Of a DNA stretch of 64,000 bases, positions 1 to 64,000 are shown piece by piece. Below the pieces are notes generated by a model. It was not told the DNA's origin, searched no databases, and saw only the letters and a list, made by a program, of their open reading frames with translations. A program made the position numbers and the translations under genes. The stretch is from Flavobacteriales bacterium (GTDB taxonomy: Bacteria; Bacteroidota; Bacteroidia; Flavobacteriales_G; Salibacteraceae): contig JABJJW010000011.1 in the NCBI GenBank assembly GCA_018660685.1, positions 1 to 64,000 on the forward strand, in the 5' to 3' direction. The stretch's first letter is position 1; each line of letters starts with the position of its first letter.

Positions 1-1
1 A

Positions 2-82
2 GCAACCCACACAAATGTGCCGTTTGTTATGGGTTACGAGACATATTTAGATGCTGTAGAGAAGTTCATCACACGACCATGA
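2..82 (+). CDS. C-terminal end of an unidentified protein (partial)
   Basis: This frame is open from the left edge and ends in a TGA at 80-82. The stop overlaps the ATG of the next gene as ATGA, the usual sign of translational coupling in an operon. The 26 visible residues include NVPFVMGYETYLDAVEKFI, which reads like a normal folded C-terminus. Too little is present to name the protein. The main support for its being real is the overlap. Confidence 0.5.
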   Translation, partial: ATHTNVPFVMGYETYLDAVEKFITRP

Positions 83-1308
83 CGTATACAATCTACCTCA
101 CGCTCATCATCATCACGGTCGTCAGTTTCCTTTTTGGGAAATGGTTGGATTACTTAAACGATAAAGCCAAATCACCTGAACTACCGAAGGAAGCAGAAGG
201 TATTTATGATGAAGAGCGTTACAAGACTTGGTTGGCCTATGATAAAGCCAATAAAAGAGTAGGGGTTCTTAGCTCGTCCATTGGTATCATCATATCCCTT
301 TCGCTGCTAGTATTTGGAATTTTCGGATGGCTCGACGTTCAAATCAGACCGTACATTTCGAACCCAATTCTGTTGGCGCTTGCATATTTCGCTGTTCTTG
401 GCATTGGATCCAGCATCATTTCCTTCCCGTTTTCAGTATACAGAACTTTTGTAATTGAGGAGCGGTTTGGGTTTAATAAGACAACGGTCAAAACCTTCAT
501 TCTTGACATGATAAAAGGAACGGCACTGGCCATCGTCATCGGTGGTCCATTGAGCGCTCTGATCATTTGGCTCTTCTATGAATTGGGAGAGTGGTTTTGG
601 TTGATTGCGTGGATCGTAGTAAGTGGTTTCTCCTTATTCATGACCATGTTTGCCGCGAGTTGGATCATGCCTTTGTTTAACAAGTTCACTCCACTTGAAG
701 ATGGCGAGCTGAGAACGATGATCGAGGACTACTGTGACAAGGTCGGATTCAAGCTGAACAATCTCTTCGTCATGGATGGATCAAAGCGCAGCTCTAAATC
801 CAATGCTTTCTTCAGCGGTCTCGGACCCAAAAAGAAGATAGCTCTCTACGACACCTTGATGGAGACACAATCCAATGAGGAGATCGTTGCCATCCTTGCA
901 CATGAAATTGGTCATTACAAGAAGAAACATACACTCCAGTCATTGGTGTTATCAATCCTTCAAACAGGTGTCATGTTGTACTTGCTAGGCTTGTTTTTAA
1001 GAATGCCTGAATTCTCGCTCGCACTTGGAGCGGGGGAGATGAGTTTCCATGTGGGCATTATCGCCTTCGGCATCATCTTCAGTCCAATCAGCACCGTTAT
1101 TGGAATTGGCATGAACATGCTCAGCCGAAAAAATGAGTTTGAGGCTGATGCCTTCGCTCGGGAAACTTATTCTGGTGAACCGCTGGCTTCTGCACTGAAA
1201 ACACTCACCGCTGAAAACCTGGGTAATCTGAAACCACACCCGTGGTATGTCTTTGTGCACTACTCGCATCCTCCTGTGTTGAAGCGGTTGGAGCGATTGA
1301 TTAGGTAG
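79..1308 (+). CDS. M48 family (Ste24/CAAX prenyl protease 1-like) membrane metallopeptidase
   Basis: This is an integral membrane zinc protease of the Ste24 type, expected in the cytoplasmic membrane. The zinc motif HEIGH lies at residues 275-279 inside AILAHEIGHYKKKH, and the third ligand is in EFEADAFA (E355). Hydrophobic segments lie near residues 3-20, 65-85, 95-120, 140-165 and 170-195, and further ones follow the HEIGH motif. The 409-residue length is normal for full-length Ste24 homologues. In bacteria the family is linked to membrane protein quality control, and the physiological substrate is unknown. The start overlaps the stop of the preceding frame (ATGA). The family call is firm; the role is inferred. 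Confidence 0.9.
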   Translation: MTYTIYLTLIIITVVSFLFGKWLDYLNDKAKSPELPKEAEGIYDEERYKTWLAYDKANKRVGVLSSSIGIIISLSLLVFGIFGWLDVQIRPYISNPILLALAYFAVLGIGSSIISFPFSVYRTFVIEERFGFNKTTVKTFILDMIKGTALAIVIGGPLSALIIWLFYELGEWFWLIAWIVVSGFSLFMTMFAASWIMPLFNKFTPLEDGELRTMIEDYCDKVGFKLNNLFVMDGSKRSSKSNAFFSGLGPKKKIALYDTLMETQSNEEIVAILAHEIGHYKKKHTLQSLVLSILQTGVMLYLLGLFLRMPEFSLALGAGEMSFHVGIIAFGIIFSPISTVIGIGMNMLSRKNEFEADAFARETYSGEPLASALKTLTAENLGNLKPHPWYVFVHYSHPPVLKRLERLIR

Positions 1309-1448
1309 GCTCTTCATACTGGATGTAGATCAACATGCATCAGAGAAATCCATTATCAGACTGACATTGTTTGATGGAACAACTTTGAGCCGCCATCTGA
1401 TCAAAGAATAATCTCCTTATTCCCTACTGATTTTCAATTAATTGTTTA

Positions 1449-1456
1449 TACCTTTG
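1449..1456 (+). promoter_or_regulatory. -7 box TAccTTTG upstream of rpsA
   Basis: TACCTTTG is an exact match to the Bacteroidota -7 consensus TAnnTTTG. It lies 89 bases before the rpsA ATG, so the mRNA would carry an untranslated leader of about 80 bases. No clear -33 TTTG is visible. The leader contains GGGTTGCCGATGGCCC, which could fold weakly; I recognise no known RNA family in it. Confidence 0.5.
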
Positions 1457-1545
1457 CCGGCCCTTTAAAAGTGGGTTGCCGATGGCCCAAACAGTAGAAT
1501 TACTCTTGTCTTCATCGGTTTAGACAGGATACAAAGATTTGCCAA

Positions 1546-3741
1546 ATGGCTAAAAAATCAGAGGAATCAGCTCCTAAAGCTGAAGAAGCAGTAAAGCAAG
1601 AAGCGACTGCTACACCAGAAACTCCCGCTACCGAAGCTCCAAAAGAGGAAGCTAAAGAAGAGGTGAAAGAGGAGAAATCAGAAGTTATAGCGTCTACCGA
1701 AGAGAAGGAAGCAGAAAAGAAGCCTGCCGCTAAAAAGACTCCTGCTAAAAAAACAACAACTAAGAAAGACGAAGTAAAAGCTGAAGCGAAAGCGGAGGAT
1801 AAGTCCGAGGCGAAAGCTGATGATGCGCCTGCGAAGCCAAAGCGTACTCGTAAGAAGATTGAGAAGCCTGCTGAGGTTGCTGAAGAAGCACCAGCCAGCG
1901 AAGAAGCTCCTGCTGAAGAAGCAGAAGAAGTTCCTGCTCCTGTTGTTGAAACAAAAGACTTTAAAACTCGACTCAAAGAGTTTGACTGGACCAAGCTTGA
2001 CAAGAAGTCAGAAATTTACGCTGCTGATGAGCGTGAGAAGATGGAGAAAGCTTATGATGAGTCTCTAACATCAATCACTGAACACACCGTTATTGACGGT
2101 ACTGTCGTGACGATGACAGCTCGAGAGATCGTTGTAAACATTGGTTACAAGAGTGAAGGTGTAATCCCTTCAACTGAATTCCGACACAACCCTGATCTTA
2201 AGATTGGAGATAAGGTTGAGACTTATGTTGAGAAAACAGAAGATCAACAAGGGCAGCTGGTTCTTTCTCACAAGAAAGCTCGTATGATGCGTGCTTGGGA
2301 GAATGTGAACGAGGCGAAGGAAACTGATAAGATTGTTACAGGATTCGTCAAGTGTCGCACGAAAGGAGGACTCATCGTGGATGTGTTTGGATTGGAAGCA
2401 TTCCTTCCAGGTTCACAAATCGACGTGAAGCCAATTCGTGATTATGACATCTATGTTGGAAAGAACATGCAATTCAAAGTGGTTAAGATCAACCACGAAT
2501 TCAAGAACGTCGTAGTATCTCACAAAGCATTGATTGAAGCTGAAATCGAACAGCAGAAGGTTGAGATCATGCAGAAGTTGGAGAAGGGACAAGTTCTAGA
2601 AGGAACTGTCAAGAACATCACGTCATACGGTGTATTCATCGACTTGGGTGGAGTAGACGGTTTGATACACATTACAGACTTGAGCTGGGGACGAATCAAT
2701 CATCCAGAAGAGGTTGTGCAGCTTGATGAGACCATCAACGTTGTTATCCTTGACTTTGACGATGAGAAGAAGCGTATCGCACTTGGTGTGAAGCAGCTTC
2801 AGGATCATCCATGGGATGGGTTGAACAAGGAGATGAAGGAAGGCGATACCATTAAAGGTAAAGTCGTTGTTCTTGCTGATTACGGAGCATTCGTTGAAGT
2901 AGCTGCCGGAGTTGAAGGACTTATCCACGTTTCTGAGATGAATTGGTCACAGCACTTAAGAACTGCGGATCAATTCTTCAAAGTAGGAGATGAAGTGGAC
3001 GCGAAAGTGATTGCCATCGATCGTGAAGAAAGAAAGCTATCACTCAGTACACGTCAACTTACGCCTGATCCATGGGCCGATATTGAGAAGCGATACCCAG
3101 TAGACAGTAAGCACACAGGTAAGGTTACGAACCTTAGCAACTTTGGTGTTTTCGTTGAGTTAGAAGAAGGAATCGACGGTTTGACTCACATCTCTGACTT
3201 GAGCTGGAGTAAGAAGATCAATCACCCATCTGAGTTTACCAAGGTAAGCGAGGACATGGAGGTTGTTGTTCTCGAAATTGACAAAGAGAATAGAAGGTTG
3301 AGCCTTGGACACAAACAAATGGAAGAGAATCCATGGGATGTGTTTGAGACGGTCTTCACAATTGGTTCTGAGCACCAGGGAACGATTACATCACGGAACG
3401 ATAAAGGTGGCGTAGTCAATTTACCATATGGTGTTGAAGGATTCGCTCCAAGTCGTCACTTGACTAAGGCTGACGGAAGCAAAGCTGCTGCAGACGAAGT
3501 ACTTGAATTCCAAATTATTGAATTTAGCAAGGATGCCAAGAAGATCATCGTCTCTCATACGAAGACGCATGATGCTGCTGGAGGCGCAATTGTCGATAAA
3601 GGCAAGAAGCGTACATCTAAGCCAAAAGGTGACAACCGAGCTGTTAAGAAGATCAATGAATCCATCGAAAAGACAACCCTTGGTGACTTGGGAGTTTTAG
3701 AAGGATTGAAAGATCAAATGGAACAACAAGAAAAAGATTAG
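1546..3741 (+). CDS. rpsA: 30S ribosomal protein S1
   Basis: S1 binds mRNA on the small ribosomal subunit and helps initiation. Six S1 (OB-fold) repeats can be read at about residues 180-248, 265-332, 348-420, 437-505, 524-592 and 611-676. Typical pieces are GVFIDLGGVDGLIHITDLSW and GVFVELEEGIDGLTHISDLS. A low-complexity stretch of roughly 150 residues precedes the repeats. It is rich in Ala, Glu and Lys (PAKKTTTKKDE) and makes the protein 731 residues long, against about 560 for E. coli S1. Charged extensions like this are common in Bacteroidota S1 proteins. A strong terminator follows directly, so the gene is probably a single transcription unit. Confidence 0.97.
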   Translation: MAKKSEESAPKAEEAVKQEATATPETPATEAPKEEAKEEVKEEKSEVIASTEEKEAEKKPAAKKTPAKKTTTKKDEVKAEAKAEDKSEAKADDAPAKPKRTRKKIEKPAEVAEEAPASEEAPAEEAEEVPAPVVETKDFKTRLKEFDWTKLDKKSEIYAADEREKMEKAYDESLTSITEHTVIDGTVVTMTAREIVVNIGYKSEGVIPSTEFRHNPDLKIGDKVETYVEKTEDQQGQLVLSHKKARMMRAWENVNEAKETDKIVTGFVKCRTKGGLIVDVFGLEAFLPGSQIDVKPIRDYDIYVGKNMQFKVVKINHEFKNVVVSHKALIEAEIEQQKVEIMQKLEKGQVLEGTVKNITSYGVFIDLGGVDGLIHITDLSWGRINHPEEVVQLDETINVVILDFDDEKKRIALGVKQLQDHPWDGLNKEMKEGDTIKGKVVVLADYGAFVEVAAGVEGLIHVSEMNWSQHLRTADQFFKVGDEVDAKVIAIDREERKLSLSTRQLTPDPWADIEKRYPVDSKHTGKVTNLSNFGVFVELEEGIDGLTHISDLSWSKKINHPSEFTKVSEDMEVVVLEIDKENRRLSLGHKQMEENPWDVFETVFTIGSEHQGTITSRNDKGGVVNLPYGVEGFAPSRHLTKADGSKAAADEVLEFQIIEFSKDAKKIIVSHTKTHDAAGGAIVDKGKKRTSKPKGDNRAVKKINESIEKTTLGDLGVLEGLKDQMEQQEKD

Positions 3742-3777
3742 TCAGATAGACTTTCCATATTCTTTATACAATAACGA

Positions 3778-3807
3778 AATCCTCTTCTTCGGAAGGGGAT
3801 TTTTTTT
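3778..3807 (+). terminator. rho-independent terminator of rpsA
   Basis: A ten-base-pair stem (AATCCTCTTC with GAAGGGGATT, one G.U pair) is closed by a TTCG tetraloop and followed by a run of eight T residues. It lies 37 bases after the rpsA stop. Confidence 0.93.
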
Positions 3808-3821
3808 GCCTCTTCGTAGGC

Positions 3822-3829
3822 TATATTTG
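3822..3829 (+). promoter_or_regulatory. -7 box TAtaTTTG immediately upstream of pyrR
   Basis: TATATTTG matches TAnnTTTG exactly and ends only 8 bases before the pyrR ATG. With normal spacing, transcription would begin within a few bases of the start codon. There is no room for a classical PyrR-binding attenuator leader, so any control by PyrR would have to act differently here. Confidence 0.55.
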
Positions 3830-3837
3830 CCCACGTA

Positions 3838-4386
3838 ATGGACATTAGAACGCTCTTGGACCATACCGCCCTCAGTCAGACACTCGACCGTCTTGCATAC
3901 CAGATTTATGAGCGGCACCTTGATTTTGAAGACGTAGCCCTCGTTTCTCTTCAGCCCCGTGGTGTTGAGCTGGGTCGAAGAGTGCATGAACGACTCAAAA
4001 AACTGAGTGGAGAAGAAATGATCCATCACGGTGAGTTGGACATTACTTTTTATCGGGATGACTTTCGACGGCGAGACGGTGTTTTGGTTCCAGCCAAGAC
4101 GAACTTAGATTTCTCCATTGAAGGAAAAGAAATCGTATTGATCGACGATGTTTTATTTACGGGAAGAACAGTCAGAAGTGGCTTAGATGCTCTTCTGGAT
4201 TTTGGACGACCGGCGAATGTTGAATTGCTCGTCCTCATCGATCGACGATACAGTCGTGAGCTTCCTGTTCAGCCTGACTATACCGGAAGAACTGTAGATG
4301 TGGTGAAAGACGAACGCGTTCAGGTCGAATGGAGTGAAAATGATAAGAATAACCGAGTAACCTTATTTAGTGAGCAGAATGACTAG
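3838..4386 (+). CDS. pyrR: PyrR: uracil phosphoribosyltransferase / pyr operon regulator
   Basis: PyrR belongs to the type I phosphoribosyltransferases. It converts uracil and PRPP to UMP, and in Gram-positive bacteria it also acts as an RNA-binding attenuation protein. The PRPP loop VLIDDVLFTGRTVRSGLDAL is at about residues 99-118. Residues 36-45 (LVSLQPRGVE) match the usual PyrR N-terminal fold, and the 182-residue length is typical. The gene overlaps pyrB by 8 bases, so the two are cotranslated. The short distance from the promoter argues against leader attenuation in this organism; the enzymatic role is the safer one. Confidence 0.93.
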   Translation: MDIRTLLDHTALSQTLDRLAYQIYERHLDFEDVALVSLQPRGVELGRRVHERLKKLSGEEMIHHGELDITFYRDDFRRRDGVLVPAKTNLDFSIEGKEIVLIDDVLFTGRTVRSGLDALLDFGRPANVELLVLIDRRYSRELPVQPDYTGRTVDVVKDERVQVEWSENDKNNRVTLFSEQND

Positions 4387-5314
4387 TTTGAGTACAAAGC
4401 ATTTACTTGGAATCAAGGACATTACCCTTGAGGACATCAACCTCATTTTTCAAACCGCTGACAACTTCAAAGAAGTAATTAACCGCCCCATTAAAAAAGT
4501 CCCATCCCTGCGCGATGTGACGATTGCCAATGTCTTTTTTGAAAATTCAACCAGAACCAAGCTCAGTTTTGAGCTAGCTGAAAAGCGATTAAGCGCAGAT
4601 GTGATCAACTTCAGCGCCTCGTCGTCAAGTGTCAAGAAAGGGGAATCACTGGTAGACACTGTCAGCAACATATTAGCCATGAAGGTGGATATGGTTGTCA
4701 TGAGGCATCCAAATCCAGGAGCTCACATTCATCTCGCACGTCACGTTGATTGCAGCATTATCAACGCTGGTGATGGAGCGCACGAGCACCCAACACAAGC
4801 ACTTCTTGACGCCTATTCGTTGCGTGAAAGAGTTGGTGATCTAAAAGGATTGAAAATATTGATTGTAGGAGACATTCTCCACTCCAGGGTGGCGTTAAGC
4901 AATGTATTCTGTCTCCAAAAGCTGGGAGCAGAAGTGAGAGTTTGTGGACCTGCAACGCTTATTCCAAAACACATGGAATCATTGGGAGTGAAAGTCATGC
5001 TCAACTTTGAAGAGGCACTCAAGTGGTGCGACGTCGTTAACATGTTGCGCATCCAAATGGAAAGGCAGGATATTCAATACTTCCCAACACTCCGAGAATA
5101 CACGATGCAGTATGGCCTCAGCAGAGAGTTATTGTATAAAGTTGGGAAGAAAGACATCGTGGTTATGCACCCTGGGCCAATCAATCGCGGAGTGGAAATA
5201 ACCAGTGATATGGCGGACAGTGAATTCAGTATAATACTGGATCAAGTTGAAAATGGAGTGGCCATTCGAATGGCCGTGCTCTACCTTCTTGCTGGAGATG
5301 CATCCTCGAATTGA
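4379..5314 (+). CDS. pyrB: Aspartate carbamoyltransferase catalytic subunit
   Basis: PyrB joins carbamoyl phosphate and aspartate to give carbamoyl aspartate, the committed step of pyrimidine synthesis, in the cytoplasm. The carbamoyl phosphate motif FENSTRTKLSF (S57-T60) and the HEHPTQALLD motif (H137-Q140) are both present, followed by the HPGPINRG-type C-terminal signature. The ATG at 4379 is chosen; an in-frame GTG at 4370 would add three residues. At 311 residues it has the usual length. No pyrI regulatory subunit follows, so it is likely an unregulated trimer. Confidence 0.96.
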   Translation: MTSLSTKHLLGIKDITLEDINLIFQTADNFKEVINRPIKKVPSLRDVTIANVFFENSTRTKLSFELAEKRLSADVINFSASSSSVKKGESLVDTVSNILAMKVDMVVMRHPNPGAHIHLARHVDCSIINAGDGAHEHPTQALLDAYSLRERVGDLKGLKILIVGDILHSRVALSNVFCLQKLGAEVRVCGPATLIPKHMESLGVKVMLNFEEALKWCDVVNMLRIQMERQDIQYFPTLREYTMQYGLSRELLYKVGKKDIVVMHPGPINRGVEITSDMADSEFSIILDQVENGVAIRMAVLYLLAGDASSN

Positions 5315-5328
5315 TCGTGGTCTATACC

Positions 5329-5336
5329 TATATTTG
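5329..5336 (+). promoter_or_regulatory. -7 box TAtaTTTG upstream of the STAS gene
   Basis: TATATTTG matches the Bacteroidota -7 consensus. It ends 23 bases before the ATG at 5360, just after the pyrB stop. A TTG at 5311-5313 is too close to be an ideal -33 element. The box suggests that the STAS-T9SS-rnz group has its own promoter. Confidence 0.45.
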
Positions 5337-5359
5337 CTAGAACCAGAATCTCCATCGCC

Positions 5360-5731
5360 ATGAGCATTTCTACGGACACAACAGATAATTACGCAATCAT
5401 CACGATCGATGATGATAAGCTAGGCGGTCTTCTTGCTCCAGATCTTAAAGCCAATTTCGTTCAGTTAGGAGCTGATGGAACAAGAAATGTCATCGTAAAT
5501 CTCGAGAATGCACGTTATTGTGATTCTTCAGGGTTGAGCGCTCTTTTGGTTGGTAACCGGTTGTGTGCAGACGTCGGCGGAACTTTTGTTCTGTGCTGCT
5601 TAAACGACATGGTCATGAAGCTGATCCAGATTTCTCAATTGGAGTCAGTCTTGAATATTACACCCACGAAACAAGAAGCCATCGATTTTATCATGATGGA
5701 TGAAGTAGGCCGCGAGCTTGACAATGAGTAG
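5360..5731 (+). CDS. STAS domain protein (anti-sigma factor antagonist-like)
   Basis: This small cytoplasmic protein is a single STAS domain of 123 residues. The conserved loop carrying the phosphorylatable serine is present as YCDSSGLSALLVGNR (S56/S57). The fold order agrees with SpoIIAA-like anti-anti-sigma factors, which bind a kinase/anti-sigma partner and are switched off by phosphorylation. No partner kinase, phosphatase or sigma factor is encoded nearby, so the target is unknown. The gene runs into the next with 3 bases between, and rnz follows 4 bases after that, so the three probably form one operon. Confidence 0.88.
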   Translation: MSISTDTTDNYAIITIDDDKLGGLLAPDLKANFVQLGADGTRNVIVNLENARYCDSSGLSALLVGNRLCADVGGTFVLCCLNDMVMKLIQISQLESVLNITPTKQEAIDFIMMDEVGRELDNE

Positions 5732-5734
5732 CGT

Positions 5735-6472
5735 ATGAAAAGAATTTTTACCCTCCTTGTTCTTCTCTCTTTCATGTCACTCGGCTACTCCCAATGCGAG
5801 CCCGATACGACTCAAACAGAACTGTACACACCAACCGAAAGTGAAGGATTGCCTCCAGGTGAAGTCACCATTCCTTACGAGGCAATAATTTCTCTAAATG
5901 TTCCAGTTGATACGACAATATTAAATATCACCGCGACGGTTGATAGCATGGTCTTGATTGACGTGACTGGACTTCCTCCGAGCTTTTCGTATGACTGCAA
6001 CCCGCCGTCTTGTTCCTTTCCAGGAGGAGAATTTGGATGCATTTTAGTCAGCGGTTTGGCTTTGGATAATTCAGAAGCGGGATCATGGGATATTGAAGCT
6101 GAATTTGTCTTTTACGCTAAAGCTCCTGGTTTTCCAGCAACGACTTTGCCATACACCTTGACTGGATATACGATTGAGCTGGATAGTGTAGCCGTCGGAA
6201 TTCCGGAAATTGATACCAGAAATCTCGAATTTTTTATTGATCCCAATCCAATAACCAAAAATGCCAAGCTTCAGTTTGAGCTTCCGCAAAATGGATTGTA
6301 CAATGTGAAGGTCTATTCGCTTCTCGGGGCAGAAGTCGCAAATCATACTTTGCAAGGGAGCAAGGGAAGAAATTATTTCGCTCTAGGTGATTTTAGCGAT
6401 CGTTCGGGCGTGTATTTCGTTTCACTAAAGCAAGCCAACTACAGTCGGTCGATGAGGTTCGTGGTACGGTAA
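5735..6472 (+). CDS. Secreted protein with T9SS type A C-terminal sorting domain
   Basis: A signal peptide (MKRIFTLLVLLSFMSLGYS) is followed by a cysteine-containing region without recognisable fold. The C-terminal 75 residues have the T9SS type A pattern: FIDPNPITKNAKLQFELP, then a YNVKVYSLLGAEV-type strand and a final GVYFVSLKQ...FVV. The protein should be exported by Sec, crossed through the outer membrane by T9SS and anchored or released. Its function is unknown. It sits between a STAS gene and rnz with only 3-base gaps, an odd place for a surface protein. Confidence 0.85.
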   Translation: MKRIFTLLVLLSFMSLGYSQCEPDTTQTELYTPTESEGLPPGEVTIPYEAIISLNVPVDTTILNITATVDSMVLIDVTGLPPSFSYDCNPPSCSFPGGEFGCILVSGLALDNSEAGSWDIEAEFVFYAKAPGFPATTLPYTLTGYTIELDSVAVGIPEIDTRNLEFFIDPNPITKNAKLQFELPQNGLYNVKVYSLLGAEVANHTLQGSKGRNYFALGDFSDRSGVYFVSLKQANYSRSMRFVVR

Positions 6473-6475
6473 AGG

Positions 6476-7411
6476 ATGTCACGTCAAAAATTCTCAACTA
6501 CAATTCTCGGAAGCAACTCGGCATTGCCAGCAAATGGCAGAAGGCCCACAGCCCAACTACTCAATGTAAATCATCATTATTATCTGATTGATTGTGGCGA
6601 AGGCACACAAATGCAATTGAGAAGGTTCAATCTAAAAATGCAGAGAATCAAGGTGGTATTTATCTCCCATTTACATGGGGATCACTACTATGGACTACCA
6701 GGTTTTCTAAACAGCTTGCACCTCTTAGGCCGAGAAGCGCCCTTAAAAATTTATTCGCCTCCAGGCCTCAAAGAAATCTTTATACTCTTGACCAAAGCAG
6801 CGAATGGCAGACTTGGATATCCAATTGAGTTTATTGACTTGGACCCAAAATCATTTGGTAAGGAAAAGCGAGAAATCTATTCTGATGCAGAATTGCATGT
6901 GGAAGCTTTTTTATTGAAGCATCGCATACCATGCTTTGGGTACCTGTTTAAGGAACAGACCAAAGAATTGAGCTACTTGCCAAAAGAAGGGGAGAAGCGC
7001 GGTGTGAAGGTTGCTGATATTTCAAATCTCAAGCGTGGACAAGACATTGCCTTGGAGAATGGTGATATCCTTGATCATAAGCTTGTTACATCACCATCTC
7101 TCGATCCGCGGAGCTATGCATTTTGTACCGATACGCTCCCGTTAGATTCGACATCAGAGCACGTTAAGAATTCGACATTTCTCTACCATGAGGCAACCTT
7201 CTTGGAGGCTGATCGAGTTCGGTCCAAGGAAACCTATCATTCTACGGCTAAACAGGCCGCTACAGTAGCGAAGAACGCCAAGGTGGACACATTGGTGCTC
7301 GGCCACTATTCGGCTCGCTATAAATCGCTTGAAGATCATTTAAAGGAGAGCAAAGAAATCTTTGAGAATTCCGTTCTTGCAGTGGAAGGGGATGAATTAG
7401 AATTTACATGA
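6476..7411 (+). CDS. rnz: Ribonuclease Z (tRNA 3' endonuclease)
   Basis: RNase Z removes 3' trailers from tRNA precursors. The metallo-beta-lactamase motif HLHGDH is at residues 65-70, preceded by the DCGEGTQMQLRR signature near residue 40. Later zinc ligands appear in the FCTDT region and in LGHYSARY near the C-terminus. The 311 residues match the short (bacterial) form. It is the last gene of the STAS/T9SS/rnz run. A CCA-adding enzyme and MiaA encoded at 10.5-13.4 kb act on the same tRNA substrates. Confidence 0.95.
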   Translation: MSRQKFSTTILGSNSALPANGRRPTAQLLNVNHHYYLIDCGEGTQMQLRRFNLKMQRIKVVFISHLHGDHYYGLPGFLNSLHLLGREAPLKIYSPPGLKEIFILLTKAANGRLGYPIEFIDLDPKSFGKEKREIYSDAELHVEAFLLKHRIPCFGYLFKEQTKELSYLPKEGEKRGVKVADISNLKRGQDIALENGDILDHKLVTSPSLDPRSYAFCTDTLPLDSTSEHVKNSTFLYHEATFLEADRVRSKETYHSTAKQAATVAKNAKVDTLVLGHYSARYKSLEDHLKESKEIFENSVLAVEGDELEFT

Positions 7412-7455
7412 CCTGTTTTTGTTAGGAATGATTCTTAATAACTTCGAAGCAATTA

Positions 7456-8118
7456 ATGAATAAAGCCATCAACATATTTCTCGCTGACGCTAGCATGCTC
7501 ATCCTAGAAGGCTTGAAGAATGTATTTGCACAACAAAAAGATCTTCAAGTCGCAGGGGAGGCGTTGAATCCTCAGGCAATGCGAGCATCATTTGCTAAAG
7601 AGAGAATTGATGTGCTTCTCATTGACTATACCTCAGGGGAGTTTACGCACAAGGACGTTCTAGAGGTATTAGAAAAACATCCCGATTGTTCCGTTGTCGG
7701 TATATCTGATCGGTGTGAGGTCGATGAGTTGAAGGAATTGTTGGAGCATGGAATCCACGGTCACTTAATGAACGACTGCGACCGAGAAGAGATTCTTGAC
7801 TCCGTGAGATCAACCCACAATGGCGATCGCTTTTTCTGTGGAAAGGTCTTGAACCGGATTAATGAGAGTGAGGGAGAAGAGTCTGAGCTTGATTGTGAAC
7901 CAATTCTGATTAGCGAGCGAGAGGTCGAGATTCTAAGATTGATTGCCACTGGATTAACCGCGAAGCAAATTGGTGAAAAACTCCATTTGAGTTTTCATAC
8001 TGTGGTTACCCATCGAAAAAACATGATGGCTAAACTGGGGATAAAAAATACCGCGGGTCTTATAATCTATGCCGTAAAGGAGAACTTGATCAGTCCGAAC
8101 AAGTTTCTGTTCAGTTAA
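7456..8118 (+). CDS. NarL/LuxR-family transcriptional regulator with a degenerate receiver domain
   Basis: The N-terminal 120 residues have the receiver fold and the C-terminus has a LuxR-type helix-turn-helix (about 150-212, with SEREVEILRLIATGLTAKQI). Asp57 (LLIDYTSGEF) is at the phosphoacceptor position. However, the acidic pair near the N-terminus is reduced to ALA-ASP (FLADAS, D11), and the conserved lysine of the GYLLK motif is replaced by Asn106 (GHLMND). It may therefore be regulated by something other than phosphorylation. No histidine kinase is adjacent. The DNA-binding family call is firm and the signal is unknown. Confidence 0.9.
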   Translation: MNKAINIFLADASMLILEGLKNVFAQQKDLQVAGEALNPQAMRASFAKERIDVLLIDYTSGEFTHKDVLEVLEKHPDCSVVGISDRCEVDELKELLEHGIHGHLMNDCDREEILDSVRSTHNGDRFFCGKVLNRINESEGEESELDCEPILISEREVEILRLIATGLTAKQIGEKLHLSFHTVVTHRKNMMAKLGIKNTAGLIIYAVKENLISPNKFLFS

Positions 8119-8454
8119 TTACCACGAGATAGCATCGTCTGCGCCGAGAAGCATAAGCGCTTCTGATAATTCACCTTCCGTCTTAAGGTCGGAGCTCTTC
8201 TTTGATATTTCTAGTCCAGCTCGATAAATCTTGATCGCTTCCTTTTCCTTGCCCTGTTGTTCGAAAAGTCGTCCGAGCTTGTAATATGCTCCAAGATAAT
8301 TTTCATCCTTAGCGAGCAAGTCTTGAATAGTTTCAATAGCCATCTTGAGATTACCGTCTTTCTCGTACTCGAGAGCAGCAGCGTATTTTAGAAAGGAATC
8401 ATCTGGATTGGTCTCCAGCATTTCCTTGATCAGTTTAAGACGATCATTGATCAT
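8119..8454 (-). CDS. Small tetratricopeptide-repeat protein
   Basis: This 111-residue protein reads as about two and a half TPR motifs. Pieces such as AIETIQDLLAKDENYLGAYYKLGRLFEQQGKEKEAIKIY have the A/G/Y/A spacing of the repeat. There is no signal peptide, so it is probably a cytoplasmic adaptor. Its stop codon abuts that of the convergent NarL-type gene. The function is unknown. Confidence 0.75.
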   Translation of the reverse strand: MINDRLKLIKEMLETNPDDSFLKYAAALEYEKDGNLKMAIETIQDLLAKDENYLGAYYKLGRLFEQQGKEKEAIKIYRAGLEISKKSSDLKTEGELSEALMLLGADDAISW

Positions 8455-8534
8455 GATGACAAAAAGTTTTGTGAAAAGTACTTACAACTAAAGGAAGAGG
8501 AAGAGGTTTTAACGAAGAAAAGATGAACAAGTTA

Positions 8535-9248
8535 TCAAATCTCTCGCTCGTCCAATTTGTAGATAGTCGGATAACTCACAACCCCAGCGGCTAGCATCTT
8601 CATTTGGAAGGAATTATTGCTTTCCATCTTCTGAACATAGTCATGATCGTTCACTTGGAAAAGCATGGTGACCAAACCTTCGTCGTCGACTCCTTGTAGC
8701 ACATGGGTAACCTCAAAGTCCTTTGATTCACCTGTCCCGTAGTCATCTAGAAAGGCTTCCTCCCATCGTTCGTAGTCAATGACACTGAAACTCATATACA
8801 TTAGAATGGAGTCATCAGCATTTTCGGTGTATTCAAGTTTTTGACGCATCCATTGAATCTCAATATCACCTTCAACACCAGCAATTTGCATCGAATTTTC
8901 AAGCATATCAGAAGTGACATAGCCTTTGGCTTGAGAGACATTTTCGATCGACGTCAAAACCATGGCGTACTTCTTGTCCACCTTTCCTTGATAGACTTTG
9001 ATTGTTTTGATGCCATGATTCAATCGAATTTCTTCCGAGAGATCATAACTCGCCTTCCAAACATCATAGTTGTCAACTTTGTGGGAGATGATTAAACAGG
9101 TGTCATAATCAAAGTCATGCGTGAATGGTGTGCTAGAAAGGACATCCTCGACAACTACTTCCGCTTCTTCCTTCTTCACCTCTTCAGCACAGGATGCTAC
9201 TACTAGGAGCAGACCAAACAATACCAACCACTGACCGACTTTTCTCAT
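8535..9248 (-). CDS. Lipoprotein with two tandem dimeric alpha/beta-like domains, function unknown
   Basis: A lipoprotein signal ends in VVASC (Cys at about residue 20), so the protein should be lipid-anchored in the envelope. The mature part looks internally duplicated. A first block (VDNYDVWKASYD ... VYQGKV ... SDMLENSMQIAGVEG) aligns by eye with a second (VIDYERWEEAFLD ... VLQGVD ... NNSFQMKMLAAGV). The D-Y-x-x-W-x-x-x-(Y/F) start and the M-x-x-AGV end recall ferredoxin-like dimeric alpha/beta barrel domains. That is inference, and no activity can be assigned. A TAnnTTTG box ends 4 bases before the start codon. Confidence 0.7.
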   Translation of the reverse strand: MRKVGQWLVLFGLLLVVASCAEEVKKEEAEVVVEDVLSSTPFTHDFDYDTCLIISHKVDNYDVWKASYDLSEEIRLNHGIKTIKVYQGKVDKKYAMVLTSIENVSQAKGYVTSDMLENSMQIAGVEGDIEIQWMRQKLEYTENADDSILMYMSFSVIDYERWEEAFLDDYGTGESKDFEVTHVLQGVDDEGLVTMLFQVNDHDYVQKMESNNSFQMKMLAAGVVSYPTIYKLDEREI

Positions 9249-9252
9249 GCGC

Positions 9253-9260
9253 CAAAAATA
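9253..9260 (-). promoter_or_regulatory. -7 box TAttTTTG directly before the lipoprotein gene
   Basis: On the minus strand TATTTTTG is followed by only four bases (GCGC) before the ATG at 9248. If used, transcription would start at or next to the start codon and the mRNA would be leaderless. Confidence 0.5.
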
Positions 9261-9303
9261 AAATATAATCCAAGTGAAGATTCCTACGTCGTAATTTTAA
9301 AGG

Positions 9304-9939
9304 ATGAAAAGGTTGGTATTGGCCTCATTCATTTTCTTAGTGCTATCTGGATGTAGGAAAAATCGGGAGGTTGTTGTCATGGGGGCGATCACCGAGGGGT
9401 ATATTGGACATCCTGTTTCTGGGGTCTCCGTCGAAATTTCTTTTTCGGAACTACGCAACGCAACCTACTCTCTCGGATACACCATTTTAGGCACGGCGAC
9501 TACCGATTCAGAGGGTGCCTATTCCTATGCATTTGAACGAGTTGCAGCCGTAAATTACCGAGTTCGTTGCACTAAGGATGGTTACCTACTCCATGAAGAA
9601 ATTGTTCACACCGATGACTGGAGAGTGAAGACTGAAAATATGTTGGACATCGAAATGTTCGTTGAATCATCCTTGAATTTTAGGTTAGTCAATACCTCGC
9701 ATCCTTCGTCTCAGGTTCTCCTTCGCTTAGAGGAGCATTCTCAGGGCTGCGACTTTTGCTGTTCTCATGACGCTACAATCAGAGTGGCAGGTATAAATGA
9801 TACATCCTTTTCTTGTAATGTGTTCGGGAATCAAATGATCGAGTACAAAACCACGCAGATTACAGATGTAGAGGCAATCGAAAGAGTCTACTCACTCGAT
9901 GTTGGTCCGGGAGAAAACTCGATATACATCGAGTACTAG
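9304..9939 (+). CDS. Lipoprotein with a carboxypeptidase regulatory-like domain
   Basis: A short lipoprotein signal (MKRLVLASFIFLVLSGC) is followed at about residues 25-115 by a beta-sandwich of the carboxypeptidase regulatory-like type. It has the pattern ITEGYIGHPVSGVSVEI, then TTDSEGAYSYAF and RVRCTKDGYL. The rest is beta-rich and contains a CDFCCSHD cysteine cluster. Such domains are common in Bacteroidota surface lipoproteins and are not diagnostic of a function. It is divergent from the preceding lipoprotein gene and convergent with the MORN-type gene, ending one base from it. Confidence 0.7.
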   Translation: MKRLVLASFIFLVLSGCRKNREVVVMGAITEGYIGHPVSGVSVEISFSELRNATYSLGYTILGTATTDSEGAYSYAFERVAAVNYRVRCTKDGYLLHEEIVHTDDWRVKTENMLDIEMFVESSLNFRLVNTSHPSSQVLLRLEEHSQGCDFCCSHDATIRVAGINDTSFSCNVFGNQMIEYKTTQITDVEAIERVYSLDVGPGENSIYIEY

Positions 9940-9940
9940 C

Positions 9941-10462
9941 TTATTTGGTAGTTGCGGAACCTTCTTCTTGGACGATATCGTACAGCTCCTGATTTACCAC
10001 TTCAGAATTTACCAGCGCCCCATTTTCTAGTTTCTGAACGAAATAAAGCTGACCCGTGTAGAAGTGAGAGTACGTTCCGTCATTTCCGTGACCCGTATAT
10101 TCAATGGTTTGGATCGGTGTTCCTTGAGGATCTTGAAAATTCCATTTCCCAACCTTTTGGCCTTCAACATATTGCTCATTAATGTAGACACTTCCATCAG
10201 GATGGTAGAAAGTACCACTCCCATGAAGTTTACCCTTTTCCCAATTCCGTTCATAATTGAGATTTCCTCCTGCACTGTAGACCTTTTCAGCACCTACGCG
10301 GTTTCTATTTACATTTTCATGATGAACAGAAGAAATCTGCCCATTTTCATAATGGTTTGTAATCACAAAACAGCTGCACTCCTCATCAAAAGTCTCAGTA
10401 AGACCTTGTGCTAATAGGGTTGAAGAGAGGGACACGAGAACGACAAAAACAATTGACTTCAT
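9941..10462 (-). CDS. Secreted MORN/YwqK-repeat protein
   Basis: A signal peptide (MKSIVFVVLVSLSSTLLAQ) precedes about four repeats of the MORN-variant type, such as YENGQISSVHHE, GKLHGSGTFYHPDGSVY and EGQKVGKWNFQDPQGT. Databases often label this family 'toxin-antitoxin system YwqK antitoxin', but nothing here suggests a toxin partner. The protein should be periplasmic or outer-membrane associated. It is the last gene of the minus-strand run that includes miaA. The minus-strand sequence TAACTTTG at 10481-10488 fits a -7 box and would give it its own promoter. Confidence 0.75.
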   Translation of the reverse strand: MKSIVFVVLVSLSSTLLAQGLTETFDEECSCFVITNHYENGQISSVHHENVNRNRVGAEKVYSAGGNLNYERNWEKGKLHGSGTFYHPDGSVYINEQYVEGQKVGKWNFQDPQGTPIQTIEYTGHGNDGTYSHFYTGQLYFVQKLENGALVNSEVVNQELYDIVQEEGSATTK

Positions 10463-10485
10463 ACGGAAAGGATTCTTTCACAAAG

Positions 10486-11388
10486 TTAGACGTTGAGCCG
10501 TTGATTTAGATGCCTTAGAATTGGTTCGAGGCTATTTGACTCAAAAACTTCATAGTCTGCCTGCTTTCTGAACCATGTATACTGGCGTTTGGCATAGTTT
10601 CGAGTATGTTGCTTGATCTTGGAAATAGCCTCATCTCGCGTCATAGTATCAGCTAGATGATCGAAGATCTCTTTGTAGCCAACGGTTTGTAGCGCATTAC
10701 AATTCTTCCATTTCTCAAGCGATTCAACTTCTTTCTCGAGCCCACGATCCATCATCTCATCTACTCGGTTGTTGATGCGCAGATAAAGCTCTTCACGAGG
10801 TGGAAGAATGGCCAAACGATGAACCTGAAAGGACCTTGATTTGAGTCGACCTATCCTAAGTTCGCTGTATTTTGACCCCGTGTCGTCAACACATTCAAGA
10901 GCACGTTGGACCCTCATTCGATTTTGGAGGTCGACTTGCTGATGATAGTCAGGATCAACTTCCTCAAGTTTTTGTTGAAGATGTTCCAATCCATGGCTTT
11001 CAAATATGGAGTTCCACTTTTCTCGCGTTGAAGTCTTGGTTCTAGGTAAGTCGTCAAACCCATGAACAACTGCATTTACATATAGCCCAGATCCTCCAAC
11101 GAGCACGGCCACGTTATTTTTCTTGAAGTATGCATCGAGAAATGCCAGGGCTTCATCTTCGAATTGACCAGCGCTGTAGTTTTCATCTGGATCTAGATGG
11201 TCGATGAAATGATGTTTGACTTCATTTTGTTCCTCCAATGAAACTTTGGCGGTGCCAATATTCATTCCTCTATAGAATTGACGGGCGTCAGCACTGATGA
11301 TTTCTGCTTGGAATTGCTTGGCAATCTGAAGAGAGAGGGAGGTTTTACCCGAAGCCGTTGGTCCGGATATGACAATTAAGTGAGACAT
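10486..11388 (-). CDS. miaA: tRNA dimethylallyltransferase
   Basis: MiaA adds a dimethylallyl group to A37 of tRNAs that read codons beginning with U. The P-loop GPTASGKT is at residues 8-15, followed by SADARQFYRGMNIGTAK and the VGGSGLYVNAVVHG motif. The C-terminus has NYAKRQYTWFRKQ, which matches the family's tRNA-binding region. The 300-residue length is normal. It follows the pRiA4b-like gene by 5 bases and lies in a minus-strand cluster with the CCA-adding enzyme, so tRNA maturation genes are grouped here. Confidence 0.96.
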   Translation of the reverse strand: MSHLIVISGPTASGKTSLSLQIAKQFQAEIISADARQFYRGMNIGTAKVSLEEQNEVKHHFIDHLDPDENYSAGQFEDEALAFLDAYFKKNNVAVLVGGSGLYVNAVVHGFDDLPRTKTSTREKWNSIFESHGLEHLQQKLEEVDPDYHQQVDLQNRMRVQRALECVDDTGSKYSELRIGRLKSRSFQVHRLAILPPREELYLRINNRVDEMMDRGLEKEVESLEKWKNCNALQTVGYKEIFDHLADTMTRDEAISKIKQHTRNYAKRQYTWFRKQADYEVFESNSLEPILRHLNQRLNV

Positions 11389-11393
11389 GAAGT

Positions 11394-11939
11394 CTAATAT
11401 TCTTCTCCGCTGTATTCTTGGTCAGAATCCATGAGCTTGAACATGTCGGCAAATTCATCATGTTCTTCGTCATCGGCCAAAGAAACTGTTTCAATGTCAA
11501 AATTTAATTCTGGAGACTTAGAGCTTTGTTCTGGAGCGTCTCCAAATGCATGGAGGATTCGAGGCAAGATGATGTTCTTGTCGACTGTTTTAACTTCAAT
11601 CACGTCGATGAAAAAGCACCACATTAGGAAGAAGTCAAATACATAGACTAGTTTTTGATCCTGTTCGTAGATAACTTCGCCAACCTTGCACTCGTGCATG
11701 AGAAGGATCGTTTCTCCATTTTCGGAACGTTCACCCATGTCCATCAGAGTGATTTCTTGCCCTTTTTCCCAGTCTTCGTTACTGACATAAAAGGAAGCCA
11801 TCTCTGTATTTTCAAAGGCAAAGGCCTCTAAAACTATGTCGTGAAACTGTTGGAAGTTTTGGTCAACACCAATTTCGATGTCCCTAAACACATCGTTGTC
11901 GTGATCGAGTAAAATTCGGAAGTGAACTACTTTCTGCAC
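11394..11939 (-). CDS. pRiA4b ORF-3-like (IS1096 TnpR passenger-like) domain protein
   Basis: The protein is 181 residues and starts with GTG (no closer ATG). Its beginning (VVHFRILLDHDNDVFRDIEI, then FQQFHDIVLEAFAFEN) fits the plasmid pRiA4b ORF-3-like domain. That domain is named after mobile-element passengers, but it is common as a chromosomal gene in Bacteroidota. No transposase or inverted repeat is nearby, so I do not read this copy as mobile. The C-terminal third is acidic and low in structure. It is embedded with 5- to 10-base gaps between the CCA-adding enzyme and miaA, which suggests an RNA-related role, unproven. Confidence 0.75.
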   Translation of the reverse strand: MQKVVHFRILLDHDNDVFRDIEIGVDQNFQQFHDIVLEAFAFENTEMASFYVSNEDWEKGQEITLMDMGERSENGETILLMHECKVGEVIYEQDQKLVYVFDFFLMWCFFIDVIEVKTVDKNIILPRILHAFGDAPEQSSKSPELNFDIETVSLADDEEHDEFADMFKLMDSDQEYSGEEY

Positions 11940-11949
11940 TTGGTTAACA

Positions 11950-13374
11950 TTAGGTCTTGACGGGCTTGAGGTTGAGCTTTTTGGCTTCTTGAAGCATGAA
12001 TTCCATTGCTCCGTCGTAGCTATTCGCGATATCTCCTTCTAGGATCGCTTCTCGAATAGCTATTTTCAAGATACCAACCTCTTTACCAGGTTTTAACCCG
12101 AAGATATCCATTATCTCCTTACCATCGATTGGGGGCTGCCAATTCTTTAGGCGATCTGTTTGCTCCACTTCTGCGCATTTTTCCCTGACAATTTCAAAGT
12201 TCTGAAGGTATCTCTGAACCTTGGATTCGTTCTTTGATGTAATGTCCGATTCACAGAGAATCATGAGCGCGTTAAGGTCTTCACCAGCTTCAAATATTAA
12301 CCTCCTGATTCCTGAGTCGGAGACTTCTTTTTTGCTAAGAGCAATGGGTCTCAAGTGTAATCGCACCAACTTCTGCACAAGTTTCATCCTGCCGTCCATC
12401 GGCAGCTTGAGATCACGAAATATCCTAGGAACCATCTTAGCTCCTAGATCTTCGTGTCCATGAAATGTCCAGCCTTGTTTCGGATCGTATCGCTTAGTAT
12501 CTGGTTTCGCAATATCGTGGAGAATTGCAGACCAACGCAGATACAAGTCATCACTCCGTGTGGCTGTATTGTCCAAGACCTTCAGAGTATGGTAGAAATT
12601 GTCTTTGTGCCCTTGGCCATTTCGCTTCTCGACCCCGTACAACTCAACCATTTTCGGAAAAATGTGATGAAGGAGCCCAGTTTTGAATAGCAGTTTGAAT
12701 CCGATGCTAGGAACAGGAGAACAAATAATCTTATTGAGTTCTTCAATGGTGCGTTCTTTAGACACAATGGAAATTCTCTCGGCGTGTCTTTCAATTGCTT
12801 CCAGTGATTTCTCTTCGATTGTAAACCCCAGCTGTGAAGCGAAGCGAATTGCCCTCATCATTCTCAACGGATCATCAGAATAGGTGGTTTCCGGCTCCAA
12901 TGGTGTAATGAGCTTTAGGTTTTCAATGTCGCTGATGCCGTCGAATGGATCCTGGATTTCTCCAAAATCCCCCTTGTTTAAACTGATAGAAATCGCATTG
13001 ATGGTAAAATCACGGCGGGCACGATCTTCTTTAAGCGTTCCATCTTCCACAATGGGTTTCCTGGACTCGGTTCGATATGATTCTTTCCTCGCCCCAACAA
13101 TCTCGATTTCAAGATCGCCATGCATAAACATCGCCGTCCCAAAGTTTTTGAAGTAGCTCACTTTGGTGCCCTGAAGTCTGTCTGCAAGATGATGAGCGAA
13201 TTCAATTCCACTACCATCCACAACAATGTCTAAGTCTTTAGAACCTCGGCCAATAATCAGATCTCTGACATATCCACCAATGATGTAGACTCGACAGCCG
13301 TACTCAGATGCGGCGTCCGAGATGGTTCGATAAATAGGTTGATCAATGAAGGTTTTTATTTCTTCCGCGGTCAT
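11950..13374 (-). CDS. cca: CCA tRNA nucleotidyltransferase with HD domain
   Basis: This enzyme adds or repairs the 3' CCA of tRNAs; close relatives are poly(A) polymerases. The class II nucleotidyltransferase signature GGYVRD is at residues 33-38, with the metal-binding DLD at 47-49. The neck/RRDFTINA region follows near residue 120. A C-terminal HD domain contains WSAILHDIAKP. At 474 residues it matches the HD-containing Bacteroidota form. The choice between CCA addition and polyadenylation rests on family usage, not on residues I can test. A TAnnTTTG box ends 7 bases before the ATG. Confidence 0.93.
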   Translation of the reverse strand: MTAEEIKTFIDQPIYRTISDAASEYGCRVYIIGGYVRDLIIGRGSKDLDIVVDGSGIEFAHHLADRLQGTKVSYFKNFGTAMFMHGDLEIEIVGARKESYRTESRKPIVEDGTLKEDRARRDFTINAISISLNKGDFGEIQDPFDGISDIENLKLITPLEPETTYSDDPLRMMRAIRFASQLGFTIEEKSLEAIERHAERISIVSKERTIEELNKIICSPVPSIGFKLLFKTGLLHHIFPKMVELYGVEKRNGQGHKDNFYHTLKVLDNTATRSDDLYLRWSAILHDIAKPDTKRYDPKQGWTFHGHEDLGAKMVPRIFRDLKLPMDGRMKLVQKLVRLHLRPIALSKKEVSDSGIRRLIFEAGEDLNALMILCESDITSKNESKVQRYLQNFEIVREKCAEVEQTDRLKNWQPPIDGKEIMDIFGLKPGKEVGILKIAIREAILEGDIANSYDGAMEFMLQEAKKLNLKPVKT

Positions 13375-13381
13375 GGATTCG

Positions 13382-13389
13382 CAAAATTA
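13382..13389 (-). promoter_or_regulatory. -7 box TAatTTTG just upstream of the CCA-adding enzyme gene
   Basis: On the minus strand TAATTTTG is followed by seven bases (CGAATCC) and then the ATG at 13374. The predicted transcript would have almost no leader. Confidence 0.5.
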
Positions 13390-13414
13390 CCGGTAAATGA
13401 GTGACCTGTGAGGC

Positions 13415-14536
13415 TTATAGCAATGATTCATATAGCTCATGATAGTTCTGAGCCATGAGCGAGTTGTCAAACTTCTCGGCATGGAGCTTTCCAAGCGCAA
13501 TCATCTCATTTCGCAGTGTTGAATTGGCAACAACGGATTCCATGAGTTTCGGCAATTCATTCGGGTCGCTGTAGTATCGGGCGCTGTCTCCGCCCGTTTC
13601 TTCTAGGCATGAACCAGTCTTGGCAATTACTGGAACCCCGCAGACCAGTGATTCCAAAACGGGCAACCCAAAACCTTCATACTTGGATGGATAAACGCTC
13701 AATTCGGCTCCTTGAAGAAGGGCAGGAAGCTCCTTAAAACTGACATTTGGAAGCTGTTTGACCGTCGTGGCGTTTGAATGCTGCGAAAGCAAACTCGATA
13801 TTTTGTTGGCATATTTTCTTGCTTTTCCCACAAGAACAAGATCATGAGATTCACTGAGGTTCGATTCCAGAAATGCCTTGACCAGCTCCATTTGATTCTT
13901 CCTTTCTTCGATTGTGCCAACACTGATGAGGTAGGGACGGTTTATTCCGTGGTTTTGACGGACAGATTCAATTTCCTCTTCAGTACGTTGGACGTGAAAA
14001 GACCGATCGCAGCCTTGGTATATCACGTGAAGCTTTTCTGCATCCACGTCGAAATACTCGAGGATGTCCTGTTTAGTGCGCTCACTGATGGCGACCACGG
14101 CATCCGCATCCTGTAACGACTGTTCAACTTTTCGTCGGTATGTTGAGCGATCGAATCGAGGATAATATTCTGGAAACCTCAAGAAAATGAGATCGTGGAT
14201 GGTGACCACAGACTTGCAATTTCCTTTTTTGATCGACCTCGGAAGTTCGTTGCTCAATCCATGAAAAACATCAATGTTATGGTCCTTGACCACATTGCCA
14301 AGATGAATGCTCCTCCACCAGCTGCGCATGAATGAGGGGATTTGACCGGGAGTTCGGATTTCAAACTTACCCGTCAGGAAGGGAGAGGTCCGATGATTGG
14401 CCGTGGTACGTGGTGTGTACAAGATGAATTCATCTTCTGAAAACGAATCTGCCACAGCCTGAACCATGGTTCTGCTATAGTTGCCTAAACCGCTGTGATT
14501 TAGAAAAAGTCGTTTGGCATCAAATCCTATCCGCAT
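13415..14536 (-). CDS. Glycosyltransferase family 4-type (GT-B) enzyme
   Basis: The 373-residue protein has the two-Rossmann GT-B layout. The N-terminal half has HSGLGNYSRTMVQAV and VFHGLSNELP. The C-terminal nucleotide-sugar site has PYLISVGTIEERKN and the E-x7-E element in SKYEGFGLPVLESLVCG. It would transfer a sugar from an NDP or GDP donor, perhaps in envelope polysaccharide synthesis. The acceptor cannot be read from sequence. It lies 4 bases after dapD on the same strand, so they are cotranscribed, although no pathway link is obvious. Confidence 0.9.
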   Translation of the reverse strand: MRIGFDAKRLFLNHSGLGNYSRTMVQAVADSFSEDEFILYTPRTTANHRTSPFLTGKFEIRTPGQIPSFMRSWWRSIHLGNVVKDHNIDVFHGLSNELPRSIKKGNCKSVVTIHDLIFLRFPEYYPRFDRSTYRRKVEQSLQDADAVVAISERTKQDILEYFDVDAEKLHVIYQGCDRSFHVQRTEEEIESVRQNHGINRPYLISVGTIEERKNQMELVKAFLESNLSESHDLVLVGKARKYANKISSLLSQHSNATTVKQLPNVSFKELPALLQGAELSVYPSKYEGFGLPVLESLVCGVPVIAKTGSCLEETGGDSARYYSDPNELPKLMESVVANSTLRNEMIALGKLHAEKFDNSLMAQNYHELYESLL

Positions 14537-14540
14537 ATCG

Positions 14541-15368
14541 TTATACTGCGACCTGAAAATCTCTTAGAACGTTATTAAGTGATGTTTTTTTGTCGGTGCT
14601 TTCTTTTCTCTGACCAATTATCAAAGCGCAAGAAACATTGAACTCACCAGCTGGGAACTTCTTCGAATAACTCCCAGGAATAACGACAGATCTCGCTGGA
14701 ACTCTTCCCTTCATTTCAATGGGTTCCTCACCGGATACATCAATAATCTTTGTCGATTGAGTGAGAACGACATTTGCTCCGAGAACGGCCTCACTTTCCA
14801 CATGAACTCCTTCAACCACGATACACCTTGATCCGATAAAGGCATTATCCTCGATGATGACTGGAGCGGCTTGAACCGGTTCTAGCACTCCGCCAATTCC
14901 GACTCCACCGCTCAAGTGTACGTTCTTTCCAATTTGGGCACAGCTACCAACAGTTGCCCACGTGTCGACCATGGTTCCTGCATCCACGAATGCTCCAATA
15001 TTGACATATGACGGCATCATAACCACACCCTTTGAGATATAGGCGCCGTATCGTGCAATTGCATGAGGGACTACTCGAATTCCTTGTTCAGCGTACCCAG
15101 ACTTCAATTTCATTTTGTCGTGAAATTCAAAAGGCCCAACCTCGATCGTTTCCATTTGCCGAATAGGGAAGTAAAGGATGACACCTTTCTTCACCCAGTC
15201 ATTGACCTTCCATCCTGCTGACGTGGGCTCAGCGGCCCGCAATCGACCTTTGTCAACTTCTTCAATCAACGTCTCGATGGCTTTCACTGTTTCACCATCT
15301 TTCAAAAGCGATCGATCTTCCCATGCGGCAGTGACCGCTTTTTCCATTAACTCGTAATTCATTGCCAT
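14541..15368 (-). CDS. dapD: 2,3,4,5-tetrahydropyridine-2,6-dicarboxylate N-succinyltransferase
   Basis: DapD uses succinyl-CoA in the succinylase branch of lysine and diaminopimelate synthesis. A left-handed beta-helix of hexapeptide repeats occupies about residues 100-210 (for example AYISKGVVMMPSYVNIGAFV and HLSGGVGIGGVLEPVQ). The 275-residue length and the N-terminal helical domain fit the family. An alternative ATG two codons downstream is possible. It is divergent from ruvX and probably heads a dapD-glycosyltransferase operon. Confidence 0.95.
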   Translation of the reverse strand: MAMNYELMEKAVTAAWEDRSLLKDGETVKAIETLIEEVDKGRLRAAEPTSAGWKVNDWVKKGVILYFPIRQMETIEVGPFEFHDKMKLKSGYAEQGIRVVPHAIARYGAYISKGVVMMPSYVNIGAFVDAGTMVDTWATVGSCAQIGKNVHLSGGVGIGGVLEPVQAAPVIIEDNAFIGSRCIVVEGVHVESEAVLGANVVLTQSTKIIDVSGEEPIEMKGRVPARSVVIPGSYSKKFPAGEFNVSCALIIGQRKESTDKKTSLNNVLRDFQVAV

Positions 15369-15391
15369 TTACTAGGATTGATTCTCCGCCT

Positions 15392-15399
15392 CAAAAATA
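15392..15399 (-). promoter_or_regulatory. -7 box TAttTTTG upstream of dapD
   Basis: The minus-strand sequence TATTTTTG lies 23 bases before the dapD ATG at 15368. It is in the short divergent region shared with ruvX. Confidence 0.45.
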
Positions 15400-15427
15400 G
15401 ACTTTCATCCAAGCGTGTGAGACAGCA

Positions 15428-15435
15428 TACATTTG
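15428..15435 (+). promoter_or_regulatory. -7 box TAcaTTTG 4 bases before ruvX
   Basis: TACATTTG is followed by CACG and then the ruvX ATG at 15440. A TTTC at 15403-15406 is 21 bases upstream of the TA and could be a weak -33 element. Transcription would begin at the start codon, giving a leaderless message. Confidence 0.55.
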
Positions 15436-15439
15436 CACG

Positions 15440-15853
15440 ATGGGTAGAATACTCTCAATCGATTTTGGAATGAAACGTTCGGGTCTTGCGCTTTCTGATC
15501 CACTTAAGATGATCGCAAACGGTCTAGACACAGTGGACTCCAGAGAGTTGCTCGATAAGGTGCTCGAATTGGCTTCATCTCAAGATGTTGAGACCGTGGT
15601 GATCGGACATCCAAAGCGCATGAGCGGAGAGGATTCAGCTATAGAAAACAACATTCAAATATTCATTCAAGAGTTGCGAAAGAAGACTGATACTCTAAAT
15701 GTTGACAGGATGGATGAACGATTTACAAGTAAACTCGCGCTGGATTCAATGATCAGGGCGGGCAGCACAAAAAAGCAGAGAAGTGACAAAGGTCTCATTG
15801 ATAAAGTGAGCGCGACGTTAATTTTGCAAGAGTATTTGAACCAGGATAGATGA
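15440..15853 (+). CDS. ruvX: RuvX/YqgF-type putative Holliday junction resolvase / pre-16S rRNA nuclease
   Basis: This RNase H-fold nuclease has the starting motif RILSIDFGMKRSGLALSD with the first catalytic Asp. A second acidic position follows in DRMDERFTSKLA, and a third near the C-terminus (SDKGLIDKVSATLIL). The 137 residues are typical of YqgF. In E. coli it matures the 5' end of 16S rRNA and it is often annotated as a Holliday junction resolvase. It overlaps def by 4 bases (ATGA), a coupling shared with many Bacteroidota. Confidence 0.93.
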   Translation: MGRILSIDFGMKRSGLALSDPLKMIANGLDTVDSRELLDKVLELASSQDVETVVIGHPKRMSGEDSAIENNIQIFIQELRKKTDTLNVDRMDERFTSKLALDSMIRAGSTKKQRSDKGLIDKVSATLILQEYLNQDR

Positions 15854-16446
15854 TATTACCGATTGTAGCATACGGAGACCCAGTCTTGAAGAAAGAAGCT
15901 GACGAGATCGAGGAGAGTTACCCGAAACTGAAGGAGCTGATTGAGAACATGTTCGAAACCATGAACGGTGCGCAAGGTGTTGGATTGGCGGCACCGCAAG
16001 TAGGGTTCAGCATCCGACTGTTCATCGTCGATACTTCACCTTTTGCTGAAATGGATGAGGATGAAGAACAGGATGAAAGCGAGGAAGAGCTTGCGAAGCT
16101 CAAGGGATTCAAAAAGGTATTCATCAATCCAATTATCTTGGATGAGGAAGGTTTAAATTGGAAATTCAATGAAGGATGTCTGAGCATTCCTGGAGTTAGA
16201 GAAGAAGTATCAAGACAGCCAGAGTTGACCATTGAATACTTCGATGAAAACTTTGAGTTGAAGGAAGAGAAGTACGACGGTCTGATTGCAAGAGTGATCC
16301 AGCATGAGTACGACCACGTGGATGGCGTGCTGTTTACAGATCACCTGAATCCGATTAAAAAGAAGTTCCTCAAAAAGAAACTCGATAATATTTCGAAAGG
16401 AATTGTTGACGTCGACTACAAAATGAAATTTCCGAAAAAGAGATGA
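15850..16446 (+). CDS. def: Peptide deformylase
   Basis: Def removes the formyl group from the N-terminal methionine of new proteins. All three motifs are present: GVGLAAPQ (residues 43-50), EGCLSIPG with Cys110, and HEYDH (152-156); Cys110, H152 and H156 would bind the metal. Between motifs one and two lies an acidic insertion (EMDEDEEQDESEEELAKL). Insertions here are known in some Bacteroidota deformylases, and it probably forms a surface loop. It overlaps both ruvX and the following TPR lipoprotein gene by 4 bases. Confidence 0.96.
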   Translation: MILPIVAYGDPVLKKEADEIEESYPKLKELIENMFETMNGAQGVGLAAPQVGFSIRLFIVDTSPFAEMDEDEEQDESEEELAKLKGFKKVFINPIILDEEGLNWKFNEGCLSIPGVREEVSRQPELTIEYFDENFELKEEKYDGLIARVIQHEYDHVDGVLFTDHLNPIKKKFLKKKLDNISKGIVDVDYKMKFPKKR

Positions 16447-17015
16447 GATATACATTAATGATCACAGTGGCTTTGAGCTTATCTGCTTGTTCTGGTGAAG
16501 AAAATAATGCGGAGAAATCTGAGGTTTCGACCGTTCAGACGGCAGAAGAAAGGAGAACAGAGGTTGCCGCCATGGAAGCCGAGTTTCGTGGAATAGTTGC
16601 CACTCCAAATAGTCAGAAAGCAAAAGCTTTGACTGAACGCATCTTACTCCGATATCGAGACTACATAAGCATGAATCCACGGGATTCTATATCGGCCGAA
16701 TACTTGTTCAAGGCAGCTGATTTGAGCCTTGGGGTGGGGAATCCAGAAGGTTCAATCACGCACATCGACCGATTAATTACCGATTTTCCGAACTTCCGGA
16801 AGGCACCTGAAATGATGTTGTTCAAAGGATTTGTGTACGAAGTGCACTTGAATCAACACGCTAACGCAGTGAAGGCTTATCAAGCCATGATTTCTCGATA
16901 TCCAAATCACCGCTTGACGAATGACGCGCGAGCTGCAATTGACAATTTGAGTCTGTCTGAAGAAGAATTGTTGGAGAAGCTTAAGAAAGCAGAAGAAGCA
17001 CAGAATCCGAGCTAA
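16443..17015 (+). CDS. TPR-type lipoprotein
   Basis: A short lipoprotein signal ends in LSAC (MRYTLMITVALSLSAC). The mature protein is helical and contains repeats such as SISAEYLFKAADLSLGVGNPEGSI and AVKAYQAMISRYPNHRLTNDA, which fit tetratricopeptide motifs of the YbgF/BamD type. It should be anchored in the envelope. It is translationally coupled to def, a common arrangement in Flavobacteriales. The function is unknown. Its stop is adjacent to the convergent cdaA stop. Confidence 0.8.
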   Translation: MRYTLMITVALSLSACSGEENNAEKSEVSTVQTAEERRTEVAAMEAEFRGIVATPNSQKAKALTERILLRYRDYISMNPRDSISAEYLFKAADLSLGVGNPEGSITHIDRLITDFPNFRKAPEMMLFKGFVYEVHLNQHANAVKAYQAMISRYPNHRLTNDARAAIDNLSLSEEELLEKLKKAEEAQNPS

Positions 17016-17819
17016 TCAGAAATCTGTTAGGAGTTCTTGAAGTCTATTCTGGAATGCAGCTCGATCTTCAAAGGTTTCAATGATGCCAGACTGAACGATG
17101 TGAACGTTGGCGGTCTCTTCGCTTACCATAACCGCCACAGCATCCAACTCTTCACTTATTCCCAACGCGGCTTTGTGTCGCATCCCGTAACTGGTTTGGT
17201 GGTTGTGTTTCTCAGACAGCGGAAACATGCATGAAGCTGATATCATCTTGTTGCCTCGAATGACCACCGCACCATCGTGAAGCGGGCTGTTTTTAAAGAA
17301 GACACTTTCGAGTATCGCCGCATTCAGATCTGCATTGACCTTTTTACCGCTGTCGATAATGCTCTGTAAATTTCCTTCTCGTTCGATAGCAATGAGCGCT
17401 CCGGTTCGGCTAGAGGCCATGCTGAAGACAGCTTCCGAAATAGCGTGAATGTTCGTACTTAGTTTGCGCTCTGATTTTCCAAGCCATGTCCACAAACCAC
17501 CACGGGCTCCGATGTTTCGAAAGAATCCGGAATTACCAATAGCCAGGAGAAAGCGCCTAATTTCTTGTTGAAAGACGATGATCAACGCGATGACCCCAAC
17601 GTTGATGAACTGTCTAAAAATCTGACTCATCATCTCCATTTCAAGAGCGGTGACGATCAACCAGAGTAGGTAGATTGAAAGAACTCCGAGAAATATTCTC
17701 ACCGCGATGGTTCCTCGAATCAACTCGTAGAGCTTGTACAGTAAAAAGCTAACGAGAATGATGTCGACGGCATCGAGTATTCCGATTGGGAGGAAGCCAA
17801 ATAAATCCAATACGCCCAT
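17016..17819 (-). CDS. cdaA: Membrane diadenylate cyclase (c-di-AMP synthase)
   Basis: CdaA makes c-di-AMP from two ATP at the cytoplasmic membrane; the nucleotide usually controls potassium and osmotic balance. Three hydrophobic segments fill the first ~90 residues. The DAC domain follows with GALIAIERE, SPLHDGAVVIRG (DGA motif at 182-184) and MRHKAALG (214-216). The last motif is RHK where RHR is usual. The ATG at 17819 (MGVLDLFGF) is chosen because it matches the family start; an upstream in-frame start would add 18 polar residues. The gene is divergent from the peroxiredoxin gene. No phosphodiesterase is visible in the window. Confidence 0.92.
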   Translation of the reverse strand: MGVLDLFGFLPIGILDAVDIILVSFLLYKLYELIRGTIAVRIFLGVLSIYLLWLIVTALEMEMMSQIFRQFINVGVIALIIVFQQEIRRFLLAIGNSGFFRNIGARGGLWTWLGKSERKLSTNIHAISEAVFSMASSRTGALIAIEREGNLQSIIDSGKKVNADLNAAILESVFFKNSPLHDGAVVIRGNKMISASCMFPLSEKHNHQTSYGMRHKAALGISEELDAVAVMVSEETANVHIVQSGIIETFEDRAAFQNRLQELLTDF

Positions 17820-17921
17820 CGCTGCAATATTAGACTGAAAATCGATTGCCAATAACCAATCGTCAGTCTTCAATTATCAATCGATGGTATATGGGATAAC
17901 CTTGAATGAACTTGCCAACCT

Positions 17922-17957
17922 ATTGAAAATTGTCAATTGAAAATTGTCGATTGAAAT
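17922..17957. repeat. Short tandem direct repeat between cdaA and the peroxiredoxin gene
   Basis: Two 14-base copies ATTGAAAATTGTC(A/G) at 17922-17935 and 17936-17949 are followed by a partial third copy (ATTGAAAT). The repeat sits in the 200-base divergent region. It could bind a regulator or be simple slippage. Confidence 0.6.
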
Positions 17958-18017
17958 AGAATAGAGAGTTCTTATACAAGTATCAATTAGTTCAATCCAT
18001 AATTCCGATGTGAAATT

Positions 18018-18025
18018 TACCTTTG
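18018..18025 (+). promoter_or_regulatory. -7 box TAccTTTG upstream of the peroxiredoxin gene
   Basis: TACCTTTG matches the -7 consensus and lies 36 bases before the ATG at 18062. A TTCA at 17991-17994, 23 bases upstream of the TA, is the best -33 candidate and is poor. Confidence 0.5.
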
Positions 18026-18061
18026 TGGTCAAGAAATTTAGAATACCAAAAACAATATAAA

Positions 18062-18691
18062 ATGGGTGTATTAGTAGGAAGACAGGCTCCAGGATTTTCG
18101 GAGAAAGCGGTGATTAATGGCGGAGAAATTGTTGGCGATTTTTCATTAGAGCAATACAAAGGAAAATACGTGATACTATTCTTCTATCCAAAAGACTTCA
18201 CCTTCGTTTGCCCAACTGAGTTGCACGCATTCCAAGAGCGTCTTAAGGACTTTCAAGACAGAAATGTCGAAGTTGTTGCTGTATCAACCGATACAGAGCA
18301 AAGTCACTGGGGCTGGTTGCAAATGCCAAAGAGCCAAGGTGGAATTCAAGGAATCACTTACCCCATTGTAGCTGATACAAATAAGACGATCTCAACTGCA
18401 TACGATGTGCTTGCTGGGGAGTATTACTATGATGAGAACGATCAGCTTCAGGCTGAGGGGTCGATGATTGCTTATCGTGGATTGTTTCTTATCGACACAG
18501 AGGGAAAGGTTCGTCACCAGTTGGTGAATGACCTACCATTAGGAAGAAATGTAGACGAGGCGATTCGAGTAGTAGATGCACTTCAGTTTAACGAAGAGCA
18601 CGGCGAAGTTTGTCCAGCGAACTGGAGCAAAGGAGCTGATGGAATGAAAGAATCGCACGACGGAGTAGCAGATTACCTAGCTACGCACTAG
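18062..18691 (+). CDS. 2-Cys peroxiredoxin (AhpC/Prx1 type)
   Basis: The enzyme reduces hydrogen peroxide and organic hydroperoxides in the cytoplasm. The peroxidatic Cys50 is in FTFVCPTE and the resolving Cys184 is in HGEVCPANW, so it is a typical 2-Cys enzyme of 209 residues. The ATG at 18062 (MGVLVGRQAPGF) matches the family start; an upstream in-frame start would add 13 unusual residues and overlap the promoter. TrxB (32.7 kb) is a possible reductant source through thioredoxin. A strong terminator follows, so it is monocistronic. Confidence 0.95.
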   Translation: MGVLVGRQAPGFSEKAVINGGEIVGDFSLEQYKGKYVILFFYPKDFTFVCPTELHAFQERLKDFQDRNVEVVAVSTDTEQSHWGWLQMPKSQGGIQGITYPIVADTNKTISTAYDVLAGEYYYDENDQLQAEGSMIAYRGLFLIDTEGKVRHQLVNDLPLGRNVDEAIRVVDALQFNEEHGEVCPANWSKGADGMKESHDGVADYLATH

Positions 18692-18717
18692 TACTTTTTC
18701 ATAGGTTGGTTAATTGA

Positions 18718-18754
18718 AGGTCCCGTTTCGACACCAGTCGAGGCGGGACTTTTT
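18718..18754 (+). terminator. rho-independent terminator of the peroxiredoxin gene
   Basis: A 13-pair stem (GTCCCGTTTCGAC with GTCGAGGCGGGAC, two G.U pairs) has an ACCA loop and is followed by five T residues. Confidence 0.92.
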
Positions 18755-18781
18755 AATTCGAGGATTCCATATTTGCAGCTA

Positions 18782-20197
18782 ATGGAACTTCAAAAGCGTA
18801 TCGGCTACTTTCTTGGACCGGGACTTTTCTTAATTCTCCTTTTCAACCCATTCGGCATGGACCCGCTCAAGAGTAAAATGCTTGCGGTGGCCGCTTGGAT
18901 GCTTTCATGGTGGATACTTGAAGTGGTTCCAATCTACATCACGGCCATGTTGCCCATGGTCTTTTTTCCTGCACTTGGCATCATGGATGTCAAGGCCACT
19001 TTCGTTCCATATGCCAACCCCATCATCTTCCTATTTCTGGGTGGATTCATCATCGCATTAGCCATGGAAGAAAGGCGGCTGCATGAACGTATAGCTTTTG
19101 GGTTGATAAGAATTACCGGCACACGACCTAAGCAGATTATTCTTGGCTTTATGCTGGCCACCGCTTCAGTTGCCATGTGGATCAGCAATACAGCCACGGC
19201 CGTGATGATGCTGCCAATCGCCATTTCGATTTTGGCAATCCTTGATGAGAAAGGGGCGCCCGAAGCGTTCAAGAAAAGATTCTCGCTATTGCTGATGCTT
19301 GGTATTGCCTACGCAGCCAACATTGGAGGTACGATGACGCTAATTGGAACTCCTCCTAATCTGGTTTTCGCCGGATACTTCTTCGAACGATTCGGCTTAG
19401 ACTTTGGTTTCGCTGAGTGGATGATGATCGGGATTCCAATCGGCTCCATTCTTCTCGTTAGCGGTTTCATTCTTCTGACTAGAATAATTTACCCAATCAG
19501 TGCAGATGAAATCGAAGGCGTCAAAGAGCTATTTCAATCGAAATGGCAATCACTTGGAACAATTGGAAAAGCTGAAAAGAGAGTGCTGGCTGTATTTTCA
19601 CTCACAGTCATCGCTTGGATCTTGGTCAACCCAATTAATGCATGGGTAGGAGAGAGGATACTAAATAACACCAATGTTGCGATGTCTGGCGGACTCTTGA
19701 TGTTTCTTGTGCCGGTCAAATGGAAGCAAGGTGAATTCATCTTACACTGGAAATCAACCACCAAACTTCCTTGGGGAATTCTCATTCTCTTTGGAGGAGG
19801 ATTAAGCTTGGCCAATGGACTCGATCAAGCAGGTATTATAGGAGACATCGCAAATTGGGTGTCCTCTTCCGTTACGACGAATGCGCTCATTCTAATGCTT
19901 GGACTGGTTGCTCTTTCCCTCTTTCTGACGGAAATAATGAGCAATGTGGCGTTGGTTACGGTTCTGCTTCCGGTGATCTTCGAGATAGCGAAAGGAACAG
20001 GAACCGATCCGCTTCTTCTAACCATTCCCGTGACGCTAGCGGCCAGCTGCGCCTTCATGATGCCGATCTCGACTCCACCCAACGCCATTGTTTATTCGAG
20101 CGGCCACATCAGCGTTCGTCAAATGATGAAGGCAGGAATATGGATGAACTTGATTGCGATTGTGATTATCGTGTTGTTGTCCTGGGTATTGCTTTAA
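18782..20197 (+). CDS. DASS/SLC13-family sodium:anion (dicarboxylate/sulfate) symporter
   Basis: This is a polytopic membrane protein of 471 residues with about 11-13 hydrophobic segments. The family's paired signatures are present: the SNT-type motif in AMWISNTATAVMML and the later TEIMSNVALVTVLLP, followed by ISTPPNAIVYSSG. It should import di- or tricarboxylates, or sulfate, with sodium. Sequence alone does not separate these. The ATG at 18782 (MELQKRIGYFLG) is used; an in-frame TTG three codons upstream is less likely. CATATTTG at 18768-18775, one mismatch from the -7 consensus, is only 6 bases before it. Confidence 0.92.
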   Translation: MELQKRIGYFLGPGLFLILLFNPFGMDPLKSKMLAVAAWMLSWWILEVVPIYITAMLPMVFFPALGIMDVKATFVPYANPIIFLFLGGFIIALAMEERRLHERIAFGLIRITGTRPKQIILGFMLATASVAMWISNTATAVMMLPIAISILAILDEKGAPEAFKKRFSLLLMLGIAYAANIGGTMTLIGTPPNLVFAGYFFERFGLDFGFAEWMMIGIPIGSILLVSGFILLTRIIYPISADEIEGVKELFQSKWQSLGTIGKAEKRVLAVFSLTVIAWILVNPINAWVGERILNNTNVAMSGGLLMFLVPVKWKQGEFILHWKSTTKLPWGILILFGGGLSLANGLDQAGIIGDIANWVSSSVTTNALILMLGLVALSLFLTEIMSNVALVTVLLPVIFEIAKGTGTDPLLLTIPVTLAASCAFMMPISTPPNAIVYSSGHISVRQMMKAGIWMNLIAIVIIVLLSWVLL

Positions 20198-20200
20198 AAG

Positions 20201-20246
20201 AAAAACCGACTTGCGAAATGAACTAGAATTCATTCTGCGAGCCGGT
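20201..20246 (-). terminator. Terminator of the 53-residue gene (long hairpin)
   Basis: Bases 20205-20222 and 20229-20246 form an 18-base inverted repeat with two mismatches. On the minus strand it is followed by TTTTTCTTTT. It lies 24 bases after the small gene's stop and so terminates transcription in that direction. Confidence 0.8.
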
Positions 20247-20270
20247 CTCGACAATTTGGCTGAGGCTAAT

Positions 20271-20432
20271 CTAGCTTCCGCAGCCTACGCAATCAATCAT
20301 GGTATCCGTTGGTTTGGTCCCATTCATCTTCATTTCTAAGTTGTGGATCCTGTCTCTCGTTTCCATGTCGTCGAACATGTTTCCCGTCAAATTCGAACGG
20401 AGCGTCTCGATTTCCTGTTGTAGTTGTTCCAT
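20271..20432 (-). CDS. Small conserved-looking protein with C-terminal CxxC motif (53 aa)
   Basis: The frame starts MEQLQQEIETLRSNLTGN and ends IDCVGCGS before TAG. The N-terminus is a short amphipathic, coiled-coil-like helix and the end carries a CVGC pair. I believe short proteins of this shape recur next to various genes in Flavobacteriales, but that is memory, not a search. Support for coding: an ATG, no internal stops, a balanced amphipathic pattern, and a dedicated terminator beyond the stop. The cysteine pair could bind a metal or be redox active. The function is unknown. Confidence 0.75.
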   Translation of the reverse strand: MEQLQQEIETLRSNLTGNMFDDMETRDRIHNLEMKMNGTKPTDTMIDCVGCGS

Positions 20433-20532
20433 AAATTACATTGATTAGTGAACTCTCTAAACTAGGGGAGGATTGGAAGAATTCGATGTGATCCCCTTGA
20501 CAGTTTTGCAGAATGAATTGTGAATTGCGATT

Positions 20533-23415
20533 TCAATAAATCACAATCTCATCCGCGAAAATGTATCCATCGCCATTGTGCCAGCCACATTTGTGGTCGG
20601 TCGGACATTCTCCCATGTTGTATCCAATTACCTTGATGAATCGAGCATCAAAAGCCTCTTCGTGTTTGAAATCATGGAGGATAATACCCGGATCCAGATG
20701 ATGAATCGTGTTGTCGATGCTGCTGAGTAATTCAAAGTGCTCACCATCTTTGGAGGCAAAGAATTCCACTTTGGTGGGCATGAAGATCCAAGAGTTTTCA
20801 TCTTGAAGGAAAGTGATGCTGATCGATTCGTGAGTTTCCACCGTGCTCAGGTCAATAACAGCTTCCAAATTGACGCTGTCATAGCCTTGCCAAGCACCCG
20901 TTCTAAAGTCATCTCCGCCCCGCATAAAGTCAATCAACGCCATTTCACCGCCCGCAGAGTAATACGACTCATATTCAGTCAGTAGTTCAATAGATCTATT
21001 CTTCGGGATTTTGAAGAATTCACTTTTCGCCTTGATACTTTTTTGTCCACCCTTTTCAGACCACATGTACAGCTCAGTCGCTTCATAAAGAGTAATCGGG
21101 TAATCGTATTCTGTTCCAATAGAGTCGTCTTCGGTAAAACTGTACTGAATCATACAATCACAGGCAGCATAGAGCTCTACTTGAGTCGAATCTGTAAACG
21201 TCATATCACCAAGAAGCAGGGAAGGAATTGGGAGCGACTGATTTTCGATTCTCGAAACTGGACGGTGTTGCGGTAGCACTCCAAACTCAGAAGGGGCGCC
21301 GCCCATAATTAAAGCCAATTCACCACCGTTCATGATGTCTGAATGCTTCAAGTAGGAATAGGAATGAGGATGACCATTGAGCGATCCATTTTGCACGTAG
21401 ATGTTGTTCGGGCTGTTTTCCGCTGCATTGATCGTGAAGTCATTTCCATTTTCGAGATGAATGGTTGCATTTTCAAACCATGGACTTCCTAATATGTAAT
21501 CCTCGGATCCGGGCGCCACGGGATAGAACCCCAAAGCACTCATGACTAACCAAGATGACATTTGGCCACAGTCTTCGTTGCCTGAAAGCCCATCTGGCTG
21601 ATCAGAGTATAGCTCATCCATGATTTGACGCACCAGCTTCTGGGTCTTATCCGGCCGACCAACATAGTTATACAGATACGGAATGTGATGGCTTGGTTCA
21701 TTGCCATGTGCGTATTGACCAATCAAGCCTGTAATGTCGGACTGGGTTCGTCCTGTGGTCTCACTGCTCGCATTAAACAATGCGTCCAGTTTTTCTTCTG
21801 CTTTTTGATCACCACCAATCATGTCGATCCACGTATTGACATCCTGGGGAACATAGAAGCTGTATTGCCAAGAGTTGGCTTCTGTATAATGGAAATTGAC
21901 TTCAGCTGGATCAAAAGGAAAGAACCAGCGATTGTTGTCTTTGGCCCGCATGAAACCAGTGGTTGGGTCAAACATGTTTTTGTAGTACTGCGCTCTATCG
22001 TAATAGGTATTGACAACACCCTTTTTACCTATCGCCTCGGCCATTACCGCAATGGTCCAGTCGTCATAGGCATATTCCAGTGTTTTAGAAACGCTCTCTG
22101 ATTCTTTGTCCATTGGAATGAAACCATACTGTCGATATGCATCAATTCCCAATCTCGTCTGCATCGAGCTGTGCAGCATGGATTCGAGGGCAAGGTCTTC
22201 ATCATATCCCCGAATTCCTTTGATATAAGCATCTGCGATTACCGGAACGGCATGATAGCCGATCATACAGCTAGTATAGTTACACGCCAATTCCCACATG
22301 GGAAGTCTCCCGCCTTGCTGGTATTGTTTCAAGAACGTGTTGATGAAGTCGTTCGTTCGATCCTGTTGAATGATCGTGTACAATGGATGTGTGCTCCGAT
22401 AAGTATCCCAAAGTGAAAAGACGGTGTAGTTCGTGAAGTCTTGATCTTGATGAATCTCCAAATCGGTTCCTCGATATCGCCCATCCACATCGTGATGAAG
22501 ATTTGGCGCAATCATCGTGTGATACAATGCCGTGTAGAAAACACGCATTTGTGATTCGGTTCTACCGCTGACTTCAATTTTGTTGAGCTGAGTTTCCCAG
22601 GCTTCTTTGGTTTCGTTTCGGACCAGTTCAAAGTCCCAATGAGAAACCTCGGCCTCTAGGTTTCGTGATGCTCCGTCTTCATCGACCGCCGACAGCGCCA
22701 CTTTGACCAGGAGTTCCGCTCCTTCACCGAAATAAAGAGCCGCCTTGGTTCCCAAGCTGTCTTCAAGAATCTCTATCGAGATGATTGGATGATCAAACGC
22801 CATTTTGAAAAAGACATATTGATTCTGTGCCCAAGCCTTGCTATGTCGATGACCGATGATCTCAAGGTCACTGACCTGCTCGATGTCCGAGCTAAGCACT
22901 TGATCTCGATGCGCTAAGTCGATCATTAAACGGCGATCCTGAGAATCATTAAAGTAATACCTGTGAAAGCCAACCCGGTTCGAGGTAGTTAATTCCACCT
23001 CAATGTTGTGTTTGTCGAGAACGACATGGTAATAACCCGGTTGTGCAAATTCTGTTGACTTCTGAAACACAGAGTTATAGCCAGGTTGACCAGTCGATCC
23101 ATTGTTGAAGAACGTCTCACCAGAATATGGCATCAAGAGAATGTCGCCATAATCGGAAACTCCAGTCCCGCTGAGATGCGTGTGACTGAAACCATAAATG
23201 ATTGAATCGGAGTAATGATAACCAGAACAGCCATCCCATCCAGTAAGTCTTGTATCTGGACTTAGCTGAACCATTCCAAACGGCATGGTGGATCCGGGAA
23301 ATGTATGTCCATGACCTCCGGTTCCAATAAAGGGGTCGACATAATTGAAAGCAGACTTGTCACTACAGGACGTGATTGACAGAATGATCAGTGAGAGAAG
23401 TGCTGTTCTGAGCAT
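20533..23415 (-). CDS. GH92 family alpha-mannosidase lipoprotein with C-terminal discoidin-like domain
   Basis: GH92 enzymes are calcium-dependent exo-alpha-mannosidases that act on mannan or N-glycan chains. The N-terminal beta domain has VDPFIGTGGHGHTFPG and GMVQLSPDTR. The catalytic (alpha/alpha)6 barrel has GNEDCGQMSSWLVMSALGFYPVAPG. About 150 C-terminal residues (GGDDFRTGAWQGYD onward) look like an F5/8 type C (CBM32-like) sugar-binding module. The start at 23415 gives a clean lipoprotein signal, MLRTALLSLIILSITSC. An ATG at 23433 and a frame open to 23553 are alternatives, but the upstream part reads through a hairpin repeat. The enzyme is probably on the cell surface or in the periplasm. 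Confidence 0.93.
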   Translation of the reverse strand: MLRTALLSLIILSITSCSDKSAFNYVDPFIGTGGHGHTFPGSTMPFGMVQLSPDTRLTGWDGCSGYHYSDSIIYGFSHTHLSGTGVSDYGDILLMPYSGETFFNNGSTGQPGYNSVFQKSTEFAQPGYYHVVLDKHNIEVELTTSNRVGFHRYYFNDSQDRRLMIDLAHRDQVLSSDIEQVSDLEIIGHRHSKAWAQNQYVFFKMAFDHPIISIEILEDSLGTKAALYFGEGAELLVKVALSAVDEDGASRNLEAEVSHWDFELVRNETKEAWETQLNKIEVSGRTESQMRVFYTALYHTMIAPNLHHDVDGRYRGTDLEIHQDQDFTNYTVFSLWDTYRSTHPLYTIIQQDRTNDFINTFLKQYQQGGRLPMWELACNYTSCMIGYHAVPVIADAYIKGIRGYDEDLALESMLHSSMQTRLGIDAYRQYGFIPMDKESESVSKTLEYAYDDWTIAVMAEAIGKKGVVNTYYDRAQYYKNMFDPTTGFMRAKDNNRWFFPFDPAEVNFHYTEANSWQYSFYVPQDVNTWIDMIGGDQKAEEKLDALFNASSETTGRTQSDITGLIGQYAHGNEPSHHIPYLYNYVGRPDKTQKLVRQIMDELYSDQPDGLSGNEDCGQMSSWLVMSALGFYPVAPGSEDYILGSPWFENATIHLENGNDFTINAAENSPNNIYVQNGSLNGHPHSYSYLKHSDIMNGGELALIMGGAPSEFGVLPQHRPVSRIENQSLPIPSLLLGDMTFTDSTQVELYAACDCMIQYSFTEDDSIGTEYDYPITLYEATELYMWSEKGGQKSIKAKSEFFKIPKNRSIELLTEYESYYSAGGEMALIDFMRGGDDFRTGAWQGYDSVNLEAVIDLSTVETHESISITFLQDENSWIFMPTKVEFFASKDGEHFELLSSIDNTIHHLDPGIILHDFKHEEAFDARFIKVIGYNMGECPTDHKCGWHNGDGYIFADEIVIY

Positions 23416-23489
23416 GAAGACAAAAATGAACATTGCTTTCAATCTTACATAGGTGAAATGCGTCGCAAGAATTCCATTCCTAGAGGGTC

Positions 23490-23526
23490 GTAAACCTCCG
23501 CTTCCACCTTTAGTGGGAGGGCTTAC
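23490..23526. repeat. REP-like imperfect dyad upstream of the GH92 gene
   Basis: GTAA-A-CCTC-CGCTT-CCAC / CTTTA / GTGG-GAGG-GC-TTAC forms a bulged hairpin. It lies between the GH92 promoter region and the broken receiver gene. It resembles dispersed intergenic palindromes, but only one copy is seen in this window. Confidence 0.4.
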
Positions 23527-23590
23527 AATCAGGACACCTTCCAAATTAATCATTCAGACATGTCGCGCTAATACTTCTAATTAATTATCA

Positions 23591-23870
23591 TTGAGAAAAC
23601 CAATAACCATTCTCTATGATGACATTATCTTACGACTTAATCTTGCTCGATGTTCAAATGCCAGCAATGAGTGGCTTGGAAGTTGTCGAACAACTGAGAA
23701 ATGAGGGGATTGTAACCCCGATCGTCATGTCGTCGGCCAATGTTCTTTCTTCTGCCATTTCTGAAGCCATAGAGTTAGGAGCAAACGACTATTTGACCAA
23801 ACCATTTTCTCTTGACAAGTTCCAGGAAATGGTGAATAAATACACTGATTTGTCTGTCTCTAGAGCTTAA
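23591..23870 (+). pseudogene. Broken response-regulator receiver gene (internal deletion)
   Basis: The frame from ATG 23616 encodes 84 residues with the second half of a receiver domain: phosphoacceptor DLILLDVQMPAMSG, then PIVMSSAN and ANDYLTKPFS with the conserved lysine. It lacks the first ~45 residues, including the acidic pair. Just upstream, in another frame from TTG 23591, the sequence reads LRKPITILYDDI, which is what a receiver N-terminus looks like. The simplest reading is a gene that lost about 35-40 codons near 23620-23632, with a frameshift. The protein should not fold as a normal receiver. No DNA-binding or kinase domain follows. Confidence 0.65.
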
Positions 23871-23980
23871 TCCAACTTTTCATTGCTGATTGATCGTTGA
23901 AAAAGAGGGTAAAACAACTCAATCTGAGGCTGGCTTAATTATTCGCCAAAAAGTGAATCGGGTTCTTATCTTGGCTGCCC

Positions 23981-25180
23981 ATGACCCAAGGAAAAAGTTT
24001 CCGCTCCGCTTTCGTCCTCCTCATTATGCTCTTCTTTATGTGGGGTTTCATTACCTCGTTGAATGACATCTTGATTCCGCATCTCAAAGCAGTATTTCAG
24101 CTTAGCTACACACAGGCGATGTTGGTTCAATTCTGCTTTTTCGGAGCCTATTTTCTGATGTCAGTTCCTGCGAGTTGGATCATTGAACGAGTTGGTTACT
24201 CGAAGGGAATCGTCTTCGGGTTGGTGGTCATGGGTATCGGATGCGTGCTGTTTTATCCCGCATCTATCATCATTTACTATCCTCTCTTTTTGTTTGCGCT
24301 CTTTGTGCTGGCATCAGGTATCACTGTTCTTCAGGTAGCGGCAAACCCTTTTGTAGCTGCTGTTGGAGATCCAGAAACAGCCTCCAGTAGATTGAATCTC
24401 GCTCAAGGATTCAATTCCATTGCCCATACCATAGCTCCGATTTTCGGAACCTTTTTGATTCTTGCAGATCAAAGCACCGAACTCGCTGAAAAAGCGGAGG
24501 CAGTCCAATTGCCCTACATCATTTTGGCCTTGGCGCTCTTTGGTCTCGCGGCTTTCTTTCGATTTGTCAAGCTTCCGAACATTTCACATGATGCGGAAGA
24601 GGGCGGAGATAGTTCGAGCATTTGGCAGTATCGCCACTTGGTATTTGGCGTGGTCGCAATCTTTCTCTATGTCGGAATTGAAGTCTCAATCGGTGGCTTT
24701 TTAGTCAACTTCTTTGGCGAATCGAGTATTGCAGGAATGTCTGAAGAAGTGGCGGGAAATTATGTTTCCTATTACTGGGGAGGCGCCATGGTTGGACGCT
24801 TTATTGGGTCGGCCATTCTTCAAAAGATGAAGGCGCAAACGCTTCTCGCAATAAGCAGCATTGGAGCACTCCTCCTTGTTATCACCACACTTCTCACCAC
24901 GGGTTCCGTTGCCATGTGGGCGATACTCTTGGTTGGATTATGCAACTCAGTCATGTTCCCCAACATATTTACGCTTTCCATCAAAGGAGTAGGTAAGCAC
25001 ACTAGCAGAGCATCTGGACTTTTGGTCATGGCCATTGTTGGCGGTGCAATCATTCCAGTGATTCAAGGCATGTTAGCGGATAGCATTGGAGTGCAACCAT
25101 CCTTTGCAATCGGGCTTATCTGTTACGGATATGTACTGTTCTACGCCTTGAGAGGATATCAATCCAAAACTGAATCGTAA
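23981..25180 (+). CDS. Sugar MFS transporter, FucP/GluP family
   Basis: This major facilitator protein has 399 residues and about 12 membrane helices. The FucP-type N-terminus is evident: LLIMLFFMWGFITSLNDILI, then LVQFCFFGAYFLMSVPASW. It should import a monosaccharide such as fucose, glucose, galactose or possibly rhamnose with protons. Its 3' end overlaps the convergent GH78 gene by 22 bases. The neighbouring glycosidases suggest that it takes up their products, but the substrate is inferred only from context. Confidence 0.92.
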   Translation: MTQGKSFRSAFVLLIMLFFMWGFITSLNDILIPHLKAVFQLSYTQAMLVQFCFFGAYFLMSVPASWIIERVGYSKGIVFGLVVMGIGCVLFYPASIIIYYPLFLFALFVLASGITVLQVAANPFVAAVGDPETASSRLNLAQGFNSIAHTIAPIFGTFLILADQSTELAEKAEAVQLPYIILALALFGLAAFFRFVKLPNISHDAEEGGDSSSIWQYRHLVFGVVAIFLYVGIEVSIGGFLVNFFGESSIAGMSEEVAGNYVSYYWGGAMVGRFIGSAILQKMKAQTLLAISSIGALLLVITTLLTTGSVAMWAILLVGLCNSVMFPNIFTLSIKGVGKHTSRASGLLVMAIVGGAIIPVIQGMLADSIGVQPSFAIGLICYGYVLFYALRGYQSKTES

Positions 25181-27831
25181 TCAGCGGAGAATGCGTGTTG
25201 GCCGGAGCCAACTTCAACCTTATCTGAACCATCCGGTAGATGGATCGTTGCGGTTGTATTCGCGGGAATGGTTACGTTCAATAGAAATTCCCCATCCACG
25301 ATCTGCCACTCACTTGAGATGTAGCCATTGATTGACTTATAGCTCGCTTTTGCATGTGTAAGGTCACCACCCGGTTGAGGCTTTATCGTGATATTCTTAT
25401 AACCATCTTGACTTTGAATACCTGCAATGTTCGAATACATCCATTCAACCACAGAGCCGTAGGCATAGTGGTTTAAAGAATTTGTGCTATCAGGATTGAT
25501 ACCATCTTCGAGCGAATAACTATCCCATCGCTCCCACATCGTATTGGCTCCATTCTTAATTTGATGACCCCAAGAAGGATACTTGGTTTGGAGTAGCAGA
25601 GCATAGGCAAGCTCGGTTTGTCCATTCGCGCTGAGCGTAGGCAGAAGTAAATTGGTGCCAAGAATTCCAGTGCTCAAGGTGGTGTCACGATTGACAATGT
25701 CGTCGACTAGATTGGAGAGTACCAGTTCTCTCTTGGAATCACTAACCAAGTCAAAAGCCAAAGCCATTAGGTATCCCGTTTGAGTTCGTCCTTTTACAAA
25801 TCCGCTGTCGTCAATCAAACTGTCGTCGAACGCTATTTGGATGTCGGATGATAGTTGACGGTACTTCGAAACATCATCATCTTTCCCAAGGGCATCGGCG
25901 ATGTTAGCCATTATATCACTTGTTCTTTTGTAGAAAGCCGTGGCGATCACGTCTTTCGGAGTCTCGCTATCTACATTTTGCCAATCTCCATAACTGCCAC
26001 GTTTTCCGATGAACGCATCCGATGTGTCATTCAGGTAGTTCATGAATTGGGTCATCTCTGGATAGTATTTTTTGAGCATTTCTACATCTCCATACGCCTC
26101 ATAAAACTGCCAAGGACAAATAATCCCTGCATCTCCCCAGCCAGCAGCCACGCGTTTGTAAACCCTGGGGGCCGTACTAGGCAAGCGTCCGTCTTCGAAC
26201 TGCCCGTCAAATACGTCCTGCATCCACTTGGTGTAGAATACAGAAATATCCATGTTATACGCAGCGGCGGGTGTAAACACTTGAGCATCTCCGGTCCAGC
26301 CTAAGCGTTCATCCCGCTGAGGACAATCAGTCGGAACTTCAAAAAAGTTTGATCGCTGACTCCACAAGACATTCTCGAAAAGTTGGTTGATCATGGAGTC
26401 TGAACATGTGAATTCTCCTGTTCGTTCTAATGAAGAGTGGAGGACAATTCCTTTAATGTTTTCGGCTGTTAGTTCGCCTGGGAATCCGCTGACTTCTACG
26501 TACTGGTATCCGTGATAGGTGAATCTGGGTTCCCACGTTTCTTCACCATCACCTTTCAAAACATAAGTGTCCGTGCATCTAGCGGTTCGAAGATTTCTGG
26601 TGTACAAGCTGCCATCATCGTTCAGTTTTTCACCGAAACGCAAGACAATGCTGTCTCCGGCAGTCCCACTGACCTTGAGCTTGGCCCAGCCGGCGAAATT
26701 TTGTCCCATGTCCACGATGTACGTGTCATCGCTGTTCTTATGAATCGAAGCTGCTTCCATCTCTCGAATCTGCACAACTGGATTTCCGGGATAAGTTTGA
26801 AGGATTCCGGCATATTCCGGTCCAATATTCACGGGTTTCCAACTTGTATCATCAAAACCATTTTCATTCCATCCTGTAGTTTCTAATCGGGCATCGTATG
26901 TCTCGCCGCCTTGCATGTCTGATTCACGGATAGCGCCATAAGATGCCTTCCAGCTATCATCTGTGAGAATGACCTTATTGGCAGTGCCGACTCTCATGTG
27001 AAGCTGAGCACGAAGCCGAAGTCGATCACCATAAAATTGCTGACCTCTAATACCAATGACCCCAGCGTACCAGCCATCGCCCAATACAGCCGCGATTGTG
27101 TTTTTTCCCTTGCGTAGCAACTTCGATACTTCATAGGTATTGTAGTATAGCCGCTGATTGTAATCTGTCCATCCAGGCGTAAACTGATCGTGTCCGACTC
27201 GATGCCCATTAATATAGAGCTCGTATAAACCGAGAGCCGTGGCATGAACCAGCGCCTTCGTAGGAGCTTCGTTTAGCTCGAATTCTTTCCTCAAATAAGG
27301 AGAGGGTAGAGGTCGGTATGGTTTGTCTTGGGACATTCCATTTGCCCATGCTTTCGAAGGGATGGATCGATCATTTAAAGCCTTATCATAACCAATCCAC
27401 GAAGCCTGCCATTCATTGCTGTCGAGAAGCCCAGTCGTCCACCTTCCAATATCGCTCCATGTAGATTGCGCCTTGCTTTCGTCCCAGATCCGAATTTTCC
27501 AATAGTAAGTGGTATTTGATTGAAGGTCAGCTCCATTGTATGGAATTCCAGTTGTTCGATCGGTTACATGAAGTCCAGAATTCCACATATCGACTTCACC
27601 TCCATCCAAAAGATATGCGGATGATGCGACCAATATTTGAAACGCCGATTGTTTTCGATTCACGCCTGATCCCGTTATGGTCCAAGATAGTCGCGGTTTA
27701 ATCGAGTCTATTCCAACAGGGTGACTCTTGTATTCACATCTGAGATTGGTTACACTTAAATCTGATACGGGATCGCCACAGCCGAAAAGAATTACCGCTA
27801 ATAAAAGTGTTATGATGAATGAAGGTTTCAA
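25159..27831 (-). CDS. GH78 alpha-L-rhamnosidase lipoprotein
   Basis: GH78 enzymes cleave terminal alpha-L-rhamnose from rhamnogalacturonan side chains, flavonoids and other glycans. Domains run from an N-terminal beta-sandwich (RPRLSWTITGSG) through the Bac_rhamnosid_N region (VLGDGWYAGVIG) to the (alpha/alpha)6 barrel. The catalytic segment is DCPQRDERLGWTGDAQ. The 890-residue length is typical. The lipoprotein signal is KPSFIITLLLAVILFGC. The only usable start is TTG at 27831; no in-frame ATG exists before the upstream stop at 27862-27864. The TTG overlaps the previous stop as TTGA. It is the third gene of the GH28 operon. Confidence 0.94.
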   Translation of the reverse strand: MKPSFIITLLLAVILFGCGDPVSDLSVTNLRCEYKSHPVGIDSIKPRLSWTITGSGVNRKQSAFQILVASSAYLLDGGEVDMWNSGLHVTDRTTGIPYNGADLQSNTTYYWKIRIWDESKAQSTWSDIGRWTTGLLDSNEWQASWIGYDKALNDRSIPSKAWANGMSQDKPYRPLPSPYLRKEFELNEAPTKALVHATALGLYELYINGHRVGHDQFTPGWTDYNQRLYYNTYEVSKLLRKGKNTIAAVLGDGWYAGVIGIRGQQFYGDRLRLRAQLHMRVGTANKVILTDDSWKASYGAIRESDMQGGETYDARLETTGWNENGFDDTSWKPVNIGPEYAGILQTYPGNPVVQIREMEAASIHKNSDDTYIVDMGQNFAGWAKLKVSGTAGDSIVLRFGEKLNDDGSLYTRNLRTARCTDTYVLKGDGEETWEPRFTYHGYQYVEVSGFPGELTAENIKGIVLHSSLERTGEFTCSDSMINQLFENVLWSQRSNFFEVPTDCPQRDERLGWTGDAQVFTPAAAYNMDISVFYTKWMQDVFDGQFEDGRLPSTAPRVYKRVAAGWGDAGIICPWQFYEAYGDVEMLKKYYPEMTQFMNYLNDTSDAFIGKRGSYGDWQNVDSETPKDVIATAFYKRTSDIMANIADALGKDDDVSKYRQLSSDIQIAFDDSLIDDSGFVKGRTQTGYLMALAFDLVSDSKRELVLSNLVDDIVNRDTTLSTGILGTNLLLPTLSANGQTELAYALLLQTKYPSWGHQIKNGANTMWERWDSYSLEDGINPDSTNSLNHYAYGSVVEWMYSNIAGIQSQDGYKNITIKPQPGGDLTHAKASYKSINGYISSEWQIVDGEFLLNVTIPANTTATIHLPDGSDKVEVGSGQHAFSADYDSVLD

Positions 27832-28319
27832 TCCTGTGCTATTCTGAAAGTGACAGTTTGTTTAACTCGATATGGGTATGTGGTTTTTCGGCCCAAAGCT
27901 TCAATATCCATAGTAATATGCCAACTGTCCATTTTTTTTACCCCGGTAATTTCTCCTGAGGATATTTTGCTGATTCCCTTGTCCTGACATCTACACAGTT
28001 GATTGTAGACAGCCCTGGCTTCTTTCAATTCAGCGTTTGCTAATCGAAAACTATCAACTCCCGTGTTGATTTGAAATGCCCATATCACGTGACCTTCCGA
28101 ATGATTTCCAGGATCCCCAGCATTGTTTGATTTGTACTCGAAAACGGTTGACTCTCCAGCTACCAAGCCGTACAGCTTTTGGAGGTATGGCCGCGCCGTG
28201 TCATACTCAATCTGAGAGTTCTCAGAGTAAACAAAACTCTCGATCAGCTTGAATTCTTGAGATGCGGCTGAAAAGCAAAGGCTCAAACTAAGACCACAAT
28301 ATATAAGCGCTCTGATCAC
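27828..28319 (-). CDS. Small secreted protein of unknown function, coupled to GH28 and GH78
   Basis: The 163-residue protein starts with GTG, overlapping the GH28 stop (GTGA), and ends overlapping the GH78 start (TTGA). A signal peptide (IRALIYCGLSLSLCFSAASQ) is followed by a compact, mostly beta sequence. This includes GDPGNHSEGHVIWAFQI and a QLCRCQDKG cysteine pair. I do not recognise a family. The tight coupling to two secreted glycosidases implies a role in the same pathway, for example as a sugar-binding partner. That is inference only. Confidence 0.75.
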   Translation of the reverse strand: MIRALIYCGLSLSLCFSAASQEFKLIESFVYSENSQIEYDTARPYLQKLYGLVAGESTVFEYKSNNAGDPGNHSEGHVIWAFQINTGVDSFRLANAELKEARAVYNQLCRCQDKGISKISSGEITGVKKMDSWHITMDIEALGRKTTYPYRVKQTVTFRIAQD

Positions 28320-30637
28320 GGATTCGTGGTAATGCTGGATCGGTTTTGAACCTCAGTGGAGATTTCAATTGAACGTTCATTAATTCCTTTGATCGAAATA
28401 TTTTGACTTGACTCTCCAGATACTTTCACCCGCGCTTCTCCATTCGGATGAATGAGTCCTTCAATTTGTGCGCCTGTTACTTGATTCAGATGGATGGTCG
28501 GATGGCTGCTCTTTTGAATTCCTTGCCTTGCCATGAAATTGGAAATGTTCAATTCTTCGACATCCTGAACATGCAGTGCGTTCTGCCAATTTTTCTCAAC
28601 GTCATCTTGGTCCCAAGTGACTTGTACACTATCCAAATTAATGGTACGAGCATTATTAATGTACAGAGCATGATCCGCTCGTTTATCGGGTTTGGTTTCA
28701 GCTATCATCCGAAGTTTAACATTCTCAAGGTTGATGTTATGAATCCTCACGCCTTCAGTGCTCTCGATGCGACTTGTTCCCATACCCAAAGCTTTGATAT
28801 TCTTAAAAGTCACATTTCTTATTTGGCCAATGGACGAATTTTTATTTTTTTTAGTGACATAGAGCCAGATTGGATCGCCGTTTCCCCACCAATTGAAATG
28901 ACGCCGATTGCAGTCAATGTTTATGTTCTCGAAGCTCACATCGCTCACTGTTCCGCCATCCCTAACAACAATGCTCAATCCGCGGTTTGAGTTGGTGATT
29001 CTGCAATTTTTAAAACCAATGTTCTTAAAATTTCCGTGAGTCTCCGTTCCAATTTTAAGAGCAGTGGAGGATGAGGTTAAGTTACAGTCTGAGACAAAAA
29101 TGTCCTGACTGGTTTGAGGATACCAACTCTTGATTGCAATCGCGTCATCACCAGTTGAGATATTGCAGTTCCAAATCCTAACGGTTTGGCATGAATTTAT
29201 GTCTATGCCATCTGAGTTTACGCCCTTTTCCAAGCTCGAGTTTATCGTTAGACCGCTTATCATGGCTTGACGACATTTAACCAAATGCACTGCCCAGAAG
29301 GGAGAATTGATAAAATGAACACCCTCCAATTGGATCCTGTCACAATTTGCAAATGAGAGTAACCCAACATCCGGTGCAACAGTGTAATACTGTTTCATTT
29401 CGACACCTGATTGCCTTGCGTTTTGCGTATGTTCTTTAATGAATCCATCCGTCTTTTTTAGGTCTTCATAAACATGCTCGGCTTGGCCATCAATTTTGCC
29501 TTTACCCAAAATGGAAATGTCGCTCGCTCCATTGGCGTAAATTAAAATAGGCCGGATTGCATCAACAAGAGGCATTCTGTAATCTTCTATATTTCTGCTC
29601 GCATACAGCGTTGCCGCTGAGTCGAGATTAAGAGAAACTCCAGTTTTCATGACTATTGTTCCGCTCAGGTAGTCCCCGGCTGGAAAGTAAACGGTTCCAC
29701 CACCGATACGATATATCAAGTCAATTGCTGCTTGAATTGCTTCAGTAGAAAGTCCTGATTTGTCGTTAATGGCTCCGAAATCCATTACGTTTGCGCTTCC
29801 CGATTTTGGAAAAAGTGGACCCACTTTTGAAACTTTATTTCGGCCATATTTGAATCGATGCCAACTATTGTCATCGTCTCCTTCACCGTAGATGAGCATG
29901 TGTCCACCATATTCGCCACCGTCCGGATCGCAATGGACGATCATCATCCGGCAAGTATCCCAAGGAGTGGGGAGTCGAAAGTTTGGATTCCTAGCAAGGC
30001 TCCAGCTAAGAGAAATACGTGCTTCAAGCTTATAATGGAGCAAACCATCGGGGTCTTTTTCAATTGCTATCTCATATTGACACGCGTTTTCAGATAGTGG
30101 TTCTTCAATATAAGATTGGTCGCTTGTACCGTGCCGCCACCAAGCCCCATAATCAGGTCGAAGAGTATCCAAAACAAAGGCAAATGCGTGATCGCCTTCA
30201 CCAAATTTTTCACTTATGGTGTCAGCAGGTGCTTCCATGAACCATGCGATGGCGTCCTTATAATACCAGCGTTTAGGTTCGTGCTTTGATTCTTCAACGT
30301 CATAAATATTGTCGATGACTTCAGCGCCTAGATAGATGTAATTCTGATCCCAAGCCATGTAGTAGGTTGCTTCGAGATCAATACCCTCGGGGTCTTCATT
30401 TTCCTCGACTGTTAAGCGATTTCGTTTTGGGTTGTACCACGAACTGCGCTTAACCCGATCAATATTCCAAGCGCCATCAGAAAATGCACTTTCCTTCCAC
30501 TCATCGAGATTCCCATCTATAATTGGAGCATCGTAGAGGTAGGGTAATTCTTTCAGGCCACCTTGGGAGAATGCACCTTGGTAGACGAGGAGTATTGCGA
30601 GGGAAATGTAAAATTGAAATCCTTTAGAGTTGGGCAT
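28316..30637 (-). CDS. GH28 polygalacturonase-type glycosidase with N-terminal CBM9-like domain
   Basis: A signal peptide (MPNSKGFQFYISLAILLVYQGAFS) is followed at about residues 20-240 by a CBM9-like sugar-binding domain. That domain has PIIDGNLDEWKESAF and ATYYMAWDQNYIYLGAEVID. A right-handed beta-helix of the GH28 family comes next. It has NSDGID, STGDDAIAIKS and the GTETHG segment supplying the catalytic Asp residues and His. GH28 members hydrolyse polygalacturonan, rhamnogalacturonan or xylogalacturonan. The start at 30637 is chosen for its signal peptide; a frame open to 30676 adds only polar residues. It heads the operon with the small secreted protein and GH78. The CBM9-GH28 fusion is uncommon among the GH28 proteins I know. 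Confidence 0.9.
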   Translation of the reverse strand: MPNSKGFQFYISLAILLVYQGAFSQGGLKELPYLYDAPIIDGNLDEWKESAFSDGAWNIDRVKRSSWYNPKRNRLTVEENEDPEGIDLEATYYMAWDQNYIYLGAEVIDNIYDVEESKHEPKRWYYKDAIAWFMEAPADTISEKFGEGDHAFAFVLDTLRPDYGAWWRHGTSDQSYIEEPLSENACQYEIAIEKDPDGLLHYKLEARISLSWSLARNPNFRLPTPWDTCRMMIVHCDPDGGEYGGHMLIYGEGDDDNSWHRFKYGRNKVSKVGPLFPKSGSANVMDFGAINDKSGLSTEAIQAAIDLIYRIGGGTVYFPAGDYLSGTIVMKTGVSLNLDSAATLYASRNIEDYRMPLVDAIRPILIYANGASDISILGKGKIDGQAEHVYEDLKKTDGFIKEHTQNARQSGVEMKQYYTVAPDVGLLSFANCDRIQLEGVHFINSPFWAVHLVKCRQAMISGLTINSSLEKGVNSDGIDINSCQTVRIWNCNISTGDDAIAIKSWYPQTSQDIFVSDCNLTSSSTALKIGTETHGNFKNIGFKNCRITNSNRGLSIVVRDGGTVSDVSFENINIDCNRRHFNWWGNGDPIWLYVTKKNKNSSIGQIRNVTFKNIKALGMGTSRIESTEGVRIHNINLENVKLRMIAETKPDKRADHALYINNARTINLDSVQVTWDQDDVEKNWQNALHVQDVEELNISNFMARQGIQKSSHPTIHLNQVTGAQIEGLIHPNGEARVKVSGESSQNISIKGINERSIEISTEVQNRSSITTNP

Positions 30638-30702
30638 AAGGTCTTGACCAGAATTCTCCGAATTTAGCCATTGCATCCCATCGTATATTTAGCTGCTTGC
30701 AT

Positions 30703-31728
30703 ATGAAGCAAAACATTTGGTATTCAGCATCTTCATTTAGTTCCCTATTCAAGGTTCGGGCTATTAGTGTTGGTCTGGCATTGTGTGCTGTTTCATGCGC
30801 ATCAGATGTGTCGATCCAAACTGGAGGTTCCATCCATTTATCCGAAGATCATCCGCATGCAAATATTACTGGCATGTTGCTCGCTTCACGTTTCACATCT
30901 TTTGAAGACTTACAACAATGTGTGCAAATTCATCATTTCAATGACCAAGCAGAGATGAAAGGCTTAATCGGTAAAAGACCGACCGTGATATTAAGGCACA
31001 CAAGTGAATCAGTGAACGTAGTAAGTGTTTTGGAAGGCGGAGTTGATCAAGATGATTTTAGAAGGGCAAGAGACGGAGGATTGTTGGATAAAGCGAACGT
31101 TGCAATGCTCAGTCCATACACCGCCATAAATCGGGACGAATTGATGCGAGTCTTCTATCTATCTCGAAGGCGACACCACCAATTCGGGGCTAGTGATGTT
31201 GCATTTTATGACCTCGCAGAGAGAATGGCGTGCAACATAAATGAGAATGAATTCTCAAAGCTTTACCCCAGAGATGCCACTGAAAAAGGCTTTATCAACA
31301 CATTTAATCACATTACGGCGCAGGCCTTGATGACGACATTATTTTCGGAAGAACTAGCGGATTTTATCGCTGATGTTCATGAACGCTTAAGGCCAGAGTT
31401 GATTACAGGCAAATTTTCGAAAGAACAGATTGACGATCTCGATGAAGGTCCTCTTGACAACTATGTTGACATGATCAACAATGAGTGGGGCCAAGAATTG
31501 GGTAAAAAATTGAAGCTTAAGTATGGCATTGAACCCGGTACAAAGTGGACTCCAGAATTGCTTGCAAACTATTTGAATGACATACAGAAGTACTATCAGC
31601 AATCGCTGAAGATGGAGTTCATTCCGTTTCGTCAAGAAGACTACCTCATTATCCGTTTTTCAGAAAAACTGAACATAGTCATGGGAGACCTGCCCAAGTT
31701 TGTGAAGAAGGCTGAGGCTCAATTGTAA
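30703..31728 (+). CDS. Putative lipoprotein of unknown function (341 aa)
   Basis: An N-terminal hydrophobic stretch ends in CAVSC (SVGLALCAVSC), which fits a lipoprotein signal, although about 20 residues precede it. The mature protein is mixed alpha/beta. It contains TVILRHTSESVNVVSVLEGG and an acidic helical second half. I recognise no catalytic motif or family. The gene is divergent from the GH28 operon, 65 bases away, and may be co-regulated. TATATTTA at 30684-30691 is one base off the -7 consensus. It ends 4 bases from a convergent gene. Confidence 0.65.
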   Translation: MKQNIWYSASSFSSLFKVRAISVGLALCAVSCASDVSIQTGGSIHLSEDHPHANITGMLLASRFTSFEDLQQCVQIHHFNDQAEMKGLIGKRPTVILRHTSESVNVVSVLEGGVDQDDFRRARDGGLLDKANVAMLSPYTAINRDELMRVFYLSRRRHHQFGASDVAFYDLAERMACNINENEFSKLYPRDATEKGFINTFNHITAQALMTTLFSEELADFIADVHERLRPELITGKFSKEQIDDLDEGPLDNYVDMINNEWGQELGKKLKLKYGIEPGTKWTPELLANYLNDIQKYYQQSLKMEFIPFRQEDYLIIRFSEKLNIVMGDLPKFVKKAEAQL

Positions 31729-31732
31729 AAAG

Positions 31733-32605
31733 TCAGTCAACATCTACGATCCGGATTTCCCATATTAGGTACTTGCCGAACATAAACTTGAACACAAGTT
31801 CAACGTATCTGTCATCCAATCTGGCTTTTACAACGTGCAAAGGATCAACACCTAATGCTAATCGCACATTCTCTTCGTAGCTAAGCGTATCGCTGACATC
31901 AATTCCTGAAACAACTTTATACGCCTCCTTAATGCGAGTAAAAACTCCAGACGGATCAGATTCTATTTCTTCTTTCATTGAATTTCTGAAGAAGTACAGT
32001 GAATCTCCTTGATAAACTTCAATTCCTGGTGAGACAACGCTCGCGACTGCCTTTCTATCTTCAGATGAAATCAAATTCATCCAGACTTTCGGTGGCGGAA
32101 TGCGTTCGGTTAAGACATTCGGATAGAAATCATTAGACATGTCGATGATTTTAATTCCACCCAGCGTTTTCATTGGAGTAATTTCTAAGCTGTAGTTTGT
32201 GTTTTCATACGACCATTTTTCGCCGTACTCGCCAGCGCTCTCAATTTCAGATGGCACACCCAGAAGTTTCTTGATGTTTTTGGCACTCATGCCCAGCGTC
32301 AAATCTTTAAATCCACATGGAAACCCTTCTTTCTTTCCTGTCAATTGAGCCGACCAAATCGTAACAAGGTCATGAGATGCAAATTCGAATATCATATAGA
32401 CGCTCGTGTCTGGCTCGACCAGATGTATTTCATACTCAAACCCATCTTCGAAGCGGTCTTTCTTCAAAACACCTCTTAAGCTGTTGGAAGGGATTTCTCG
32501 AAACTGGCCAAGACTGAAACCGTTCAATGTTGTCACGATCTCTTGGGACCAACCTTCACAACTAATTAAAACACATAGAAATAATCCGACGATCCTAAGC
32601 ACCAT
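31733..32605 (-). CDS. Secreted protein with a BamE/SmpA-like segment, function unknown
   Basis: The ATG at 32605 gives a signal peptide (MVLRIVGLFLCVLISCEGWS); an earlier in-frame start would add 11 residues. The middle contains LTLGMSAKNIKKLLGVPSEI followed by EKWSYENTNYSLEI. This is the pattern of SmpA/BamE-type domains (GM-x-x-x-(V/I)-x-x-LLG-x-P, then an aromatic strand). The first 90 and last 120 residues do not suggest a family. It should be periplasmic or envelope-associated. The BamE likeness is a motif-level inference; no role in outer-membrane assembly is claimed. Confidence 0.65.
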   Translation of the reverse strand: MVLRIVGLFLCVLISCEGWSQEIVTTLNGFSLGQFREIPSNSLRGVLKKDRFEDGFEYEIHLVEPDTSVYMIFEFASHDLVTIWSAQLTGKKEGFPCGFKDLTLGMSAKNIKKLLGVPSEIESAGEYGEKWSYENTNYSLEITPMKTLGGIKIIDMSNDFYPNVLTERIPPPKVWMNLISSEDRKAVASVVSPGIEVYQGDSLYFFRNSMKEEIESDPSGVFTRIKEAYKVVSGIDVSDTLSYEENVRLALGVDPLHVVKARLDDRYVELVFKFMFGKYLIWEIRIVDVD

Positions 32606-32694
32606 TTGTTTGTCAATAAGCAGTGTAATTGTAAGCATAAAGGATGTCTATCTTCTTATCAATTTCTTTAAATTAAAATTGAGGATGCCAACAT

Positions 32695-32702
32695 TACATT
32701 TG
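32695..32702 (+). promoter_or_regulatory. -7 box TAcaTTTG upstream of trxB
   Basis: TACATTTG lies 20 bases before the ATG at 32723. Sequences at the -33 distance are AT-rich without a clear TTTG. Confidence 0.5.
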
Positions 32703-32722
32703 TCGGCACAAAGAAGAACGAG

Positions 32723-33673
32723 ATGAGTGAACAGAAGGAACCATTTAAGACTTTGATCATAGGATCTGGACCCGCTGGATATACCGCGGCTATATATGCT
32801 GCTCGCGCCGATTTACAACCTGTGATGGTTGAAGGAATGCAGCCTGGTGGGCAATTGATGGACACGAATGACGTAGAAAACTATCCTGGTTATCCTGAAG
32901 GAGTGAATGGCCCGCAGATGATGATGGACTTTCGAGCTCAAGCGGCACGTTTTGAAACCGACATCAGAAGTGGATTTGTAACTAAGGTTGATTTTTCTGG
33001 ACCAGTCCACAAGGTTTGGGTGAATGATGAAGAAGAACTCGAAGCACATTCAATTATCATTTCTACAGGAGCTGCAGCGAAGTGGCTCGGCCTCGAGAAT
33101 GAAATTCGAATTAGAGATTTGGGAGGTGGAGTATCTGCGTGCGCTGTCTGCGATGGGTTTTTCTACCGTGGACAGGAAGTTGTCGTAGTTGGAGCTGGTG
33201 ATACTGCAGCGGAAGAAGCGACTTACTTGGCGAAGCTTTGCAAGAAAGTTCACATGGTTGTCCGAAGAGATGAAATGCGTGCCTCGAAAGTGATGCAACA
33301 TCGCGTTGAAAACACCGAGAATATTGAAATCCACTGGAACACCGAAACTGTTGACGTACTTGGAGAGAACACAGTTGAAGGAGTGAAGGTGGTTAACAAC
33401 CAAACAAAGGAAGAATCAGTTATTGACGTTACTGGGTTTTTCGTTGCAATTGGACACAAACCGAATACAAAGATGTTCAAAGGCTGGTTGGACATGGATG
33501 CTACTGGATACTTGATCCACAAACCAGATTCAAGTCACAGCAACGTGGAAGGTGTATTCATTTCAGGCGATGCTGGAGACAAGGTTTATCGTCAGGCGGT
33601 AACCGCGGCTGGCACAGGTTGTATGGCTGCTTTGGATGCTGAGAGATACCTGGCAGCGAAGGGAATTCATTAG
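32723..33673 (+). CDS. trxB: Thioredoxin-disulfide reductase
   Basis: TrxB is a cytoplasmic FAD enzyme that reduces thioredoxin with NADPH. The FAD-binding GSGPAGYTAAIYAARA is near residue 12, the redox pair CAVCDG is at Cys140/Cys143, and the NADPH site VVGAGDTAAEEATYLA follows. The C-terminal FISGDAGDKVYRQAVTAAG completes the FAD site. The 316-residue length is standard. A clear bidirectional terminator follows, so it is monocistronic. It may support the peroxiredoxin at 18 kb. Confidence 0.97.
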   Translation: MSEQKEPFKTLIIGSGPAGYTAAIYAARADLQPVMVEGMQPGGQLMDTNDVENYPGYPEGVNGPQMMMDFRAQAARFETDIRSGFVTKVDFSGPVHKVWVNDEEELEAHSIIISTGAAAKWLGLENEIRIRDLGGGVSACAVCDGFFYRGQEVVVVGAGDTAAEEATYLAKLCKKVHMVVRRDEMRASKVMQHRVENTENIEIHWNTETVDVLGENTVEGVKVVNNQTKEESVIDVTGFFVAIGHKPNTKMFKGWLDMDATGYLIHKPDSSHSNVEGVFISGDAGDKVYRQAVTAAGTGCMAALDAERYLAAKGIH

Positions 33674-33689
33674 GAGATTATTACCGAAT

Positions 33690-33727
33690 AAAAAAAGCCC
33701 CGATCAGCAGTGATTCGGGGCTTTTTA
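33690..33727. terminator. Bidirectional terminator between trxB and the broken T9SS gene
   Basis: AGCCCCGA and TCGGGGCT form an eight-pair stem around a short loop. There is an A-run on the left and a T-run on the right, so it can end transcription in both directions. Confidence 0.92.
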
Positions 33728-33745
33728 ATTTATGATTACGCAGTT

Positions 33746-35663
33746 CTATTGAACGACGATGCGCTCAATGTACGTGCGGCCTAGATTGTCTTTCAAAGTG
33801 ATGAAGTACAAGCCAGGGGATGAAATATTCAATTGTGCTCTATTGGAGTTTAATTTATCACTGAAGATCAATGAACCAAGTGCGTCAACTACTGTCACAC
33901 TCATGAGACTAGTCTGACTCTCTAGTGTAACTGAACCTTTCCTTGGATTTGGATAAACGCTAATTAATCCACTGTTCACGCCGCTGATTCCAATCGTAGT
34001 GTCAGGACACTCTTTGAAACTCACGGTCACAGAATCGATAGCAGAACACCCAAAAGAGTTCACTACGGTAACTAGGACTGTAACGCTTGTATCGCCCGTT
34101 GGAACCGCATTCATATCAACCACAACCGTTTGTGTGCTCTCTCCAGTAGACCAAGTATAACCAGCTAATCCAGCTCCTGCATCGAGTAAAATGGAAGCAG
34201 TATCACAAATTACAGTGTCTGTGCCCAATTCGACCGTTGCTTCAGGATTGTACCCAATGTAAATCGTATCAATTCCAATACAGCCTTCTGCCGATGTGAC
34301 AATTGAAATATAGGTACCAGTATCGCTAACCGAATAAGTTTGGCCTTGTGCAAATGGTAGCCAGATGTAACTGGCGCCGGCTATAAATCCTGCGTCCAAG
34401 ACCATGGTGGCAAGTGCGTCATCAGCTCCAAGGTCTGGATCTGGCTCATCAAATTCCTCAACGAACACGCCGACTGATGCTGAATCAGAGCAACCGTCTT
34501 GATTTGTCTTGATCATATTGTACCAGCCTTCTTCTGAGACTAACAGCGAATTTGATGTTGCACCGCTGACACTATCTCCATTCATGAACCCTTGACTCTG
34601 ACCTCCATTTTAACCAGTGAGACTAACCACGCCGCCTGGGCAGAATCCTGAATCATTACTAGTTACTGTAACTGATGGTAGGTCGAATGAGTCGAGGAAG
34701 AACCCACCTGCGGTGCTATCTGTACAAATTGAATTTTGAATTACACAATTGTAGTAGCCCACTGCTGAAGTTGTGTACGTCTGTGAAGCTGCACCTGAGA
34801 TGAGCGAACCGTTAAAGTACCATTGATAGCTTGAACCAGCGGAAGCCGTTAACACTGCAGAATCACCCGGACACACGCCGTCCTTGGGACTTGTGATTCC
34901 AGGAGTCTGAATTGCCATTCCTTTAACGCCGACAGATGTACTAAATGATGTCGCGACCAACAATCCGTTTGTATCGCAGAGAGCCATCGTTCCGCGAGCG
35001 TGATGAGAGACCAAGAAATATCCTTGCCCAACATAAGCAGCAGCGCGGATTGATGTAGGAGAAACACTACCAGTCATTCCGACATTTGCTACAGCATTGG
35101 TGTTCAGGTCAATCGATTCGAATGTCAGATTTGATAATGTACCATCCCAGCCTGACCAGTGATACATCTTTCCGTTGTCTGGGCAGTAGGCGATCACCTC
35201 TCCGTCACTGCCATTTCCGAGGCTTTGAACGAAAGTCATCGCTCCCGTCGACTGGTTCACCGTGTAGAGGTTTTCTGGATTGCTTGCGCCATCACCAGTA
35301 ACGGCATACAAGTTTCCTTGTGCATCAAATGCTATTGAAGCAACATAATCACCCATGTCGCCCATCAGTTCAGCATTTCCGTTATTGTCTACGGTCATCA
35401 ACGAACGGTCAGAACTTGAACTGTGATTCGCAAAGACAAAGATTTCACCATTACAAGGATGTACTGAGAGTCCATTGCATTGGCTCATGGTTCCTGTATT
35501 TGGGCTCATCGCACCCAAATTGCTAATACTTCCGGATGAAGTGTCCGCCTTATAAAGGTTGGCATTAGAATTAGAAACCAAGAACATTGGCGACTGAGCG
35601 CTGCTCACAAGTGACATGCACAAGGCTACGATTACGAGTGAAAAGGGTAAAAAAATGTTTCAT
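33746..35663 (-). pseudogene. T9SS-exported Ig-like-repeat protein, disrupted by a frameshift and a stop
   Basis: Two consecutive frames (35623-34610 and 34585-33746) are parts of one gene. They share the same reading frame and are separated by a single TAA at 34610-34612. Upstream, an ATG at 35663 is out of frame with the body. If the run of seven A's at 35649-35655 were six, it would read MKHFLPFSLVIVALCMSLVSSAQ, a perfect signal peptide. The protein would have a beta-propeller-like N-terminal half, two or more Ig-like repeats (CPGDSAVLTASAGSS ... YQWYFNG) and a type A sorting domain (VYPNPRKGSVTLES ... GLYFITLKD). The TAA aligns with a Ser codon of the preceding repeat. It is either a true decay or sequencing/assembly error. 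Confidence 0.8.
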
Positions 35664-35727
35664 ATTAAAACGAGGTTTTTTTTATTACTAGATAGACGCA
35701 TATGGTAGCAATCGGTTTGATTTCTGC

Positions 35728-35735
35728 TACATTTG
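35728..35735 (+). promoter_or_regulatory. -7 box TAcaTTTG upstream of the M49 peptidase gene
   Basis: TACATTTG matches TAnnTTTG and lies 20 bases before the ATG at 35756. It falls inside the in-frame extension, which supports the later start. Confidence 0.5.
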
Positions 35736-35755
35736 GGCCGCTTAAAGGTAAAATA

Positions 35756-37798
35756 ATGACAAAATCAATTCTATTCTTATTCCCGATTGTTTTAACAGCT
35801 CTTGTCTTGAAATCTTGTGGAGAGACAGCCGATACTTTGTCTGAAAATTCAACTACCGAAACGGAGGTTGCTCCGGTCGATGATTTTGAATATTTCTCAG
35901 AGCAATTTGCTGATCTAAAGATTGTTAGATATCAAATCCCAGGTTGGGACAATCTGAGCGCTCAACAGAAAGAGCTAGTGTACTACTTATACGAGGCGGC
36001 GATTAGTGGTCGCGATATGATCTGGGATCAGAATTATCGACACAACTTAGAAATTAGAAAGGCGTTAGAAGGTGTCATCAATAACTATGCAGGTGAAAAA
36101 GGTGGACCCGAATGGAACAATTTCCTAACCTATGCTAAGCGTGTATTCTTCGCCAATGGCATTCATCACCACTATGGTATGAATAAGATTACCCCAGATT
36201 TCGAGCAAGCATATCTTGAAGGATTGATGAGCGAATCGGAAGTTTCGTTGAGCGACGAAGCACTACGAGCAATCTTTGATCCTGAATTTGACAATAAAAA
36301 AGTCAACCTCGATCCTGACAAAGGCCTCATCAAAGGATCGGCGACAAACTTCTATAGTCCAAACATGACTGAGGCAGATGTAGATGCCTACTATGCAACC
36401 GTTATCGACAAGGATGATCCAGAGCCCATTTCATACGGTTTGAACAGCAAGCTGGTAAAGAATGAGGAAGGCTCGATCGAAGAGGTCGTTTGGAAAAGTG
36501 GTGGTATGTATGGCGAGGCCATTGATAAGGTGACCTTCTGGCTCGAAAAGGCAGCTTCTGTTGCCGAGAACCAAGCTCAGGGAGATGCGCTCCTATTGCT
36601 TGTCGATTACTACAAGACGGGAGATTTGAAGATTTGGGACGACTACAATATTGCTTGGACAAAGGCGACTGAAGGAGATATTGACTACATCCAGGGATTC
36701 GTTGAGGTGTATAATGATCCTAAAGGATTTAGAGGTTCGTACGAAAGCATTATTGAAATCACAGACTTTGATGCCAGCGCTAGAATGAACGTGCTGATGG
36801 AAAATGTTCAGTGGTTTGAAGACAACTCTTCGATCCAAGAAGATCATAAGAAAGAAAATGTTGTTGGAGTTACTTACAAGGTTGTCAACATTGCGGGTGA
36901 GGCTGGAGATGCTTCTCCTTCAACGCCGATTGGTGTGAATCTTCCAAACGCAAACTGGATCCGTTCAACTCACGGTTCTAAATCGGTTAGCCTAGGAAAT
37001 ATTGTTCAGGCATATGCTGGAGCATCTGGTTCCGGTTTAATCGATGAATTCATTCGTACAGAGGAGTTGCGAGAGCGATCTAAAGAACATGCAAAGCTTG
37101 CAGGTAAACTGCATACAGCACTTCACGAGGTTGTAGGACACGCTTCTGGTAAGTTGAATGAAGGAATAGGAACGCCGAAAGAAACACTTAAGAATTACGC
37201 TTCAACATTAGAAGAGGGAAGAGCTGATTTGGTTGCGCTTTATTTCTTGATGGATCAAAAGCTAGTAGACCTTGGCTTGATGCCCTCTTTGGAAGTAGGA
37301 ATGGCTGAATACGATTCTTATATCAGAAATGGTATGATGCTTCAATTGAGAAGAATTGAGCCGGGAGAAGTCATCGAAGAGGCGCATATGAGAAATCGTC
37401 AACTCGTTGCTTCTTGGGCATATGAGAAAGGAATGGATGACAACGTCATTGAAAAGAAGGTAGTAGAAGAAAAGACTTACTTCGAGGTCAATGACTATGA
37501 AAAGCTCAGAGTGATTTTTGGTGAACTACTGCGAGAAATCCAGCGCATCAAAAGCGAGGGGGATTACGAAGCAGGAAAAGCTCTAGTAGAGAGTTATGGA
37601 GTTCAGTTTGACGATGAATTGCATCAAGAGGTTCTTGATAGGGCGGAAAATTTGAATATAGCCCCGTACGGTGGGTTTATCAATCCTAGATTGGTTCCTG
37701 TAATGGAGGGAGATAAGATCACGGACGTCAATGTCGAGTATCCAGATGATTTCCTCGAACAAATGCTAGAGTACGGAGCCAATTACAGCTTCCTCTAA
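35756..37798 (+). CDS. M49 (dipeptidyl-peptidase III family) zinc peptidase, lipoprotein
   Basis: The zinc site of the family is HExxGH, here HEVVGH at residues 457-462. The second motif is EEGRAD at 486-491 (EECRAE in human DPP III), with E487 as the likely third ligand. DPP III removes dipeptides from the N-terminus of short peptides. The start at 35756 gives the lipoprotein signal MTKSILFLFPIVLTALVLKSC, so this form should sit in the envelope rather than the cytosol. The 680-residue length fits bacterial members. A UUCG-loop terminator follows. Confidence 0.92.
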   Translation: MTKSILFLFPIVLTALVLKSCGETADTLSENSTTETEVAPVDDFEYFSEQFADLKIVRYQIPGWDNLSAQQKELVYYLYEAAISGRDMIWDQNYRHNLEIRKALEGVINNYAGEKGGPEWNNFLTYAKRVFFANGIHHHYGMNKITPDFEQAYLEGLMSESEVSLSDEALRAIFDPEFDNKKVNLDPDKGLIKGSATNFYSPNMTEADVDAYYATVIDKDDPEPISYGLNSKLVKNEEGSIEEVVWKSGGMYGEAIDKVTFWLEKAASVAENQAQGDALLLLVDYYKTGDLKIWDDYNIAWTKATEGDIDYIQGFVEVYNDPKGFRGSYESIIEITDFDASARMNVLMENVQWFEDNSSIQEDHKKENVVGVTYKVVNIAGEAGDASPSTPIGVNLPNANWIRSTHGSKSVSLGNIVQAYAGASGSGLIDEFIRTEELRERSKEHAKLAGKLHTALHEVVGHASGKLNEGIGTPKETLKNYASTLEEGRADLVALYFLMDQKLVDLGLMPSLEVGMAEYDSYIRNGMMLQLRRIEPGEVIEEAHMRNRQLVASWAYEKGMDDNVIEKKVVEEKTYFEVNDYEKLRVIFGELLREIQRIKSEGDYEAGKALVESYGVQFDDELHQEVLDRAENLNIAPYGGFINPRLVPVMEGDKITDVNVEYPDDFLEQMLEYGANYSFL

Positions 37799-37818
37799 CT
37801 AATATTACTGAAATAGTG

Positions 37819-37843
37819 AAAGGCTCCTTCGGGAGCCTTTCTT
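37819..37843. terminator. Bidirectional terminator with TTCG loop
   Basis: AAAGGCTCC and GGAGCCTTT form a perfect nine-pair stem around TTCG. It ends the M49 gene and also lies just beyond the stop of the convergent TonB-C-like gene. Confidence 0.9.
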
Positions 37844-37844
37844 G

Positions 37845-38375
37845 TTAGTACTGAATGATGATGGTGCCTGTGGTTTCAAGAGGTCCTTTGGGATGCTCCT
37901 TAAACTTGGCTCCCATGCAGGCGAATTCAGCCTTGGTCAGTAAATATTCATCGCTTGTGGTGCTACCGGTTACTCCAGCCGTCGTCTTGAGAACTGTGCC
38001 AGCTCTGTTAACCACAAACTCTACGACCACAACTCCTTTCTTTTGTGTGGCATTGGATAGGCGAGGAGCTTTGATCATCTCCCGATCTACAACCTGGTAT
38101 TCAATGGTGTATTCACCGTCGGCACTTCTCATGCGCTTTACGGGCGCATCAGAACTAAAGCTTCCGTCGTAAGGAATGTATTCATCGAAAAAGATGGAGC
38201 TCACGTCTCGTAACATGATTTCTCTTGGAGAACGATTAATGTATACCATTAATACATCCTCTTGGAGTTGCATCACCACTCCTGTGATCTTTTCGCCGGT
38301 CTTTAATACCACACTGTGCTGTGCTTGGGCAGCGCCAAATAGGATAAATGGAAGAGCGAGGAATAACTTTTTCAT
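37845..38375 (-). CDS. Secreted protein with TonB C-terminal-like domain
   Basis: The ATG at 38375 (MKKLFLALPFILFGAAQAQ) gives a signal peptide; a GTG two codons earlier is possible. Residues 20-60 (SVVLKTGEKITGVVMQLQED) look like a small beta-barrel seen in many Bacteroidota secreted proteins. From about residue 95 the sequence follows the TonB-C pattern (KGVVVVEFVVNRAGTVLKTTAGV, final GTIIIQY). There is no inner-membrane anchor, so it is not a classical TonB. It is probably periplasmic, function unknown. It stands 89 bases after the next gene upstream on its strand. Confidence 0.7.
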   Translation of the reverse strand: MKKLFLALPFILFGAAQAQHSVVLKTGEKITGVVMQLQEDVLMVYINRSPREIMLRDVSSIFFDEYIPYDGSFSSDAPVKRMRSADGEYTIEYQVVDREMIKAPRLSNATQKKGVVVVEFVVNRAGTVLKTTAGVTGSTTSDEYLLTKAEFACMGAKFKEHPKGPLETTGTIIIQY

Positions 38376-38464
38376 AGCCACAAATTCTAAACTCTAAGTT
38401 CAGGCTCAATTGTGCATGAAAGAATGCCGATGTAGATACTTAGGAAGTGAGCACTGTGGAAAAA

Positions 38465-39190
38465 CTAGTCGTGGGTGTCAATGTCTTGACGGAGTCGGGT
38501 AGGGGTCCTTCGAAATTCGCGAAACTGCCTCTTTGTGTAGACCACGAATTCGTACTGAGTCATCGAGACAAGAACATGATCTGGTAGGTTGATGAAGTCA
38601 ACGAAGTCTTCAAATTCTTCTTCTTGAAGGTCTATGATATCTTGATCGACATACTTCACGAGTAATTCTTTAAGCAGCGACCGTTTCCGATCCTCATTGA
38701 TGATCTCATAGGCCCTTCTCTTCATACGCTCTTTTCTACTAATCTGATAGTACAGGTAGGTGAGAGGACTGTTTAAGGCATTGATGCCGGTTAGCATGTA
38801 ATCGCGCTCATCGAAGCCGAGGGTTTGAATGTCTTTTTGAATGGAATCCAATTCTCTGCGGGGGAAGACCGTTACTTCCCGCAGGTTGATTTGAATCGTG
38901 TTTAGATAGATTCGAATATTGTATTGTGCCTTAGGCGTGCTGTCGGCAAAAGTGATTTTGTGAGTTTTATAACCAAGCGCACCAATCAACAGTGTGTCCT
39001 TTTGGTCGGCAGTGATGATGAATGAACCGTCTTTTGCGCCAAAAATTCCTTGAGCGGTGTTCTTATTGACTATAAGTAGGTTGAATGTAGGATCTTCAGC
39101 ATGAATCACCTGACCACGAATGGTAACCTGTTGTGCAATGGATATGGCACAGACGCTAAAAAAGATAAAAGTGAGAAGTACGCTCTTCAT
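38465..39190 (-). CDS. Secreted CarboxypepD_reg-like domain protein
   Basis: A signal peptide (MKSVLLTFIFFSVCAISIAQ) is followed at residues 22-105 by a carboxypeptidase regulatory-like beta-sandwich (IRGQVIHAEDPTFNLLIVNK, then GSFIITADQKDTLLIGALGYK). The C-terminal 130 residues are charged and helical (SRKERMKRRAYEIINEDRKR). Similar proteins are often linked to T9SS and surface functions in Flavobacteriales. It begins 21 bases after porP, so it likely belongs to the same operon as the type B cargo gene. The precise role is unknown. Confidence 0.75.
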   Translation of the reverse strand: MKSVLLTFIFFSVCAISIAQQVTIRGQVIHAEDPTFNLLIVNKNTAQGIFGAKDGSFIITADQKDTLLIGALGYKTHKITFADSTPKAQYNIRIYLNTIQINLREVTVFPRRELDSIQKDIQTLGFDERDYMLTGINALNSPLTYLYYQISRKERMKRRAYEIINEDRKRSLLKELLVKYVDQDIIDLQEEEFEDFVDFINLPDHVLVSMTQYEFVVYTKRQFREFRRTPTRLRQDIDTHD

Positions 39191-39211
39191 GTACTGGAGA
39201 AGAACGTGTAG

Positions 39212-40261
39212 TTAGTGTTTTCCTTTTCTGAAAGGGGAGTATCGATTCCTACTTCCTTTTCTATATCCACCACGATAGCCAATAAAGACTTCATAAGCTC
39301 CTTGGTAGCCATTCAGTTTGTTGATGTTTCCGAGTGTGACATCGTAAGAAGCACCAATTTGTAATCCGCCAAGGTTAAACATGATTGAACCAATCATATC
39401 CGTCAACCAACGGTGGTGGAGGCCAAGACTCATGCTGTATTCTTTTTTCTCTCCAGTCGTTCTCGTTGGCTCAGAGAAAAAGAACACAAATTCGTTCCCG
39501 ACCATAAACAGATTTACCTTCCCTTGCTTCGTGAAGACAAAGCTTGGACGGGTTGCAAACATGCTTCCATCGCGGATTCGGAATTCAGCGTTTGTGTGCC
39601 AGTTGATTCGACGATCAAGCTGAACATTGTTTGTGTCGAGGTATAATGAGTTGTCTGGTCGGTTGAAGTGATACATAGAAATACCGGTTCCAAAATCAGC
39701 ATTGCCACTCCCATTGAATTGATATTGAATCCCAGTGCTCATGTCTAGATACTGCTTGGTAGCTTCAATCAATGGTTCGTTCGGGTTCTTATAAAGAGCA
39801 AAACCTGAACCTACCCACTGGCTATTCCAATAGACATTGTCGTACTTAATTGCACGCTGGCCCAACCCACCTTGGAAACCGACACTCAGACTATGCTCCT
39901 CACGAGGGTCAAGGTATTGACCAACCGCTAGACTAACATTGATTCTCGTATTCACTAAGTTGGCATCTCCCTGATCATCTTGGATTGCATTTAATCCGAA
40001 TCCCCAGATGTTACCTCCCCATGCGTTGATTGGAAGATTGAAGTCAAGGGCAGAGGAATATGTCCGGTATGGTCTTGAGATCACCGCATATTGCTCCCGA
40101 TAAGAGTTTTGCCAGCGAAACTTAGTTTCCATATTGCCCGTTAAGGCAGGATTAAGGTTCAACGACTGATAATTCTGCATTGATAAATGAGGATCACTTC
40201 CTTGTCCAAATACCGCGCTCGAAAGCACGCTGATCGCCAGTATGTAGAGCAGTCTCTTCAT
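39212..40261 (-). CDS. PorP/SprF family type IX secretion outer-membrane protein
   Basis: PorP/SprF proteins are 14-stranded outer-membrane barrels that anchor or assist type B T9SS cargo. The family pattern is clear: SDPHLSMQNYQSLNLNPALTG at the mature N-terminus, WRNSYREQYAVI-like sequence (FRWQNSYREQYAVI) and repeated aromatic beta strands to GYRGG near the end. A signal peptide (MKRLLYILAISVLSSAVFG) is present, and the 349 residues are typical. Its ATG overlaps the stop of the upstream type B cargo gene by one base (TAATG), so this pair is translationally coupled. Confidence 0.92.
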   Translation of the reverse strand: MKRLLYILAISVLSSAVFGQGSDPHLSMQNYQSLNLNPALTGNMETKFRWQNSYREQYAVISRPYRTYSSALDFNLPINAWGGNIWGFGLNAIQDDQGDANLVNTRINVSLAVGQYLDPREEHSLSVGFQGGLGQRAIKYDNVYWNSQWVGSGFALYKNPNEPLIEATKQYLDMSTGIQYQFNGSGNADFGTGISMYHFNRPDNSLYLDTNNVQLDRRINWHTNAEFRIRDGSMFATRPSFVFTKQGKVNLFMVGNEFVFFFSEPTRTTGEKKEYSMSLGLHHRWLTDMIGSIMFNLGGLQIGASYDVTLGNINKLNGYQGAYEVFIGYRGGYRKGSRNRYSPFRKGKH

Positions 40262-42954
40262 TAGTATCTTACCAAGGTTACGTTACCAGTCAACTCTTCT
40301 ACTACGCCATTTTCAAACGTCACCTTGACATAGTATTTGTATGACCCAGATGCAGCGGGTGCCTCTTTATAAGTTCCATCCCAACCATCGTTCTGGATGT
40401 TCGACGTAAACACTTCTTGTCCGTATCTGTTCCAGATTCGGAATTTGAAACCTTTACTTGAGATTGAGTTTCCTCTTACCCAAAGAATATCATTCGTTCC
40501 ATCTGCGTTTGGACTAAAGATGTTCGGAATTCCTGCGTAGTATGACGAGTCAATATAAACGGCTACTGAATCATAGACCTGACATCCATAATCATCATAA
40601 TTCGTAACGAAGTATTTTCTAGTTGAAGTAGGGTACACAATAGGATTCGGACAATCGTAGCAGGATAAGTCTTCTTCTGGATACCAGTTGAAATAAGGTG
40701 CCGTTCCTGTGACATTGAAACTGGTCGTGTCTTCAAGATAGAATCGACTCTCAATGTTGTCCATGAGTAAGTGTCTATCGGGACCCGCATCAATCGTAGG
40801 ATGTTTTCCTCCTATATTCAGGACCGGAACATCCTGTTGATTTAACACCGATACGTCATACTGATTAAAGGTGAAGAGCTGTAGACCGACTGTTCCGCTG
40901 TCATCCCAACAGTATATCGGATCCTGTTCCATGAAGACGGTGTCAAAAACAGGGAAGAAATCTCTGTGAACTACGAAATGAGTGTCACCCGCTAGCCAGC
41001 CATATTGGTTAGTGGTTGAGGTAATGGTATCTACAATTGTCCCAGTAATCGAATCTGTATAAGGATGCCACCAGAAAATCCAGAATAATGAGTCCGTTCT
41101 TAAAGATGTGTTGAAGAACTGAACGCATGTTTGACGACAGATTGAGTCGCGTTCGACTTCAAATCTTGGATCAGGAGGTAGGCATGAATCAACGCGGATA
41201 TATGCTTCTCGGATCAAAGTATCTTCTCCATTGACGTTCTTCACAACCAATGTAACGGCATAGCTGCCAGGATTGGGATAAAGAATGTCAGTTGGGTGTT
41301 GGTCTGTAGATGTGCTAGGTACTGCTCCAGGGAATTCCCAATACCATTCTGTAGCGTCAATTGAAAGATCTTGGAAGACCACGGCAACACCAGGGCAAAT
41401 TACCCGGCTGCTCACATCAAACCTCGCTTTTGGAACTGGACAATTAAGAACGGTCACCCAATCGTGCATGGTATCAACACTGGTTCCAGCGCCGTTCCAC
41501 ACAACCAAAATGACATCGTATACCCCAGGAGTCGGATACAATACTTCGATCGTATCAACTGTATCATGATCATGTGTTATGATGGCAGGGTTACCACCTG
41601 GGAAAATCCAAGTTGCACTGTCTGGCTCACCAGTAGAGAGGCTGTAAAACTCAACGAAATCATTATGACATATTTCAGCGGTGTCGTCTCTTGCGATAAT
41701 CGCGTTAGGAACGGCACAAGTCCCAACCGTAATATATCCTGGGAAGATGATGGTTGAATCCGCACCAGTTGCTGTATCAACAACAGTGAGGGTGACGTTG
41801 TAAACTCCCGTGGAGTTGTAGACAATGTTCTGAGGATGCTGCTGGGTACTCGTGTTGGGAATTCCTCCTTGGAATTGCCATACCCATTGACCTTTACCAA
41901 ACGCACCCGCAATACTGGAATCAGCGAAATTCACAGCTTGTCCTTGACACAAGGTCTGGTCATTAACATCGATCACCGGAGTAGGAGGGTAGCAATCAAT
42001 GACTTCAATAGTCACAATGTCAATAGAAGTTCCATTCGCATTGGTAGTGGACAGTGTACATGGGTAAATTCCAATTCCGTTAAACACGATGTTTGAAGGG
42101 TTCGGTAATATAGAAGTCGAAGGAGTGGCATTACTACCAAAACTCCAAGCGTATGTTGTGACGACCCCCAAGGTGCTATCCGAAGAAAAATCCACCGACT
42201 CGCCATTGCAAATAGAATCCACTGAGATGTCAGCGTTGGCAGTTGGTACTGTATCAATCAATGCAATATTGTCTACTGCGAATGAAGGGTTCGTTCCGCT
42301 ATTATCCCCGTCATTCACCCAGCGAAAGCCAATGTGAATCTGGAATTGATTAAGGTAAAATGCATCTAGGTAGGTTTCGAAGTGAGCCCATTCTCCAGTG
42401 GTACACGATGTGCTCGGTTTGATCAATGAATCAATTAAGACAGGAGAACCTGTTCCGCCAACCGAAATGTAGACTAGTCCTTCGTCATCTGGGTCATTAC
42501 TTCCTTCAATGTAATCGAATCGAAGTTTTAAGCTCGCTGCACCTGTCGTGTTGATCGCGGGTGTCCAAACTGTAGCGTCTGTTATAGTACTGTTGTTGTA
42601 CTTGGCGCCGATGTCAATGTTGCTCGGGTCAACTTGCGTGAGGTGAAGTGCTTTGTCCGTGAGTGTTGAGGTGTTCAAACAACCGTCGCCACAATTCCCA
42701 ACTCCGGTGAAGGATTCGCGGGCACTAATTCTCCAGTTGTTTAAAGTATCGGTGTATGATGTTCCGTAAGTAACGGTGAAGTTTCCACCTAGTGTGGCAG
42801 CTGCGCCATCTGCGGTGTCGATCTCTGAGCAAGCTCCTGCTACTCCAAAATCCTCATCCCATAATTGGGAGTATCCTGTGGCCTGAAAGCACACAAATGA
42901 AATCACTGCAAACCAACGCCACAACTGCTTTGTAGAAGTTTTTCCCTTATTCAT
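40261..42954 (-). CDS. PKD-repeat surface protein with T9SS type B (gliding motility-associated) sorting domain
   Basis: The start at 42954 (MNKGKTSTKQLWRW followed by a hydrophobic stretch to ATGYSQ) gives a signal peptide. After a jellyroll-like segment (about 30-230), at least four PKD-type domains follow. Each has the CxGxxVxFxDxS start and a YPxPGxYxVTLxV end, as in ICPGVAVVFQDLS and LYPNPGSYAVTLVVKN. The last 85 residues are the type B domain: IFSPNADGTNDILWVRG, then FRIWNRYGQEVF and DGWDGTY. Type B cargo depends on PorP/SprF partners, one of which is coupled directly downstream. It may be an adhesin. Confidence 0.92.
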   Translation of the reverse strand: MNKGKTSTKQLWRWFAVISFVCFQATGYSQLWDEDFGVAGACSEIDTADGAAATLGGNFTVTYGTSYTDTLNNWRISARESFTGVGNCGDGCLNTSTLTDKALHLTQVDPSNIDIGAKYNNSTITDATVWTPAINTTGAASLKLRFDYIEGSNDPDDEGLVYISVGGTGSPVLIDSLIKPSTSCTTGEWAHFETYLDAFYLNQFQIHIGFRWVNDGDNSGTNPSFAVDNIALIDTVPTANADISVDSICNGESVDFSSDSTLGVVTTYAWSFGSNATPSTSILPNPSNIVFNGIGIYPCTLSTTNANGTSIDIVTIEVIDCYPPTPVIDVNDQTLCQGQAVNFADSSIAGAFGKGQWVWQFQGGIPNTSTQQHPQNIVYNSTGVYNVTLTVVDTATGADSTIIFPGYITVGTCAVPNAIIARDDTAEICHNDFVEFYSLSTGEPDSATWIFPGGNPAIITHDHDTVDTIEVLYPTPGVYDVILVVWNGAGTSVDTMHDWVTVLNCPVPKARFDVSSRVICPGVAVVFQDLSIDATEWYWEFPGAVPSTSTDQHPTDILYPNPGSYAVTLVVKNVNGEDTLIREAYIRVDSCLPPDPRFEVERDSICRQTCVQFFNTSLRTDSLFWIFWWHPYTDSITGTIVDTITSTTNQYGWLAGDTHFVVHRDFFPVFDTVFMEQDPIYCWDDSGTVGLQLFTFNQYDVSVLNQQDVPVLNIGGKHPTIDAGPDRHLLMDNIESRFYLEDTTSFNVTGTAPYFNWYPEEDLSCYDCPNPIVYPTSTRKYFVTNYDDYGCQVYDSVAVYIDSSYYAGIPNIFSPNADGTNDILWVRGNSISSKGFKFRIWNRYGQEVFTSNIQNDGWDGTYKEAPAASGSYKYYVKVTFENGVVEELTGNVTLVRY

Positions 42955-43023
42955 CAAGCGCAAACGCGAATTAACCCGCAAAGAAACCTTATTAATCAAT
43001 ACGATCAAAAATTTATTTGGCAG

Positions 43024-44061
43024 CTATTTACCCCCTAAAGATACCAGAAAGCTGAGGGTGTCAACGCCATCAGCGAAGGTGTTTAATGAAGGGTTTTGAG
43101 CCGATCCAAATGGTACATCTATACTACCTACGACGCACTGAATTGAGTCTCGTTGTTCTTCAATTCTTTTTTCCGCATCATTCATTGAATCATAAAACTC
43201 ATAGTTGAGAACGCTCACTGGTGAATACAGACGATCATCTTCTACAAGAAGAACAAGTCCATTTTCAAGAATATTGCGCTGTTCCATCATCAACAAAGTC
43301 TTGTAATAGGTGTAGTTATTAGCAAACTTCTTGTTTGCCATGAGATACTCAAACGGAAGTGAAGCCTGAAATATTGCGTTCAAATCATAGCCCCTTGGAA
43401 CGAAAATCTTGGTCACATTCCTACAGCCCAGGCCGAAATACCTGAATGCATCTTCACACAATCCATGCAGCTCATCTTGATTTTCCGACCCCTTGAGCAA
43501 CGCAACACTCGTTCTGTTCTTCCTAATTATCTTAGGAAGATGACCGAAGTAATCTTCGAAGTGTCGTGCGCTGTTATTTGAGCCAGTCGCGATTATGGCG
43601 TCGATGTCTTTCATTTGGCCGTCAACCACCTTGATGAAATCAGAAAATCGGGGCTCAATTATCATCAATTGGCGCAGTAGCTCTCCTGTTAAAACCGGAT
43701 CAGATGAACTGTGTTTTATTATCGCTCGATGTCCGCTCAGGAGTACGCAGAAAATGTCGTGCAAGCCAACCAATGGAATGTTTCCAGCAAGAATGAGACC
43801 CACCCGCTGAGGGGTAGTCTTATTGATACCATATTCACCAGTCCATTTCGAGATTTCTTGTTCTGTTAGAACCTTTGCCCAATATCTGAGAGCGTGAATC
43901 ACTTCATCCTCGGTGAACCAGCCATTCTGATGAAAGGCTTGTCGAATAACTTCGTTTAACGAAGCATATTCTGTAGAATCTGGTTGGAATTCATGCCTTC
44001 TTAACCATTGTCCTAAATGATCGAAGGCTGCTATTTTTTCTTGGAGTGTCAAGAAGTGCAA
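43024..44061 (-). CDS. LuxC-like acyl-CoA reductase
   Basis: The 345-residue protein resembles the acyl-CoA reductase (LuxC) family, which reduces fatty acyl-CoA or acyl-ACP to aldehyde. It has VGLILAGNIPLVGLHDIFCVL and the catalytic-region sequence YFGLGCRNVTKIFVP, with the cysteine in GLGCRN. The rest of a lux operon (luxA, B, D, E) is absent. Stand-alone copies of this gene are usual in Flavobacteriales and the physiological substrate is unclear. The best start is TTG at 44061, since no in-frame ATG precedes it after the upstream stop. It lies 14 bases behind sixA. Confidence 0.85.
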   Translation of the reverse strand: MHFLTLQEKIAAFDHLGQWLRRHEFQPDSTEYASLNEVIRQAFHQNGWFTEDEVIHALRYWAKVLTEQEISKWTGEYGINKTTPQRVGLILAGNIPLVGLHDIFCVLLSGHRAIIKHSSSDPVLTGELLRQLMIIEPRFSDFIKVVDGQMKDIDAIIATGSNNSARHFEDYFGHLPKIIRKNRTSVALLKGSENQDELHGLCEDAFRYFGLGCRNVTKIFVPRGYDLNAIFQASLPFEYLMANKKFANNYTYYKTLLMMEQRNILENGLVLLVEDDRLYSPVSVLNYEFYDSMNDAEKRIEEQRDSIQCVVGSIDVPFGSAQNPSLNTFADGVDTLSFLVSLGGK

Positions 44062-44075
44062 ATCTATGAACCTGA

Positions 44076-44585
44076 TTACTTCAAGGCAATGCCATTCCAG
44101 TCATGTCGATTGTAATGAACCCCTTTGTGAAAAGTGTGCCTAGTGACTTGGCTCCAAGCCATCGTGTCAAAAAGAAGCCTGCTGCACGAGGATGTAATTA
44201 CGTGATCGATCGGGTCACTGATTAAAGAGTTTGTAAGCATCGATAAAGTGGGCTGATGTCCGATTATCATGAGTTCATCAAATCCATTGCTTGTCCCTTG
44301 AATTGTTTCCATCCAACTTTCAACTGTGGCGTGGTAGAGTCTTTCCTCTGTGATCAGCTTTGGTTGATTGGATTGATAGTGTTCGGCGATGACATTAGCT
44401 GTTGTTTTTGCTCGGACCGCGGCGCTGCTTACAATCAAGTCAATGTGAGTGTGGGCGTTATCAAGCACGGTTGCAAGCTCCTTGGCATTCTTGGTTCCGC
44501 GCTTAGTCAGCGGGCGATCAAAGTCTGTGATATTTGAGTTATCCCAACTGCTTTTGGCGTGCCTGACGATGTTTAAAACTTTCAT
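44076..44585 (-). CDS. SixA-type histidine phosphatase
   Basis: The catalytic RHG-like motif is at the N-terminus: LNIVRHAKSSWDN with His9. The second histidine is in MIIGHQPTLSML near residue 110. SixA proteins dephosphorylate phosphohistidine, for example on phosphorelay or PTS domains, and the 169-residue length fits. There is no signal peptide, so it is cytoplasmic. It is upstream of and probably cotranscribed with the acyl-CoA reductase gene, and divergent from parE. The target is unknown. Confidence 0.9.
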   Translation of the reverse strand: MKVLNIVRHAKSSWDNSNITDFDRPLTKRGTKNAKELATVLDNAHTHIDLIVSSAAVRAKTTANVIAEHYQSNQPKLITEERLYHATVESWMETIQGTSNGFDELMIIGHQPTLSMLTNSLISDPIDHVITSSCSRLLFDTMAWSQVTRHTFHKGVHYNRHDWNGIALK

Positions 44586-44702
44586 GAGTTATTAGTCATT
44601 TTCAACCCTTCCTGTTAACAAAACTGTGTATAATCGGGCGTTCCGCGGTGTCAAAATGCAATAAGCTCATGCTAAATTCGCATCGAACCGAAATTGGGAT
44701 TC

Positions 44703-46547
44703 ATGGCTGCAGACTATACTGAAGACAATATAAAAACCCTTGAGTGGTCTGAACACATACGGATGCGCCCCGGTATGTATATCGGAAAGCTCGGTGATGG
44801 TAGTTCAGCAGACGATGGGATATATATCCTTATCAAGGAGATTATTGATAATTCGATTGATGAGTTTGTCATGGGCAATGGCAAGACCATTGATTTGGCC
44901 ATCAAAGGCAACGAGGTGAAAATTAGAGACTACGGTCGTGGAATTCCTCTGGGAAAAGTCATCGACTGCGTGTCGAAGATAAATACAGGTGGAAAATATG
45001 ACTCCAAGGCCTTTAAAAAGTCCGTCGGCCTTAACGGTGTAGGTACGAAGGCGGTAAATGCTCTTTCGTCCTACTTCAAAGTGGAAAGTGTTAGGGACGG
45101 TCAGATTAAGGCTGCCGAATTTAGCCAAGGAGGAATCACAGACGACCACGATATTGAAGAAACGAGTACCAGAAAAGGGACTCGAATGACGTTTGTGCCG
45201 GATGATTCGGTATTTCCACCATATACTTTCAGGCATGAATATGTTGAAGGAATGCTTTGGAATTACGCCTATCTCAACCGGGGACTTACCATTCATTTCA
45301 ATGGCGAGACGTATGAGTCCGAGAATGGTCTGAAGGACCTTTTGGATAGAAATATTGATGAGGAACCGCTTTATCCTATAATTCATTTGGAAGGAGAGGA
45401 TATTGAGGTTGCAATCACGCATACCCACAGTTATGGAGAGGATTTTTCGTCGTTTGTAAACGGTCAATATACTCCGCAAGGAGGAACACATCAAACGGCC
45501 TATCGGGAATCAATAGCCAAAGTGATAAGGGATCACTACGGAAAGAATTTTGAAGCCCAAGACATACGTGCGTCCATAACCACTGCGGTGAGCATCAAGG
45601 TTATGGAGCCGATTTTCGAATCCCAAACTAAAACGAAACTAGGGTCACAAGATGTGGGGCCTGATGGTCCATCGATGAGGGCGTTCATCAATGACTTCCT
45701 GTCTAGAGAGTTGGATAATTACCTCCACAAGCATCCTGCTGTCAGTGAGGCTCTGCTTAAGAAAATTATGCAAAGTGAGCGTGAACGGAAGGAGATGTCT
45801 GGCATCAAGAAGTTAGCGCGAGAAAGAGCTAAGAAGGCCAATTTGCACAATAAGAAGCTAAGAGATTGTCGAGTGCATCATGGCGATAGCCACGAGAGAA
45901 GTCTCGAGAGCTCCATATTCATTTGTGAGGGAGACTCGGCCTCAGGTTCAATTACTAAGATTAGGGATGTGAATACTCAAGCGGTCTTTTCGCTGAAGGG
46001 TAAACCGCTTAATACCTATGGTCTTACGAAGAAGGTAGTATATGAGAATGAGGAGTTCAATCTGCTTCAAGCGGCATTGAATATTGAAGATGGAATTGAA
46101 AATCTGCGTTATAACAATGTAATTATTGCCACAGATGCGGATGTAGATGGAATGCATATCAGATTACTGCTCATTACGTTCTTCCTCCAGTTCTTTCCAG
46201 ATCTCGTGAAGCAGGGGCATGTTTATGTATTGCAAACCCCACTATTCAGGGTGAGGACTAAAAAGGCAACGAAATACTGTTACTCTGATCTTGAAAAAGA
46301 GGAAGCATTGGATGATTTAGGACGGAATGCTGAAATAACAAGATTCAAGGGTCTGGGAGAAATTTCGCCAGACGAGTTTAAGAACTTCATCGGTAAGGAT
46401 ATGAGACTCGATCCACTCGTCATTGGACAGGATGGGGCGTTGAAAGAATTGCTGTCATTCTACATGGGTAAAAACACTCCCAATAGACAGGAGTTTATCA
46501 TTGAAAACTTGAAGGTGGAAAAGGACGTAATTGAGAAGGCTGCATGA
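44703..46547 (+). CDS. parE: DNA topoisomerase IV subunit B
   Basis: ParE supplies the ATPase and TOPRIM parts of topoisomerase IV, which unlinks daughter chromosomes. The GHKL ATP site has [21 protein letters not shown] and [16 protein letters not shown]. The TOPRIM domain has [12 protein letters not shown] and the metal-binding DADVDGMHI. The start at 44703 (ATG) is preferred to a TTG three codons upstream. At 614 residues it matches Bacteroidota ParE. The end overlaps the next gene by 4 bases (ATGA). It heads the parE / envelope gene / parC operon. Confidence 0.96.
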
Positions 46548-48250
46548 AGAGAATAGTAGGAGTTGTCCTGGCAATTAGCTGGATGTCTTTCGTTGGCGCA
46601 CAGGATTTTCATAATCCTTTAGCTAAACAACCACATAAATATGATATTCAGTACTTTATGAATGCTGATAAGCGTGTAGTTCCGCCCACGGTGGACTATG
46701 ATTTTAAGCGCATGGCCAAGCGCAACAAGAAGAAAGAACCTTGGACGATTGTAGACTATTTTGACAATGGCAATGTTCAGATGAAAACATTCTCTTTTGT
46801 GGCCGATCCAATCAGCACAGAATACCAAGATTCTTATGTTGAATTTTACCCATCGGGTGATACGAGTTTGATCCAAGAATATAGGGTGAAGGACAAGTAT
46901 GGTAGGTATAAAAAATTCTTCCGGAATGGTAAGGTTGAAGAGCAGGGCACCTATAAGAAAAATCGTCTCCAAGGTGACTGGAAATCCTACTATAAAAATG
47001 GAGAACTAAAAGAGCAAGGCGAGTACCGAGATTTTAAGCGATACGGTATGTGGAAGTTTTACAGTGAAAAAGGCTTAATGGTTCGCTCAGGACCGTTTGA
47101 AGATGGAGTTGAACAAGGGGATTGGAAGGAATATCATGAAAATGGAAAGCTCAAAGGCACCTTCAATTATGAAGCTGGAAAGCTAAAAGGCGATGTGAAG
47201 ATGTACCATGCAACGGGTGAATTATTCTCAGAAGTGACCTATTCTATGGGTCGAGCGCATGGCAAGATGACCAAGTACCATCGGAATGGGAAGGTCTCCA
47301 TGCTAAAGTCTTATGATCAAGGATTAGTGGTTGGTGACTATTTAGAGCTTGCAGATAATGGGGATACCATTGTGAGCGGTGAGCTTTTGGAAAACGTACC
47401 GAATGGCCATTGGAAGTTTTCGAGTTCAGATCACAATGTCATTAGAGAGGAGGCTTATTCGGCTGGAAAGTTCAAGCAAGCAGTTGACTACTACGACTTC
47501 GGTAAGAAGCAAATGATCACAACTAAAACGGAGAATGGATTTGCCTATGAATGTTTTGACGGTGATGATGCTGAAACCGCTTGCATGGTGAAGTATTCGT
47601 TCCCAACCATTAAAGGAGGAAGTCTACAAGCGATTTTGCTGGATGATGTTCTCATCCCTGTTGATCAACGGTACAATGCGCGCATGTTCATCACTTTCAG
47701 CATCAATGCCGAGGGCAAGGTTGTGGATGCCGAGATTCAAGAATCAGCAAACACCTATTTCGACAACGAAGTTTTGCATCGACTGAACGAGACTAAATGG
47801 AATCCGGGATGGAATGGTTTGAGAGCGGGCTCCTTCAAAGGAGAAATGCGCATTAAATTTAATATGGATGGGTCCAGACAAGTAGCGTTGAGTGACTTTG
47901 CTATCAATTCCTCAATACAAGACCAGCAACACGCTTATCGTTACACAACTCTAGGATTTGACCCAGAGTATCCTGGTGGAGAAGAGGCGATGTTTAAGTT
48001 TATTTCAGAGAACTTGGTCTATCCAGAGTTTGCAAAGGAGGAGGGACTGAGTGGTACGTGCTATGTTCGATTCAAGATCAACGCATCAGGCATGATCAGC
48101 AACGCCACGATATTGAAATCGGCGCACCCATCAATGGACTACGAAGCTATCAAGGTAGTCGAGAATATGCCAGATTGGAATCCTGCAATAATCGATGGAA
48201 AGCCAGTTTCTTCCTATAACAACATTCCTTTCAGATTCACGCTGAACTAA
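46544..48250 (+). CDS. Secreted MORN/YwqK-repeat protein with two TonB-C-like domains
   Basis: A signal peptide ([20 protein letters not shown]) sends this 568-residue protein out of the cytoplasm. Residues ~85-290 contain at least seven MORN-variant repeats ([34 protein letters not shown] and so on). Two TonB-C-like domains follow, at about 360-445 ([20 protein letters not shown]) and 490-568 ([19 protein letters not shown] ... NIPFRFTLN). There is no inner-membrane helix as in true TonB. It overlaps parE by 4 bases and parC starts on the base after its stop, so it must be made together with topoisomerase IV. I know of no functional reason. Its own role is unknown. Confidence 0.85.
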
Positions 48251-51157
48251 GTGAGCGAAGAAGTAGAAAATAACGAAGAGAAGGACGACGAATTCGCCTC
48301 CCAAGAAGAAGGGCAGGAGGAGTTAGAGAAGGTCATCCACATCAGTGGAATGTACAAGGAGTGGTTCCTTGATTACGCATCGTATGTCATCCTGGAGCGT
48401 GCTGTACCTCACATTAGCGATGGGTTGAAACCTGTTCAGCGTCGAATTCTTCACTCTATGAAGGAAATGGACGATGGTCGATACCACAAAGTGGCCAACA
48501 TCATCGGGAACACTATGAAGTTTCACCCGCATGGTGATGCTTCCATTGGGGACGCGCTTGTTCAAATTGGGCAAAGAGACTTATTGATTGACTGTCAGGG
48601 AAACTGGGGAAATATTCTCACGGGCGACCGAGCTGCTGCACCTCGATATATTGAAGCCCGCCTTACCAAGTTCGCCTTGGAAGTAATGTTCAATGCCAAG
48701 ACCACCAATTGGCAAGCGAGCTACGACGGTCGAAATAGAGAACCAATCACGCTTCCCGTGAAATTCCCATTCCTCCTTACCTCGGGAGTAGAAGGGATTG
48801 CCGTCGGATTGGCGTGTAAGCTGCTTCCCCACAACTTCATTGAACTGATTGATGGATCAATTGCTAATCTTAAAGGAAAGAAACCAAAAATTTATCCAGA
48901 TTTTCCGACAGGAGGAACAGCTGATTTCAGCGAGTACAATGATGGATTACGCGGTGGTAGAATTAAAGTGAGAGCGAGGATAAGTGTCGAAGACAAGAAG
49001 ACGCTTAAGGTGACTGAAATACCTTTCACAACGACCACCTCGTCGCTGATAGATTCCATTTTAAAGGCCAATGATAAAGGGAAGATTAAAGTTAAACGAG
49101 TCGAAGACAACACGGCCGAGAACGTTGAGATCTTAATCCACCTAGCCAACAATGTTTCTCCAGACAAAACGATTGATGCACTTTATGCATTCTCAGATTG
49201 TGAACTTTCAATTTCCCCTAATTCGTGTGTCATCGAAAATGACAAGCCAAGATTCATGGGTGTCAGTGACATCCTTTCTGAGAGTACAGAGCAGACAAAG
49301 GGAATTCTCCAATTGGAGCTGGAGATTCGCAAGCGAGAACTCGAAGAACAATGGCATTTTGCCTCGCTCGAGAAGATATTCATTGAGAAACGAATTTATC
49401 GAGACATTGAGGAATGTGAGACTTGGGTCGCCATCATTGAGACGATCCACAAGGGATTAAAGCCTCATGTTAAACATCTCCTGCGCGCCGTGACGGACGA
49501 GGATGTCGCACGGTTAACCGAAATCAAGATTAAGCGGATCTCTAAATTCGATTCATTCAAAGCGGATGATCATCTTGCGAAACTTGAAGAAGAGATTGAG
49601 GAAGTCAAACACCATCTGGCCAATTTGACCGACTACGCCATTGACTATTTCAAAAATCTCAAGAAGAAATATGCAAAAGGCAAGGAGCGAAAGACAGAAA
49701 TCCGCCAAATGGAGACAATATCACGCGCTCTGGTTGCTGCTAATAATGTCAAACTTTACGTAGATCGAGAAGAAGGTTTCATCGGCCATGGTTTGAAGCG
49801 GACGGAATCTGAGTTCGTTAAGGAGGCATCCGATATTGATGACATCATCGTTATTCGTGACGATGGAAAGATGATTGTCACAAGGATGGCTGATAAAACC
49901 TTCGTTGGAAAAGGCATTAGATATATCAATACTTGGAAGAAAGGTGATCCTAGAACGATTTACAACCTGATCTATCAAGATGGCGCGGGCGGAAATGTGA
50001 TGGTCAAAAGGTTTAACGTAACCTCCATCACCCGTGATCGTGAATATGAATTGACGAAAGGCACGGCCAAGTCCAAGATTATACACCTCACTGCCAATCC
50101 AAATGGAGAGGCAGAAGTGGTCACGATCATTCACCGTCAGAAAGCCAAGCTCAAGCGACTGAAGTTTGAATTTGACTTTAAGGATGTTGCCATCAAAGGT
50201 CGAGGAGCAAAAGGGAATATTTTGACCAAGCACAGTGTCAATCGCATTGAGCTGAAGGAAAAAGGCGTCTCGACGCTCGCGGCAAGAAAGGTCTGGTTTG
50301 ATGAAGCCGTAAAGCGATTGAATTATGAAGAGCGGGGTCGGTATCTCGGAGCTTTTGCAGCGGGAGACAGAATTCTATGCCTATTAGAAGATGGTGCTTA
50401 CCGTATGACGGGGATTGATGTTACCACAAAGTTTGATGAGAATATGATTCATCTTGAAAAGTGGATCAAGGATAAACCCATTAGCGCCGCTTATTACGAG
50501 CCAGACAAGGATTGCTATTACATCAAAAGATTTTTAGCAGAAGAAAGCGATAAGCCGGTTCTCTTTATATCAGAACATGAAAAGGCAAAGTTGGAATACA
50601 TAAGCACCGATTGGTCTCCAATGTTAAAGGTTCACTATGATCAGCGCAGTGGTACTAAACCAGATGATAAAGTTGATGTTGAAGAGTTTATTACTGTCAA
50701 AGGGCTGAAAGCTCAGGGTAACATCTTGTCCAAGATGAAGGTCAAAAGCTTCAATGCGCTTGATGCGAAACCTCACGAGCGAGATCAAGAAGTAGAAATT
50801 GAACCTGTTCCTGAACCCGATCCAGAGCCTGAGCCTGAAGTGAAATCTGAGGCAGAGCCTAAGACCAAGGAGGACCCATCGAACAATCTAAAAGTGGTGG
50901 CATCGAATCCGGAAAATTCTCCTAAAAAGCCGCTCGTATTAAAAAAGAAGGCGGAAGAAGAGAAGGAGCCAAAGCCGGATAAGAAAGAATCGAAACCAAA
51001 AGCAGAGTCAATAGCCTCCGCAACCAAGGCAGCGAAAAAACCGTCTCCAAAGAAGGAAGTGAAGACATCCGAAAAAGCCGAAGTTGCTTCTGAATCAGAT
51101 GAAGAAGACGATCAGGATTCCTTTGACGCGGGAAGTCAGATCACTTTGGAATTGTAG
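48251..51157 (+). CDS. parC: DNA topoisomerase IV subunit A
   Basis: ParC cuts and rejoins DNA. The winged-helix region has DGLKPVQRRILHSM and the catalytic tyrosine lies in AAAPRYIEARLTKF. A coiled-coil gate (KLEEEIEEVKHHLANLTDY) and a C-terminal beta-pinwheel region follow. The start is GTG at 48251, immediately after the preceding stop. The protein has 968 residues. From about residue 850 it carries a low-complexity tail rich in Glu-Pro and then Lys (PVPEPDPEPEPEVKSEAEPK, KAAKKPSPKKEVK), so it is longer than many homologues. The tail may bind DNA or be disordered. Confidence 0.95.
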   Translation: MSEEVENNEEKDDEFASQEEGQEELEKVIHISGMYKEWFLDYASYVILERAVPHISDGLKPVQRRILHSMKEMDDGRYHKVANIIGNTMKFHPHGDASIGDALVQIGQRDLLIDCQGNWGNILTGDRAAAPRYIEARLTKFALEVMFNAKTTNWQASYDGRNREPITLPVKFPFLLTSGVEGIAVGLACKLLPHNFIELIDGSIANLKGKKPKIYPDFPTGGTADFSEYNDGLRGGRIKVRARISVEDKKTLKVTEIPFTTTTSSLIDSILKANDKGKIKVKRVEDNTAENVEILIHLANNVSPDKTIDALYAFSDCELSISPNSCVIENDKPRFMGVSDILSESTEQTKGILQLELEIRKRELEEQWHFASLEKIFIEKRIYRDIEECETWVAIIETIHKGLKPHVKHLLRAVTDEDVARLTEIKIKRISKFDSFKADDHLAKLEEEIEEVKHHLANLTDYAIDYFKNLKKKYAKGKERKTEIRQMETISRALVAANNVKLYVDREEGFIGHGLKRTESEFVKEASDIDDIIVIRDDGKMIVTRMADKTFVGKGIRYINTWKKGDPRTIYNLIYQDGAGGNVMVKRFNVTSITRDREYELTKGTAKSKIIHLTANPNGEAEVVTIIHRQKAKLKRLKFEFDFKDVAIKGRGAKGNILTKHSVNRIELKEKGVSTLAARKVWFDEAVKRLNYEERGRYLGAFAAGDRILCLLEDGAYRMTGIDVTTKFDENMIHLEKWIKDKPISAAYYEPDKDCYYIKRFLAEESDKPVLFISEHEKAKLEYISTDWSPMLKVHYDQRSGTKPDDKVDVEEFITVKGLKAQGNILSKMKVKSFNALDAKPHERDQEVEIEPVPEPDPEPEPEVKSEAEPKTKEDPSNNLKVVASNPENSPKKPLVLKKKAEEEKEPKPDKKESKPKAESIASATKAAKKPSPKKEVKTSEKAEVASESDEEDDQDSFDAGSQITLEL

Positions 51158-51189
51158 ATTATCTTTTCTTTGCGCCTAACTAAGCAGTT

Positions 51190-52746
51190 ATGAGATACCT
51201 TTCACTAATATGCATGATCCTGCTTTTCAGCGGATTGCAAGCACAAAATTTAAACCTTGAAGTCAAAGGGAAACAGCTATTCAATGAGGAACTCAGTGAC
51301 GTCTGGGGGTACGCTGATGAAGATGGCAATGAGTATGCTTTGGTGGGCCGTAATTTCGGCTTAGGGATCTACGATGTAACTGATCCAGATAACATTTCCC
51401 AAACCTTTGTTGTTCCTGGTCCTTATAGTACTTGGAGAGATCTTAAGACGTGGGGAGATTATCTCTACGTCACTTGTGAGAGTGGACCTGGTTTGTTGAT
51501 TGTGGACATGAGCGGTTTGCCAGATAATACCAATCTTCCGTACACCTATTTTAATGGAGATACAATGACATTTCAAAGTGCTCATAATCTCTTCATTGAC
51601 GAAAATGGCTTCGCATACATTTTCGGAGCTAACTATTCAATGGGTGGAGCCATTATTCTTGATTTGAATGATGATCCTATGGATCCGGAGCCAGTTGGGA
51701 TCTACGATCTAAACTATTACCATGATGGCGTGGTCAGAGGAGATACACTGTGGGGCTCGGCAGTTTACACTGGTGATGCTCAAGTGGTTGATGTGAGTGA
51801 TAAAGCCAACCCAGAACTGCTTTCTTCTTGGAAAACACCGGGCGTATTTACCCACAACATGTGGTTTTCAGACGACAACAACTTTGTGTTCAGCACAGAC
51901 GAAATCTATAACGGAACCATCGCTGCATACGATGTATCTGATATTTACAATCCAACGCTGGTAGATGAGTGGAAGGTGAACGATACGAACATCATCCCGC
52001 ACAATACTCACTACATTAATGGATATCTAGTGACTTCCTACTATACAAAAGGACTGAACATCATTGATGTAAGTCGTCCTCATAATATGATTGAAACCGG
52101 GAGGTATGATACTTCTCCATTGTATAACTACGAAGGTTTTCATGGCAACTGGGGTGTCTACCCATGGCTACCATCAGGGAATATTCTGGCAACAGACATT
52201 GAAACAGGCCTTTATGTTTTTGAGCCCACGTATGTACGCGGCTGTTTCCTTGAAGGAGCCGTCACCGATCAACATACTGGCGACATCATCTTTTTCCCTA
52301 CCATCAATGTGATAGAGGATACGCTCATCGTAGATGGTGATATTCTTGGAGAATATGCAACCGCCACAATGAATGCCGGAACATACACCGTAGAAGTTTC
52401 TGCAGAAGGATACTTTTCTAAAACTATCAGTGGTGTTGTGCTTGTCAATGGTGAACTCACTGAATTGGATGTTGAGTTGAGCAATTGGCCAGCTGATGTA
52501 GAGGAGAAGGTGAAAGAAGAGGGAGTTGCCCTTTATCCGAACCCAGCTTCAACGATCTTCTCTGTGAAGACGACCGACATCATCGAGTCCATTGAGCTTA
52601 TTTCAATTGATGGAAAGCTCATCCAGCCCAAAGTCAACTACCTAAGCTCAAAAGCTGTAGATGTCTCCAACCTTTCATCGGGAGTCTATACGTTGAAAGT
52701 CAGTATTGAGGGACGTGAAATCACTCGGATGGTTTCTATTCTTTAG
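51190..52746 (+). CDS. Choice-of-anchor-B family T9SS protein
   Basis: A signal peptide (MRYLSLICMILLFSGLQAQ) is followed by LVIVD-type propeller repeats at residues 35-340, such as DVWGYADEDGNEYALVGRN and GLGIYDVTDPDNI. A carboxypeptidase regulatory-like domain follows (GAVTDQHTGDIIFF ... AGTYTVEVSAEGYF). The end is a type A sorting domain (VALYPNPASTIFSVKT ... GVYTLKVSI). The architecture is known from marine Bacteroidota and other bacteria, but its biochemical role is not. It should be surface-attached or released. It follows parC by 32 bases. TTTCTTTG at 51164-51171, one mismatch from the -7 consensus, could be its own promoter. Confidence 0.88.
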   Translation: MRYLSLICMILLFSGLQAQNLNLEVKGKQLFNEELSDVWGYADEDGNEYALVGRNFGLGIYDVTDPDNISQTFVVPGPYSTWRDLKTWGDYLYVTCESGPGLLIVDMSGLPDNTNLPYTYFNGDTMTFQSAHNLFIDENGFAYIFGANYSMGGAIILDLNDDPMDPEPVGIYDLNYYHDGVVRGDTLWGSAVYTGDAQVVDVSDKANPELLSSWKTPGVFTHNMWFSDDNNFVFSTDEIYNGTIAAYDVSDIYNPTLVDEWKVNDTNIIPHNTHYINGYLVTSYYTKGLNIIDVSRPHNMIETGRYDTSPLYNYEGFHGNWGVYPWLPSGNILATDIETGLYVFEPTYVRGCFLEGAVTDQHTGDIIFFPTINVIEDTLIVDGDILGEYATATMNAGTYTVEVSAEGYFSKTISGVVLVNGELTELDVELSNWPADVEEKVKEEGVALYPNPASTIFSVKTTDIIESIELISIDGKLIQPKVNYLSSKAVDVSNLSSGVYTLKVSIEGREITRMVSIL

Positions 52747-52804
52747 GATTTCCTAAGAGCATTTAGCTTTATTTAAAAGCATTCAGTTCTTCTTTTGCAC
52801 CTTA

Positions 52805-54481
52805 ATGCAAGAAGTAGATTGTTTCATAGCGTTTGAGAGTGATGTATCCAGGGTGGAGCTGCCATCGAAGTTCACATTTCCCTTTTACTATGAACCACAC
52901 GAACTGAGCTTGAAAGCGACGGAGGAACTTCAACGACACATTGTCAAACAAGAATGGAACCGTGACTTTGGTATTGGGGAGGACGAAGGCAATGCCGTCG
53001 GAATTATGTTCGGCGTTTTGGTAGTCAAAAATCATGAAGGACATCTGGGTTATCTAGCGGCATTCTCTGGTAAACTTGCTGGCTCTAATCACCATGACCG
53101 TTTTGTTCCTCCCGTTTACGACATTTTGACCCATGATGGCTTCTTCCGACAAGAAGAGAAGCATATTGAGCGACTCACAGCCGAGATTGAATTGCTTGAA
53201 GAAGCGCCAGAATTGTGGAAGAGGAGAGACGAATTCGAGAGCCAATCGAAGCAAAGCGAGTCTGAACTTACGGAAGCTAGAAATAAGATAAAGGTTGGAA
53301 AGCGAGACCGGAAAAACCAACGGGAAACGGCAAAAGCAGAATTAGCACCAGAAGCTTATGGACAGCTCGAAGCTGCTTTGGTCAAGGAAAGTTTAGACGA
53401 TCAATTTGACTTCAAACGCCTGGCGAAGAAATGGAGGAGTGATTTGAGTAAGTCCAAGGAAGATCTAGATGCGCTCCTCAATGCGATAAGAGATCTGAAG
53501 AAGGAGCGTAAGTATAGTTCTGCTAGCACTCAGGCCAATATGTTTAATCACTATCAATTCCTCAATCAAAGTGGTGAGTCAAAATCTTTGCTTTCAATTT
53601 TCGATCACACAGAGTCCAAAATTCCTCCGGCTGGGGCTGGGGAATGTGCAGCGCCAAAACTGTTGCAGTATGCTTACTTAAATAAGCTAAAACCTATAGC
53701 CATGGCGGAATTCTGGTGGGGAAAATCTCCGAGTTCGGAGATCAGAAAACACAAACAGTTCTATCCTTCATGTCGTGGCAAGTGCGAACCGATTTTAGGA
53801 CATATGTTAGAAGGGTTGGATGTTGAGCCGAATGAAATGCTGAGCAACCTGAAAGACGAAAAGGAGTTGGACATCATTTTCGAGGATGAACATTTGGTGG
53901 CCGTGAATAAGCCAGCGGAGTTTTTATCTGTTCCTGGCAAGGAAATCGAAGACTCAGTCTATACCAGAGTCAAAGAGAAATACCCTGATGCCGATGGGCC
54001 TCTGGTTGTTCATCGATTGGATATGAGCACTTCAGGGGTCATGTTGTTAGCGAAGAGCAAAGACGTTCATAAGGCTATTCAGCATCAATTTGAGCAACGA
54101 ACGATCAAGAAGCGCTATGTAGCCTTGCTACGTGGAGAACTAACCGAGAAGCGCGGCGAGATCAATTTGCCACTTCGCGTTGATTTTCATGACCGTCCTA
54201 GGCAATTGGTTTGTCACGAACATGGGAAGCCAGCTCGCACCGTATGGGAGTTAGTAGAAACTATAGATGGTCAATCATTAGTGCGCTTCTACCCAATCAC
54301 CGGAAGGACTCACCAACTCCGAGTACATGCGGCTCACGCCGATGGATTAAATACACCAATTCTAGGCGACGATTTGTATGGGACTAAAGCCGATCGCTTG
54401 CATTTGCATGCCGAGCAATTGCGATTTATTCATCCTATTAGTTTGGAAGAAGTGACTTTGAAGGTTCCGGCGCCATTTTAA
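52805..54481 (+). CDS. RluA-family pseudouridine synthase with large N-terminal domain
   Basis: The C-terminal ~230 residues are a pseudouridine synthase: EDEHLVAVNKPAEFLSVPG, then VVHRLDMSTSGVMLLAKS with catalytic Asp406, and FYPITGRTHQLRVHAA. It should isomerise uridines in rRNA or tRNA. The first ~340 residues are not the usual short S4 domain. They contain a globular part, a coiled-coil (about 115-240) and a Cys-containing module with GAGECAAPKLL (Cys281) and FYPSCRGKCEPIL (Cys323, Cys327). Proteins with this layout occur elsewhere, as far as I recall, but the N-terminal function is unclear. It has its own start after a 58-base gap. Confidence 0.9.
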   Translation: MQEVDCFIAFESDVSRVELPSKFTFPFYYEPHELSLKATEELQRHIVKQEWNRDFGIGEDEGNAVGIMFGVLVVKNHEGHLGYLAAFSGKLAGSNHHDRFVPPVYDILTHDGFFRQEEKHIERLTAEIELLEEAPELWKRRDEFESQSKQSESELTEARNKIKVGKRDRKNQRETAKAELAPEAYGQLEAALVKESLDDQFDFKRLAKKWRSDLSKSKEDLDALLNAIRDLKKERKYSSASTQANMFNHYQFLNQSGESKSLLSIFDHTESKIPPAGAGECAAPKLLQYAYLNKLKPIAMAEFWWGKSPSSEIRKHKQFYPSCRGKCEPILGHMLEGLDVEPNEMLSNLKDEKELDIIFEDEHLVAVNKPAEFLSVPGKEIEDSVYTRVKEKYPDADGPLVVHRLDMSTSGVMLLAKSKDVHKAIQHQFEQRTIKKRYVALLRGELTEKRGEINLPLRVDFHDRPRQLVCHEHGKPARTVWELVETIDGQSLVRFYPITGRTHQLRVHAAHADGLNTPILGDDLYGTKADRLHLHAEQLRFIHPISLEEVTLKVPAPF

Positions 54482-54909
54482 TGGCTTGACGAGATTAGCA
54501 GAGTGTGATGATTATGGCAGAAGAGACCGATCGATTCATTGACCTAACTCTCCATCGACTACTGCACAGGATTTTCTATCGATTATGACTATTCCGTTAG
54601 CACCCATGGTTCTTTCGTTGACATGAGAGTACCTGATTGTGAGAATCGAATCAGTTTTAGAAACCCCACAAATCTCTCCTCCAAATGATCTGACATACTG
54701 ATATCTTGGGTAATGCTAGGCCTCAGTTCGTTCAGATTTCTTCATTGAATACAAAGCTACTTTGAAGTCCACCGAAACGCTCGATGAAGAAAAGTGTAAA
54801 GCGATGAAAATGAATGAAGTAAGTGTGTTTTGGACTATGAATCTAGTCCACCGATTAGTCCACCTGAATAGGGGTGAAATGGCCAGAAAATGGATATGGG
54901 CTAAAACAA
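54482..54909. other. Gene-poor stretch before the tRNA-Asp terminator
   Basis: No convincing gene is present. A frame from about 54720 to 54930 stays open for some 69 codons (containing STETLDEEKCKAMKMNEVS). It has no start near its beginning, shows no recognisable family and runs into the tRNA terminator. It may be a remnant or chance. Confidence 0.5.
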
Positions 54910-54910
54910 G

Positions 54911-54935
54911 AAAACCCCACGAAACGTGAGGTTTT
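54911..54935 (-). terminator. Terminator downstream of tRNA-Asp
   Basis: AAAACC-C-CACG and CGTG-A-GGTTTT form a stem with one mismatch and a three-base loop. On the minus strand it ends in a T-rich stretch, 35 bases beyond the tRNA 3' end. Confidence 0.8.
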
Positions 54936-54969
54936 ACTGCATATTGCGGTTTATTTCCGCTTTTATAAG

Positions 54970-55043
54970 CGGTCCGGACGAGACTCGAACTCGCGACCTC
55001 CTGCGTGACAGGCAGGCATTCTAACCAACTGAACTACCGGACC
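54970..55043 (-). tRNA. tRNA-Asp (anticodon GTC)
   Basis: The minus strand folds as a cloverleaf of 74 bases. The acceptor stem is GGTCCGG with CCGGACC and discriminator G. The anticodon stem-loop is CCTGC-CTGTCAC-GCAGG with anticodon GTC, and the T-arm is GCGAG-TTCGAGT-CTCGT. The T-stem has one G.U pair. CCA is not encoded after the discriminator (the next bases are CTT), so the CCA-adding enzyme at 12 kb would be needed. Confidence 0.97.
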
Positions 55044-55157
55044 GACTTCTCAATCACGAACAAGTCCGTTTTTGAGGGAGGCAAAAGTAAAACTTAAATG
55101 AAACGAAGCAAGCGAATCGAATAGGGAATTAAAAAAGAATCATGATACTTTGTAACC

Positions 55158-55754
55158 GTGCAACATATTCAAGAATCATTGGCCTCCGATCCCATTCTTT
55201 TTGAAGTCATGTCGCGCATTCCATTGCGTCCCGCTCAGCCAAATCCTGACGTGTATTTCACATTGCTCAAATCGATTGTTGAACAGCAACTTAGCTTAAA
55301 GGCGGCAGACACCATTTGGAATCGATTCCTCGACAAGTTTGAGGACTATCCCCACCCACAAGATGTAGTTGAAATAGAGACGGAACTGATGCGAAGCTGT
55401 GGTCTTTCATTTCAAAAGGCTGGATACATGCAAAACATTGCGCGCTTTGCCATTGAAAATGATTTGAGCGACGCCTTCATTGCTTCGCTGGATGATGAGG
55501 CAGCAGAGAAACATCTATGTCAGATCAAAGGGGTAGGGAAGTGGACCGCCGAAATGATCCTGATGTTTTCTCTAGGGCGGGAAGACGTTTTTCCCGTTGG
55601 TGATCTCGCAGTCCGAGCTGCCATGATAAAACTGTACGATGTCAAAAGCGAGAAGAAGCAGCTGTTCGTTGATTTAGAATCGATTGCCGATCAATGGCGT
55701 CCGTACAGGAGCTATGGAACTAGACTCATGTGGGATTGGTATTTGAGTCGATAA
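55158..55754 (+). CDS. HhH-GPD DNA glycosylase (AlkA/3-methyladenine type)
   Basis: The 198-residue protein removes damaged bases from DNA. The helix-hairpin-helix is LCQIKGVGKWTAEMILMFSL, and the catalytic Asp follows in VFPVGDLAVRAAM, as in AlkA-type glycosylases. The N-terminal half has LLKSIVEQQLSLKAADTIW, another AlkA-like segment. There are no iron-sulfur cysteines, which separates it from Nth and MutY. The start appears to be GTG at 55158. No alkylation-response regulator is next to it. Substrate range is inferred from the family. Confidence 0.9.
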   Translation: MQHIQESLASDPILFEVMSRIPLRPAQPNPDVYFTLLKSIVEQQLSLKAADTIWNRFLDKFEDYPHPQDVVEIETELMRSCGLSFQKAGYMQNIARFAIENDLSDAFIASLDDEAAEKHLCQIKGVGKWTAEMILMFSLGREDVFPVGDLAVRAAMIKLYDVKSEKKQLFVDLESIADQWRPYRSYGTRLMWDWYLSR

Positions 55755-55834
55755 TAATCACTTCGTGTACACAACCTTTTGTAAATGCGTTGGGGAATGA
55801 CAGCAAATTGTAATTTTATCCAAAACCTATCAAA

Positions 55835-57568
55835 ATGCACCAATCTCTACGCAAGCTTTCATTGTTCTCAGCCGCATTTGCGCTGATGGCATTCGGTACT
55901 CTACAAGCCCAATTTAGCGGCATCTATGCTCCATCAAATTGGACCGTGACACAAGTGGCAGGCGGTAATGGATCTGTTAATTCCAACAGTGCACCTACGA
56001 GTATTGCTCTTACAGGTCCTGACAACGTTACTGCAAATGCCTATACGCGTTATGAGATTGACGTCATTGCTCCCGGAACGATAAGTTTTGATTGGAGTGT
56101 TAACCACAATGATCCGACCTACGATGGATTTGGGTATTGGCTCAATAACACATACACAGAATTAGCTAACACTACAACAAGTGGATCCTCGACCGTACCT
56201 GTTACAGCTGGCCAAACCTTTGCTTTCTATGGTCATACTTATGACGGATGTTGTGGGACTTTTACTTCAACGATCACAAATTTCTCTGGACCGTCTTTTT
56301 CAGCACCGAACGACGCTGGAATATCCTCTCTGAATACACCGGTTGAAGGTTTTTGTGCGGACACAATTCCGATTTCTGTCACGGTCAAGAACTACGGGTC
56401 AAATCAAATCTCGCCCGTGACCATTGAATGGACGCTGAATGGAACTGCTCAAACACCATTCACATATACCGGTACTCTTGATACTAATGGAGGTTCAGGG
56501 GCAGATTCGGCTATTCTGATCATTGACAACGTTTATTTAGAAGATTCCAATGACATAGTACTTTGGACAACAGATCCAAATAATGCAACAGACACGGTCA
56601 ATCATAATGACTCTGCTTCGTTGTCATTCTACGCGGCACACCCTGAGATTGACCTTGGCGATACAAGCATGTGTGAAGGTCTAATCATGATTCTAAATGC
56701 TGGATCTGGTTGGGACGAATACCTATGGAGCGATAGTTCAGTGTTCCAGCAACTCCTTGTAACCTCTGGCGGTACTTTTTCAGTCACCGTCACAGACGAA
56801 TATGGATGTGAAGCTTCCGATGAAGTTATTGTGACCGAAGTCCCGCTTCCTGTCGTTAGTTTGGGAGATTCGATTGAAGCCTGCGATATCTTGGTCTTAG
56901 ACGCAGGGAACGCTGGTTCCACATTTAACTGGAATACATTCGAGAATACTCAGACAATTACGGTGACACAATCAGGAAACTATTCATGTTTGGTAATAAA
57001 CACTGCAGGTTGCGTTGGTCAAGGTGAAGTAGAAGTTACAATTCATGAATCTCCTTCAATCAACTTGGGCAGCGACTTCGAGTTGTGCGTGGACTTGAAC
57101 GAAACAGACACTCTGGGTGTTAGCGGCAGTTATGCAATGTATGCTTGGAGCAACGGCGACACCTCTAGTACTGTGCTTGTGGGCGGAACCGGAACTTCTA
57201 CCGGAACCGTTGAGTATGTATTAACAGCGACTGATGCGAATGGCTGTAGCGACGAAGACACAATTGAGGTGAAGTTTAAAAATTGTATTCCACAAGGGTT
57301 AACCGAAGTTGAATTAGGCATACAAACCACCGTGTATCCAAACCCTACAACCGGCGTAACTCAAATAAAAATTGTTGGTAGCTCTCAATCTGAGCTGGGT
57401 ATCTCACTTGTTGATTTAACCGGAAGAAGAGTTCAGAATGTATATCAAGGAGCAACCCCAGGAATACTTCAATTCGAAGTTGATTTCACGAGAATCACAA
57501 GTGGTATGTATTTTCTGCTTACGAATAATGGAGCCGCCGTTGAATCGATTCCCATCATCATCGAGTAG
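55835..57568 (+). CDS. Secreted Ig-like-repeat protein with T9SS type A sorting domain
   Basis: A signal peptide (LSLFSAAFALMAFGTLQAQ) leads into a beta-sandwich (about 30-145, with FSGIYAPSNWTVTQ and FAFYGHTYDGCCGTF). A CARDB-like domain follows (NDAGISSLNTPVEGFCADTI ... YGSNQISPVTIEWTLNG). Next come three Ig-like repeats with the GSG.DEYLWSDSS-type pattern (ILNAGSGWDEYLWSDSS, LDAGNAGSTFNWNTF, GSYAMYAWSNGD). The end is a type A domain (TTVYPNPTTGVTQIKI ... SGMYFLLTNNG). It is likely a surface protein or adhesin of unknown ligand, related in style to the broken gene at 34-35.6 kb. Confidence 0.88.
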   Translation: MHQSLRKLSLFSAAFALMAFGTLQAQFSGIYAPSNWTVTQVAGGNGSVNSNSAPTSIALTGPDNVTANAYTRYEIDVIAPGTISFDWSVNHNDPTYDGFGYWLNNTYTELANTTTSGSSTVPVTAGQTFAFYGHTYDGCCGTFTSTITNFSGPSFSAPNDAGISSLNTPVEGFCADTIPISVTVKNYGSNQISPVTIEWTLNGTAQTPFTYTGTLDTNGGSGADSAILIIDNVYLEDSNDIVLWTTDPNNATDTVNHNDSASLSFYAAHPEIDLGDTSMCEGLIMILNAGSGWDEYLWSDSSVFQQLLVTSGGTFSVTVTDEYGCEASDEVIVTEVPLPVVSLGDSIEACDILVLDAGNAGSTFNWNTFENTQTITVTQSGNYSCLVINTAGCVGQGEVEVTIHESPSINLGSDFELCVDLNETDTLGVSGSYAMYAWSNGDTSSTVLVGGTGTSTGTVEYVLTATDANGCSDEDTIEVKFKNCIPQGLTEVELGIQTTVYPNPTTGVTQIKIVGSSQSELGISLVDLTGRRVQNVYQGATPGILQFEVDFTRITSGMYFLLTNNGAAVESIPIIIE

Positions 57569-57594
57569 GGAGCATTCGTCAGTGTAAGAGTGGG

Positions 57595-60006
57595 TCACAT
57601 ATCCATTCCGTCTCCCATGCCTTCCCTGGAATGTGAACGCTGTTTCTTTTGATTTAACCTGTACGTAAAAGTGCCCAGGATCTGGCGAGATCGCCATTGG
57701 AAATCACTTTCAGAGTACAGGTATTCAGTATCAATAATGCTTCGCCATTTTTGATTATTTGTTAAATCGCTGACACTAGCAGTGAATGTTGCATTCCCTT
57801 TTAGGAAATCACGGCTCAGCGCAAGGTCGATGCTGTGCCTTGAAAGAGTGGTCCCTTGGGTGCTCGGACTTGGTGCTCGATACCTCATAGAAGCCTGAAG
57901 GCTAACCTTCTGCGGTAGCTTTATCATGTTACTAATTCGGAACTGTGCTGAAAAGCCGTCGCTGTTGTAGTCCTTTCCGCGGTACTGGCCTTCTACAATC
58001 TGTCTGAACAAATTCACACTACCGGTAAACCGCCACCATTTGGTGAGATCATAAGCGCCGTTGAGTTCCAATCCAATCGCGTTTTGCGTGCTCAGGTTGA
58101 TCGGAAACCGTCTCAACAACCCTGAACTGTCGGTGATTGTGATTCGTTCTACAACGCCTTCTGTGTATCGGTAGTAAAGGCTTGCGAGGATATTGCCTTT
58201 TTCAAAATTGTGTAAGTAGCCCGTTTCGAAACTGTGTGTGAATTGAGGGTTTAGATCGGGGTTACCTGAATAGAAGTTCCTCGGGTCTGTGTAACCGAAA
58301 AATGGGATTAGGTTTCGAAAGTGCGGTCTTGAAATCCGACGACTGTAGTTGATCTGCCAATTATGATTCTCCTTTAGTTCGTAGCTAAGAAAGGCAGAAG
58401 GGAAGAGGTTTAAGTATTCTCGAGGATTGTAATCATTTGTTTTGATCAGTCGTGTTTCGATGTTCGTGTATTCCACACGCAAGCCAAATTGGTAGCTCAA
58501 TTTTTTGAACTTGTTGCTGAACATGCCATATGCAGCGTAAATGTTTTCAAGGTATTCAAGCTGGTTCGTGAAGTCGTCCAAATTCTCCCATGAACCAACA
58601 CTGTCTATGTCCACGCTGTAAAAATTCTCTATTTCTCTGATTGAACCTCGGACGCCTGTTTCGAATTTACCGTCTTTGCCAACAGGTTGGATGTAGTCAG
58701 ATTTTGCAATGATATTTCGCTCATCCTCCGTATTGGATGAACGTTGCAACACCCCATCTTCACTAACTATCGAACTGAGCTGCTCTAGGTTCGCATTTTC
58801 TGTATCGTCACTAGAGCTTACTCGAACACTGGTGCTCCATTCATGACCCTTTTTCTTGAAAGTAATTTTGTGATTGACGTTGAGTTCAAAATCTTCGGAC
58901 ACCTCCGTTTCTTTTTCATCTCGCTCTGTCGTATTCAAAATTTCGTTGGAAGGATTTAAATCTTGATAAATGATGTTGCCTTTATTGTCATTGTTGCGCA
59001 ATGATGCCACTCCTGCTAAGGTTAGTGTATTTCGCTCACCGAGATAAAAGTCTGCGCCAAATCGACCGGTATGTCCAAGTCCACCGCGAACATGCGTGCG
59101 CGTATTATCATAGTAGAACGTAGTGTCTGGGCCGTCAAAGTCGTTGTATGAATAGCCACCACCTGGATTCCTTCTAACGTTCACACCGTAACTCCCAAAC
59201 AGATTGATCCACTTCTGACGATAGTTCAAATTGAACGAAGCACCATATGAAGTAGGGATTCCTGCCCTTACTTCAAAGGCACCATTTAATCCCTGCTTCT
59301 CTTGTTTTTTAAGTACAAGGTTGATGATGCCAACTTCTCCTTGAGCTTCATATCGAGAAGAAGGATTGGTAATAACTTCTACTTTCTCTATCAGATTGCC
59401 TTGCAGCATTCTCAGGGCTTCTGCGCTTCCGCCGCTCGTAAGCGTTGATGGTTTTCCGTCAATTAAAAGCCGAACATTTTCGCTTCCTCTGAGACTGACG
59501 TTGCCTTCGACATCAACTTCTACAGATGGAACATTGGTGAGGATGTCTGCGGCACTCCGGCCCGTATTCGCTAAATCCTTCCCCACATTGAAAACGCGTT
59601 TGTCGAGTTGCAGCTCCATGCTACTGCGCTCACCTTCGATCACCACTTGATCGAGGAGCTCCATGTTTTCTTTCAACTGAATGCCTCCGATTCGATGCGG
59701 CTTGTCCGCGGTTTTGGTGAATGTTGGAATGATCTGTTCTTTGTAGGAGAGAAAGGAAATGACCAAGTAATATTCACCTGGTTCAGCCTTGATTCTAAAC
59801 ATCCCCAACTCCGTACTACTTGTACCAGTGATGAGACTTGAATCGCTGTTATACAAAGCAACATTGGCATATGGAATGGCTTCATCAGCACTGGTCAAAA
59901 CCTTTCCCATGACAAATTGAGATGGGTCGCCTCCGCCTTGTGGCCGTTGGGCAAACCCAATAGAACTGATTCCTAACAAAAGGAAGATTAGGCTGGTCCG
60001 AATCAT
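57595..60006 (-). CDS. Outer-membrane beta-barrel protein (TonB-dependent-receptor-like, OMP_b-brl_3)
   Basis: A signal peptide (MIRTSLIFLLLGISSIGFAQ) is followed by a carboxypeptidase regulatory-like domain (VMGKVLTSADEAIPYANVAL). A plug-like domain comes next (TGRSAADILTNVPSVEVDVEG, SLRGSENVRLLIDGKPS), then a long barrel with aromatic strands. The 803 residues end in SREGMGDGMDM. Such proteins resemble TonB-dependent receptors but belong to a separate family with unknown substrates. The start at 60006 is preferred over the longer frame because it gives the signal peptide. There is no SusD partner. Confidence 0.9.
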   Translation of the reverse strand: MIRTSLIFLLLGISSIGFAQRPQGGGDPSQFVMGKVLTSADEAIPYANVALYNSDSSLITGTSSTELGMFRIKAEPGEYYLVISFLSYKEQIIPTFTKTADKPHRIGGIQLKENMELLDQVVIEGERSSMELQLDKRVFNVGKDLANTGRSAADILTNVPSVEVDVEGNVSLRGSENVRLLIDGKPSTLTSGGSAEALRMLQGNLIEKVEVITNPSSRYEAQGEVGIINLVLKKQEKQGLNGAFEVRAGIPTSYGASFNLNYRQKWINLFGSYGVNVRRNPGGGYSYNDFDGPDTTFYYDNTRTHVRGGLGHTGRFGADFYLGERNTLTLAGVASLRNNDNKGNIIYQDLNPSNEILNTTERDEKETEVSEDFELNVNHKITFKKKGHEWSTSVRVSSSDDTENANLEQLSSIVSEDGVLQRSSNTEDERNIIAKSDYIQPVGKDGKFETGVRGSIREIENFYSVDIDSVGSWENLDDFTNQLEYLENIYAAYGMFSNKFKKLSYQFGLRVEYTNIETRLIKTNDYNPREYLNLFPSAFLSYELKENHNWQINYSRRISRPHFRNLIPFFGYTDPRNFYSGNPDLNPQFTHSFETGYLHNFEKGNILASLYYRYTEGVVERITITDSSGLLRRFPINLSTQNAIGLELNGAYDLTKWWRFTGSVNLFRQIVEGQYRGKDYNSDGFSAQFRISNMIKLPQKVSLQASMRYRAPSPSTQGTTLSRHSIDLALSRDFLKGNATFTASVSDLTNNQKWRSIIDTEYLYSESDFQWRSRQILGTFTYRLNQKKQRSHSREGMGDGMDM

Positions 60007-60180
60007 CGTTCTGCGAAGGTCTGATTTAATCAGCCGTAAAAAAATCACGATGGGATTAAGAGGTTAAAAAGGTGTTAAGCTATGGATTACTTGCTGATCC
60101 GAAGGTGGCATAAATCAAGGATCAAAAGCAGAAGTTAGTCATGGTCAATTGATATATTGTGGAAGCCAAACTGATAAACT

Positions 60181-60612
60181 ATGAAGTACACAGTATCAAA
60201 TACGATCAACCGATCAATGGATCAGGTCATGGAAAAATACAAGGATCCAGAAGGTGTAAAGAATTGGATGGATGGATTGGAAAAGATTGAACGCCTTTCG
60301 GGTTCACATATGGAAGTAGGGGCGAAGAGTAATTTTCATTTTCTATACAAGGGCAAGCAGATGCAGATTGCCGAAGAAGTGTTGGAGGAAGATTTACCCA
60401 GGCAAATTAAGTACGGATTCACAAGTTCAATGGGATACAATACCGTCGAGATGATATTCGAGCCGATTGATGACAACTCTGTAAGGCAAACGAACAACAG
60501 CTATTTCGAAATGAGAGGCTTCATGAAGCTCATTGGCTTCGTCATGATCGGAATGTTTAAAAAGCAGTCGAAGACATACATTAATGCGTTTAAAAGTTGG
60601 GTGGAAGAATAA
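60181..60612 (+). CDS. SRPBCC (START-like) family protein
   Basis: The 143-residue protein has the helix-grip pattern of polyketide cyclase/SRPBCC proteins. It begins KYTVSNTINRSMDQVMEKYKD, then has WMDGLEKIERLSG and a beta-sheet with YNTVEMIFEPID, and ends in a long C-terminal helix. The fold makes a hydrophobic pocket for a lipid or other small ligand. There is no signal peptide, so it should be cytoplasmic. The ligand is unknown. It is divergent from the outer-membrane barrel gene and is followed by a bidirectional terminator. Confidence 0.82.
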   Translation: MKYTVSNTINRSMDQVMEKYKDPEGVKNWMDGLEKIERLSGSHMEVGAKSNFHFLYKGKQMQIAEEVLEEDLPRQIKYGFTSSMGYNTVEMIFEPIDDNSVRQTNNSYFEMRGFMKLIGFVMIGMFKKQSKTYINAFKSWVEE

Positions 60613-60629
60613 ATAGGGCTGAAATCAAA

Positions 60630-60655
60630 AAAAGCACCGCCGAGGCAGTGCTTTT
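60630..60655. terminator. Bidirectional terminator between the SRPBCC and mscS genes
   Basis: AAAAGCAC and GTGCTTTT form an eight-pair stem. On the minus strand it runs into seven T residues after the mscS gene, and it can also end the SRPBCC transcript. Confidence 0.85.
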
Positions 60656-60673
60656 CGCTTAAGACTTTCAATT

Positions 60674-61486
60674 TTATTTATCCTGATGAACATCCATCTG
60701 CGGATATGGGAAGCTGATGCCCTTCGCGTCAAACGTTGACTTCACCTTTTCAATCATGTCGAAATGGACGTCCCAGTAGTCGGCTGAATTCACCCATAGC
60801 CGAACCGTAATATTTACAGAGCTATCGCCTAACTCACCGACACGGGCAAATGGTTCGGGATCCTTCAAAATTCTTGAATCGGCATTCACCAATTCCATAA
60901 TCGCACTTTTAGCCTGCTCAAAATCGTCTCCGTAGTCAATGCCAAAGCTGAAGTCAACTCGACGCGTCTCCATGGTGCTAAAGTTGACCATGGACGAATT
61001 GGCTAGGTTTCCGTTCGGAATGATGATGACTTTGTTATCTGGAGTGCTCAAGATTGTATTGAAGATTTGAATCTCCTTAACACCGCCAACATAGCCAGCC
61101 GCTTCAATCACATCACCCACCTTGAAAGGTTTGAAAAGGAGGATCATTACACCCCCTGCGAAATTTTGAAGAGTTCCTTGCAATGCGAGGCCAACAGCCA
61201 AACCAGCGGCTCCCAATATTGCTACGAATGACGTCATCTCGATGCCTACCATTCCTGCAATACTGATAACCAGGGCGGCTTTCAATGAAATGTTTAATAC
61301 GCTTTTTAGAAATGGAATCAGGCTAGGGTCAACTTCTCGTTTCACCATGACCTTGCCAACTTGTTTCACCAGCATGTTCACTACCCAAAGGCCTACAACG
61401 AGGGCTATTACCGCCTCAATCAGGTTTATACCATATTCGATAATCAAGCCTTTGGCCATCGTCATAATTGTTTCCAAATTCTCCAT
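60674..61486 (-). CDS. Small-conductance mechanosensitive channel (MscS family)
   Basis: MscS opens under membrane tension to release solutes after osmotic down-shock. Three transmembrane helices fill residues 17-130. The pore helix region has GAAGLAVGLALQGTLQNFAGG, the Gly/Ala pattern of TM3. The beta domain follows with PFKVGDVIEAAGYVGGVKEI and IIPNGNLANSSMVNFS. The 270-residue length equals that of the E. coli type. It fits functionally with c-di-AMP signalling (cdaA at 17 kb) in osmotic control, but the genes are far apart and the link is only a suggestion. Confidence 0.94.
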   Translation of the reverse strand: MENLETIMTMAKGLIIEYGINLIEAVIALVVGLWVVNMLVKQVGKVMVKREVDPSLIPFLKSVLNISLKAALVISIAGMVGIEMTSFVAILGAAGLAVGLALQGTLQNFAGGVMILLFKPFKVGDVIEAAGYVGGVKEIQIFNTILSTPDNKVIIIPNGNLANSSMVNFSTMETRRVDFSFGIDYGDDFEQAKSAIMELVNADSRILKDPEPFARVGELGDSSVNITVRLWVNSADYWDVHFDMIEKVKSTFDAKGISFPYPQMDVHQDK

Positions 61487-61530
61487 TTCTTACCGTTTAG
61501 TGAGGGCAAATAAATATAACGTTCAGCGAT

Positions 61531-62172
61531 CTACTGCACAAAAGGATTGTGTTTTTTTTCGTGTCCTATTGAGGTTTCTGGCCCATGGCCACAATAAACC
61601 TCATAAGAGTCATCCAAATCAAAAAGCTTGACCCTGATTGATTCTAACAAGGTATCATGATCTCCGCCAGGTAGGTCGGTTCTTCCGATGCTTTCATAGA
61701 ACAACACATCCCCTGCGATGATGTGCTTCTGTTGGTGATTTATAAAAACAACATGTCCAGGAGCGTGACCTGGGCAGAACCGAATTTCATATGCTTGGCT
61801 TCCGAGCGACAGATCATCTCCTTCTTCCAAGTTATTTTTGGCAATGGGTGAGTCTTCCACATTTGGGATTCCGTACATTTTGGCGGATATGGGTGCCATA
61901 TCAAGGGTTACTTGGTCTAGTTGATGATACTCAGGGTTGAGGCCATACGTTTTACTCACAAATGCATTTCCAAACACGTGATCCAAATGGCAATGCGTGT
62001 TGAGTAAGCGCACTGGTTTTAGGTCATTGGTGTCAATGAAGTCCTTGAGTTCTTCTTTTTCTTCTGGAGAATAACAGCCGGGGTCAATGATCCAACACTC
62101 TTGTTCGTTGTTAAAGAGAACATATGTGTTTTCCTGAAATGGACTGAAGACAAATTTTTTAATTCTAACCAT
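61531..62172 (-). CDS. MBL-fold hydrolase (glyoxalase II-like)
   Basis: This is a metallo-beta-lactamase-fold hydrolase of 213 residues. The metal motif is THCHLDH near residue 60, and further ligands appear in CPGHAPGHVVF and the final YCGHGPETSIGHEK. It starts IKKFVFSPFQENTYVLFN, as in YcbL-type glyoxalase II-like proteins, which act on thioesters such as S-lactoylglutathione or an analogue. The substrate here is unknown. It is cytoplasmic, 44 bases upstream of mscS on the same strand, and divergent from the last gene. Confidence 0.9.
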   Translation of the reverse strand: MVRIKKFVFSPFQENTYVLFNNEQECWIIDPGCYSPEEKEELKDFIDTNDLKPVRLLNTHCHLDHVFGNAFVSKTYGLNPEYHQLDQVTLDMAPISAKMYGIPNVEDSPIAKNNLEEGDDLSLGSQAYEIRFCPGHAPGHVVFINHQQKHIIAGDVLFYESIGRTDLPGGDHDTLLESIRVKLFDLDDSYEVYCGHGPETSIGHEKKHNPFVQ

Positions 62173-62255
62173 CGGACGAGTACTTAGTTACGTCAATTAA
62201 TATGTGGTCTTTACCTTTAGAGCGATTGAACTCCTGAATGAGCGGCAAAAGTAGA

Positions 62256-64000
62256 ATGATACGACTCTCTTCCTTTTTGTTTGTGTTATTGTTTAGCATG
62301 AACGCTGGCGCTCAATTCTATCATGGAATGCATCATCCATTTGGAAAGAATCGAGTACAGTACGAGGAGTTTGACTGGCAGAAGTATGAGTTCGATCACT
62401 ACACTGTCTTTTTCTATGGAAACGGTAAGAACTTGGCGGTCTACACTGCGAAAAATGCCGAAGAAATGGTGGAGGAGGTTGAACAATTCTTCGACTATTC
62501 ATTGAAACGCAATCGTATCCAGTTCGTTGTTTATCAGAAGATGGAACACTTCCGTCAAAGCAATGTCGGAATCCCAGAAACGGATGAATCGAACATCGGT
62601 GGTAGCACTCAAATTGCGGGATCGAAAATCTTTACTTATTACGATGGTGACTTGTCCACTTTTCGAACTCAGATCCGAAAAGGAGTCGCACAAGTGCTGG
62701 TGGGCCAAATGCTCTTCGGTGATAATTGGAGGGAGATGATCAAGAACAACACCTTGATGAACTTTCCTGAGTGGTTTACAAAAGGCTTGATCAACTATGC
62801 AGCTGAGCCTTGGAACGTGAATGCTGACGACCGACTTAAAGACCTGGTAGAGCGGGGTAAGTACAAGAAGTTCAATCGACTTCAAGGCTTTGAAAGTGAG
62901 ATTGCTGGGCATTCACTCTGGTATTACATAGGCGAAACCTATGGAACCAACGTAATTCCGAATATCATGTACATGGCTCGGGTAACCCGAAACATTGAAA
63001 GTGGGTTTCTCTTTGTTCTTGGAATTTCATTGAACACCCTTTTAAATGATGCGAAAGAATACTTCGCTCATCGTTACGAGTTTGATACAGAAGGGTCACA
63101 AGAGTTTGTTCCCTTCATGGATATTAAAACCAAAAAGGCAAGGGATTATTCTGCCTTAAAGCAAAGTGACAATGGTCGCTTCGTGTCCTATGTGTCAAAT
63201 GATCTCAGCAAGACCAAAGTTTTTGTCTATGATCAAGAAAAGGAGAGACGTAAAAAGTACATGCGTCATGGACATCGCTTAGAGAGGATGTATGATCTCA
63301 GTTACCCGATCATGGATTGGAATCCGGTGACTGGAGAGCTTTTCATTGTAAATGAACGGCGTGGGAAGATCTGGCTATACCGCTATGATGCAACCAAGAA
63401 GAAGCGAATCAGTAAAATCGAACTGCTGCGGTTGGAAAAGGTGCTGGACATGGAATTTTCTCCGGACGGCAAACAGATTGCTTTTTCGGCCATTAATAAA
63501 GCTCAGAGTGATATTTACTTGTATAGCATTGCGGCGAATAGCTCCTTGCAGTTGACAAATGATATCTACGATGATCGTGATCCTGCTTTTTGGACGAATG
63601 ATGAGTTGTTATTCGTTTCGAATAGATCGATGGATTCTGTGGACATCGCCGATGATCACTTGGAGTTTGAGCCTAAACCGTTTACTGATTTGTACAGTCT
63701 TAATCTGGCTTCGCCGAAGGTGGTTTTTAACCTTTCGAATACGGAGTTCGCTAACGAAGCAAACCCAAGAAGGTTAAATAGGACTGAGTACGTGTTTTCG
63801 AGCGATCAAAGTGGGATTCGAAATAGATATAAAGGATTGAAGGACAGCTCGATTGTATCGATTGATACGGCGATTACATATCGTTACTACACGCGGAATG
63901 AGCCGATTTCTGGATATCCTAGAAACGTGATGGATTTCGACTATGTCACGAATTCCGACGAACCATCCTTGGTAGAAATGTTCTTCTATGACGGCAAGTA
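62256..64000 (+). CDS. Secreted PD40/TolB-like protein with peptidase-like N-terminal domain (partial)
   Basis: The frame is open from ATG 62256 to the right edge, 581 codons without a stop. A signal peptide (MIRLSSFLFVLLFSMNAGAQ) leads to a segment with FPEWFTKGLINYAAEPW and AGHSLWYYIGETYG. This resembles the gluzincin-like part of Bacteroidota proteins often labelled 'translocation protein TolB', but it lacks HExxH. WD40-like beta-propeller repeats follow (MDWNPVTGELFIVNERRGKIW, MEFSPDGKQIAFSAINKAQSD, LTNDIYDDRDPAFW). It is likely periplasmic. The label 'TolB' would be misleading, since no Pal system is nearby. Confidence 0.85.
   Translation, partial: MIRLSSFLFVLLFSMNAGAQFYHGMHHPFGKNRVQYEEFDWQKYEFDHYTVFFYGNGKNLAVYTAKNAEEMVEEVEQFFDYSLKRNRIQFVVYQKMEHFRQSNVGIPETDESNIGGSTQIAGSKIFTYYDGDLSTFRTQIRKGVAQVLVGQMLFGDNWREMIKNNTLMNFPEWFTKGLINYAAEPWNVNADDRLKDLVERGKYKKFNRLQGFESEIAGHSLWYYIGETYGTNVIPNIMYMARVTRNIESGFLFVLGISLNTLLNDAKEYFAHRYEFDTEGSQEFVPFMDIKTKKARDYSALKQSDNGRFVSYVSNDLSKTKVFVYDQEKERRKKYMRHGHRLERMYDLSYPIMDWNPVTGELFIVNERRGKIWLYRYDATKKKRISKIELLRLEKVLDMEFSPDGKQIAFSAINKAQSDIYLYSIAANSSLQLTNDIYDDRDPAFWTNDELLFVSNRSMDSVDIADDHLEFEPKPFTDLYSLNLASPKVVFNLSNTEFANEANPRRLNRTEYVFSSDQSGIRNRYKGLKDSSIVSIDTAITYRYYTRNEPISGYPRNVMDFDYVTNSDEPSLVEMFFYDGK

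Follow-up and report, generated by a model that had tools for sequence, protein, structure and literature searches.

A probable homologue of the tRNA base editor TrcP encoded by a Flavobacteriales bacterium

Introduction

What is the function of the first ~340 residues of a protein that ends in an RluA-type pseudouridine synthase domain? The question is raised by a 558-residue open reading frame (52805-54481, forward strand, stop codon included) in the window, the 64,000-nucleotide stretch of contig JABJJW010000011.1 from a Flavobacteriales bacterium (assembly GCA_018660685.1) that was analysed here. A preliminary description, made from the sequence, had called this region an unexplained domain with a cysteine motif, and had suggested that it could bind zinc, might be related to deaminases and might supply a second RNA- or nucleotide-modifying activity. 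The comparisons reported below indicate that the protein is very probably a homologue of TrcP, the VCA0104 product of Vibrio cholerae (Kimura et al. 2022, PMC9553926, cited throughout from excerpts of its text), and as such a two-step tRNA base editor that most likely acts on tRNA-Tyr. The domain is thus no longer unexplained, as the N-terminal half matches the deaminase half of TrcP, and homology to that characterised enzyme supports the suggested zinc-binding, deaminase-like character.

TrcP carries out two successive reactions, deamination of C32 of tRNA-Tyr by its N-terminal half followed by conversion of U32 to pseudouridine by its RluA domain (PMC9553926). This class of enzyme has been known since 2022, and the window protein is a further member of a rarely annotated family.

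Domain organization of the protein

The identity of the C-terminal domain, residues 351-558 (53855-54478, forward strand), is firm. Pfam model PF00849 covers residues 363-511 with an E value of 1.9e-31, and in the AlphaFold2 model VIA placed residues 348-558 on Escherichia coli RluA (2i82) with a Z score of 29.8, an rmsd of 1.4 over 205 residues, and 47% identity. E. coli RluA shares this fold and differs from the window protein in having no deaminase half. The RluA-type NCBIfam models match the same C-terminal part, each scoring below its cut-off; NF007543, the E. coli-type RluA equivalog, spans only residues 351-558 and reaches 175.8 bits against a curated cut-off of 286. In an alignment of 81 sequences, consisting of the window protein and the best 80 of at least 587 matching places in genome contigs, the HRLD motif (H403-D406) is identical in every member, and its aspartate D406 (54020-54022) is presumably the catalytic residue, by its role in the RluA family.

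The N-terminal half is a different matter for sequence databases. Residues 1-355 gave no S4 match in Pfam or NCBIfam, in agreement with the preliminary description, and the matches they did give in those two libraries were weak (best E 0.077) and lay mostly in a helical stretch; against PDB sequences there was nothing at an E value of 10 or better. Searches of Pfam, NCBIfam, PADLOC, and PDB sequences with alignments of the N-terminal half and of the cysteine module found no convincing match, the weak ones again falling mostly on the helical stretch (best Pfam E 0.0021, to Prefoldin, in 2 of 24 members; PADLOC E 0.0015). The protein has five cysteines, at positions 6, 281, 323, 327, and 470, and the module in question comprises the motifs GAGECAAPKLL, starting at residue 277, and FYPSCRGKCEPIL, starting at residue 319. 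The earlier placement of C281 (53645-53647), C323 (53771-53773), and C327 (53783-53785) is correct, and their C-x41-C-x3-C spacing is exact.

The AlphaFold2 model, built from the window protein and its 80 homologues, has a mean pLDDT of 92.1 and a pTM of 0.82, and in it the N-terminal half reads as one domain broken by a helical insertion. The first part of this deaminase-like domain, residues 1-112 (52805-53140), contains a helix at 33-48 and strands at 67-75 and 81-87. Long helices at 113-132, 135-179, and 182-249 then make up the insertion (residues 113-249; 53141-53551), a likely tRNA-holding arm. The second part, residues 250-339 (53552-53821), bears the cysteine module, with a helix at 282-292 directly after C281, a strand at 296-305 that carries E302 (53708-53710), and a helix at 327-334 starting from C327, after which the RluA fold begins. 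Because the helices at ~113-249 split the domain, the cysteine module is only its second part; neither these helices nor the invariant E302 had been remarked on in the preliminary description.

Structure searches with the whole model returned pseudouridine synthases and helical or coiled-coil proteins, and no deaminase is among the 50 matches listed by either Foldseek or VIA. Since RluA and helical matches crowd these lists, the absence of deaminases from them says nothing about the domain. The structure search of the TrcP authors likewise yielded mostly helical proteins until the helical domain was removed (PMC9553926). The fold comparison that had been proposed for residues 240-345 was run with residues 230-348, whose isolated model has a mean pLDDT of 83.7 but has lost the central strand 296-305. 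With this strand-lacking model, Foldseek gave ten matches (best E 5.4), none of them a deaminase, and VIA gave none at Z >= 2.

The surroundings of the gene in the window consist of an LVIVD-repeat protein with a secretion sorting tail (51190-52746), a tRNA-Asp gene on the reverse strand (54969-55043), an HhH-GPD DNA glycosylase (55158-55754), and a second sorting-tail protein (55835-57568). None of these four neighbours has an evident tie to the editor.

Correspondence with TrcP

The three-part layout of the window protein is that of TrcP, in which a deaminase domain (CDA, residues 1-114 and 250-339) is interrupted by a long helical domain (LHL, 115-249) and followed by a pseudouridine synthase domain (PUS, 351-570) (PMC9553926). 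The borders agree closely, with helices at 113-249 against the LHL at 115-249, and an RluA fold at 348-558 against the PUS at 351-570. Furthermore, C281, E302, C323, and C327 correspond to C282, E303, C324, and C328 of TrcP, the last three at the same offsets of 21, 42, and 46 from the first cysteine and the whole set one position earlier. Whole-chain comparison was made with a collinear homologue from Vibrio campbellii, V. cholerae TrcP itself being compared through its published positions; the V. campbellii protein has C282, E303, C324, and C328 in TrcP numbering, and its alignment with the window protein, 554 columns long, shows 49% identity.

The preliminary description had proposed conservation of the cysteines as a check on its suggestion, and conservation proved complete. 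C281, E302, C323, and C327 are identical in 81/81 full-length homologues, as are G279, P284, F303, W305, G306, H316, and Y320, and the three cysteines are also invariant in all 24 members of an N-terminal alignment drawn from whole-genome matches, the window protein included. Such invariance in both sets means that the cysteine motif is not due to chance, and the conserved Cys/Glu set is, judged by its sequence, an active-site pattern.

The resemblance to TrcP extends to genomic context, as the window's genome has both a tRNA-Tyr gene encoding C32 and a gene for MiaB (score 453 bits, cut-off 355.3). The two proteins differ in the phylum of their hosts, in length (570 residues for TrcP and 558 here), and in the basic patch of the insertion, whose counterparts are partly matched. 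In a straight register, two of the six patch residues that were mutated in TrcP (R168, R171, K172, R175, K201, and K208) meet a basic residue in the window protein (R167 and K170), whereas K172, R175, K201, and K208 fall on N171, E174, Q200, and A207. A shift of one residue would put R171 and R175 of TrcP on R169 and R173 of the basic stretch at 53309-53323, which are conserved in 81/81 and 80/81 homologues, respectively.

Proposed reaction and tRNA substrate

A reaction scheme for the window protein can be drawn by analogy with V. cholerae TrcP, from which zinc binding, deamination, the order of the steps, the choice of tRNA, and the role of the insertion are all taken. The long helical insertion (113-249) would hold the body of the tRNA. 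In the split N-terminal domain, C281, C323, and C327 would coordinate zinc, and E302 would act together with water to deaminate C32 in the anticodon loop, giving U32. The RluA domain at the C terminus would next receive the loop and isomerise U32 to pseudouridine. The likeliest substrate is tRNA-Tyr; its gene in the window's genome encodes C32.

The tRNA genes of this genome are in keeping with such a scheme. Of 34 tRNA matches above the family cut-off, 30 loci were read (L158-L187), representing 30 distinct tRNA sequences. The anticodon arm of tRNA-Tyr reads ACAGA-CTGTAAA-TCTGT, with C32 present, and contains the AGAC of the V. cholerae fragment described in PMC9553926. In V. cholerae cells without MiaA or MiaB no editing was seen, and in vitro an excess of TrcP was able to edit without the methylthio group (PMC9553926).

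The loop of tRNA-Tyr has close parallels, however, and an editor of TrcP type might have other or additional targets, namely C32 of the Phe, Trp, Cys, Leu-TAA, and Ser-TGA tRNAs. Together with tRNA-Tyr, these make up the 6 of the 30 distinct tRNAs that combine C32 with A36-A37-A38, the loop common to all six being C32-U33-N-N-A36-A37-A38; the Leu-CAA tRNA of the same genome has A36-A37-A38 with T32. Two observations speak against these further targets and make them unlikely: the excerpts of PMC12588516 report that no TrcP substrate beyond tRNA-Tyr was found in V. cholerae, and Phe and Trp genes with C32 are listed just as well for relatives that lack TrcP. The latter result comes from a search of 60 relatives with two fixed patterns for class I tRNAs with A36-A37-A38 (in the window's genome, Phe and Trp), in which the tRNA type was judged by eye and part of the tally made by hand among the matches listed, and in which a genome "without TrcP" is one with no match at E 1e-60, some such genomes being incomplete.

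Among the matches listed, C32 in tRNA-Phe occurred in 13 of the 17 genomes with TrcP and in 25 without (38 in all), and C32 in tRNA-Trp in 10 with TrcP and 18 without (28 in all). The T32 forms listed were one Trp-like match in the TrcP-bearing genome G059 and two Phe-like matches in G014, which is without TrcP and also has a C32 copy. There is consequently no support, among the matches listed for these 60 relatives, for C32 in Phe or Trp genes tracking the presence of TrcP, and because C32 is equally listed in relatives without the gene, its presence in these two tRNAs appears independent of the editor. A C32 that is tolerated thanks to TrcP would be expected to track TrcP; among the matches listed it does not, and with no further substrate found in V. 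cholerae, tRNA-Tyr was chosen as the likely substrate. A wider conjecture, that the TrcP of this lineage edits C32 to pseudouridine in several tRNAs (Tyr, Phe, Trp, Cys, Leu-TAA, and Ser-TGA), that RNA editing is thus an ordinary way for Bacteroidota with TrcP to obtain pseudouridine 32, and that the short forms without the insertion (see below) are relatives recognising RNA differently, is regarded as doubtful.

Catalytic and metal-binding residues

Yeast Rib2, which also has a deaminase and a pseudouridine synthase on one chain, has the two domains in reversed order, and its deaminase is of the classical riboflavin-pathway type. Rib2 had been offered as the precedent for the window protein. 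The useful precedent is TrcP, and a Rib2-like fusion was put low, as the window protein has no match to a Rib2-type deaminase in Pfam.

With classical zinc-dependent cytidine deaminases the window protein has three cysteines and a glutamate in common; it differs from them in giving no sequence match and in carrying its glutamate on a strand (E302) and not after the first cysteine. In the classical enzymes, a glutamate lies two residues after the first zinc-ligand cysteine, whereas position 283 of the window alignment is alanine in 74 and threonine in 7 of the 81 homologues, and glutamate in none. This absence, and that of a match to any deaminase family in Pfam or NCBIfam, would suit an N-terminal half that lost deaminase activity or never had it, and that acts as a zinc-stabilised RNA-binding module steering the RluA domain. 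Such a role is nevertheless very improbable, as E302 is invariant, its counterpart in TrcP is needed for C-to-U editing, and the purified N-terminal half of TrcP, which shares the motif, by itself fully converts C32 of tRNA-Tyr to U (PMC9553926). Substitution of C282, C324, or C328 of TrcP abolishes editing and E303 is critical, while a mutant of the PUS domain halts the reaction at U (PMC9553926). By Dali, with the helices removed, the N-terminal globular domain of TrcP resembles both blasticidin-S deaminase and cytidine deaminase (PMC9553926).

In the preferred reading of a catalytic, TrcP-like deaminase half, C281, C323, and C327 are predicted zinc ligands and E302 the predicted catalytic glutamate. 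Protein families with three-cysteine iron-sulfur clusters exist. That the three invariant cysteines, which would suit such a cluster, hold one here in place of zinc is scarcely credible, given that acid denaturation of TrcP freed 27.9 uM zinc from 49 uM protein, that the oxygen in its reaction comes from water, and that the requirement of V. cholerae editing for iron is attributed to MiaB (PMC9553926).

Distribution and variant forms

A 2025 survey refers to trcP as so far reported to be Vibrio-specific (PMC12588516), whereas the TrcP paper counts 4567 homologous sequences from 959 species, with Bacteroides named among them, and states that the aligned homologues carry both halves (PMC9553926). 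The full protein is present in 17/60 relatives (E 1e-60, own genome counted), including a homologue 71% identical over the protein in G004, of the same genus, and the N-terminal half in 14/296 genomes sampled from the phylum (own genome counted). The cysteine-module alignment has matches in 21/395 genomes of the window's phylum and in 39/398 genomes sampled from the phylum of a Vibrio, the centre genome being counted in each case. The open frames that contain the 21 matches in the window's phylum are 535-597 residues long, and 42 of the 43 matches in the Vibrio phylum sit in frames of 548-659, the remaining one (G593) being in a frame of 364. Because nearly all matches sit in such long frames, the module is as a rule fused to a partner about as long as RluA. 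A tree of 84 proteins, made by a quick method and with 5 rows ungrouped, has the Bacteroidota and Pseudomonadota rows on opposite sides of a starred branch; as each phylum forms one side, this sample shows no recent exchange between them.

The annotated records of TrcP type encountered in this analysis bear only the names 'RluA family pseudouridine synthase' or 'pseudouridine synthase', and no model in Pfam or NCBIfam covers the deaminase half. With names that refer to RluA alone and no such model, C-to-pseudouridine editing is invisible in this annotation. Since cultured Bacteroidota, among them Flavobacterium suncheonense and a Sphingobacterium, carry a TrcP-type gene, targets outside Vibrio are directly testable.

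Rare short forms without the insertion were found on two plasmid records, and in both the three cysteines and the glutamate are retained. The first, on Desulfobaculum bizertense plasmid NZ_CP090010.1, is a 220-residue protein (L114:5668-6330, forward strand) with all four catalytic residues, and a separate RluA-family gene (L114:6337-7008, forward strand) lies 6 bases downstream; going by their sequences, the two genes are a split, minimal TrcP-like pair. This arrangement sits oddly with V. cholerae, where the halves of TrcP, as separate proteins, fail to complete the reaction (PMC9553926). The second form, on Persicobacter psychrovividus pPP1 (NZ_AP025293.1), is a protein of ~243 residues from a chosen start (L154:3842-4570, forward strand), with no RluA-like frame seen by eye among the three open reading frames of >=100 residues that overlap L154:3000-6000; the plasmid record also carries a full-length copy at another place (L155:3917-5647). 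The literature search, which was aimed at other subjects, turned up no paper on the short forms.

Two TrcP-like genes per genome were observed in G026, G031, G354, G423, G539, and G609; in the last four, of which G354 is a Vibrio genome, the second copy is clearly more divergent. Two-copy genomes could hold two editors with different targets. Three scans of viral contigs found no relative. A 9 kb 'Bacteriophage sp.' record without annotation, obtained from human faeces (MT836693.1:2325-3293), matches 96% of the N-terminal-half query at 45%, and was not accepted as a phage gene, as it may be bacterial DNA.

In Porphyromonas gingivalis, PG1236-PG1238 include an RluA-family synthase gene and a hemerythrin-domain protein in one operon that belongs to the iron stimulon (PMC10434189). 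TrcP editing in V. cholerae is iron-dependent (PMC9553926).
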